DNA from: a virus
Virus record (IMG/VR): IMGVR_UViG_3300031553_000018
Coordinates: 1-35,545 of that record
Strand: one strand, 5' to 3'
DNA: 35,545 nucleotides
Within the stretch, counting starts at the first letter, position 1, and each line of letters begins with the position of its first letter. A model generated the notes under the pieces. That model was not told the origin of the DNA. It did no database searches and worked only from the letters and a program-made list of their open reading frames with translations. The translations under genes were made by a program, and so were the position numbers. Below are positions 1-35,545 of the stretch, piece by piece.

Positions 1-95
1 GACTGACCGTCATCTTTTTTCACCGTTGACTCCTTTGACGTAAATAATTGTAACATAAGTCTGCTGAAAAGTCAAGACGAAGCTCACCAATTACA
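1..95. other. Non-coding leader at the window edge
   Basis: No gene is seen. A T-run at 15-20 could be the tail of a terminator whose stem lies before the window, but the stem cannot be checked. TTGACT at 26-31 has only a poor -10 partner (TGTAAC, 49-54), so it is at best a weak second promoter. Confidence 0.3.
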
Positions 96-112
96 GACTT
101 GAAAATCAAGTC
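96..112. promoter_or_regulatory. Palindromic operator over the early -35 box
   Basis: GACTTGA-AAA-TCAAGTC: two perfect 7-bp inverted arms with a 3-bp centre, covering the -35 hexamer of the early promoter. This geometry suits a dimeric helix-turn-helix repressor that blocks RNA polymerase. No repressor gene was recognised in the window, so the partner is unknown. A weak stem-loop in RNA is the alternative, but the element would lie upstream of the transcription start. Confidence 0.6.
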
Positions 113-127
113 AGCTTGTGGTATAAT
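99..127 (+). promoter_or_regulatory. Sigma70-type early promoter
   Basis: TTGAAA (99-104), a 17-bp spacer and TATAAT (122-127), preceded by an extended -10 TG at 119-120. This is near consensus and faces the first gene at 156. It probably drives the rightward early operon (recombination, then replication). The -35 box lies inside a perfect palindrome (96-112), so repression is likely. Confidence 0.85.
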
Positions 128-155
128 GTTTCTAAAGGATTAGAAGGAGGAGAAA

Positions 156-428
156 ATGAACAAGATTGAAGAAGCCGCTATCGTTCTTGCAAAAGCGATG
201 AAAGACTTATGCCAGGTTGTCCCGACAATCTCTATTGGGGGGTATGACGAAGCCTCGACGATTGACGTACTCTTAAACAAAGAGAACTTTGAGAAGATAT
301 TCGCCGATTCACCAACAATCACAGAGAGCAGGGATTCTAAGGAATATCCCTTTGAGAAAAGTGTTATGGTCGGCGAAGTTAGGTTTTTCTGTCTATTAAC
401 AGAAGAAGAAAGAAAGGAGGAAAAGTGA
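156..428 (+). CDS. Hypothetical early phage protein
   Basis: A 90-residue acidic soluble protein of no family I recognise. It is the first gene behind the early promoter, with a strong AAGGAGGAG ribosome binding site about 5 bases before the ATG. Its stop overlaps the GTG start of the annealing protein (GTGA), so the two are probably translationally coupled. The lysine/glutamate-rich C-terminus is unremarkable. Position next to the annealing protein and exonuclease suggests, but does not show, a role in early DNA metabolism. Confidence 0.75.
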   Translation: MNKIEEAAIVLAKAMKDLCQVVPTISIGGYDEASTIDVLLNKENFEKIFADSPTITESRDSKEYPFEKSVMVGEVRFFCLLTEEERKEEK

Positions 429-1108
429 GTGAGATCGACGTAGCAAAGAACATGAGTATCTGGAATGAGGTCGCACAGCCGCCCAAGGAAGTGCTGAAAC
501 AGATTCCCGCTGGTCGGCTGAAGGGAAAAACGAGTATTGATCCCCAGTGGCGACTGCAAGCGCTCACAGAACGATTTGGCCCTTGTGGGATCGGCTGGAA
601 ATTGGAGACAGTTAGGCAGTGGACCGATCCTGGGCCAGAAGGACAGGTATTTGCATCTGCTCATATCCTCTTGTACATACGGGAAGATAAGGAGTGGAGC
701 GATCCCATCCCTGGTACTGGCGGCTCAATGCTGGTGGTGAAGCAATTCGACAAGTACAAGAATGCCGAGGTCCTTTACCTGAACGATGATGCGTTTAAGA
801 TGTCAGAGACTGACGCATTATCAGTAGCATGTAAGAGGCTCGGATTTGGCGCTGCTATTTACATGGGACAGTGGGACGGGGAGAAGTACACAACCGGACC
901 TATAACCGTTGACGAACACAAGCTGGCTGACTGGCTCCTTGCGGTAGAAGAAGCTGCAGAGGAACCGCTGGAGGATTACAAGAAGTGGTGGCCGACCAAG
1001 AAGGAAACAATCATAGGTGATCTTGGTGAGGGAGGAGCGGCAAGGATACACGCTAAATACACCGGCTTCCTGAAGAAGAAGTACGCTGAAGAGAAGGCAG
1101 CTAAATGA
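425..1108 (+). CDS. Single-strand annealing protein (Sak3/DUF1071-like)
   Basis: A 227-residue protein resembling DUF1071/Sak3 phage annealing proteins, which pair complementary single strands in phage recombination. Visible family signatures are GPCGIGWKLE (52-61), a PIPGTGG segment (94-100) and the alpha-helical TDALSVACKRLGFGA stretch (129-143), followed by a lysine-rich tail. The GTG start overlaps the upstream stop and has AAGGAGG just upstream. The next gene is a YqaJ-like exonuclease, the usual partner that makes the single strands. Function in this phage is inferred from family and context. Confidence 0.8.
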   Translation: MSEIDVAKNMSIWNEVAQPPKEVLKQIPAGRLKGKTSIDPQWRLQALTERFGPCGIGWKLETVRQWTDPGPEGQVFASAHILLYIREDKEWSDPIPGTGGSMLVVKQFDKYKNAEVLYLNDDAFKMSETDALSVACKRLGFGAAIYMGQWDGEKYTTGPITVDEHKLADWLLAVEEAAEEPLEDYKKWWPTKKETIIGDLGEGGAARIHAKYTGFLKKKYAEEKAAK

Positions 1109-1710
1109 AGATCATTGAGTGTGTCCAGCGCTCCCCAGAATGGTATGAAGTCCGTCGGGGTATCCCTACGGCCTCGTCCGCTGATAAGATCGTAACATCG
1201 AAAGGCGAACCCTCCAAGCAAGCTCTTGGCTATTTGTACAGTCTTGCGGCGGAGCGGATCGCAGGGATTCGTGAAAACTCGTACACCTCGGCGGCGATGG
1301 AAGAAGGGATAAGGCGGGAAGAGGAAAGCCGCCAAGTCTACGAAATGCTAAGAGAGGTTGAGGTCAAGGAGGTGGGCTTCTGCCTCTCTGATTGTGGCCG
1401 GTATGGATGTTCTCCTGATGGGCTAGTAGGCAAGGACGGATTAGTGGAACTCAAGAATCCATCAGGGAAGATAGCGGTCGAGCACTTAGTTGGCGATAAG
1501 CTACCAACGGCGTATATCCAGCAGATTCAGTGGCCATTACTTGTCACTGGCCGGAAGTTCTGCGACTTTGTATCTTACTTTCCTGGCTTGCCCACCCTGA
1601 TTGTTAGGGTGGAGCGCGATGGAGTATTCCTTGCAAGACTGGAAGAGCAGTTGATCATATTCTGCGATATGCTCGATGAGATTTGTGAAACGATTAGGAG
1701 GAGGAAATGA
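1105..1710 (+). CDS. YqaJ/lambda-exonuclease-like recombination nuclease
   Basis: A 201-residue PD-(D/E)XK exonuclease, probably degrading one strand of double-stranded DNA ends to feed the annealing protein encoded just upstream. Motifs in order: the N-terminal RS-PEW...R.GIPTAS segment, MEEG (65-68), the core GCSPDGLV...GLVELKNPS with Asp105, Glu115 and Lys117 as likely metal-binding/catalytic residues, and YIQQIQWPLLVTG (137-149). Length is normal for the family. The ATG overlaps the upstream stop (ATGA). The pair corresponds to a Red/RecET-type system. Confidence 0.9.
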   Translation: MKIIECVQRSPEWYEVRRGIPTASSADKIVTSKGEPSKQALGYLYSLAAERIAGIRENSYTSAAMEEGIRREEESRQVYEMLREVEVKEVGFCLSDCGRYGCSPDGLVGKDGLVELKNPSGKIAVEHLVGDKLPTAYIQQIQWPLLVTGRKFCDFVSYFPGLPTLIVRVERDGVFLARLEEQLIIFCDMLDEICETIRRRK

Positions 1711-1922
1711 GCATACTCATTAGAAACATGTATTGTGCTATACGAAAGCCAATTGGCGGACAAGAGTATTTTGATCAAGGAACCTTTGGCCCTACGGCTG
1801 AAGATGCGAAGCATCACGTTGATATGCAAGAAGAGTCTATACCGAACTGGGCAAGTGAACATCCACTAATGAGGATTGTACTTGTAAGCGTAATGGAAGA
1901 ATTGGAGGAGGACAAATGCTAG
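1707..1922 (+). CDS. Hypothetical small protein
   Basis: A 71-residue protein with an AGGAGGAGG ribosome binding site; its ATG overlaps the stop of the exonuclease. The sequence (IRNMYCAIRKPIGG, then an acidic C-terminus) has a DUF-like beta-alpha look, but no family is recognised. It overlaps the next gene by 7 bases, indicating coupling. It may belong to the recombination operon; there is no direct evidence of function. Confidence 0.65.
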   Translation: MSILIRNMYCAIRKPIGGQEYFDQGTFGPTAEDAKHHVDMQEESIPNWASEHPLMRIVLVSVMEELEEDKC

Positions 1923-2368
1923 TCACCGTCCTAGAGCTCGTAGCAAGAATTAATAGCCTACCTGCCGACTATGCCGAGCATGTACATTGCGGCAAGCCTG
2001 GTAATGCAGAGGTTGAATCATTTAGCAACCCGACGCAAGAGAAGCCGTACACCGTACATATCGAGAAGGCAGAGACGGAAGGAATGCGCAAAGTTGTGTG
2101 TACCTGTGAGGCGCGGACGCTGTGTGATCATATAACAGCCTTCTACGCGGTAGCCAAGGGCATCAAACCAGAGGGTTCTGAGGAGCCGCCTAAGACAGAT
2201 AAGCCCAAGGACAAGAAAGGCAAGGAAACACCTCCTGAGGAGATCAAAGGCGAAGGAATGACGCCTGAGGAACTTGAACAGACAATCAAGGAATTCGCAG
2301 CGAGCCTCGAGAAAATAGCAGAGGCAGCAGAGGAATTCGCAGCAGCATTAGCAGGGCTTCAGAAATGA
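1916..2368 (+). CDS. SWIM-type zinc-finger protein with coiled C-terminus
   Basis: A 150-residue protein with CxCx5CxH (Cys62, Cys64, Cys70, His72), matching the SWIM zinc-binding pattern, followed directly by a helix. A Lys/Pro/Glu-rich disordered linker (about 84-115) leads to a glutamate/alanine-rich helix (116-148) that probably forms a coiled coil. SWIM domains bind DNA or protein in transposases, helicases and recombination factors. Placed right after an annealing protein and exonuclease, a recombination accessory role is plausible. The AGGAGGACAA site precedes the ATG, which overlaps the upstream stop. Confidence 0.7.
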   Translation: MLVTVLELVARINSLPADYAEHVHCGKPGNAEVESFSNPTQEKPYTVHIEKAETEGMRKVVCTCEARTLCDHITAFYAVAKGIKPEGSEEPPKTDKPKDKKGKETPPEEIKGEGMTPEELEQTIKEFAASLEKIAEAAEEFAAALAGLQK

Positions 2369-2646
2369 ATAGCTGGCCTGGCCCAAAGAATGGTACGGCT
2401 TCCTGGGGTCTAAACAAGCCCTGGGACACGGCGAAAGAAAACAACAGGGTTCATTTACTCAAGCGGAAACGGTTGAGTCCCTGTGACCTCCTTGGACGTT
2501 GTGCGACTTTGTCGGGCTGCATGGGTTCGAGCACCCGTGGCCAGGTCAACTTTCTACTTGATTGTCTAGAGAAAGCGAAGAACATCGTATACGCACCGTT
2601 GATCGTAATCCCGTGCGAAATCAAAGAGAGGAGGGAGCATGACTAG
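2365..2646 (+). CDS. Hypothetical basic protein
   Basis: A 93-residue basic protein whose ATG overlaps the previous stop (ATGA). It contains Trp/Asn-rich N-terminal residues, a basic patch (LLKRKRL) and three Cys (CDLLGRC...C) that are not a standard zinc motif. It is open to the gene at 2639, which it overlaps by 8 bases. No family is recognised; the basic patch would allow nucleic-acid binding. Confidence 0.55.
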   Translation: MNSWPGPKNGTASWGLNKPWDTAKENNRVHLLKRKRLSPCDLLGRCATLSGCMGSSTRGQVNFLLDCLEKAKNIVYAPLIVIPCEIKERREHD

Positions 2647-2893
2647 GCATTACTGTGCCTCGCGGTCGGAACCTGGCTATCATAAAGACAAACAAGACCT
2701 TGACAGCATTAAGCAAATCCAAGCCGCCTTCCGTGAAGATATCATAAGCTACAATAACCAGGTAGGATATCGGATGAAGCATTGCATCCGTTGCGGGGTA
2801 GGTATAAAGCTAATGACGTACAAGATGTATGACAAACGGTATACGGATACCAGTTGTATATGTGGACGGTGTAACAAGGCAACGGGAGGATAA
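2639..2893 (+). CDS. Zinc-ribbon small protein
   Basis: An 84-residue protein with a GAGGAGGG ribosome binding site. The C-terminal half has CIRCG and CICGRC knuckles about 25 residues apart, a treble-clef/zinc-ribbon-like arrangement. The N-terminus is polar and helical. Specific function unknown; it is one of several small Cys-knuckle proteins in this early region. Confidence 0.65.
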   Translation: MTRHYCASRSEPGYHKDKQDLDSIKQIQAAFREDIISYNNQVGYRMKHCIRCGVGIKLMTYKMYDKRYTDTSCICGRCNKATGG

Positions 2894-2894
2894 C

Positions 2895-2987
2895 GTGAAG
2901 AGTAAATTAGCTTACTTCGGTTTCGTTCTAATCGGAAGCCTGTTGTGCATGGGCGTTCCGATAGTGATAGTTCGCCGTTGGATATAA
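2895..2987 (+). CDS. 30-residue single-pass membrane peptide
   Basis: GTG start 4 bases after GGGAGGA, with a 31-codon frame ending in TAA. The product has a short basic N-terminus (MKSK), one hydrophobic helix (about residues 5-25) and a basic RRW tail, so it would cross the membrane once with flanking positive charges. It sits between a zinc-ribbon gene and the gene at 3006. Tiny early phage membrane proteins often modify the host, but the role here is unknown. Confidence 0.55.
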   Translation: MKSKLAYFGFVLIGSLLCMGVPIVIVRRWI

Positions 2988-3005
2988 GCAACAAGAACGA
3001 CGGAG

Positions 3006-3293
3006 GTGGTTAGAATAGATAAATGGGGAGACAAGGGCAAGTACGAAGGGATCGACACTGACTCCCGTGCGGATTGGTCTCATGCGTTGTATCCGTTCCT
3101 GGCGCGTCCGATGAAGGTTGTGATTGTCCCACGTGTCAACAGGATGTGGAGAAGCAATCCCGATGGCTTAGCGGAGATCGTGAGTGGGACGTTCATTGGT
3201 TTCAAGCTTGACGGCTCAGCGGTGTTCCAGAATTCAGTAATTAGAGGGTCCATTGAGGAGGTAGAAGATGCACGTGGGATCCATCGAAAGTGA
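3006..3293 (+). CDS. Hypothetical protein, unusual start
   Basis: A 95-residue frame with a Trp-rich N-terminus and a beta-rich body (MKVVIVPRVNRMW, GTFIGFKLDG). The only canonical start before the coding-like part is GTG at 3006, which overlaps the CGGAGG motif (3001-3006) that should be its ribosome binding site. Spacing would favour initiation near ATA at 3015, a rare start codon. It overlaps the winged-helix gene by 26 bases. No family recognised. Confidence 0.55.
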   Translation: MVRIDKWGDKGKYEGIDTDSRADWSHALYPFLARPMKVVIVPRVNRMWRSNPDGLAEIVSGTFIGFKLDGSAVFQNSVIRGSIEEVEDARGIHRK

Positions 3294-3585
3294 GCTTACA
3301 GCGGCGGGGCGTGTATACGCTTATCTCGCGCACCGTAGAGGTTCCTGGGTGGATTCATGGCGGTTGACGCTTGACACGCAAACAACGGCGATCTCGACGC
3401 GCATCTCAGAGATCCGTCACCAGCTGCCGCCAACCGAGGACGTTGAAGTCAACCAGATCGGGCGCAAGTTCTACTATCGCTTGGTCAAAGTGGTTCAGCC
3501 GGTAGGCGAACAACTAGCATTCAAGCTTCTCGCTAGGCAACTAAGGCCGTCGATAACAATTCCCGAGGATGTCGGATGGGTGTGA
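3268..3585 (+). CDS. Winged-helix DNA-binding protein
   Basis: A 105-residue protein with a GAGGAGGTAG ribosome binding site. Residues 10-70 look like a winged helix-turn-helix: a first helix (GRVYAYLAHRRGSWVDSWRL), a turn, a recognition-like helix (TTAISTRISEIRHQL), then a beta-hairpin wing (VEVNQIGRKFYYRLVK). This layout is common in phage-encoded regulators and in DNA-binding modules of replication proteins. A transcriptional role, for example in the early-to-late switch, is plausible but not shown. Confidence 0.65.
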   Translation: MHVGSIESELTAAGRVYAYLAHRRGSWVDSWRLTLDTQTTAISTRISEIRHQLPPTEDVEVNQIGRKFYYRLVKVVQPVGEQLAFKLLARQLRPSITIPEDVGWV

Positions 3586-3610
3586 AGACTTTACCGTAAG
3601 GAGGTAGAAA

Positions 3611-3829
3611 ATGTACGAAGGGTCTAGTGATCTAGGTGGCCTAGTCTCAGGATATGAGAACGTCAATAAAGATATTATTCGCGACGAAGAAGAGAAAGTA
3701 AAGGCAAGTAAATATGGAGTTGAGCGTTGTTCGTGTGGGCAACTGATCCCTAAAGGGCAAGGGGTGTGCAAGGTATGTTTTCGTGATTGGTTGCTTGGTT
3801 CCAAGGGAATGGACATCACCATCATATGA
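3611..3829 (+). CDS. Small zinc-knuckle protein
   Basis: A 72-residue protein with an AAGGAGGTAG ribosome binding site. The C-terminal half holds CSCG and CKVC pairs (about 14 residues apart) typical of a small zinc ribbon; the N-terminal half is acidic and helical. The stop overlaps an ATG at 3826. Function unknown. Confidence 0.65.
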   Translation: MYEGSSDLGGLVSGYENVNKDIIRDEEEKVKASKYGVERCSCGQLIPKGQGVCKVCFRDWLLGSKGMDITII

Positions 3830-4059
3830 TTAAGATAGGGCAACTGCGATACGGTAGATTCGGGAAGCGCGACGGGGACTTAATGTCATGCAGAGTAAGA
3901 CTACCGCTTGCATGGGAGAGCAGTAGAATAATGACTGCCAAAGACACCGCTGCTGAGTTCGATTCCAGCCAGTTGCTCTTGACAAACACCGACAGATGTA
4001 GTACGATTCTAGTTGCGGGTGGGACCGAGGCTCATCCGATAAGGAGGCCGTCCGTGTGA
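3826..4059 (+). CDS. Doubtful small ORF before the HNH gene
   Basis: A 77-codon frame whose ATG overlaps the preceding stop (ATGA). The product is basic at the N-terminus and shows no motif. There is no good ribosome binding site, and its last 48 bases run into a strongly base-paired element (4012-4076), so it may be non-coding. It is listed because the stretch 3830-4099 otherwise holds no gene. Confidence 0.3.
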   Translation: MIKIGQLRYGRFGKRDGDLMSCRVRLPLAWESSRIMTAKDTAAEFDSSQLLLTNTDRCSTILVAGGTEAHPIRRPSV

Positions 4060-4076
4060 CGGTACTCACCCGCAAC
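4012..4076 (+). ncRNA. Structured element with a 10-bp closing stem
   Basis: GTTGCGGGTG (4012-4021) pairs perfectly with CACCCGCAAC (4067-4076). Inside, CCGTC (4048-4052) pairs with GACGG (4058-4062) around a 5-base loop, and GGC...GCC (about 4029-4049) can form another imperfect hairpin. An AAGGAGG motif lies inside and is followed by GTG-TGA. The result is a compact branched RNA of 65 bases, 24 bases before the HNH gene start. No T-run follows, so it is not a normal terminator. It could be a cis-regulatory RNA, a processing site, or part of the mobile HNH unit. Confidence 0.45.
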
Positions 4077-4099
4077 CTTACACACGGAGGTGTTTTGGA

Positions 4100-4612
4100 A
4101 TGACTAGAAAAAGAGTTCCCCTCGAAGACCGATTCTGGTCTATGGTTAATAAACGCAAACCAAATGAATGTTGGCCTTGGACTGGATTCCTAGATCGTGA
4201 TGGATACGGTAGGATTCGTAAGGGTGGACGCCAACCTAAACTAGGAGCCCACCGTATAGCGTGGCAACTAGCCCATGGAGCTATTCCAGATGGGCTTTGT
4301 GTACTTCATCATTGCGATAACCCTTTTTGCATGAATCCTAAACACCTGTTTCTTGGTACACATGCCGATAATGCTCAAGACAGGGACAATAAAGGTAGAC
4401 AAGCAAAGGGAGACTCAATAAAATTGTTTGGAGAAAAGAATGGTCAAGCTAAACTCACAAGAGAAGATATATGGGCTATACGCAAGGATAAACGTAGTCA
4501 GTATGTCTTGGGACCGCTTTATGGCGTAGACCCCACACAGATAAGCCGAATCAGACGTGGTGTGCATTGGGGATGGTTACATAGCGAGGCATTAGGTGAT
4601 AGTAATGCCTAA
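4100..4612 (+). CDS. HNH homing endonuclease (HNH_3 type)
   Basis: A 170-residue free-standing HNH endonuclease that should make a double-strand break in a related phage and so spread itself. The N-terminal ECWPWTGFLDRDGYGR segment (23-39) and the HNH core HHCDNPFCMNPKHLFLG (70-86: His70/His71, Asn79, His82) are typical. The C-terminus (about 118-165: LTREDIWAIR, GVDPTQISRIRRG) is a helix-turn-helix DNA-recognition module. The gene reads more AT-rich than the genes before it and lies directly before the replication initiator, a common homing-gene location. The ACGGAGG site is about 9 bases from the ATG. Confidence 0.85.
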   Translation: MTRKRVPLEDRFWSMVNKRKPNECWPWTGFLDRDGYGRIRKGGRQPKLGAHRIAWQLAHGAIPDGLCVLHHCDNPFCMNPKHLFLGTHADNAQDRDNKGRQAKGDSIKLFGEKNGQAKLTREDIWAIRKDKRSQYVLGPLYGVDPTQISRIRRGVHWGWLHSEALGDSNA

Positions 4613-5501
4613 GCGGTTCACAGATTCCGAGAAATGGAAAGATCCTTGGTTCCACAAGCTCCCACCCACTAGCAAGCTCTTCTTCCTCTATCTTTGTGAC
4701 CAATGTGACATAGCTGGCTTCTGGGAAATTGACATGGAGAGGGCAATTTTTGACACTGGACTCTCTACTAAGACTTTAGCAAGTGCTATGGAAGACTTAG
4801 AGAGCCGTTATGAAAGCAATGGAACCCATCTATGGATTAAGCGGTTTATTGAGTTTCAGGGTAACTATCCGTTCAATGAGAAGGTGGGAGTACATAAGGG
4901 AATCATACGTCTTTTGAAAGAGAGAGAAGAGTTCTCTAATAACATCACGCGTTTACTGAATGGTGAAGGGTTACCTAACTCTTATGAAGGACTTAACAAA
5001 GGGTTATTTAACCCTACAAGTAATAGTATAAGTAATAGTAAAGGTAATAGTAAAGGTCAAGGTCAAAAGATAACCCCACTAGTAGAGACAGAAGATCTCC
5101 TTGCCGCCAACCAAGTCATCGACTACCTAAATGAAAAAGCAAACACCCGCTTCCAACACAGCGTGCAATCGCAGAAGCATATCCGTGCGCGTCTGCAGGC
5201 TGGTGCAACAGTCGAAGACTGTTGTCTCATAATTGACCACAAGCTCAAGTGGCTACACGATGAGGACATGGCGGAATACCTACGTCCAATAACGCTCTTC
5301 AGCTCAAGCAAATTCGAAGGATATCTTACAGCAGCGATACGATGGGATCAGAACGGTAGACGACGAACAAAGGAAGAGAAACTAGCGCGCAATAAGGCGA
5401 TAGCTAAAATGGGGTCGGCGCTATATGACACGCAACACAATGAGGCGCCGCCTGAAATGATAGAAGAAGCACTTGGAGATGGTGGCAATGGCAACGGCTA
5501 A
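4605..5501 (+). CDS. Replication initiator (Phg_2220_C type)
   Basis: A 298-residue replisome organiser. The N-terminal part (WFHKLPPTSKLFFLYLCDQC) is winged-helix-like, as in phage initiators. A low-complexity Ser/Asn/Gly/Lys linker at about 138-155 is encoded by 12-bp repeats. The C-terminal segment (about 165-245: VIDYLNEKANTRFQHS, YLRPITLFSSSKFEGYL) matches the conserved phage C-terminal domain TIGR02220/PF09524. It should bind the origin, perhaps within its own gene, and recruit helicase. ATG at 4605 is preferred (AGGTG 6 bases upstream); GTG at 4596 is an alternative. It overlaps the HNH gene by 8 bases. Confidence 0.8.
   Translation: MPKRFTDSEKWKDPWFHKLPPTSKLFFLYLCDQCDIAGFWEIDMERAIFDTGLSTKTLASAMEDLESRYESNGTHLWIKRFIEFQGNYPFNEKVGVHKGIIRLLKEREEFSNNITRLLNGEGLPNSYEGLNKGLFNPTSNSISNSKGNSKGQGQKITPLVETEDLLAANQVIDYLNEKANTRFQHSVQSQKHIRARLQAGATVEDCCLIIDHKLKWLHDEDMAEYLRPITLFSSSKFEGYLTAAIRWDQNGRRRTKEEKLARNKAIAKMGSALYDTQHNEAPPEMIEEALGDGGNGNG
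5001..5070 (+). repeat. Iteron-like repeats, candidate replication origin
   Basis: GTAATAGTA occurs three times at exact 12-base spacing (5020-5028, 5032-5040, 5044-5052), followed by a doubled AAGGTC. Just upstream, GGGTTA-TT-TAACCC (5001-5014) is an inverted repeat. The cluster lies in the initiator gene linker, in AT-rich sequence. Phage lambda carries its origin iterons in the equivalent linker of gene O. Origin function is an inference from this parallel. Confidence 0.5.
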
Positions 5502-5895
5502 GGGAATTGCAAAGATGAGCAAGATATTCGATCAAGCATACGAGAAGCCGATAGATGAAGAAGCCTATTCTTTGTGGTTAGAACTGTTTGAAGATGTTGA
5601 CGATGAAGATTTACGTAAGGCGGCGATATGGTTGGCCAAGACTCGCGCACAGTATATGAGAGGGCTAGTAACGCCAGATGAAATCACTAGGGAGCTGCAA
5701 GACATGGGAATATACCCTCAACGACGCCAAGAAGACCCTGCGTTTGCAAAGGCAATGGCGCAACAGTTTCCCGTAGCGGAGGGGGAGGGAATCACGTTGG
5801 CTGAGTTCTGTAAAATGTACCCCGAAGTAGGACAAGCATTGAAGTCATATATGAGAGGAGGGAAGCGTGAAACTGTGGGGTCTACCAGTAATTGA
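5488..5895 (+). CDS. Possible helicase loader/inhibitor (G39P-like)
   Basis: A 135-residue acidic helical protein. The region DEEAYSLWLELFEDV...DLRKAAIWLAKTRAQY...VTPDEITREL follows the pattern of G39P/helicase-loader N-domains (W..LF.D.....L..A.......P...EI). Its place directly after the initiator fits a loader that delivers host or phage DnaB-type helicase to the origin. No phage helicase is in this window. ATG at 5488 has GGAG 9 bases upstream; TTG 5473 and ATG 5479 are in-frame alternatives. It overlaps the initiator end by 14 bases. Confidence 0.5.
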   Translation: MATAKGIAKMSKIFDQAYEKPIDEEAYSLWLELFEDVDDEDLRKAAIWLAKTRAQYMRGLVTPDEITRELQDMGIYPQRRQEDPAFAKAMAQQFPVAEGEGITLAEFCKMYPEVGQALKSYMRGGKRETVGSTSN

Positions 5896-6328
5896 GGATA
5901 ATCTGCGGTATTTATCAGCTACACGATTGCCTACGGGCGCGGACATAACTCTTGCCGACCTTGGCTACTATGTTCTCAAAGCATACCGTATCGGAGAGCT
6001 AGACGATAAGGCGGTTTACCAATTTGAGGGCATAGATCATAGTCATGGTCAGCTGGCAATTGCAAGAGAATACGTAGGTAATCAGATAGTACTCTATCCG
6101 CTTAGTGAAGATGAGCGCAAGCGATGGGAAGGACAAAGGGAGGGAGCGATGATAACCAGGCAAGTGCATAGAGTTCCACGGAAGAAGGTAAACAAACTAT
6201 GTGAGGCTTTGCACGACTTGCTTGGCCAATGGGATGGCCGAGATCCTGAGACGGACGGGCCGATTGACTTGGAGACGAACGGCGCTTGCGTGCGGAAGGC
6301 GCAGGCCGTGCTTGCGGAGGTGGAGTGA
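5867..6328 (+). CDS. Hypothetical protein, possibly two modules
   Basis: A 153-residue protein with a GTG start and GAGGAGGG site, overlapping the previous gene by 29 bases. The N-terminal half is mixed alpha/beta. The C-terminal half (MITRQVHRVPRKKVNKLCEAL onward) is preceded by its own GGGAGGGAGCG and an in-frame ATG at 6149, so a shorter 59-residue product may also be made. No family recognised. Confidence 0.6.
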   Translation: MKLWGLPVIEDNLRYLSATRLPTGADITLADLGYYVLKAYRIGELDDKAVYQFEGIDHSHGQLAIAREYVGNQIVLYPLSEDERKRWEGQREGAMITRQVHRVPRKKVNKLCEALHDLLGQWDGRDPETDGPIDLETNGACVRKAQAVLAEVE

Positions 6329-6627
6329 TGTACTATATTTTACGAGGACATGAACCTATCTTGTGTGAGTCAATCGAAGAGTGGGGAAAGTGGTTTGAGA
6401 ATAGTGACAAACGCCGTGTTGCAGAAGAGAAACATGGTGATATACGAGTGAGCACGGTGTTTCTTGGCCTAAATCATCGATATGGCAATGGTCCACCGCT
6501 TCTCTTTGAGACATTGATTTTTGGCGGAGCACATAATGAAGAGATGTGGCGTTATACGACATGGGATGAAGCCGTTGCGGGACACCAACATGCGTGTGGA
6601 ATAGCATTTGCGGAAGTGGAGCGATGA
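6328..6627 (+). CDS. Conserved phage protein of unknown function
   Basis: A 99-residue protein starting at the TGATG junction with GCGGAGGTGG upstream. The pattern is one I know from many unrelated phages: YYIL.GHEPI.C.SIEEWGKWFEN, VSTVFLGLNHRYGNGPPLLFETLIFGG, then a terminal TTWDEAVAGHQ. Those homologues have no assigned function, and members occur across mycobacteriophages and other siphoviruses. It is probably a small early host- or DNA-related protein. Its stop overlaps the ATG of the next small gene. Confidence 0.75.
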   Translation: MYYILRGHEPILCESIEEWGKWFENSDKRRVAEEKHGDIRVSTVFLGLNHRYGNGPPLLFETLIFGGAHNEEMWRYTTWDEAVAGHQHACGIAFAEVER

Positions 6628-6740
6628 GATACTGGCTTCGTGTCATTGACCAATGGATCGGCCATCACATGAGCGTGAAGCGATGGATCGTTATTTGGAA
6701 GCAATACTTTTTATTTACGAACGAAAAGGAGATGACATGA
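6624..6740 (+). CDS. 38-residue protein, truncated paralogue of the 6997 gene
   Basis: ATG at 6624 overlaps the upstream stop (ATGA) and the frame runs 38 codons to TGA. Residues 6-25 (RVIDQWIGHHMSVKRWIVIW) are nearly the same as the start of the membrane protein at 6997 (RKIDLWIGRHMDVKRWIVLW), but the membrane segments are missing. It therefore looks like a partial duplication that kept the amphipathic N-terminal module. It overlaps the next gene by 4 bases. Confidence 0.5.
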   Translation: MRYWLRVIDQWIGHHMSVKRWIVIWKQYFLFTNEKEMT

Positions 6741-6967
6741 CCCTAGCAGACATCGAATTAGACGCGATACTTATGAAAACAGCTCAGAAGAAAGAGCGTG
6801 ATATATGGGAAGAGGCTATCCGGTCTGTGCGTTGTATGCTTCCTGACGATGCAGAGGACGTTGAATTAGAGGCACAGCGTATTCGCAACAGGCGATTAGC
6901 GGGCCTGCCCGTAATCGGGTCAACTGAGGAAGAGCGCTGGAAGTGGGAAGCCCGCGACGGAAATTAG
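6737..6967 (+). CDS. Hypothetical acidic helical protein
   Basis: A 76-residue protein; ATG at 6737 overlaps the stop of the small gene before it, with AAGGAG 6 bases upstream. A longer frame from 6653 exists but lacks a ribosome binding site and would overlap the coding-like 6624 gene. The sequence is mainly helical and highly charged, ending in EERWKWEARDGN. No family recognised. Confidence 0.6.
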   Translation: MTLADIELDAILMKTAQKKERDIWEEAIRSVRCMLPDDAEDVELEAQRIRNRRLAGLPVIGSTEEERWKWEARDGN

Positions 6968-6996
6968 ATTGTAGTATAGTGAGGTGGAAGGTGAAG

Positions 6997-7209
6997 ATGT
7001 TACGCAAGATTGATTTGTGGATTGGACGGCATATGGACGTCAAGCGATGGATCGTTCTATGGATGAGCCTTGTCGTTGCGTGTCATGGTCTGATGTGGAC
7101 GGGCTGTTTCTGGATTGGTTTACAATCCTGGGTTGTGTACACGTTCTGTCCAATAGGTGTTATCCTTGGATCGATTATGGCATGGGGTAATCTTCGGAGG
7201 TTACGATGA
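6997..7209 (+). CDS. Two-helix small membrane protein
   Basis: A 70-residue protein with an amphipathic N-terminus (KIDLWIGRHMDVKRW) and two hydrophobic segments (about 20-42 and 47-64) ending in a basic RRLR tail. Its N-terminus is duplicated in the 38-residue gene at 6624. The size and topology would suit a class II holin, but no lysis gene is near, so a host-membrane or exclusion function is as likely. GTG at 6991 is an alternative start. Confidence 0.55.
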   Translation: MLRKIDLWIGRHMDVKRWIVLWMSLVVACHGLMWTGCFWIGLQSWVVYTFCPIGVILGSIMAWGNLRRLR

Positions 7210-7475
7210 ATGAGGTGCATATTAAGATTATATTCAGCTATGATGCTAAGTGTGGTGAATATGTGTGGACGATAAAGGATGCCGAAGGAAACGTATTAGA
7301 GCGGCGGTGTCTGTGTGGTTCCTTACACTTTCTCGAAGGCGATAAAGTAGTGTTGGACTTAACCATAGAAGACGAAGATAGGGGATTCTTAGGTATAGTA
7401 GGGGCAATCTCAGAAGCATATATGGTGGCTGAGCGCGCGCGGGATTACCCCATGAGAGGAGACTGCGATGAATAA
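7206..7475 (+). CDS. Hypothetical protein
   Basis: An 89-residue protein with a CGGAGG site, ATG overlapping the previous stop. It is beta-rich (VHIKIIFSYDAKCGEYVWTI) then helical; three Cys at about 16, 35 and 37 are not a clear zinc site. Unrecognised. It overlaps the next gene by 8 bases. Confidence 0.6.
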   Translation: MNEVHIKIIFSYDAKCGEYVWTIKDAEGNVLERRCLCGSLHFLEGDKVVLDLTIEDEDRGFLGIVGAISEAYMVAERARDYPMRGDCDE

Positions 7476-7764
7476 AATGATCGAGAGTGAACAGCGTGTT
7501 GGGACGGCTGCGCGTTTATTTGTTGATGCGACGACGAATGTTGCCTTAAATACTATTCAAGCGGAGAAAGAAAAGAGGTCTATACATCTTGCCCGTTGCC
7601 CTGAATGTGGAGGGAGACCAGATCCTGTTAGGTCTATAGACGGCGACACGTATGGCGTGATATGCTCTTCTTGTGGTGTTATGCTTGAGGGTTTTCGGAC
7701 TCGTGCCGAAGCAGATGAAACGTGGAATCTTAATTATAAGAGCGAGGGGGAAGATGACTCGTAG
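7468..7764 (+). CDS. Lar-like zinc-ribbon protein
   Basis: A 98-residue protein with CPECGG (Cys44, Cys47) and CSSCG (Cys66, Cys69), followed by a RTRAEADETWN ending that matches the Lar/restriction-alleviation-like zinc-ribbon pattern (CP.CGG...C..CG...EA...WN). Lar of the Rac prophage modulates type I restriction-modification, and many phages carry proteins of this shape with unproven roles. A longer helical N-terminus (1-40) precedes the ribbon. An anti-restriction role is a hypothesis. Confidence 0.65.
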   Translation: MNKMIESEQRVGTAARLFVDATTNVALNTIQAEKEKRSIHLARCPECGGRPDPVRSIDGDTYGVICSSCGVMLEGFRTRAEADETWNLNYKSEGEDDS

Positions 7765-8560
7765 TAAGGCGATCCGTGAGGAAGTCCTCAAACTCGATAA
7801 CTACCACGGTCAGATATCCGGCTTCGACGGACGGGATCTTGGGGAGCGATCAAGGCTTGCCGTTCACCACGTCGATCCGTTAGGTGGTGGCGGTGAGGAT
7901 ACCGTCAAGAATGGGATCACCTTGCGCTCAGACATTCACATGCCATTCATTGAAGACAAGGCATTGACGATCGAGAAATGGGATCGCGACGCGGGGATCC
8001 TCGAAGTGATAGATCACCAGGGCGTTCTTATCGAGGAGCCCGGGCCGGTGCCACACGAAAAGTTATGGTTCCATCGAGCGCGGTTGAAGGAGGAAGGGGA
8101 GGTAATCACCACACGCCTGAGCGTATACGCACGGATAGAGCGTGACGTGGCACGGGACGCTTATCGTCTCAAGCACAGATTCCAGACGATCGATCCAGAG
8201 GTGTCGTTTTTAGAGTACCTTGCCTCGCGTGGCCTTGCCTCTGCGACACTGAACAACGCGGCGCTGCTGTATGCGAAGAGCCTGAAACTTGGCTTTGAGT
8301 GGAAGGACGGCGTGACGGCGACGGATTTCTGGCGACAACTAAAGGATGCTGGTCTGGTTAAGCAGCGAAAATATTGGCACGTGGCGTTCAAGCACGCGGG
8401 GATGCTGCGATTCTTGGTCAAGGTGAAGGCGATTAAGATCAGTCATTGCACGAGCGATGAGTTCGCAGATGCAGGGAAGGCTGGCTTTAAGGCCGGAAAA
8501 CTGTTTCAAATAAAGGCTGTTAAGGGTAAACTATTAGGACCGGACGGGAGGCAGATATGA
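7754..8560 (+). CDS. HNH nuclease with C-terminal DNA-binding-like region
   Basis: A 268-residue protein starting at ATG 7754 (GAGGGGGAAG upstream). The N-terminal domain carries an HNH core: LAVHHVDPLGGGGED, then KNGITLRSDIH, giving His-His, Asn and His ligands without the Cys knuckles of zinc-HNH types. The middle is an acidic beta segment. The C-terminal half (about 110-268) is helical and basic (ATDFWRQLKDAGLVKQRKY, then KAGKLFQIKAVKG) and could bind DNA, but I do not recognise it. It may be a homing or packaging-linked nuclease. Confidence 0.65.
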   Translation: MTRSKAIREEVLKLDNYHGQISGFDGRDLGERSRLAVHHVDPLGGGGEDTVKNGITLRSDIHMPFIEDKALTIEKWDRDAGILEVIDHQGVLIEEPGPVPHEKLWFHRARLKEEGEVITTRLSVYARIERDVARDAYRLKHRFQTIDPEVSFLEYLASRGLASATLNNAALLYAKSLKLGFEWKDGVTATDFWRQLKDAGLVKQRKYWHVAFKHAGMLRFLVKVKAIKISHCTSDEFADAGKAGFKAGKLFQIKAVKGKLLGPDGRQI

Positions 8561-8955
8561 CACACGATGAAGTAGTGGCATTGTCGGACGACGATCTACG
8601 GATCAAGGTAGAGGAACTTAGAGGTCGAATGCTATACGAGCAAACAAACGAAGCGCTTGAGTTCTTTCCGCCGTCGGATATTGGTGCTATGATGTGCATT
8701 ATCTCTGGCAAGTTCATGGGAGTAGAGATTGATGGGCACATGGAGGCTGTCCCTAATTATCCTAATGACATCGCGGCGGCGTGGGAGTTGGTAGAATGGA
8801 CGAAAACACACCGCGATATTCATCCAGAGCTATGGTATTGGTTCTGCAGACACATGTGCGAACTGTGCGGCTGGGAGGTTGAATATTTGCTTGAAGATTT
8901 GACGCCCCGCGCTATCGCCCATGCCTATGTTCTGGCAATGACACAGGAGGAATAG
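8557..8955 (+). CDS. Phage ABA-sandwich domain protein
   Basis: A 132-residue protein. The segment VPNYPNDIAAAWELVEW (about 65-81) and the terminal RAIAHAYVLAMTQEE match the phage ABA-sandwich domain family, found in many siphovirus early regions with unknown function. The N-terminus adds about 60 residues including MMCIISGKFMGVEIDG. ATG overlaps the previous stop. Three Cys near the middle may be structural. Confidence 0.65.
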   Translation: MTHDEVVALSDDDLRIKVEELRGRMLYEQTNEALEFFPPSDIGAMMCIISGKFMGVEIDGHMEAVPNYPNDIAAAWELVEWTKTHRDIHPELWYWFCRHMCELCGWEVEYLLEDLTPRAIAHAYVLAMTQEE

Positions 8956-8959
8956 GAAC

Positions 8960-9148
8960 GTGATATTTGAGGGGCTTCTGCGCTTATCTTACGATATGGC
9001 GATGCACTCAACGCTGGCATGGCAAGAGGCTTATATCACTTGTCTCAGACTTCCAGATAAGGTGCTGATTGATCGCTTGCGAAGGCTTGACTGGCAACAG
9101 TTTTCAGATGCTATTGAGAGGAGGTTGAGATGTTTTACTGCATACTAG
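8960..9148 (+). CDS. Hypothetical small helical protein
   Basis: A 62-residue protein with a GTG start and CAGGAGG site 9 bases upstream. It is entirely helical with alternating Leu/Arg, amphipathic throughout. It overlaps the next gene by 19 bases. No family recognised. Confidence 0.5.
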   Translation: MIFEGLLRLSYDMAMHSTLAWQEAYITCLRLPDKVLIDRLRRLDWQQFSDAIERRLRCFTAY

Positions 9149-9378
9149 GGCCGAAAGATGGAAAAGACTGTGAGTTTATGGATCGTAGTTCTGGCAGCGG
9201 TATGTGTAAACTCGCTACAGTGACGGCGGATATTACTCGTAGAGAAGGTCTCGCAGATCGTATATTTTGTCCTTCATACAAGGGGAGAGTCACGCGAAAT
9301 GAACGGAAAACCAGCGAGATAGGTGGAATAACGATACAAGGATCTAGAAGCAAAGCCGCTCTAAAGGAGGGCAAATAA
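9130..9378 (+). CDS. Hypothetical Cys-containing protein
   Basis: An 82-residue protein with a GAGAGGAGG site. It has four Cys (residues 4, 14, 26, 47), too irregular for a standard ribbon, and a basic C-terminus. An FYCILGPKDGKDCEFM start recalls the F-GPLDG-type beginnings of small phage proteins. Function unknown. Confidence 0.55.
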   Translation: MFYCILGPKDGKDCEFMDRSSGSGMCKLATVTADITRREGLADRIFCPSYKGRVTRNERKTSEIGGITIQGSRSKAALKEGK

Positions 9379-9379
9379 G

Positions 9380-9646
9380 ATGGGCAAATTACGAACCGGA
9401 ATACAAAGCCGAGTAATCAACCTTGGAGACACGGTAACTGATACCATCACTGGATTCACTGGTATTGTAGTAGGACGGGTTGAGTACCTAACCGGATGTA
9501 TACAGTTTGAGGTACAGCCGAAAGGGCTCAAGGATGGAGTACCCATCAATCCTAAATGGATAGACGAGGTACGCCTAGGTATTCAAGAAGCCTCAGCTGG
9601 TGGGCCACACGACAATAGTCCTGTGCGTGTGACGCCGCCGCTCTAA
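9380..9646 (+). CDS. Conserved small phage beta-barrel-like protein
   Basis: An 88-residue protein with an AAGGAGGGCAAATAAG leader. The core LGDTVTDTITGFTGIVVGRVEYLTGC...GLKDGVPINPKW-IDE matches a recurrent phage small-protein pattern (D..TGF.G......YL.GC.....P....DG......DE), probably an SH3/KOW-like barrel. Its function is unknown in the phages where I recall it. Confidence 0.7.
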   Translation: MGKLRTGIQSRVINLGDTVTDTITGFTGIVVGRVEYLTGCIQFEVQPKGLKDGVPINPKWIDEVRLGIQEASAGGPHDNSPVRVTPPL

Positions 9647-9647
9647 G

Positions 9648-9887
9648 ATGACAGAGAGGGAGATGAAACAAACGTACCGCTTCAGGGCGGGCTTTAGATA
9701 TACTTTCGGATTCAACGAAAGATCAATTATGTCTGCGTGTGAGACAATACTCAGCGCCTATTTTCTGGCTCCCTACAAGCCGTACCCTGCGTTCTATCTC
9801 CCGAAGGGTGCATCAAAAGGTCTTGGTAAGGCTTGGGCAGAGGTACTATCCAAGGGAATCTCCCGTAGAAAGGAAATGGGGACATGA
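9648..9887 (+). CDS. Hypothetical protein
   Basis: A 79-residue basic, aromatic-rich protein (YRFRAGFRYTFGF). ATG 9648 is the longest start; ATG 9663 follows GAGGG closely and is possible. It overlaps the next gene by 4 bases. No family recognised. Confidence 0.5.
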   Translation: MTEREMKQTYRFRAGFRYTFGFNERSIMSACETILSAYFLAPYKPYPAFYLPKGASKGLGKAWAEVLSKGISRRKEMGT

Positions 9888-10174
9888 AACGAACTTACAG
9901 GTGTCCTAACTGTGGCGCCGTAAAGACGATCGATCAACAAGAGGCCGACGAGAGCCGTGTGCTTCAAGGTGAGATTCCAGCGTTCATCTGGTGCATGGCC
10001 TGTCCAGGAAAGACGCACCACTGGGAGCGCGTTCGGGCTTGGGGTGACGATGTGACCGATCGCAACCCGACGAAATACAGTATATTCGGAACGAAAGGGA
10101 CCTATCCAGTATTCAATCGGAAGATGCGACGGACGCTGGAAAGGCGGGGGAGAAGGAGAGCGGATGAAGATTAG
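9884..10174 (+). CDS. Zinc-ribbon protein with basic tail
   Basis: A 96-residue protein with CPNCG (7-11) and CMAC (37-40) forming a zinc ribbon of the transcription-factor or rubredoxin type, then a strongly basic C-terminus (RKMRRTLERRGRRR) suited to nucleic-acid binding. ATG overlaps the previous stop. Function unknown. Confidence 0.65.
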   Translation: MKRTYRCPNCGAVKTIDQQEADESRVLQGEIPAFIWCMACPGKTHHWERVRAWGDDVTDRNPTKYSIFGTKGTYPVFNRKMRRTLERRGRRRADED

Positions 10175-10370
10175 AGAAAAACTACAATTCATAAACTGCT
10201 TTCCTGAATGGATAGGATTGTATTTTACTCGACTGAATCCGGCAAAGACAGATATGGCATTGATTTACAAATGGTACTTTGGCTTCCTGTGGTTTGAAGT
10301 TAGGTGTTGGGCGGATAGGATAGTGGATGAAGAGAAGGGATTTGACATGAAAAAAGTAGGGGAGGAATAA
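10164..10370 (+). CDS. Hypothetical aromatic-rich small protein
   Basis: A 68-residue protein with an AAGGAGAGCGG site. The middle (IYKWYFGFLWFEVRCW) is hydrophobic and aromatic, and may be a membrane-interface segment. The C-terminus is charged. Its stop overlaps the next ATG (TAATG). No family recognised. Confidence 0.5.
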   Translation: MKIREKLQFINCFPEWIGLYFTRLNPAKTDMALIYKWYFGFLWFEVRCWADRIVDEEKGFDMKKVGEE

Positions 10371-10681
10371 TGAACGCCAAGGAGAGAGCAAAGCGAGCAT
10401 TAGATACGAAAAGGCCGCATCCGACCGACAAACATAGCGTCATGGTGGTGCCCAGTGATCTTGAGGGTATGGTTGATCCGGCAGGTATGCCTCGACGCAC
10501 CAGGCATGACATGGTTGCGCGAGTATCTGAAGAAATCTATGGCGCTCAGCGCGAGGCAATAGAGAAGTGCGTGAAGTACATTGAGACAGAATGGATGGAC
10601 GAACAAGGGATGATAATCGCTGTAGACGGGGAGGACTTCCTCAACGATGTCCGTAGCACCCTCATAGGAGATAACAATTGA
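10370..10681 (+). CDS. Hypothetical charged protein
   Basis: A 103-residue protein with a GGGGAGGAATA site. The basic N-terminus (ERAKRALDTKRPHP) is followed by an acidic helical C-terminal half. No family recognised; it is coupled to both neighbours by overlaps. Confidence 0.6.
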   Translation: MNAKERAKRALDTKRPHPTDKHSVMVVPSDLEGMVDPAGMPRRTRHDMVARVSEEIYGAQREAIEKCVKYIETEWMDEQGMIIAVDGEDFLNDVRSTLIGDNN

Positions 10682-10691
10682 CGGGCTAGAC

Positions 10692-10892
10692 GTGAAGGAA
10701 TTGGAGACGTTATTGAAAGCAGTCGGGCGCAGTGAGACCAATAAGCGGGAATTCCTGCGGCTTGCGCGGCTGTCGAATGCCGGATATAGCGGGAAAGGGA
10801 GTATCAACCTGAGCCAGGGGAACGTCACTGATATGAAGTGGATGACTAGCTCGGAGGCTTTGAGCCGGTTGCTTGACTCGAAGAGAGGTTAA
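10692..10892 (+). CDS. Hypothetical small protein, uncertain start
   Basis: A 66-residue basic helical protein starting at GTG 10692. The nearest good ribosome binding site, TAGGAG (10665-10670), is 21 bases away but only 6 bases from an in-frame ATT at 10677, which also overlaps the previous stop (ATTGA). A rare ATT start adding five residues is therefore possible. Sequence (KAVGRSETNKREFLRLARLS) is unrecognised. Confidence 0.5.
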   Translation: MKELETLLKAVGRSETNKREFLRLARLSNAGYSGKGSINLSQGNVTDMKWMTSSEALSRLLDSKRG

Positions 10893-10894
10893 GG

Positions 10895-11041
10895 ATGACA
10901 TGGTGGGGTTGGATATTGGTTGGAATTGTTTGTTCGGTAATTGTAGTAGCAGTGGCAGCGTTTTATCTGCGTGAAGCATGGCTTACGATACTAGACGAGT
11001 GGCCGTTTAGCAAAAGGTATCATACCAGGAGAAGGAAGTAG
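10895..11041 (+). CDS. 48-residue single-pass membrane protein
   Basis: ATG at 10895 follows the previous stop directly, with GAGAGG/AAGG upstream. Residues 3-24 form a hydrophobic helix (WWGWILVGIVCSVIVVAVAA), followed by an amphipathic segment and a very basic tail (HTRRRRK-like). This topology is typical of small phage membrane proteins. The role is unknown. Confidence 0.55.
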   Translation: MTWWGWILVGIVCSVIVVAVAAFYLREAWLTILDEWPFSKRYHTRRRK

Positions 11042-11054
11042 GGGATATGCGTAT

Positions 11055-11222
11055 ATGGCACCACCACATAGTTTCGTAGGCGGCCATTTGGTGCAATATG
11101 ATTATGCAGATAAGGTTTGGCGTTATCTTGATTACGGTATGGAGATAGAGCCTAAATACGTAGCCGTGGTCCTTGAACGCTTATCCGCGTTAGGTTTAGA
11201 GCCGAGGAGATGTAATGGCTGA
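11055..11222 (+). CDS. Hypothetical 55-residue protein
   Basis: ATG 11055 opens a 55-codon frame ending in TGA at 11220-11222, with GGGGAT about 9 bases upstream. The product (VGGHLVQYDYADKVWRYLDYG, cut short here, then PKYVAVVLERLSALGLEPRR) has a coherent helical layout. It overlaps the next gene by 8 bases, as is usual in this operon, which supports it as real. No family recognised. Confidence 0.5.
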   Translation: MAPPHSFVGGHLVQYDYADKVWRYLDYGMEIEPKYVAVVLERLSALGLEPRRCNG

Positions 11223-11523
11223 GAAACACGCAGGAGGAAGCATGAAGTTTATAGGAGGGCCTCTAGATGGGAAAGAATACACCGGCGAAGTAACTGCATC
11301 AGTTCTTCGCTTTCCTATGTTTGGTAATAGGCGGCTGATAAGAGGCGGCGACCTGTTTGGTAGAGATATGATGACCACAGACGGTCTTGCTAAATTCAAC
11401 GCAAGCGGCACCCCTCCGATTGACTTTGCAGAATACTCGGTTGTTGAAGGCTCGCTTGTTCATAAATTAACGGAGAGGTTCTATAAGTCTGAAGCATACG
11501 CAGATCAGGCGGTGGTATTATGA
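11215..11523 (+). CDS. Small FIGGPLDG-type phage protein
   Basis: A 102-residue protein. It carries the KFIGGPLDGKEYTG motif seen at the start of many small phage beta proteins of unknown function, followed by a long loop and a C-terminal segment. ATG 11215 has GAGGAG 4-6 bases upstream; ATG 11242 (right at MKFIGGPLDG) is also possible, with AGGAGG before it. The stop overlaps the small-terminase start. Confidence 0.6.
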   Translation: MAEKHAGGSMKFIGGPLDGKEYTGEVTASVLRFPMFGNRRLIRGGDLFGRDMMTTDGLAKFNASGTPPIDFAEYSVVEGSLVHKLTERFYKSEAYADQAVVL

Positions 11524-12023
11524 GCAAAGAGAAACTGAAACATGCAGGGGGCAGGCCTCGCAAGTTCGAGACGGTAGAAGAGATGCACACGGCAATCGGA
11601 GAATACTTTGAGAAGTGCGATGCGCGGATGGTCAAGGTTGTAGTAAACCAAGGTAACAAGAAGGTGTTGGCGAACGTACCAAAGCCTGAGCCGTACACCA
11701 TTCAAGGGCTTGCCGTCTTCCTCGATCTTACGACAGAGGGCTTACGTGAATATGAGATGCGTGAGGAGTTTTCTGCGACTATAAAAAGGGCGAAGGCTGT
11801 TATTGAGGCGGATAAGGTATTACACATGCTCGATGGTGACGGGTACGGGGCAGGATATATCTTCGATCTTAAGAACAACTTTGGCTGGACAGATAGGCAA
11901 ACAATCGAACACACTGGCAAAGACGGAGGCCCTATTGAGCACGAAGACCTCTCCGGTATGACGAACGAACAGTTGCGGGAGCGGTTGAGGATCATCCGTG
12001 GTGAGAAGGGAGAGAAGGATTAG
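11520..12023 (+). CDS. terS: Terminase small subunit
   Basis: A 167-residue DNA-packaging protein that recognises the packaging start and presents DNA to the large subunit. The order is GRPRKF basic start, helix (VEEMHTAIGEYF), a helix-turn-helix (PYTIQGLAVFLDLTTEGLREY, about 57-77), a long helix (FSATIKRAKAVIEADKV), and the DLKNNFGWTDRQTIEHTG ending typical of this terminase family. The charged C-terminus probably contacts the large subunit. The ATG overlaps the previous stop. Confidence 0.85.
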   Translation: MSKEKLKHAGGRPRKFETVEEMHTAIGEYFEKCDARMVKVVVNQGNKKVLANVPKPEPYTIQGLAVFLDLTTEGLREYEMREEFSATIKRAKAVIEADKVLHMLDGDGYGAGYIFDLKNNFGWTDRQTIEHTGKDGGPIEHEDLSGMTNEQLRERLRIIRGEKGEKD

Positions 12024-12035
12024 GAGGAGGGAGAG

Positions 12036-12608
12036 ATGCACTTGATATGTGTACTGGGTGGTTCTGGCGAGAGCTGTGAGTATTGGGTTGGAGGAAGATG
12101 TGAGCGTGGGGATATCCAAGCCAGAACCGAAGGCGCTATGAGAATATGTAGTGATTACGTTTGTAGGAGAGGGTCTATGTGCCGCTCCGTGGAAATACCC
12201 AAGCCCAAAGAGTCAACGTATTATGAGCTTGAATCAAAGTGGATGTTAGACCAGGTGACAGCAGGAACTATACTACACTGGCGATATGTTAGTTACTACA
12301 ACGGCGCTCGTGGGCCTTGGTATAGCGTGAAGGCAAAGGCGGTCGAGGGAGGAGAGGCACACAAGGCTCTTTTGACTCGAAAGGAGAAGACGCCAGAGTT
12401 CCGGGTCGTAGAGGCCGCTCAGGAAGATGCTGTAAGAAAAGCGGGGGAAATCCTAGAATATGTAAAGGAGCTAAACTATCACCCAGCGGAGTTAGCAACA
12501 GATGCCGCGCGTGAGTTACTCAGACAATTGTTGAGATTGCAAAAGGAGACCCACTATCTTGCCAGCAGGGATTACGGTAGTCCACGGAGCCGAAACCCCA
12601 TTTTATAG
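12036..12608 (+). CDS. Hypothetical protein with Cys-rich N-terminus
   Basis: A 190-residue protein between the terminase genes, with a GAGGAGGGAGAG site. The first 50 residues hold six to seven Cys (CVLGGSGESC, GGRCERG, CSDYVCRRGSMC) and likely bind zinc or form disulfides. The rest is basic and helical. The place suggests a packaging or nuclease accessory role, but no family is recognised. Confidence 0.65.
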   Translation: MHLICVLGGSGESCEYWVGGRCERGDIQARTEGAMRICSDYVCRRGSMCRSVEIPKPKESTYYELESKWMLDQVTAGTILHWRYVSYYNGARGPWYSVKAKAVEGGEAHKALLTRKEKTPEFRVVEAAQEDAVRKAGEILEYVKELNYHPAELATDAARELLRQLLRLQKETHYLASRDYGSPRSRNPIL

Positions 12609-12632
12609 CCTAGAGAAGGATAGTCTGGAAAA

Positions 12633-14201
12633 GTGGAAACAGCGACGATAGAACAGACAACCCTACAGAATGAGGAGCGCCGCGTTCTAAGCGTTCTAGC
12701 CAAGCGCAGTCTGTCCAGCTTCTGCGAGTATGCCAGTAACGGGGCATGGAAGCACGCGGCACACTTGGACTACCTTTGCCGGAAGATCGAAGAGGTTGAA
12801 CAGTGGATCAACGAGGAGCATGATGAACCCAAGCTACTAATGGTGATCATGCCTCCCAGACACGGCAAGAGCGAAGTTGTTTCGAGGAATACCCCTGCAT
12901 GGTTCTTAGGACGTAACCCAGACAAAGAAATCATCCTCGCTTCCTATGGCGCGGAGCTCGCCACAGATATGAGCCGCGACGCAAGGCGGATCTTTAGAGA
13001 TAACTGCTCTGAACTATTCGGCTTGGAGATGTCCGAGGAGTCTGCTGCTGTTGGGCGCTGGCATATCAAGGGGCATAAGGGAAGGATGCAAGCAACAGGG
13101 GCCGGTGGCGCTATTACTGGCCGTGGAGCAGACCTCGCAATCATAGATGATCCGGTCAAGAACATGGAAGAGGGGGAGAGTCCCGTTTACCAGCGCAAGC
13201 TCGCTGATTGGTTCAGGACGACACTCCTAACTCGCTTGGTTCCTGGCGGTGCTGTGATACTTGTGATGACCCGCTGGCACATGCAGGACCTTGGTGGCCG
13301 CCTATTAAAAGCGGCAAAGGCAACCGGCGTGGAATGGGAAGTTATCAAGTTCCCTGCAATCGCGCAAGAGGACGATGTTCTCGGGCGGAAGAAAGGTGAT
13401 CCCCTGTGGCCGTGGCGGTTCAACAAGAAGACACTGGCGAAGATCAGAGCGGCGATCGGCGGGCGGTTCTGGAATGCGCTCTACCAAGGAGATCCAGAAG
13501 GCGATGTAGAGGGAGCCTTATGGAGACGGGAGACGATGATAGACCCTTATCGGGTGGCTATCGCGCCAGAGCTCGAGGAGATTGCCCTCGGTATTGACCC
13601 GTCTGGTGGTAGCGCAGAGTCGAACGATGAAGTAGGAATGATCTTAGGAGGGCGCGGCGTGGATGGTAGGGGATACGTGCTGGCGGATATATCTGGACGT
13701 TATACGGCGAGCCCAAACGCCTGGGCAAAGGAAGCGATTCTCACGTGCATCGAATGGAAGGCAAATCGGATTGTTGCTGAAAAGAACTTTGGCGGTGATA
13801 TGGTATTAGCCGTGATCCTGGGGACGAAAGTAACAGTACGAGAGGAGTGTCCTAAATGTCATGGCGGTGACGAAAAGGAAGAGTGCGAAATATGTGGCGG
13901 CGCTGGGGAAGTGGACGTGGAGCATAGTGGTGGGGAGTTCATGTCGGCGGAGGATCTGGTGAATGCCTCACAAGCCAAACATATCAGGGCAGAGCCTATC
14001 GCTAACCTATGCTCTCAAGGAGAGATTAGCCACGTGGGAGAACTATCGGAGCTCGAACATGAGCAGTGTACGTGGATAGCCCAAGGTCCGAAGCGGTCAC
14101 GGTGGTCGCCAAACCGGATGGATGCTTACGTGTGGGTGATGATAAAGCTGATGGTCGGTAGCCTCTTTGTTGGCGTTACGAGCTTGGAATGGCCGGAATA
14201 G
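12633..14201 (+). CDS. terL: Terminase large subunit with zinc-knuckle insert
   Basis: A 522-residue ATP-driven packaging motor and nuclease. Walker A is MPPRHGKSE (73-81), Walker B LAIIDDP (168-174, Asp172/Asp173), and a coupling-type segment ILVMTRWH follows. The RNase H-like nuclease starts at ALGIDPSGG (Asp322), continues with VAEKNFGGD, and ends at WSPNRMDAYVW. Unusually, the nuclease domain contains CPKC-x8-CEIC (Cys406, 409, 418, 421), a zinc knuckle like those of DnaJ. The GTG start follows GAGAAGG by a longer gap. The 3' end is copied in a 21-bp repeat at 14428. Confidence 0.92.
   Translation: METATIEQTTLQNEERRVLSVLAKRSLSSFCEYASNGAWKHAAHLDYLCRKIEEVEQWINEEHDEPKLLMVIMPPRHGKSEVVSRNTPAWFLGRNPDKEIILASYGAELATDMSRDARRIFRDNCSELFGLEMSEESAAVGRWHIKGHKGRMQATGAGGAITGRGADLAIIDDPVKNMEEGESPVYQRKLADWFRTTLLTRLVPGGAVILVMTRWHMQDLGGRLLKAAKATGVEWEVIKFPAIAQEDDVLGRKKGDPLWPWRFNKKTLAKIRAAIGGRFWNALYQGDPEGDVEGALWRRETMIDPYRVAIAPELEEIALGIDPSGGSAESNDEVGMILGGRGVDGRGYVLADISGRYTASPNAWAKEAILTCIEWKANRIVAEKNFGGDMVLAVILGTKVTVREECPKCHGGDEKEECEICGGAGEVDVEHSGGEFMSAEDLVNASQAKHIRAEPIANLCSQGEISHVGELSELEHEQCTWIAQGPKRSRWSPNRMDAYVWVMIKLMVGSLFVGVTSLEWPE
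14179..14199 (+). repeat. 21-bp direct repeat, copy 1 (terminase 3' end)
   Basis: Exact 21-base match to 14428-14448, offset 249 bases. This copy lies in the last codons of the large terminase. The two copies bracket the small zinc gene at 14214-14423. Confidence 0.85.
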
Positions 14202-14213
14202 AGGAGGTGAGGC

Positions 14214-14423
14214 GTGAAGGAGAAGCGGTGTATTGGGTGCGGGACTATGATACCGCGTAATGCGCGGAGAAAGGGCTGGACGATTGTAATGATGTATCAA
14301 CCTGGAAAGGGAACCCGTTGGTATCGAAACTGTGGGTGCCTATCAAGGCATGATTTTTATGACCTCTTGGATTGGCTCTTTGAAACCAACCGCGATTATA
14401 CCTCTGAGAAGTGGGATGAATGA
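14214..14423 (+). CDS. Small zinc-binding protein in a repeat-bounded insert
   Basis: A 69-residue protein with GTG start and GAGGAGGTGAGGC upstream. CIGCG (6-10) and a CGC (about 41-43) could form a zinc site; the rest is basic and aromatic (GTRWYRNCGCLSRHDFYDLL). It sits between exact 21-bp copies of the terminase 3' end, so it was probably gained by duplication or illegitimate recombination. Function unknown. Confidence 0.6.
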   Translation: MKEKRCIGCGTMIPRNARRKGWTIVMMYQPGKGTRWYRNCGCLSRHDFYDLLDWLFETNRDYTSEKWDE

Positions 14424-14427
14424 AGTG

Positions 14428-14448
14428 CGAGCTTGGAATGGCCGGAAT
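14428..14448 (+). repeat. 21-bp direct repeat, copy 2
   Basis: Second exact copy of the 21 bases at 14179-14199, here non-coding and 8 bases before the -35 box of the promoter at 14456. It marks the right edge of the likely inserted or duplicated segment. Confidence 0.85.
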
Positions 14449-14455
14449 GGCCGCC

Positions 14456-14484
14456 TTGACTTGATGGGGGGGATATGATATAGT
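14456..14484 (+). promoter_or_regulatory. Promoter for the structural operon
   Basis: TTGACT (14456-14461), a 17-base spacer and TATAGT (14479-14484), with an extended -10 TG at 14476-14477. It faces the portal gene at 14581. Predicted start is near 14491, leaving a leader of about 90 bases that contains two hairpins. It probably gives head and tail genes their own transcription. Confidence 0.75.
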
Positions 14485-14510
14485 GAGCTAAGAGTGAGAT
14501 AGCGCATAGT

Positions 14511-14526
14511 AACGGCTAACGCCGTT
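14511..14526 (+). other. Leader hairpin with TAAC tetraloop
   Basis: AACGGC (14511-14516) and GCCGTT (14521-14526) form a perfect 6-bp stem around TAAC. It lies in the transcribed leader between the promoter at 14456 and the terminator-like hairpin at 14533, and may be the first arm of an attenuator or a protein-binding site. Confidence 0.55.
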
Positions 14527-14532
14527 CGACTT

Positions 14533-14568
14533 GGCATCTCTCGGGAAACTGGGAGATGTCTCTGTTTT
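14533..14568 (+). terminator. Terminator-like hairpin in the portal leader
   Basis: Stem 14533-14542 with 14551-14560 (10 pairs, including two G-U), an 8-base GGGAAACT loop, then a T5 run at 14564-14568. It looks like an intrinsic terminator but lies downstream of the promoter at 14456 and only about 13 bases before the portal ATG. It could end terminase transcripts while being bypassed by antitermination, or attenuate the structural operon. Confidence 0.6.
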
Positions 14569-14580
14569 TGGGGGTGGTGA

Positions 14581-16707
14581 ATGGGATTAGGGAGCACAGT
14601 TGCCAACCTTGTTATGCAATGGGCGGCAAAGCGCAGCAAGTGGGATACATTCACGCCTCGCTTAGGTAATCCGTGGATGGCTGGGCAGGCTATCTTCCCT
14701 GAATGGTCAACCGAGAAAGCGGTAAAAGAAGGCTATAAAGCTAGCTATATTTACTATACCGTAGCATCTGATATAGCAGACTGTATACGCTCCGTGCCGT
14801 GGGTGGTCAAGCGCAAGACAAAGACTGGCTCGGACCTTGTTGATAGTCACCCGCTCATGGAGATGCTACGAAGTCCGAACTCTGAAACCACCTGGGGGGC
14901 ACTTAGTGAAGCGTGGGATCTGTTCAAGTCTATTGATGGGGACGCCTATGGGCATTTCGTACAGATCGCAGATGAGATGAAGATTTGGCTCCTACGTAAC
15001 GACCGCGTGAGAATAGTTCCTGATAAACGCGGACACATTGAGTCCTATAAATATACTCTAGGAGGAGAGTCTGAGCATTTCCCGCCCGAGGAGATCCTAC
15101 ACTTTAAGTTCTTCGACCCTAGCTCTGACTACTACGGGCTGGCTCCTCTACAGGCTGGAGCACCGATCATTGACACTCTAAATGCGAGCATTAAGTGGAA
15201 TAGGGTAGCGATAGGTAGGCGCGCTATCAAAGATATGATCCTCGCTCCTGAGAAAGGCGTGAATATGAGTGGAACGCAGTATGAAGATTGGATTAAACAT
15301 ATAAACAAGCAAATCCACGGCCCTGAGAATGCCCACGGGCTGCTCATCAATTCGTTTGGTGTACAAATGGCGGAAATGTCACGCACTCCCATTGAGATGG
15401 ATTTTATAAAGTCTGCGGGGTTCTACGAGGCGGCGGCGTGCAAGATCCTCCATGTGCATCCCGAGGCAATCGGAGCACTAGGGGCGACGTTTGAAAATAA
15501 GGAATGGGCTATCCGCGATAAGTGGCAAGGTCCGGTTGAATCAAGGTTGTCTGAGATGCGCGCGGTATTTAACCACAAGTTCCGACCTCTGTTTGGCACA
15601 GCCGATCCTAAGCTAGCAGCACCAGGTGATTTGTTCATGGACTACGACCTAACGAATACACCAGGGGCAAATGCGGCACAGAAGGAAGGGCTTGATCGAG
15701 CAGTGAAGGCATGGAAGTGCGGCGTACCGTGGGATGTAGCTGATGAGAAGTTTGGTGTCGGTATCGGGCCGGTTCCTGGCGGTGACGTGGGTTACCTTCC
15801 AGTGAATGTTCTTCCAGCGGGGACACCTCCAAGTAAAGGCCGGTCAAGCCGGTCGTTCAACTTGGAAACCAAGGAACAGTTTGCAGCGCACTGGCGGGCA
15901 GTTGACCGTCGTAAGCAGGGATGGGAGCGCGGCGTTGCGCTAAAGGTCGCTCAGGAATTCAGGCTTGAACGTGAGGCAGTAGTAAAGGCGATCAAGGCGG
16001 GGCACGTCGATGTCGATTATGTGGTAGACGCACGAGCTCCCTCATGGTTGAAATTGGTCACGGCTGTTATGAGAGCCGTCATCGAAGACTTTGGCGGTCA
16101 AGTGGCAGATGATCTCAATGGTGGGGCCACAGAGGTAGGCCCCAGCTCGGAAAAGGCAATAGCGGGCCTCTCAGAAGATTTGGAGGCTCGACAAGGCTAC
16201 GAATTTGATCCGTGGAATGATCTGATTAAAAAGTGGGTCACTACTAAGACAGCGGAGGACGTTGTAGAGATTGGCATAACGACCAAGAAGGCGATTCGCA
16301 AGGTAGTCCTTGCCAGCCTCAAAGCGGGCGAATCATCGGTGAAGATCGCCAAACAGATTGAGGGAGTCTATCGGCGCTGGGAGAAGGTTGAAGGCCTAAT
16401 AGATCCAACGACAAAAAAGCCGGTCGTTGCACGAGCGATGATGATTGCGCGAACCGAGGTGCACACGGCGACTGGATTCGGGATGCACGAGTCGGCGCGA
16501 CAGTCGGGCGTGGCAAAAAAGAAGGCGTGGCTGTCTGCGATGGACCCACCGAGGGCGCGAGAGATGCACATGGAGATAAGCGGGATCTGGATTCCGTTCG
16601 ATGAGCCATACGTAATGGCTGATGGAGCGGAAATGCAGCATCCAGGTGACGGACCAGCGGATCACGTTATAGGCTGCCGTTGCACAGAAATGTATAGAGG
16701 TTCATAG
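14581..16707 (+). CDS. Portal protein fused to Mu gpF-like head protein
   Basis: A 708-residue fusion. Residues about 1-400 are an HK97-type portal (PWVVKRKTKTG, LLRNDRVRIVPDKRGHIESY, YYGLAPLQAGAPIID, GFYEAAACKILHVHPEAIG), which forms the DNA entry ring. From about 505 the protein becomes a Mu gpF-like minor head domain (MIARTEVHTATGFG at about 620, then WLSAMDPPRAREMH, HPGDGPADHVIGCRC). A basic linker joins them. These are usually two neighbouring genes, so the fusion guarantees a 1:1 ratio. GGGGGTGGTG precedes the ATG. Confidence 0.9.
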   Translation: MGLGSTVANLVMQWAAKRSKWDTFTPRLGNPWMAGQAIFPEWSTEKAVKEGYKASYIYYTVASDIADCIRSVPWVVKRKTKTGSDLVDSHPLMEMLRSPNSETTWGALSEAWDLFKSIDGDAYGHFVQIADEMKIWLLRNDRVRIVPDKRGHIESYKYTLGGESEHFPPEEILHFKFFDPSSDYYGLAPLQAGAPIIDTLNASIKWNRVAIGRRAIKDMILAPEKGVNMSGTQYEDWIKHINKQIHGPENAHGLLINSFGVQMAEMSRTPIEMDFIKSAGFYEAAACKILHVHPEAIGALGATFENKEWAIRDKWQGPVESRLSEMRAVFNHKFRPLFGTADPKLAAPGDLFMDYDLTNTPGANAAQKEGLDRAVKAWKCGVPWDVADEKFGVGIGPVPGGDVGYLPVNVLPAGTPPSKGRSSRSFNLETKEQFAAHWRAVDRRKQGWERGVALKVAQEFRLEREAVVKAIKAGHVDVDYVVDARAPSWLKLVTAVMRAVIEDFGGQVADDLNGGATEVGPSSEKAIAGLSEDLEARQGYEFDPWNDLIKKWVTTKTAEDVVEIGITTKKAIRKVVLASLKAGESSVKIAKQIEGVYRRWEKVEGLIDPTTKKPVVARAMMIARTEVHTATGFGMHESARQSGVAKKKAWLSAMDPPRAREMHMEISGIWIPFDEPYVMADGAEMQHPGDGPADHVIGCRCTEMYRGS

Positions 16708-16722
16708 GGAGAGGTGAGCGGA

Positions 16723-17160
16723 ATGAGTAACAGGCGATTTTGGGAGTCTTCACACTACGATAGCGATCACGACATTGGTACTCCGATCAGCATTGCTATA
16801 ACGACACCGGCAACGGGTAGCTATCGTCTAGGGTGCGAACTGGCTTGCGACAATGGGGTAGTGTTGCAGTGGTATGAGGGCGTGACGATCGGCGCGGCTG
16901 GGACAGCGATGGTGTGGCGGAACGTGATCAGATCAGACAGCGCCGAGGATGAGACACATGCAGTATTGATTGAGCAAGGTGGAACGTATACGGGTGGAAC
17001 GCTGATCCGGCAGCGGATGGGCGCATGGTCGTATACCGATCCGTCTGAGCCTCCTCCTCCGTTTACGCTGAAGCAGAGTACGACTTACCTGGTGGTTGCC
17101 ACGTCGCTTGCAGACAACAATGACACGACGCTAATTATGCGGCTGTCGAAGCGAAGGTGA
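16723..17160 (+). CDS. Beta-rich virion protein
   Basis: A 145-residue protein. The pattern ISIAITTPATGSYRLGCELA, LQWYEGVTIGAAGTAMVWRN, GGTYTGGTLI is typical of small beta-sandwich virion proteins in siphovirus head regions, perhaps a decoration or fibre-knob protein. Its place between portal and protease supports a virion role. ATG 16723 is chosen (GGGAGAGGTG upstream); GTG 16714 is in frame. Confidence 0.6.
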   Translation: MSNRRFWESSHYDSDHDIGTPISIAITTPATGSYRLGCELACDNGVVLQWYEGVTIGAAGTAMVWRNVIRSDSAEDETHAVLIEQGGTYTGGTLIRQRMGAWSYTDPSEPPPPFTLKQSTTYLVVATSLADNNDTTLIMRLSKRR

Positions 17161-17165
17161 TGGCG

Positions 17166-18185
17166 ATGGATAGACTACAGGCGATTCACAATTTTGAGCT
17201 GAGGGAGCTTGATGAAAAGGGCCGGTTCAGCGGCTATGCCTCAGTGTTCGGGGTCCTCGATACGTATGGAACAGTGTTTGATAAGGGGGCATTCAAAAAG
17301 ACGATCAAGGATCACAAAGGCGTCTTTCCATTAACCTGGATGCACAACGCGACTGTACCTATAGGAATGGCGAATGTTGAAGAGGATAGTCACGGTCTGT
17401 TCGTCAAGGAAGGGCAGCTTGATCTTGACGTTGAGAAAGGGCGCGACGTATATAGCGGAATGATGAAGAAGTATATCACGCAGATGAGCCATAGCTTTCA
17501 TTCCTTGAAGGAGTTGATTATTGAGGAGAACGACAAGAAGATTCCGCACTTCAAGGAAGTCCGTTTATATGAGATTGCACCAGTGACTACTAACTTTGCC
17601 TCAAATGAGGAGGCGTTGATCGGTGAGGTAAGGATGCAGGAGGAGCGTGGCGTGATCTCATCGAATCTTCCGCTTGGAGATCGCAAGAAGAAGTGGGATA
17701 AGGCCGCTGCGGAAAAGCGCGTGAGGGCATGGGCCGGAGCAGGAGATGAACCGAACGCGAAGTACCGAAAGGCGTTTTTGTGGTACGACGGGGAGAATGC
17801 AGACAAGTTCGGTGCTTACAAGTTGATGATCGGTGATGTGATTGGTGGGACTTTGAAGGCGATGCCGCGAGCGATCTTTGCTGTGGCGGTTGTTCTCCAA
17901 GGCGGACGCGGCGGGGTGAATATCCCTGCCTCTGATAAGGTGAAAGTCAAGACAATTATAACGAAGTATTATCACAAGATGGATGAGAAGGCCCCTTGGG
18001 AGTCGAAAACGATTTATATTCCTGTGGGGATGGCATTTCAGATGGGACGTTTATCAGCACTCCTCAGAGAGCCGCCCGTTGGCACTCTCGTAGGGGAGCC
18101 GCGACGCAAGCCGGGCGACCACTTGCGAGAAGTCCAAGAACAAATCACCCGTATAGAACGGGTACTAAAAGGCGGTGAATCATGA
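17166..18185 (+). CDS. HK97-type prohead protease with C-terminal extension
   Basis: A 339-residue capsid maturation protease (peptidase family U35/HK97). The N-terminal domain shows FSGYASVFGVLDTYGTVFDKGAF, TWMHNATVPIGM with likely catalytic His60, and MSHSFHS with likely nucleophile Ser108 or Ser110. The C-terminal domain (about 175-290: AKYRKAFLWYDGE, LKAMPRAIFAVAVVLQGGRGG) is a known fusion partner in phage proteases. It should cut the N-terminal delta region of the capsid protein encoded next. ATG 17166 has AAGGTG 6 bases upstream; GTG 17157 and ATG 17160 are in frame. Confidence 0.85.
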   Translation: MDRLQAIHNFELRELDEKGRFSGYASVFGVLDTYGTVFDKGAFKKTIKDHKGVFPLTWMHNATVPIGMANVEEDSHGLFVKEGQLDLDVEKGRDVYSGMMKKYITQMSHSFHSLKELIIEENDKKIPHFKEVRLYEIAPVTTNFASNEEALIGEVRMQEERGVISSNLPLGDRKKKWDKAAAEKRVRAWAGAGDEPNAKYRKAFLWYDGENADKFGAYKLMIGDVIGGTLKAMPRAIFAVAVVLQGGRGGVNIPASDKVKVKTIITKYYHKMDEKAPWESKTIYIPVGMAFQMGRLSALLREPPVGTLVGEPRRKPGDHLREVQEQITRIERVLKGGES

Positions 18186-19567
18186 GAAGCAGATTGTGGA
18201 GATTGTTAATGGGGATTCTGTTGCTCCCGATCTTCCCTATTATTGCTGTGGAAGGTGATGGAGACAACGATGACGAAGGTGGGGTAACTGTGCCTGAGAT
18301 GGAAAAGCTAACGCTTTCTATTAAGGGGATAGCGGATAGCATCGAAGGGTTGCCTGAGACTGTGAAAGAGGAAGTCGACCGACGCATGAAGGAGATAGCT
18401 GGGGACGTAAAGGCGTTCAAGGAAGAGCGTGATGAAAAGATTGTCGCGCTTGAGAAACGGCTATCTACCGCGATGGAAAAGCAAGCCGCGCCAAGGCTGG
18501 GCGGTGACACAGAGACCGAAGAAGACTATGGCTACGGCAACGAGGCGGGCGGCTTCGATGATATGATTGCCGAAGTTCGTGCGGCTGGCCAGCCAGGAGG
18601 AACGCCGGAGCGTCTCCTCAAGATGCACAAAGGCGAGATAGAGCGGCGCGATCTATCGACGCTTACCGGCTCGGATGGTGGGTTCTGGATGCGCCCGCAG
18701 TTCTCGGCGCAGTTGCTACAAATTCCACCGGATCAACAGTGGCTTTCGTCCTTAGTGCGGATGCTTCCTAGGACCGATCCGCCAAACGCAGACTTCGTTT
18801 TCAATGCGTTCGATCAAGCTGGATCAAAGGGTATCTTTGGCGGGGTTGCGGTCTACTCTGCAAAAGAGTTGGCGACGCTCACAAAGACTGCGACGCCCAA
18901 AATCTTACAAGTGAGACTGAAGCCTGAGAAAGTTGGCGTGTACTGGCTCGTATCTGAAGAGTCACAGGCAAATGCGCCACAGATGGGCTCGCTCATGCAG
19001 CCGCTCGTCAACGGTGCAATCCTATCCTACAGGGATGACAAGATTCAAACAGGGACAGGCGCAGGCGAGTTCCTTGGCTTCGCAGATAGTCCGGCAATGA
19101 TTCAAATTTCCCGTAGCGTGGCGGATGAAGTCAACTATGAGGATCTAACCTACATGTTGGCAAGAGCGATGTCGAATGGCGGTGGGCGGTTCGTGTGGGT
19201 ATGTCAAAAGGTCACGATGCTTCCACAACTGATGACGATGACCGATGGTAGTGGAAAGCTCATCTGGGCGGATAACGCGCGGGAGGGAATCCCTGCTCCG
19301 ACCCTGGCGGGCATCCCGATCTTCTTCAATGAAATCTCGCCGACGCTTGGAACGACGGGTGATCTGCGGTTGATCAACCTCGAATACTACCTTGTGAAAC
19401 CTGGAATGGGCGTAACGCTCAAGTCCGACAGTACTTACGCGAACTTCCTGATCGGTAATGAGACAATCAGGGTCGTGTACTATGAGGATGGTAAGCCGTG
19501 GCTCACGGAACCTCTCACGTTGAGGGATGGCACTAATACGGTGAGCCCGTTCATTGAACTTGTGTAG
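18182..19567 (+). CDS. HK97-type major capsid protein with hydrophobic N-terminus
   Basis: A 461-residue capsid protein. The start (ATGA overlap with the protease stop, AAGGCGGTG site) is well supported, yet residues 6-23 (WRLLMGILLLPIFPIIAV) form a signal-like hydrophobic segment, rare in capsid proteins. A coiled delta region (about 40-105: VKEEVDRRMKEIAGDVKAF) should be removed by the protease. The capsid fold follows (GSDGGFWMRPQFSAQLLQIP, MARAMSNGGGRFVWVCQ). A downstream ATG at 18299 would omit the hydrophobic part but lacks a convincing ribosome binding site. Confidence 0.88.
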   Translation: MRSRLWRLLMGILLLPIFPIIAVEGDGDNDDEGGVTVPEMEKLTLSIKGIADSIEGLPETVKEEVDRRMKEIAGDVKAFKEERDEKIVALEKRLSTAMEKQAAPRLGGDTETEEDYGYGNEAGGFDDMIAEVRAAGQPGGTPERLLKMHKGEIERRDLSTLTGSDGGFWMRPQFSAQLLQIPPDQQWLSSLVRMLPRTDPPNADFVFNAFDQAGSKGIFGGVAVYSAKELATLTKTATPKILQVRLKPEKVGVYWLVSEESQANAPQMGSLMQPLVNGAILSYRDDKIQTGTGAGEFLGFADSPAMIQISRSVADEVNYEDLTYMLARAMSNGGGRFVWVCQKVTMLPQLMTMTDGSGKLIWADNAREGIPAPTLAGIPIFFNEISPTLGTTGDLRLINLEYYLVKPGMGVTLKSDSTYANFLIGNETIRVVYYEDGKPWLTEPLTLRDGTNTVSPFIELV

Positions 19568-19575
19568 TGGAACAT

Positions 19576-19662
19576 GGGACTTGATAGGCTGGGTCCAATT
19601 GTGCGCACTCAGCCCGCTTGTAAAGCGCCGGAATTGACCGGTTGGGATGGTCCTCAAGTCCC
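19576..19662 (+). ncRNA. Branched structured RNA after the capsid gene
   Basis: GGGACTTGA (19576-19584) pairs perfectly with TCAAGTCCC (19654-19662). The enclosed 69 bases can form three hairpins: GGCTG/CAGCC (19587-19591 with 19610-19614), CGCTT-GTA-AAGCG (19616-19628) and CCGG-AATTGA-CCGG (about 19628-19641). No T-run follows and there is no tRNA T-loop or CCA. It occupies most of the 142-base capsid-to-next-gene gap, so it may stabilise, process or regulate the very abundant capsid mRNA. Confidence 0.55.
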
Positions 19663-19681
19663 TTGCATAGAGAGAAGTCAA

Positions 19682-19696
19682 TCTGCCATAGGCAGA
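19682..19696 (+). promoter_or_regulatory. Hairpin next to the 19710 ribosome binding site
   Basis: TCTGCC-ATA-GGCAGA is a perfect 6-bp stem with a 3-base loop that ends one base before the AAGGAG ribosome binding site of the gene at 19710. It may act as an mRNA 5' stabiliser or tune translation after RNA processing upstream. Confidence 0.5.
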
Positions 19697-19709
19697 AAGG
19701 AGAACTAAT

Positions 19710-20471
19710 ATGCACGACATAGCAGAAGCAACAAAAGTGGATTGCGCAGTATATCCACAGGTAGGGGCTACAAGCCTCACTGGTGAATGGTTTAGCATGG
19801 AGAAATACGCAAAGGCGCTCTTCATTGCACAGGTGTGGGGGCAGCATGACGGTGATGATTGTACATTCGCTGTCTACGAAGCAACCAATGCAGAAGGCGA
19901 TGACGAATCCCAACTTGGCGCGACGATCACAATGGCGCAAGGTATTAAGATCACAATGTGCACCGTGACCTTTGCATCGATTGACGTTGATGACACAGTT
20001 ATCATTACACCGTATACGTTTGTGAATGGTGTGATGACAGTGGGTACAGCATTGACGTTCACTGCGAAAGCGGCAGAGTCGCTGGCAAATCGGCAGTTCG
20101 ACCAGAGCGGTACAGATACCGAAACGGCGACTTCGTTTGCGGCGTGTATCAACGACGCAACTTACGGGGTGCCCGGTGTGCTGGCAACAGCAGCCGTAGC
20201 AGTTGTCACCTTGACGATGGACGAGCCTGGTGACGGGACGTTCACAATCGTTGAATCCGACACAGCCAAGTCTGCTGTAGAGGACTATATACAGCAAGCG
20301 CATTTCGAGGTTGCGGTTCAGGATCTTGACCGAGACGACAACTTCACTCACATTGGCGGTCGGTTTGCGAGCGTTGAAACGGATGTACGCACTTCTTGTC
20401 AGTTGATCCGTGCGGTCGCTGGTTACTTGCCGGTTGGGCAGGTTTCAGCATATAGCGACGATGCAAGCTAG
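19710..20471 (+). CDS. Virion protein with shared beta domain
   Basis: A 253-residue protein, probably capsid-associated. Residues about 94-184 (TALTFTAKAAE, FDQSGTDTETATSFAACIN, TYGVPGVLATAAVAVVTL) form a beta domain also found inserted in the connector at 23984 and the major tail protein at 25906. The N-terminal part (GATSLTGEWFSMEKYAKALF) resembles a small beta-sandwich virion protein; the C-terminal part is helical. AAAGGAG precedes the ATG. Confidence 0.6.
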   Translation: MHDIAEATKVDCAVYPQVGATSLTGEWFSMEKYAKALFIAQVWGQHDGDDCTFAVYEATNAEGDDESQLGATITMAQGIKITMCTVTFASIDVDDTVIITPYTFVNGVMTVGTALTFTAKAAESLANRQFDQSGTDTETATSFAACINDATYGVPGVLATAAVAVVTLTMDEPGDGTFTIVESDTAKSAVEDYIQQAHFEVAVQDLDRDDNFTHIGGRFASVETDVRTSCQLIRAVAGYLPVGQVSAYSDDAS

Positions 20472-20479
20472 GAGGGATC

Positions 20480-20896
20480 ATGCGTAGGCTAAGACCACAC
20501 AGTGTTCGCAACGTTGGTGGTCCTGCTCCGTGGGCGCCAGAGACGGTTGGCTCGATCTCCGAGCTCATTGAATATACGGATGTGGTAGACAATGCGGCGT
20601 CGGTCCTTATAGGGACCATCCCCGCAGGAGCACGCTATCTGATGGCTGATATTAAGGTCATTACAGCGTTCAACTCTGGCGGTGCTGACGATGCTATTGT
20701 CGTTGGTATTGTTGGAGATACAGACTACCTCATTGAAAAGGGACATCCAGACGTTGCGGATAGCGTAACTGAGGGGGAGCTTTTGGACTGGACGCCTACA
20801 GCGGATCAGCTCATTTACGCAACCCACTCAAGTTCTGGAACGGCTCCCACAACGGGAAAGGCGATTGTAACTGTTAGATTCAAGCAACCACTTTAG
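20480..20896 (+). CDS. Small beta virion protein
   Basis: A 138-residue protein with a TAGGAGG site. The pattern IGTIPAGARYLMADIKVITAFN, DDAIVVGIVGDTDYLI, TTGKAIVTVRF resembles the C-terminal domain of the fibre encoded next (about residues 545-634), so the two share a fold and maybe origin. It is probably a head decoration or fibre-knob protein. Confidence 0.6.
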   Translation: MRRLRPHSVRNVGGPAPWAPETVGSISELIEYTDVVDNAASVLIGTIPAGARYLMADIKVITAFNSGGADDAIVVGIVGDTDYLIEKGHPDVADSVTEGELLDWTPTADQLIYATHSSSGTAPTTGKAIVTVRFKQPL

Positions 20897-20908
20897 GAGG
20901 TGGTGAGA

Positions 20909-22813
20909 ATGAAGAAAGTATTTGTATTGATGCTTGCCGTCCTCCTTCTGGGGACGGTTGGAGTGACGCAGACTAAAATCTTCGATACTGTTATTATCGA
21001 AGGACCGCTTACCCTTACAGGGACGAGCGTAGTGTCATTCACTGGCTTAACGTTCGCGCTAGATTTTAGCTCTACTGTGTTAATCGACGGAGCAGCGTCG
21101 GTTGACCTTACGAGCGCGGGACACGTTGATCTCGAATCGGCAGACATCCGACTTGGACTTGATGCGGATGACTACATGAAGCTCGTCACGACCAACAGTA
21201 CAGCGGATCTGTCTATCTCTCATCCGGGGAATACTGGGGCATTGATAACATGGACCGCTGGCGGTTGGACACTCACGGGCAACTTTGCAACTGATGGTAC
21301 AACGGCGCAGTTGGATGGAAGCACGTCCGTTAAGCTCGTAAGTAATACGCTTGCGGGTGTAGAGTGCGGTGATATTCGACTGGGTTATGATGCCAGTGAT
21401 TATATGAAGATCGCTGTTGCTACTGGAACTGGAGACGTAACTATTACCCATACCGGTACAAACAAAGCCGTAAGCTGGACCGCTGCTGGCGGATTTAGCT
21501 GGGCGGGTGAGTTTGCAATGAATACCAATAAGATCACTGGTGCAGGAGATCCAACAGCAGCGCAGGATTTAGCAACAAAAGCCTACGTTGACGCCACAGC
21601 GCAAGGGTTGAAGGTTCATGCGGCTGTCGCGTGTGCTACTACTGCGAACATCTCATTGTCGGCAGAGCAAACACTGGACGGTATCCTGACATCAACCGAC
21701 AGGGTTCTAGTAAAGGATCAAACGGCCCCCGCAGAGAACGGTATCTATGTCAGTGCTGGAGGTGCTTGGGTAAGAGCCGGTGACATGGACGTGTCCACAG
21801 AGGTAGCAGGATCATTCGTTTTCGTGTCTGATGGGACAACCCTCGGATGCACCGGATGGACCTGTACTATCGAACCAGAAGACTTCACACTTGGCACGAC
21901 TGCAATGCCTTGGAGTCAATTCTCCGATGCTGGATATATTACGGCAAGCGGTGGGTTGACAAAGACGGGTAATAACGTTGCCCCTGATGGCAACCTGGCA
22001 GACCTTAATACGTCTGGCGAGGTTTCAGGTGATAACTACGTCCTTGCCAGTACAGGCGCGGGTGTGGTTGTCTGGGAAACGGGCGATACTCTTCGCACGT
22101 CTCTTGGTTTGGCTATTAGTACGAATGTTCAAGCCTGGGACACGGATCTAGATACCTGGGCGACACTAACACCGACCGCTGATGCACAAACACTCGTTGA
22201 ATCAACAAATTTCCTATCGATGACTCAGGATCTAAGTGTCGAGATAGGCGTAGACGTCCAAGCGTGGGATACACAGCTAGATGATATCGCGGCCTTGGTT
22301 CAGTCAGATTCCTACATTATTGTTGGCGATGATTCAAACTGGGTACAGGAAACTGGAGCTACGGCTAGAAGTTCGCTCGGGGTTGCCATCGATTCTGATG
22401 TGCAAGCATACAGCGCGGATCTTGGCACAATTGCAACAGCGGCGTCAACTGCTACTAATGAGGGTGTGGTATTCATCAGTCAGTTTGCCATTGCCCATAC
22501 GCAGACGGATAGTTACACGGTCTGCATAGTTCCGGCAAATGCCGATGTGACCAAAGTCGAGATCGCTACCACCACAGCCTTCACCGGTGGGTCTGCGACT
22601 ACGATTGATGTTGGTTACGTCGGTACGCTTGAAGCTTACGCTAGCGATCTTGACATTCGCTCCGCGGGCTTTGCGGACTGTGACGTGTTTAGCAATCTAG
22701 GCGACGTTGGTGCATCTGACGTAACGATGAAGGCGCAGATCGCAACCGATGATAGCGCGGGCGCGTGTATAGTCTATATTTACTGGACGATGGGCACGCC
22801 TGGAACTCCATAA
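20909..22813 (+). CDS. Fibre protein with signal peptide
   Basis: A 634-residue fibre. ATG 20909 (AGGAGG 8 bases upstream) gives MKKVFVLMLAVLLLGTVGVT, a typical signal peptide. Two copies of a DIRLG-DA-DYMK...WTA-GG domain (nt 21143 and 21371, period 228) follow. The middle DLATKAYVDATAQGLKVHAA and LVKDQTAPAENGIYV are tail-fibre hallmarks, and the LG-AI-T-VQAWDTDLD repeats (nt 22088-22440) suggest a trimeric shaft. The C-terminal beta domain is like the 20480 protein. Its location among head genes suggests a capsid fibre. Confidence 0.7.
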   Translation: MKKVFVLMLAVLLLGTVGVTQTKIFDTVIIEGPLTLTGTSVVSFTGLTFALDFSSTVLIDGAASVDLTSAGHVDLESADIRLGLDADDYMKLVTTNSTADLSISHPGNTGALITWTAGGWTLTGNFATDGTTAQLDGSTSVKLVSNTLAGVECGDIRLGYDASDYMKIAVATGTGDVTITHTGTNKAVSWTAAGGFSWAGEFAMNTNKITGAGDPTAAQDLATKAYVDATAQGLKVHAAVACATTANISLSAEQTLDGILTSTDRVLVKDQTAPAENGIYVSAGGAWVRAGDMDVSTEVAGSFVFVSDGTTLGCTGWTCTIEPEDFTLGTTAMPWSQFSDAGYITASGGLTKTGNNVAPDGNLADLNTSGEVSGDNYVLASTGAGVVVWETGDTLRTSLGLAISTNVQAWDTDLDTWATLTPTADAQTLVESTNFLSMTQDLSVEIGVDVQAWDTQLDDIAALVQSDSYIIVGDDSNWVQETGATARSSLGVAIDSDVQAYSADLGTIATAASTATNEGVVFISQFAIAHTQTDSYTVCIVPANADVTKVEIATTTAFTGGSATTIDVGYVGTLEAYASDLDIRSAGFADCDVFSNLGDVGASDVTMKAQIATDDSAGACIVYIYWTMGTPGTP

Positions 22814-22828
22814 TAATAGAGGAGTGTT

Positions 22829-23074
22829 ATGACCCAGAAACGTGTTTTGACCTTCGTCCTGGCTATCATGCTAGGCGTTGGCTGTGGATTCGGGGGTGTA
22901 TGGATGGGGGAACAGAGTATCCCCTATCCAGAACCCACTACTACAATTACAGTTGACGGGGATGCTCTTCGGGCAGCCCTGCTAGACGCATCATTGACCA
23001 ACACGAAAGCGTGGATAGCCCGTAACTACATTCTAGATCGAGAAGCGGAGGCCCATGAAACCACTGGTGATTAG
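22829..23074 (+). CDS. Small membrane-anchored protein (first of pair)
   Basis: An 81-residue protein. Residues 5-26 (RVLTFVLAIMLGVGCGFGGV) form a membrane anchor or signal segment; the rest is extracytoplasmic-like, with a Pro/Thr stretch and a charged helix. It resembles the next protein (LG..CG..G.W). A GAGGAG site precedes it. It may help membrane-linked assembly or act as a spanin-like protein; neither is shown. Confidence 0.55.
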   Translation: MTQKRVLTFVLAIMLGVGCGFGGVWMGEQSIPYPEPTTTITVDGDALRAALLDASLTNTKAWIARNYILDREAEAHETTGD

Positions 23075-23258
23075 TCTAGTTATCATTCTAGGTATTAGCT
23101 GCGGGTTGATTGGTACTTGGCTGGCAACCCCGTCGTATGGAATAACGTTTTACACATACAGCTGGGCAACCATTCAGGATATGAACGATCCCGCGACTGG
23201 AGCATGTTTGTTTCCGGCAGATACGGTACAAGGCCAAAGTGTGAGTGTGGGACTATGA
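23055..23258 (+). CDS. Small membrane-anchored protein (second of pair)
   Basis: A 67-residue protein with a GCGGAGG site, overlapping the previous gene by 20 bases. An N-terminal hydrophobic helix (PLVISLVIILGISCGLIGTW) leads to a polar tail with one further Cys. The LGISCG stretch mirrors LGVGCG of its neighbour, suggesting duplication. A lipobox reading is imperfect in both. Confidence 0.55.
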   Translation: MKPLVISLVIILGISCGLIGTWLATPSYGITFYTYSWATIQDMNDPATGACLFPADTVQGQSVSVGL

Positions 23259-23464
23259 AGATCGAGCTTACAAAAGACAGGAAGATTAAGGGCAAGCCTC
23301 GCGAAGCAGGCGAAACCATCACTGTCCAGAAGGACCTTGGCGAACGGCTGATTAGTAACGGCTTGGCGAACAGGATAATTGGCGAACAAGAGAATCGGGT
23401 GGCCTTGGAGGACCAGGGCCACCGCCGGTTCAGTGGTCACAAAATCTTTAGGGGTGACCCATGA
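23255..23464 (+). CDS. Small phage protein of head-module type
   Basis: A 69-residue basic protein starting at ATG 23255 (overlapping the previous stop). The pattern KIELTKDRKIKGKPREAGET...V.KDLGERLISNGLA is a small protein often placed between capsid and connector genes in siphoviruses; function unknown. The ribosome binding site is weak, so translation may depend on coupling. Confidence 0.6.
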   Translation: MKIELTKDRKIKGKPREAGETITVQKDLGERLISNGLANRIIGEQENRVALEDQGHRRFSGHKIFRGDP

Positions 23465-23991
23465 GTATAGTGGCCTGCAGAGTCAACAAAGATAACTATG
23501 AGATCGCCGCTGATTCGATCACTGTACGTGGATACACACAAGAAAAAGGTGATCGGACTAAACATTCGAAGCTTTGGGAGTCTAATGGTTTGATTGTTGG
23601 CGGGGTTGGATTTTGCGAAGAGCTAGGATTATTGCAATTCTTTGCCGGTACACATCAACTTGCAGCAGCAACGGAAGGAGCTTTACTAGAGTTTCTTGTG
23701 GAGTTTTCAGCGTGGAAAAAGCGAAAGATCAATAAACCAGAGCTGGAAAATTCCTATCTTATGGGTATAGAAGACATTATTTTGTATGTAAATCAATGGC
23801 ACATTACACGTGTCTCTACATTTGAGGCAATCGGAGCTGGAGAGGACTTTGCGCTTGCGGCGTTACACCTTGGGCACAGTGCAGAAGAAGCAGTGCGTGT
23901 GGCGACTGAACTAAGTATCTATTGTGAAACACCAATTCAGGTTAAGCGGAGAACTTTCAAAGGAGAGGGTAAAGGAGTAGCCGATGCCTAA
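23461..23991 (+). CDS. HslV/proteasome-beta-like Ntn hydrolase
   Basis: A 176-residue protein resembling HslV and proteasome beta subunits. After removal of Met, the chain starts at Ser1 with Asp17 (in EIAADS) and Lys33 (in RTKHSKLWE), the same positions as Thr1/Asp17/Lys33 of HslV. Further matches are IVGGVGFCEELGLLQFF and AIGAGEDFALAALHLGHSAE, like HslV GxxG and AIGSG..ALAAA. Serine replaces the usual threonine nucleophile. No ATPase partner (HslU) is nearby. Placed between head and connector genes, a role in virion maturation is possible; a non-catalytic role is the alternative. Confidence 0.75.
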   Translation: MSIVACRVNKDNYEIAADSITVRGYTQEKGDRTKHSKLWESNGLIVGGVGFCEELGLLQFFAGTHQLAAATEGALLEFLVEFSAWKKRKINKPELENSYLMGIEDIILYVNQWHITRVSTFEAIGAGEDFALAALHLGHSAEEAVRVATELSIYCETPIQVKRRTFKGEGKGVADA

Positions 23992-24694
23992 TGGCCCTGT
24001 CTACACGAACCTAGAATGGGAAGAAGAGGGCGAAGAGGTAACTCTCAAAATCCTCACTAAGGCGTATTGCAATGTCGATGGGACGGATTATGATACGTTG
24101 CTTGAAGCTCTATTCGACGCGGCGAAGCGCAAGGCCGACGAATATCTTAACAATCCATTCGAGGTACTTAACCCTACCATCGTGTTCTCAGGCGTTGAGG
24201 AGAATGATTACATCACTGTCAACGGGCGATCCTATACGGTTGCTGACGCGTTAGATGAGGATGAACTATACTTTGCACTTGGGGATACCGATTCAGATAC
24301 AGCGGACAACTTTTGCTCATTAGTGAACTCGACTACGCTTGGCGGCTCTTATGGGGCCGTTGGCGTGGTTGGGGTAACAGCGACCAACAAGGAAGGTACG
24401 GTTACCTTGACGCGGCGTTATCCCTATCCTGGCAACAAGCTCATTGAGGTTGCAAGTTCAGATGAGGATAAGCTCCTCGTTAGGCAAGTGAGGACATCGG
24501 TCACGATCCCAGAGGATGTAGAACAGTGGATCATGCAGCGCGTCAAGCGTCACTTTGACAACCGAGATGCGCTTCTCTCGGAGAACATTACCGGAAAAAG
24601 TGTCAAGACGTGGATCTCGATGAAGTCGGAAGAAGCGGGGATGGTTGACAATTTTGACCTCCTTTCGCACTACATATTGTTACCGGGACTATAA
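23984..24694 (+). CDS. Head-tail connector (gp6-like) with inserted domain
   Basis: A 236-residue protein. The N-terminal helix pair (LEALFDAAKRKADEYLNNPF) and C-terminal helix (IPEDVEQWIMQRVKRHFDNRD) together look like an HK97 gp6/SPP1 gp15-type connector, but they are separated by about 100 residues (62-162) of the beta domain also found in the 19710 and 25906 proteins. So the insert grew out of a connector loop. Overlaps the upstream gene by 8 bases. Confidence 0.65.
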   Translation: MPNGPVYTNLEWEEEGEEVTLKILTKAYCNVDGTDYDTLLEALFDAAKRKADEYLNNPFEVLNPTIVFSGVEENDYITVNGRSYTVADALDEDELYFALGDTDSDTADNFCSLVNSTTLGGSYGAVGVVGVTATNKEGTVTLTRRYPYPGNKLIEVASSDEDKLLVRQVRTSVTIPEDVEQWIMQRVKRHFDNRDALLSENITGKSVKTWISMKSEEAGMVDNFDLLSHYILLPGL

Positions 24695-24713
24695 GGATTA
24701 TGTGGTGATCTAA

Positions 24714-25058
24714 GTGCGCGACCGTATACGGATAGAGACTGGATCGAAAGTACCTTCGCCGGCGGGCGGGACTGTATGGACACCCGTATCGTCCATTACC
24801 CGCTGCGCTGAGGCAGTGTCGGTTTCTGCTGCGGCCCGTGAGCGTTATCAATCGATTGACAAGGTAATCGAGTATGAATTCCAGTTTCGCGGTAGACCGA
24901 CGATCACCATGCAGGGAACACGGTTTGTATGGGTAACCAACGGGCACCCGAACGTGCTCAAGATTTACGTTCCGGTAGCCCCAGCGGAGAATAGGGATGG
25001 AGTTGGACGATATACAACGGTGCTTGTGAGTGGTACGGGGGAGGTTGCAGATGAGTAA
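24714..25058 (+). CDS. Head-tail adaptor (SPP1 gp16-like)
   Basis: A 114-residue beta-barrel protein with a GTG start. RIRIETGSKVPSPAGGTVWTPV, YEFQFRGRPTITMQGTRFVW and the terminal VLVSGTGEV match head-tail joining proteins, which plug the connector below gp6. Gene order (connector, adaptor, gp10-like, terminator, tail tube) supports this. The ribosome binding site is weak. Confidence 0.75.
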   Translation: MRDRIRIETGSKVPSPAGGTVWTPVSSITRCAEAVSVSAAARERYQSIDKVIEYEFQFRGRPTITMQGTRFVWVTNGHPNVLKIYVPVAPAENRDGVGRYTTVLVSGTGEVADE

Positions 25059-25446
25059 GGTGTTTGTCTCCTATCTTCCGGTGATATTACCGATGATCGA
25101 GGTTGCATCCCGTAAGGCGTTACTTGCCGCCTGCAACGAAGGGCGTAACCAGGTAGACAAGAACCTATCAGGGTTACGCACTGGCCGGACGTATAAGGTG
25201 CCAGAAACACAACGGACTTACATAGCATCAGCGCCAGGTGAGTATCCGGCGGTGCGGCTTGGCGATCTTAAAGGAAGCGTCCGCGCAGTCGTCAAAGGCG
25301 ATAAGGGATACATCGGCTCTGATGAGGAATATGCGTTGCCACTTGAGAAGAAGGCGTCGAGTAAAGGTGGGCGTCCGTGGCTCAAGCCGTCCTTGGATCA
25401 AGCGAGACCAAAAATGTTACGTGAGCTTGCTAAGAGGTGGTTCTAA
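25051..25446 (+). CDS. HK97 gp10-like tail completion protein
   Basis: A 131-residue basic protein. TGRTYKVPETQRTYIASAPGE, LGDLKGSVRAVV, YIGSDEEYALPLE and RPWLKPSLDQA are typical of HK97 gp10/tail-component proteins that join tail to head. ATG 25051 has GGGGAGGTTGC upstream. The stop overlaps the next start (TAATG). Confidence 0.8.
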   Translation: MSKVFVSYLPVILPMIEVASRKALLAACNEGRNQVDKNLSGLRTGRTYKVPETQRTYIASAPGEYPAVRLGDLKGSVRAVVKGDKGYIGSDEEYALPLEKKASSKGGRPWLKPSLDQARPKMLRELAKRWF

Positions 25447-25892
25447 TGCCGCTTGAGACGGGACAGGCAACAAGGAAGTCTATCGCTACTCGCATTACGA
25501 CCGATGAGACGATGATAAGCGTATTCAGCCACGACAGTCTTGTATGGTTATACGATATCGAGGCAGACAGTAATCCTGGTATGCCCTATATGGTGGATCG
25601 GCTTATGGTCAACGGTATCTTCGTTGGCACACACGACTACTACTTGGATCTGTACGATTATAACCTTGATGGCAACCCTGCTCGTATAGGGTTGGCTTTA
25701 GACCAGCTGAAGATTCTATTGCACGGATGGCAGATAACAACTGCTGAGGATGAAATTGGTGGCGGCGTAATGGAAGCACGGGATTATGGGTGGGGATGGA
25801 TACCCACGGGCGATTCAAAGGTTATGCACTACGCGACTCACTGGGCTGTACGGTTCGGAGCGACGCGCGATATAACAAATATCTTAGGTTAA
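25446..25892 (+). CDS. Tail terminator protein
   Basis: A 148-residue protein directly before the tube gene, where tail terminators (gpU/DUF3168-like) lie. It has a beta-alpha layout with an N-terminal helix (ATRKSIATRITTDETM) and later beta strands (YYLDLYDYNL, HWAVRFGATRD). Assignment rests mainly on order and size; sequence match is weak. ATG 25446 preferred over GTG 25437. Confidence 0.6.
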   Translation: MPLETGQATRKSIATRITTDETMISVFSHDSLVWLYDIEADSNPGMPYMVDRLMVNGIFVGTHDYYLDLYDYNLDGNPARIGLALDQLKILLHGWQITTAEDEIGGGVMEARDYGWGWIPTGDSKVMHYATHWAVRFGATRDITNILG

Positions 25893-25905
25893 GGAGTGAT
25901 TCAGA

Positions 25906-27024
25906 ATGGGAACGCACAGAGCAGGAATAACCGCTGCGGCGGTGAACAAGTATTTACGGGGTGGAGGCCCTTTGTATAAGGACTTCACGGACTTAGACAA
26001 TCCAGGCACGCTCCTTGGTGAAACGAAGGGTGGATCGAGCTTCTCTTATGGGTTGAGCTTCCACGACGTTGAGCCGGACGGGGCGATGGGGCTTATCGTC
26101 GGACATAGGCAGATCGACAAGATTATACCGACGCTCGCGGTGAGTCTACTGCAGCATTCAGTAAATCACTATCTGTGGCACCTTCCTGGTGCGAATAGCG
26201 ATGATCAAGCACCGACGGGAGTCAAGGGCGAATACATTGGGGTTGGAACCGAGGTCGATGTTGGTGTTGCCCCTGCGGGAACACCGGACATTGATGAGAG
26301 TACGCTTGAGGTATGGCGAACGCCTGCGGCGTTGGGTTCGGGGGTGAAGTTGACACTTGCCACAGACTACAACATAGTCGATCAAATCACCTTGGCATCG
26401 GTTGCGAATGGTGACACGGTAACGATTGGCGGGGTGGAGTTTACCGCTCACACTGATACGACGACCCCTGCAGATCGGGAATTTGCTATCGATGGAACTG
26501 ACACGGAAGACGCTGTTGAGCTAGTTTCACTTATCAACAATGCGACCTATGGAGTAACAGGAGTCACGGCTACCTCAGCATTAGGCGTTGTCTCCCTTTC
26601 ACGGGCAACTTCAGGGACGAAGAATACTATCACTCAGACTGGCGACACTATGACGATGGCATATCAAGTTGTTCTTGCTACCGCGGGTGGTGCTGTTCTT
26701 GATGGTGACTTCATCACCGTATTCTACGTCTACGATGCGACGGCCTCGGATGACACGTTTACGATCATCAAGCCAGGGCAGATCGCGGCGGCGGACCACC
26801 TAACAAATATCGCACTGTTGTGCGAGGTATCAGAGGTGGGCCAGACCTATCCGATCATCTTCATCATTAAGAATCCATTGAGCGAGCCTGATACGATTGA
26901 GATTCCAGGTGAACGGCTTGGTGAGACATTACTCAAGACAACCTGGAAGGGCTACTTTGATCCAGCGGACGGGCTTGACCTAGCGAACGCTCCGGTTGAG
27001 CTTTGGGTTCCGTATGGAATATAG
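25906..27024 (+). CDS. Major tail (tube) protein with inserted beta domain
   Basis: A 372-residue tube protein. The N-terminus (PLYKDFTDLDNPGTLLGETKGG, FSYGLSFHDVEPDGAMG) and C-terminus (ERLGETLLKTTWKGYFDP) have tube-protein character. Residues about 161-248 hold the domain shared with the 19710 and 23984 proteins (VTIGGVEFTAHTD, FAIDGTDTEDAVELVSLIN, GVTGVTATSALGVVSLS), which would stand out on the tail surface. AAGGAGTG precedes the ATG. Followed by the assembly chaperone. Confidence 0.75.
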   Translation: MGTHRAGITAAAVNKYLRGGGPLYKDFTDLDNPGTLLGETKGGSSFSYGLSFHDVEPDGAMGLIVGHRQIDKIIPTLAVSLLQHSVNHYLWHLPGANSDDQAPTGVKGEYIGVGTEVDVGVAPAGTPDIDESTLEVWRTPAALGSGVKLTLATDYNIVDQITLASVANGDTVTIGGVEFTAHTDTTTPADREFAIDGTDTEDAVELVSLINNATYGVTGVTATSALGVVSLSRATSGTKNTITQTGDTMTMAYQVVLATAGGAVLDGDFITVFYVYDATASDDTFTIIKPGQIAAADHLTNIALLCEVSEVGQTYPIIFIIKNPLSEPDTIEIPGERLGETLLKTTWKGYFDPADGLDLANAPVELWVPYGI

Positions 27025-27032
27025 GGGGATAG

Positions 27033-27626
27033 ATGACTGAGAAAGAAACGAGCGGCGCGGGGCCTATGACCTGGGTCCCGCCCGTGCTAGACATTGTGGG
27101 TGTAGAGCGTAAGGTAAGTCGGCTTGGGCTTCCGCAGATTGGATATCTGGCAAAGATTTACGCTGCCGCTTCATCCCTTGCGAACCGTGCTGCCATGCTA
27201 CAAGCGATCAACGATCCTACGATACTTGGAACGTTTTTGATCGATGCCTGTGTTGTAGCCTTCGATGAAGTTGTGGAACTACTTGCCAGCGTGATCGGTA
27301 TGGATCCTGGCGTGTCTGAGAAAAGAATGGCGAAGCTCCGCGAGGAGCATGACCGCCGTAATGCGCAGCGTGTTGAACGAGGAGAGGATGCTTTCCCGTG
27401 GGTTCCACTTAGTAACGAGGGTACGATCCGCGACCCGAACACATTTCCGCTTGACGCTATTGTAGACCTCATTGAGGCTGTCATTACACATGATGACGTG
27501 ATTGCTTTTTTCGACAAGTTCAAACGGATGGCGAAAGGCCCAGCCCTGGAGAAGCTGATACAGGGTTTGAAAGGGCGATCGACCGGATCGAAGAAAGGTA
27601 CGGGTGGACGGACGAAGAAGTCCTAG
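27033..27626 (+). CDS. Tail assembly chaperone, short form (gpG-like)
   Basis: A 197-residue helical protein between the tube and tape-measure genes, where tail assembly chaperones lie. LDAIVDLIEAVITHDDVIAFF and a basic C-terminus are seen. The G_GGT_TTG heptamer at 27563-27569, in frame, allows a -1 shift into a second frame that continues to 27916, as with lambda gpG/gpGT. A second in-frame heptamer, T_TTT_TTC, is at 27506-27512. Confidence 0.8.
   Translation: MTEKETSGAGPMTWVPPVLDIVGVERKVSRLGLPQIGYLAKIYAAASSLANRAAMLQAINDPTILGTFLIDACVVAFDEVVELLASVIGMDPGVSEKRMAKLREEHDRRNAQRVERGEDAFPWVPLSNEGTIRDPNTFPLDAIVDLIEAVITHDDVIAFFDKFKRMAKGPALEKLIQGLKGRSTGSKKGTGGRTKKS
27563..27569 (+). promoter_or_regulatory. 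Slippery heptamer for -1 frameshift
   Basis: G_GGT_TTG matches the X_XXY_YYZ rule in the chaperone frame. The codons just after the slip read as natural protein in the -1 frame, which favours this site over T_TTT_TTC at 27506-27512, whose shifted product reads less naturally between the sites. Confidence 0.65.
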
Positions 27627-27916
27627 CGTTACCGTACTCGCGGCTCTTACAGCTAATACGGGTAACACGAGAGGCTGTCAGAAGTGACCGCCAACGGGAA
27701 GCAATATGGAGTTACAGAGCAAGCCCGCCAACAGTAGGCGAAGGGGAAAACAGAACGGTAGTGCCGCTCAATAATTGGCTTGTGCAGCTTGGGCTTGGTG
27801 AGGAAGTAGAAGAGAAGGGGCGCACGTTGACCGACGAAGACATCAAGCGAGCATTCTCGCGGGGTGTAAGGAAGATAGCGGTGCTTCCACCAGGGATGAA
27901 GATTAAGGAGAAGTAA
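27563..27916 (+). CDS. -1 frameshift extension of the tail chaperone (gpGT-like)
   Basis: Reading -1 after the GGGTTTG slippery site gives GFERAIDRIEERYGWTDEEV, then LALPYSRLLQLIRVTREA, and the frame stays open to TAA 27914-27916. The RYGWT...LPYS..LL pattern is typical of the T part of gpGT proteins. There is no start codon of its own, so it must be made as a fusion of about 294 residues. This fusion binds the tape measure protein during tail assembly. Confidence 0.8.
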   Translation, partial: GFERAIDRIEERYGWTDEEVLALPYSRLLQLIRVTREAVRSDRQREAIWSYRASPPTVGEGENRTVVPLNNWLVQLGLGEEVEEKGRTLTDEDIKRAFSRGVRKIAVLPPGMKIKEK

Positions 27917-27917
27917 G

Positions 27918-30900
27918 GTGGTTCAAAATCGAAATCTTTAGATTATTCGGCACAATTCAAGTAAATAAGGCCAAGGCGATCGCTGACCTGAAGGCCGTCT
28001 CTGCGGCGGGTCAGACGCAAGGTAATAAGCTGACGAGCATTTTCAAGGCAGTTGGAAAGGCCGCCATTGCTGGGTTCGCTATCGTTGCCGCTGCTGGCGC
28101 GGGGATCTTCGTTGCTGCGATCAAAAAGGCTGCTGATTACGAACTCGCTATGGCAAAGGTTCGGGCGATTACCGGGGCCTCAGCGGATGAGTTTGCTGAC
28201 TTAACCAGAAAAGCCAAAGAGCTCGGTCTTGAAACCGCACAGACCATGACCGATATCGCGGCGGGCATGGAAGCATTCGGGCGGGCTGGATTCAGTGCAA
28301 CAGAGATTATCAGCGCGATGGATGGTGCAGTAGCTCTCGCTGAGTCACAGGTGATGGACCTTGGTGAGGCTGTAGGTATCACAGCAAACATCCTGCGAGG
28401 GATGAGGCTTGAGGCGTCGGAGTCGGAGCGTGTCGTCAATGCGCTTGCAGCGGCGGCCTCATCGTCTAATACAACGGTTGGTTCGCTTGCTGAGTCGATG
28501 AAATATCTGGCGCCGATAATGGCTGACCTGAACATTCCACTCGAAGAAGGGTTGGCAATCATCGGCAAGCTGGGCGACGCAGGCCTGACAGGGACGATGG
28601 CTACCCGTGCTCTTGCAACTGCTTTTACACGACTTGCCGATCCAACGTCAGACATGAAAAAGGCGATGGAAGAACTCAATATTGAGTTCTTTGATGCTCG
28701 AGGGAACTTTATCGGTTTAACTCCGATGATTGCTCTGCTTGAGGATCGCTTCGCAGGCTTAACTCAAGAGCAACGATCGGCAGCCATTTCTACTCTGTTT
28801 GGAGCGGAGGCCCTAAAGCACTTCTCAATCCTGTTGGGTGTTGGGGCCGAAGACATTACCGCGTATACAGATAAGATAACAGGAACAACGAAGGCGTTCG
28901 ACCAACAAGCCGAGATGCTGAACACGCTTTCAGGTCAGTGGCAGATTCTCAAAGGGTCGGTCGAGCTGTTGCTGGTAACAATCGGAATAGACATGATGCC
29001 GATTCTCAAGACTTTTCTAAAGGACCGCATTATCCCCATAGTCAACAATATGACTTCTTGGATCGAGAAGATGGGGGGATTGAAGGGTATCTTTGCCGCG
29101 CTGAAGGGCAAGGTCAGGGATTGGGCAAGAGAGCACGAGCTGTTGATCTCAGCGTTCGTCAGGGGCAAGGATGCGGTGGTGAGGCTGTGGCACACGGTGG
29201 TGGATGCATTCCGCACCATAGTCACAACGCTTGGATATGGTAGCGATGAAGCCGACACCTTCGGCGCTGATTTTGAAAGCGCTCTCACCGTAGCGATAAA
29301 CATTGTGACAACGTTGGTCGGTGGAGTTACTAAATTCGTCAAGTTTCTAGCGGATCATGGCCGTACTACAATAGCTATTATTGCCGGTATCGGCGCAGCG
29401 TTTATCGCGTGGAAAGTATCGTTAATAGTAACAAGTCTAACAACAGTCGCTACTGGTTTGTGGGGAATGGCAACGGCGGCTGGCGCTGCTATTGCGGCGG
29501 GGGGATGGATCGCCTTACTGATCGCGGGCATGGGCTTGTTGGCCTACAGGACAATTAAGCATTGGGATGAGATTAAAGAGGCAGGCGTTGGCAAGTGGGC
29601 TGGGATTATCGGTATGCCAACCGATGCACAATGGCTACAGTGGGCAAAGGATTTATGGAATGGGTTCCTTGGCATATTACCAGACAATGCAGACTGGCTC
29701 AACTGGGGTATAAGCATCCTGAATGGCATCATAGGAGCATTGAACTGGATGCTTGACGGACTAACTGCATGGATGCCTAATTGGATGCGAGAATGGTTTC
29801 ATATTGGCGAGCTTTCCGCAATAGCTATAGGGGAAGGAATTGAGAGTAAAACCGATGTTATAGAAACAGCGGGTGATGCTTTAGTAAAGACAACCGAAGA
29901 GATACAAGCGGAGGTTTTAGAGACCACACAAGACTACTTAGGGCAAGAGAGAATACTTACTCTTGACCATCTCACTCTTCTTGGTGCTGCAAGGAAGAAA
30001 GCCGGTGATGAGAGGGAAGAAACACATAGGGATGGATTGGCAAACATTCTCAGGGCCGAAGAGCAATTCCAAGCGGACACGGCTGCTTCACACGAAGAGC
30101 ACCATGAGGATGAGATAGAGGCAGAGGGGACGTTCTGGGATGACTTCATAGACGTTGTGAGGGATAGCGGAGCCGAGGTTGGAAACGTAATGGCCGATAT
30201 GTGGGATAGCCTCAAGTCCCTGGCGAAGAGTGCCTTGGGCGACACGTTGAATGGTATTGTCGATCACTTCCGCGACCAGCGGCGACTAGCGGAGGAACAT
30301 GCGGACCGGATGCTCGATATAGAGGAAGACTATAACCAGGACGCAGCGGATCTTCAGTATACCCGCCAGGACGACTCTAAAGACGCAGAGCTATCCTACC
30401 AACGGAGAGTAGAGGATATCGAGAGAAGATACCGAAGAGAGTTGCAAGGCATAACTGGTGAAGATACAGAGGAACGAGCTCGAATCGAGACCCGCTACCG
30501 TGAAGACATGGAAGATGCAACAACGAACTATGCCCGTCGCAGGGAGGACATTGAGGAAGATTATTCGGACGCAGTTATCGCGCAAGAGAGGCGTCGTGAA
30601 CAAGCATTAGCAGATGAAAGACAGGAATACAAGGACACGCAGAAATCCCTATGGGGGGTACTTGGGGATATGCTGCATGATTTACTTACCGCGTTGCGCG
30701 AAGAACTATTTGTAAAGGCGGCGTCTCATGCCGTGGAAGCGCTTGCGTGGTCTTTCATCCCTCCGTTGTTTTTCCTGAATCCACAGGCGATCGGGCATGC
30801 AGCAGCGGCAGCGGCGTTTGCTGCTGGCGGTGCTGGCTTAGCAATTGCTGGCTTTGGGGAAGGCGCGGTATTTGAACAGCCGACCATGATCCCTCCGGCG

Positions 30901-31179
30901 CTTGTTGGTGAGAGTGGATATAAGGAAGCGTTTCTACCGTTGTCCCCAAGCATATTCGGTGAGATCGGTCAAGGAATCGTTGACGCATTAAGTGTGCCTA
31001 CACCAGCCCCAGTATTGGTGGGGGCGGGTGGTGGGACTACGATCAATATGGACTGGCGTGGACTATACGACGGAGCGACGATCAACGTGCGTGACGATCA
31101 GGACATCACGCGGATCGCTCGTGAGCACTTTGATCTGTTTCGCTCACGGCTACGCAGTAAGGGGAGGGATATCGGATGA
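27918..31179 (+). CDS. Tape measure protein, frame broken at the start
   Basis: About 1,087 residues setting tail length. The TP901-type core (MAKVRAITGASADEFADLTR, then MEAFGRAGFSATEI, GRAG-like repeats) is near the N-terminus. Hydrophobic segments lie at about 55-75 and 420-470, and a charged coiled coil (EEHADRMLDIEEDYNQD onward) near the C-terminus. The open frame has no ATG, GTG or TTG before 28150. GTG 27918 has AAGGAG 7 bases upstream but is one base out of frame: removing one G of GTGG gives MFKIEIFRLFGTIQV, a natural start. A sequence error or real indel is likely. Confidence 0.85.
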
Positions 31180-32054
31180 GTTCAATTCATCGCTTCACAA
31201 TAGGCGGCACGGCGGATACGGCGCTTGGGGTAGAGCTTCTTCCCACTTTCCAAGAGCCAGTGCTTCCCGCCACGCGGGATCGGTCGGTTGAGATTCCTGG
31301 GCGACATGGGCGGTATCTGTTCTCTTCGGACCTCGCGGCGCGAGAGATTGTGCTTGACCTTGTGGTGATTGATTCGACCACGGCGGAGACGTTGCAAAGC
31401 CTCTCACGGGCGTTCGCAGCGATCCTCCTCGATCAGGATGGACACCCGGAAGACGTAACACTGGTATTTACGAAGGAACCATTGAAGACATATACGGTGC
31501 GCTACTCAGGTAACATGCCGCTGCAACGCCTTATAGGTGGAAGCAAGGGATACTTCTCTCTTCCACTCATTGCAGCGGATCCATTTGCCTACGGAGCAGA
31601 GCATACAGATACGGATAACATCATACGGTCGAACCAGACAGTGACAGTGGCAAATGCAGGGGATTACAGAACACCCCCAACAATTACAATAGCACTAGGT
31701 ACAGGTTCAACCGACGTAACGGGGTTTACATTGCTAACACGACAACTCATTTCCACAGTAGCGGCAAATGGTAGGTTTGGAACAGCTAGATTTGGGACGG
31801 TCCGATTTGGTTCGGTCGCGGAAAATACCTACGCTACGCAGTTTCTTAGCTACTCAGGTACAATCACAGTTGGGGATATACTGGAGATCGACACCGACAA
31901 TATGACCGTTACGCTCAATGGGGTCAACGCAAGAGCATTATTCAACGGTACTTTCCCGTTGCTCTATGTGGGAAATAATGAGCTACACTGGAAGGATGAG
32001 GACGCGAGTCGTGACGTGGATCTTGTAGTAGTACACAAACCAAGATACCTATAG
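31176..32054 (+). CDS. Distal tail protein (Dit)
   Basis: A 292-residue baseplate hub protein directly after the tape measure. ATRDRSVEIPGRHGRYLFSS, AREIVLDLVVI and GYFSLPLIAADPFAYG are Dit/TIGR01633-type hallmarks, followed by a C-terminal galectin-like beta region. A short internal repeat RFGTARFGTVRFGSV (nt about 31770-31810) sits at a loop. ATG overlaps the tape-measure stop. Confidence 0.85.
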   Translation: MSSIHRFTIGGTADTALGVELLPTFQEPVLPATRDRSVEIPGRHGRYLFSSDLAAREIVLDLVVIDSTTAETLQSLSRAFAAILLDQDGHPEDVTLVFTKEPLKTYTVRYSGNMPLQRLIGGSKGYFSLPLIAADPFAYGAEHTDTDNIIRSNQTVTVANAGDYRTPPTITIALGTGSTDVTGFTLLTRQLISTVAANGRFGTARFGTVRFGSVAENTYATQFLSYSGTITVGDILEIDTDNMTVTLNGVNARALFNGTFPLLYVGNNELHWKDEDASRDVDLVVVHKPRYL

Positions 32055-32063
32055 GAGAGAGAG

Positions 32064-33059
32064 ATGTATGATCCAAAAAATGATGTACACACAACTTTAG
32101 CTAGTGCATTTGTGCATGGAACAGATGCAACGATGGTCCTCACTTCCGCGACGGGCTTCCCTGCGACTGGTAACTATATCCGTATTAAAGGGATAGATGA
32201 TGACGAGGAGGCGGCCCTGTATGAATACACGGGAATCTCAACTAATACGCTAACTGGTTTGACGCCTTGCACCTTGGGAAATGTAGAGAGTACAGCGGCA
32301 CACACGTTCGGTGTTGGTTCCATAGTAGAGGTAATGTTCGTCGCTGAGTACCTGAGGGATCTAGAAAGTGATGCTGTTTTAGACGCTCTTTTCGATGCAA
32401 ATACAATTCTCAAGGCAGATTCTGATAACACGCCAGCGGCACTAACTGTAGCGGAACAGCGGCTCGTGGGAAGAATAACATCTGGGGTTATTACCGCACT
32501 GACAGCAGCACAGGTGAATACCCTCCTAGGGACTACAGATGTTGCCGCTCTTACAGACGTGGAGGTTCAGCAACTTGCTAACATCGCAGCAACTACAATC
32601 TCAGCCGCTCAGTGGGGGTACGTGGGGGCATTGACCAGCGAGGCCCTTGAAGCAGATGGAACGGCGGGGAGAATACTACGAGAAATACAGCTCACTATTG
32701 ACGATGGAGGTGATCCCGCGACACTGAAGTGTACCGTCGCCAGCGAATGGAATGGAGATACGATAGCAGAGACGGATGACATTGGGAAAGATGCCACAAC
32801 GGGGGACTTCACGCTAAGTGCTGGTGGGAATCAGTTGGGCATTAAAGCGACAGGGCTCTCAGGCAATGCGCTTATGGCCTTTGGCGCTTTGCACTCAAAC
32901 GCAAGTGGAACAGCCCTGATTCTGAATGTCGTGAGTGTCGGTAATAACATAATATATCTGTATTGCACTAATGCCACAACTGGCGCGGCACTTGATCTAA
33001 CGACATTAGTAGACACAGGTGTGATAATCGTCTATATTTTGTACATCACTGATGCATAA
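32064..33059 (+). CDS. Fibre-like baseplate protein
   Basis: A 331-residue protein. A small N-terminal beta domain (MVLTSATGFPATGNYIRIKG, EEAALYEYTGI) resembles phage fibre attachment modules. The ALTAAQVNTLLGTTDVAALT and LANIAATTISAAQW repeats form a likely trimeric shaft. The C-terminus (about 215-331) is a beta domain that may bind the host. GAGAGAGAG precedes the ATG. It is placed between Dit and Tal. Confidence 0.6.
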   Translation: MYDPKNDVHTTLASAFVHGTDATMVLTSATGFPATGNYIRIKGIDDDEEAALYEYTGISTNTLTGLTPCTLGNVESTAAHTFGVGSIVEVMFVAEYLRDLESDAVLDALFDANTILKADSDNTPAALTVAEQRLVGRITSGVITALTAAQVNTLLGTTDVAALTDVEVQQLANIAATTISAAQWGYVGALTSEALEADGTAGRILREIQLTIDDGGDPATLKCTVASEWNGDTIAETDDIGKDATTGDFTLSAGGNQLGIKATGLSGNALMAFGALHSNASGTALILNVVSVGNNIIYLYCTNATTGAALDLTTLVDTGVIIVYILYITDA

Positions 33060-33067
33060 GGAGAACT

Positions 33068-33334
33068 ATGAAACAATGGACAGCGCAAGATCTACGGATG
33101 AACAACGAGTTGAGGATAACCAAGGCCAAGAACGAGGAAGGCAAAGATATACTAACGCTAGTCAGAGGATACCGTTTCGTGGATGGTTCAGGCCATAATG
33201 TCCCTGGACTTGGCCGCCAGCGGTTAGTGAGAGAGGTTCTGTGGAACGATATACCTACAAGTATCAAGAGTGCTTTCGTGGCGTTGCATCAATGGACACG
33301 GAATGAGGCATTAGCAGAGGAAAAGATGGAATGA
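33068..33334 (+). CDS. Small protein, related to the next gene
   Basis: An 88-residue basic protein. Its last 36 residues (VREVLWNDIPTSIKSAF, then VALHQWTRNEALAEE) match most of the 43-residue product of the next gene, so the pair arose by partial duplication. AAGGAG precedes the ATG. Probably a baseplate accessory; function unknown. Confidence 0.6.
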   Translation: MKQWTAQDLRMNNELRITKAKNEEGKDILTLVRGYRFVDGSGHNVPGLGRQRLVREVLWNDIPTSIKSAFVALHQWTRNEALAEEKME

Positions 33335-33462
33335 TGCTTTACCGCGTGAAGGATCTAGTGCGTAGGCTAAGGTGGGATAGTTTACCAGCAAGCATGAAGA
33401 CGTGTCTGACGCAGATGGATACCTGGACGCAGCAAGAGAAAGAGGCAGAAGAAGGAGTGTAA
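33331..33462 (+). CDS. 43-residue paralogue of the previous C-terminus
   Basis: ATG 33331 overlaps the previous stop and the frame runs 43 codons to TAA 33460-33462. VRRLRWDSLPASMKTCLTQM and WTQQEKEAEEG align with the end of the upstream protein (VREVLWNDIPTSIKSAF, WTRNEALAEE). It appears to be the conserved C-terminal module alone. GAAAAGATGG serves as a weak ribosome binding site. Confidence 0.55.
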   Translation: MMLYRVKDLVRRLRWDSLPASMKTCLTQMDTWTQQEKEAEEGV

Positions 33463-35545
33463 GTGGCGACCGTAGTAGTTTATAATACTAGCCGAGAACC
33501 AATTGCCGATCTCCATCTGGCGTTTGGCGTTGGCTATGAACAACGGATCAACGGTCTCCACCGCGCTTGGTTCAGTCTCCCTCTAGACGATCCTCACATC
33601 GCAGAATGCACAGGAATGAATTACGCAGAGATCTGGGACGGTGATGAGCGGGTAGACCTGTTCAGGATCGTAAGGAAGTACAAGCGTCGCACAACAAAAG
33701 AAACCTATTACCGCTTCGAGTGCGAACATGCCCTGGTAACGCTGATGGACAACCGGTTCCAGGCGACTACCTACTCAGGGCCAGGAACAACGACCTCGAT
33801 CGGTGACGTGCTCGATGAACAGGATACGGCCAACTGGCAACTTGGGACGTGCGACTTTGATCGGCAGTTTTTGTACAAGTGGAAGCCAGGCACATCTCTT
33901 CTCGAAGCATTGATGTCGATTCCGGCACGGTTCCAATGCGCTTATCAGTTGACATGGGATACGTCCTCTTATCCGTGGACGCTCAACCTAATTGAGCCGC
34001 CTGCAACAGTTACCGCTTATCTCGACTATTCCCGTAACCTGAAGACCGTCGAAAAGGATGAGGACTTTCGCGGGCTTTATACACGTCTCTATCCGTATGG
34101 TGCGAAAGCGGGGGCGGACCAGCTTGACATCACAGGTATTGAACCAGACGGCCACAACTACATCGAGAACAACGTTGGCACTTACGGATTGATCGTAGGC
34201 CCACGCTGGAGCGATCAGAGATATACCATCGCACAGAACCTCTACGATGCAGCGGTTGACAAGTTAGCTGAGGCGTCGGTGCCCAAGGTAACGTATACGA
34301 TGGGTGCGGCGGACCTCTCCCGCCTCACCGGAGTAAGTACGGACCAATTCGTGCTCGGGACATTGCTCTCTGTCAATGATACGGATATGGGAATCACGAT
34401 CGAAGAGCGGATCGTTTCCGTCTCTAAGCCGGATCTCGACGGGAAGCCAGGAGATGTGACGATCCAAACATCCAATAAGTCAGAGGAGTTCGACCTGCGG
34501 GACGTAGTACGGGTGAACGACCTGAGTGCGTTAGAGATGGTGGACATTCCAGGTGGGGTGGTGGGAGCGTTAGCAGCCTCACCCTCAGTGGCGGGCCTCT
34601 ATGCCTCTACCGATTACTTGGGGTTCTCAGATGGAACTGACTGGCGTGCTTATTTCGACATCGCTGGACGGGTCAGGCTCATTGGTGATGCAGACCACTA
34701 CCTTACGTTTGACATCAATGCGTCACCACCACTAACGATCAAATCAGACGGTGAGTGGCTAGGTACCGCATTGATCTCGAATCTAATCGCTGGAAATCTA
34801 ACCGTGGGTATGAATCTAGGTACCGGCGGCTATATCAAGAGTGATAACTTCGAGACAGGTGTTTCAGGGTGGAGAATCAACCCCGACGGCTCAGCGGAGT
34901 TCCAGGATGCGACAATTAGGGGCTCCCTCAATGCCTCAGACTTAGACGCGGGTACGATTGACTTCGCAACGATTAGTAGGTCGGGTATGTCAGTTATCGC
35001 TGATGAAATCGCTAACGGTGCGGTAACCGATGCGAAGATCGATACTGTATCGGTGAGTAAGTTGCTCGCGGGGGATATCAATGTAGCGTGGAACCTGATA
35101 GCCGGTGGATCGGTCAAGAGTGACAACTATGAGGCAGGTGTAAGTGGCTGGCAGATCAACAACAGCGGAAGTGCGGAGTTCCAGAATGCAACTATACGAG
35201 GGTCATTGAATGCGTCTGACCTTGACGCAGGGACCATTGATTTTGCTACGATCTCCCGTTCGGGTATGAGCATTATAGCTGATGAGATTGCTAATGGAGC
35301 TGTGACGGACGCTAAGATTGATACGGTATCAGTCTCAAAGTTGCTTGCTGGTGACATCAACGTGGCGTGGAACCTCGTAGCTGGAGGTTCGGTCAAGAGT
35401 GACAATTATGAAGTAGGAGTAAGTGGCTGGCAGATCAACAACAGCGGAAGTGCGGAGTTCCAGAATGCAACTATACGAGGGTCATTGAATGCGTCTGACC
35501 TTGACGCAGGGACCATTGATTTTGCTACGATCTCCCGTTCGGGTA
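33463..35545 (+). CDS. Tal-like tail-tip protein (truncated by window end)
   Basis: A GTG start directly after the previous stop (GAAGGAGTGTAA upstream) opens a frame of 694 codons that leaves the window. The N-terminal part (EIWDGDERVDLFRIVRKYKR, then YYRFECEHALVTLMDN) matches minor structural/prophage tail proteins (TIGR01665-like, Tal). After the GRVRLIGDAD region come repeats of SGW-IN--GSAEF-NATIRGS, as in tail-tip host-specificity proteins. At least three 93-residue units are seen. It should contact the host surface; any lytic domain would be beyond the window. Confidence 0.8.
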   Translation, partial: MATVVVYNTSREPIADLHLAFGVGYEQRINGLHRAWFSLPLDDPHIAECTGMNYAEIWDGDERVDLFRIVRKYKRRTTKETYYRFECEHALVTLMDNRFQATTYSGPGTTTSIGDVLDEQDTANWQLGTCDFDRQFLYKWKPGTSLLEALMSIPARFQCAYQLTWDTSSYPWTLNLIEPPATVTAYLDYSRNLKTVEKDEDFRGLYTRLYPYGAKAGADQLDITGIEPDGHNYIENNVGTYGLIVGPRWSDQRYTIAQNLYDAAVDKLAEASVPKVTYTMGAADLSRLTGVSTDQFVLGTLLSVNDTDMGITIEERIVSVSKPDLDGKPGDVTIQTSNKSEEFDLRDVVRVNDLSALEMVDIPGGVVGALAASPSVAGLYASTDYLGFSDGTDWRAYFDIAGRVRLIGDADHYLTFDINASPPLTIKSDGEWLGTALISNLIAGNLTVGMNLGTGGYIKSDNFETGVSGWRINPDGSAEFQDATIRGSLNASDLDAGTIDFATISRSGMSVIADEIANGAVTDAKIDTVSVSKLLAGDINVAWNLIAGGSVKSDNYEAGVSGWQINNSGSAEFQNATIRGSLNASDLDAGTIDFATISRSGMSIIADEIANGAVTDAKIDTVSVSKLLAGDINVAWNLVAGGSVKSDNYEVGVSGWQINNSGSAEFQNATIRGSLNASDLDAGTIDFATISRSG
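34841..35545 (+). repeat. 279-bp tandem repeats in the Tal-like gene
   Basis: Units start near 34841, 35120 and 35399 with an exact 279-base (93-codon) period; the third is cut by the window end. Units 2 and 3 are identical over 127 bases (35140-35266 and 35419-35545), while unit 1 and the middle of unit 2 differ mostly at third codon positions. Such repeats can recombine to change tail-tip length. Confidence 0.9.

Follow-up and report, generated by a model that had tools for sequence, protein, structure and literature searches.

PPH, a phage-borne proteasome homologue, has about 140 residues and lacks helix H2 (Fuchs, Alva, Lupas 2021, PMC8665760). AAH and CPH, group-I homologues for which no loss of H2 is reported, are also found in phages, and in connectase H1 and H2 are absent and a two-helix insertion lies between S3 and S4 (PMC8665760). 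In BPH the counterpart of proteasome Lys33 is Lys-37, no unfoldase is known, and natural Ser1 proteins occur outside the Betaproteobacteria and retain the other active-site residues, including the serine that binds the N-terminus; CodW, the HslV of Bacillus subtilis, also uses Ser1 (PMC5777263). In the proteasome itself the alpha-amine of Thr1 is bound by Ser129, Asp166 and Ser169, and Ser129 and Asp166 are proposed to protonate it (PMC4792962). Neither proteasome homologues in phages (PPH, AAH) nor a natural Ser1 (some BPH, CodW) is new to the literature; the published accounts that we found show no function for the phage proteins.

We analysed a stretch of viral DNA of 35,545 nucleotides (the window), in which a first-pass annotation had placed a proteasome/HslV-like enzyme with a serine instead of Thr1 between head and connector genes. 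The ORF exists as described, with an ATG start, Met followed by Ser, and a 176-residue product that begins MSIVACRVNKDNYEIAADSITVRGYTQEKGDRTKHSKLWESNGLIVGGVGF...; its location between head and connector genes was also confirmed, the start codon overlapping the upstream DUF7210 ORF by 4 nt and the stop overlapping the downstream gp6-like connector gene by 8 nt (Table 1). A profile search, one of the checks proposed with that annotation, matched an Ntn-hydrolase-type family, phrog_1040 ('peptidase HslV family', E=1.1e-13), and this profile also matched all seven of the related proteins, described below, that were tested with it. The Pfam Proteasome and NCBIfam HslV models gave no match to the window protein, nor did a single-sequence phmmer search of PDB chains, so that we regard it as a real homologue overlooked by the general curated libraries. 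Weak sequence-profile matches were obtained to T. maritima HslV (E 0.0026) and to BPH (E 0.0048). Profile matches in the PDB to designed dTor repeat proteins were ignored, since they added up from many weak matches of helices and no domain was significant by itself.

Table 1. Coordinates in the window of the Ser1 gene, its predicted functional positions and associated features (residues in mature numbering unless stated otherwise).
Feature	Position	Strand	Remarks
Prohead serine protease (Peptidase_S78), the phage's own	17157..18185	+	
DUF7210-domain ORF, upstream	23117..23464	+	conserved neighbour among related phages
Block nearly identical to phage contig L014	about 23423..23989	+	gene 99.6%; flanks 80.6%, 90.7%
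Ser1 proteasome-like Ntn-hydrolase homologue, 176 aa	23461..23991	+	phrog_1040 E=1.1e-13, AlphaFold model, Foldseek
Ser1 codon, predicted nucleophile after Met removal	23464..23466	+	Ser 14/14
Asp17 codon, predicted catalytic	23512..23514	+	14/14
Lys33 codon, proposed in the first-pass annotation	23560..23562	+	Lys only 6/14
Lys36 codon, counterpart of proteasome Lys33 / BPH Lys37	23569..23571	+	14/14; 22/22 in wider set
Gly46-Gly-Val-Gly49, oxyanion-hole strand	23599..23610	+	both outer glycines 14/14
Helix H2, model residues 72-90, invariant Trp-Lys	23674..23730	+	aligned with HslV Trp-Arg helix
Ala125 of GAG, at proteasome Ser129 / BPH Ser139	23836..23838	+	Ala 14/14
Ser151 to Cys154; Ser and Cys at proteasome Asp166 and Ser169	23914..23925	+	
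Head-tail connector (gp6-like), downstream	23984..24694	+	query for syntenic phages

An AlphaFold model built on an alignment of 14 members (pLDDT 87.6, pTM 0.83) shows low confidence only in the loop 25-34 and the C-terminal tail, with H1 at residues 52-64 and H2 at 72-90. Its best Foldseek match in the PDB is BPH (5ovs/5ovt/5ovu; 5ovt, E 1.9e-9, TM 0.81), followed by HslV and 20S beta subunits, and also Anbu; 39 homologues were found in the viral structure library at E<=0.001. The window protein is thus predicted to have the proteasome beta fold of the Ntn-hydrolase superfamily, in which H1-H4 flank two beta sheets. The comparison of a predicted structure with HslV had been named as a check of the proteasome/HslV-like assignment, and the assignment gains support from the model as well as from phrog_1040; a fold unrelated to Ntn hydrolases is ruled out by the matches to BPH, HslV and 20S beta.

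Viral contigs were scanned with profiles, as were genome contigs in a single scan, which gave a Ser1 subfamily of 14 distinct proteins, made up of the window protein, members from twelve other viral contigs and one from a Calditrichota MAG. These proteins have 165-183 residues, are 36-63% identical to the window protein and all carry Met-Ser at the aligned start (one after a GTG start codon); the serine in place of Thr1 is a conserved feature. The sampled PPH-type proteins begin with Met-Thr, the exceptions being those of Caulobacter phage C1 (Ser1) and ZY21 (N-terminally incomplete annotation). The Ser1 subfamily forms one clade (support 99/98) on a stem of 2.25 changes per column; its point of attachment among the long branches is uncertain. 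Comparison of the window gene with that of its nearest relative, L027, shows purifying selection (dN 0.28, with dS saturated at about 2.3). Isolate phages yielded distant relatives and no subfamily member, and no relative was found in the plasmid collection; among 40 genomes of the phylum of the Calditrichota member, the gene was found in that one genome only, which carries a separate Thr1 HslV.

The claim that Ser1, Asp17 and Lys33 occupy the catalytic positions of HslV, and the prediction that they should be conserved, proved correct for the first two residues, which are invariant in the subfamily together with Lys36, Gly46 and Gly49 (14/14 in each case). Position 33 is Lys in 6 of 14 members and in 2 of 22 proteins of a wider set, and L027 (63% identical) has Ser there (position 34 with Met), so that Lys33 was rejected as the catalytic lysine. 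Lys36, on the other hand, is present in all 14 members and in all 22 proteins of the wider set, and in the alignment with phage relatives both Asp at position 18 and Lys at position 37 (numbered with Met) are invariant. The catalytic lysine is thus predicted to be Lys36, the shift from 33 being due to three extra residues, relative to HslV, in the loop before it; a similar drift is seen in BPH, with its Lys-37.

Two further segments had been matched to the family in the first-pass annotation. IVGGVGF does correspond to the oxyanion strand, and AIGAGEDFALAA is the start of H3, but here the family motif GSG has become GAG, a change at an important point. In the register seen when profiles are aligned with HslV, BPH and human beta5, all 14 subfamily members have Ala where the proteasome has Ser129 (BPH Ser139), as against Ser, Thr or Cys in 22 of 22 others; at the Asp166 position 13 of 14 have Ser, as against Asp in 20 of 22 others; and at the Ser169 position 12 of 14 have Cys, as against Ser or Thr in nearly all others. 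HslV, which has Cys at the Asp166 position, is a working protease all the same, and the replacement of Asp166 alone is therefore not decisive. Judging from the alignments, the Ala at the Ser129 position is the cleanest departure of the subfamily, because other Ser1 proteins, namely those of BPH type (PMC5777263) and that of Caulobacter phage C1 (MSTLAY; L046 63-503), retain the other active-site residues. In the Caulobacter phage C1 protein, Ser1 is an independent change and both GSG and Asp166 are kept, so that a serine at position 1 does not by itself bring the other replacements with it. The gene of this phage sits in the terminal repeat and falls in another branch of the phage family.

How the subfamily relates to the named systems can be read from these features. 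It resembles PPH in being phage-borne and short, in having no propeptide and in the same Asp and Lys, and the two are homologous over most of their length (profile-profile probability 98.8%, E 9e-17). The sampled PPH-type proteins, however, have Thr1 (one has Ser), GSG (or T/C), mostly Asp166 and Ser/Thr169, where the subfamily has Ser1, GAG, Ser and Cys; and since the subfamily is longer and possesses H2, which PPH by its description lacks, we did not file it as PPH, although the homology is clear. Ser1 proteins of BPH type keep the serine that binds the N-terminus, where the subfamily has Ala, and BPH has about 200 residues and a long acidic pore loop, whereas the alignment of the 176-residue window protein contains no long acidic insertion. 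HslV and CodW share with the subfamily the fold, the Trp-Lys/Arg of H2 and an E/D-x-x-I-Y motif near the last helix, and differ in the GSG to GAG change and in an identity of about 20%. As complexes, HslV is a hexameric double ring with ATP-dependent proteolysis and BPH a double ring of fourteen subunits. The absence of an HslU partner, as first proposed, was borne out, since neither HslU nor another AAA+ unfoldase was seen among the window ORFs scanned, the window being a fragment and a host HslU being possible. Connectase differs from the window model, in which H1 and H2 are present and the low-confidence loop 25-34 is free of helices. As a coherent group with Ser1 and an altered alpha-amine pocket, the subfamily appears to be new; AAH and CPH were compared by description only, and as they also occur in phages the subfamily may fall inside one of them, which is the main risk to this claim. 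Two other phages carry genes of related type: Erwinia phage Gungnir39, an isolate, has a Thr1 HslV-like gene in its connector module (L049 2195-2656), a separate case, and in Aeromonas phage 4L372XY a pair of neighbouring genes (L007 2093-3489) both belong to the 'peptidase HslV family' but to distinct subtypes.

A search with the connector gene retrieved 16 related contigs, 2 with the Ser1 gene and 14 without it. In contig L014 the gene is nearly identical to that of the window, while outside the shared block identity falls to 80.6% over the adjacent 206 bases and to 90.7% in the connector, which is the signature of a recent cassette exchange. Contig L013 shares 97% identity with the window starting at base 23973 and 96-98% in the head region, but has in the same slot a different small gene, phrog_16397, replacing the Ser1 gene. 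The Ser1 gene is a mobile accessory cassette. The sequence GTAGCCGATGCCTGA is found at the start codons flanking the replacement gene of L013 (5683-5698, 5993-6008) and also in the window (23976-23990), and these copies could act as homology for cassette swaps.

The surroundings of the gene vary across the subfamily. The L027 member lies between head and connector genes, as in the window, that of L039 beside a Mu-F head protein and capsid, and that of L057 directly upstream of a neck protein; others are found in terminase neighbourhoods (L040, L062), near replication genes (L056), or next to a dUTPase (L064, L068), a nucleotide-kinase-like AAA_28 gene (L042) or a phosphoesterase (L067). The Calditrichota member adjoins ordinary chromosomal genes, coding for a cation-efflux transporter, a methyltransferase and a GNAT acetyltransferase. 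Head and connector modules thus account for 4 of about 12 gene neighbourhoods (the window, L027, L039, L057), which leaves room for a virion-linked role.

Some other features of the structural region of the window deserve mention. One 708-aa ORF (14581-16707) fuses Phage_portal and Phage_Mu_F (Pfam). A 637-aa structural protein (20900-22813), with head-decoration and tail-fibre-like PHROG matches, has an apparent Sec signal peptide, VVRMKKVFVLMLAVLLLGTVGVTQTK, and a similar signal-peptide-like start, unusual for a virion protein, is present in the relatives L013, L015, L022, L026 and L027. About 520 bases (27626-28150) separate a 197-aa ORF, which follows the major tail protein, from the tape-measure ORF; they lie outside the continued frame of the 197-aa ORF and are a possible tail-assembly-chaperone frameshift region. 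A 694-aa ORF that runs off the end of the window (33463-35544) has near-identical tandem repeats, SGSAEFQ[DN]ATIRGSLNASDLDAGTIDFATISRSGMS..., of a repetitive tail-type protein.

We propose, with a probability of roughly 55%, that the gene encodes an accessory, horizontally exchanged subunit of group I (HslV/BPH/PPH-type) that exposes Ser1, assembles into one or more rings and acts as a narrow peptidase without an unfoldase, outside core virion maturation. Methionine aminopeptidase prefers small second residues, and the host enzyme would take off the Met and expose Ser1. The conserved Lys36 and Asp17 would then activate the Ser1 hydroxyl, with the Gly46-Gly49 strand as the putative oxyanion hole, and the subunits, if folded as predicted, would probably close into a single or double ring through H1-H4. 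In the infected cell such a ring may cleave peptides, or proteins that are unfolded or small, with narrow specificity and with no dedicated unfoldase. In favour of this reading, the yeast proteasome with the T1S replacement is active, at a rate 40-45% lower on its specific substrate (PMC4792962); against it, purified BPH, the nearest solved fold, was inert on standard substrates (PMC5777263).

Within the reading as an accessory peptidase, the substrate might be one particular host protein, the enzyme serving counter-defence or host takeover and being swapped between phages. Cassette exchange and patchy presence, both seen here, are typical of host-interaction genes; yet a PADLOC defence-database search gave no match, no neighbour is conserved and nothing points to any target, and we think this sub-case less likely than not. 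The first-pass annotation favoured a peptidase acting on virion proteins or a scaffold of the same fold. In this line, the protein would be a virion-assembly factor, either a peptidase or a ring scaffold, that works on head or connector proteins and is produced late, as part of the head operon. To the four head-linked neighbourhoods one may add the HslV-like gene of Gungnir39, which lies between head-tail adaptor and head-closure genes. This proposal is nevertheless weakened by the relatives that share the connector and lack the gene, by the substitute found in L013, by the S78 prohead protease that the phage already encodes and by those members whose surroundings are replication or nucleotide-metabolism genes. 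Since the phage has its own protease, relatives do without the Ser1 gene and the subfamily is not tied to head genes, a role in core maturation is unlikely, and we think a virion-assembly function of any kind rather unlikely.

Other explanations start from the active site. As the three residues that hold the alpha-amine are replaced, classical hydrolysis should not be assumed, and the subfamily might be a distinct phage lineage in which Ser1 became fixed as the anchors and proton donors of the alpha-amine were exchanged for other residues; the outcome would be acyl transfer, ligation or slow cleavage of a single target, not that of a proteasome which simply has serine in place of Thr. We consider this improbable. 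Lower still do we place a ligase, transpeptidase or other acyl-transfer enzyme, with an outcome like that of connectase, in which the Ser1 acyl-enzyme is resolved by an amine and not by water. The concerted replacement of Ser129 by Ala, Asp166 by Ser and Ser169 by Cys, with Ser1-Asp-Lys retained, is consistent with it, and connectase shows that the fold is capable of ligation (PMC8665760), but HslV does without Asp166 as a protease and the model, with H1 and H2 in place, does not have the connectase signature. A catalytically dead structural relic of the proteasome fold is very improbable: inactive copies of the fold exist, such as the 20S alpha subunits (PMC8665760), and a second set of active-site residues has been replaced, but Ser1, Asp17, Lys36 and both oxyanion glycines are invariant among members this divergent, and the gene is under purifying selection.

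If the accessory-peptidase reading is correct in its ordinary form, the Ser1 protein is one more accessory phage peptidase. To our knowledge, proteasomes rely on Thr without exception, and explanations of why this is so have been drawn mostly from engineered mutants. A natural lineage where Ser is universal and the alpha-amine pocket is altered lends itself directly to testing those explanations, and because the cassette is gained and lost between near-identical phages, carriers and non-carriers can be compared as they occur in nature.
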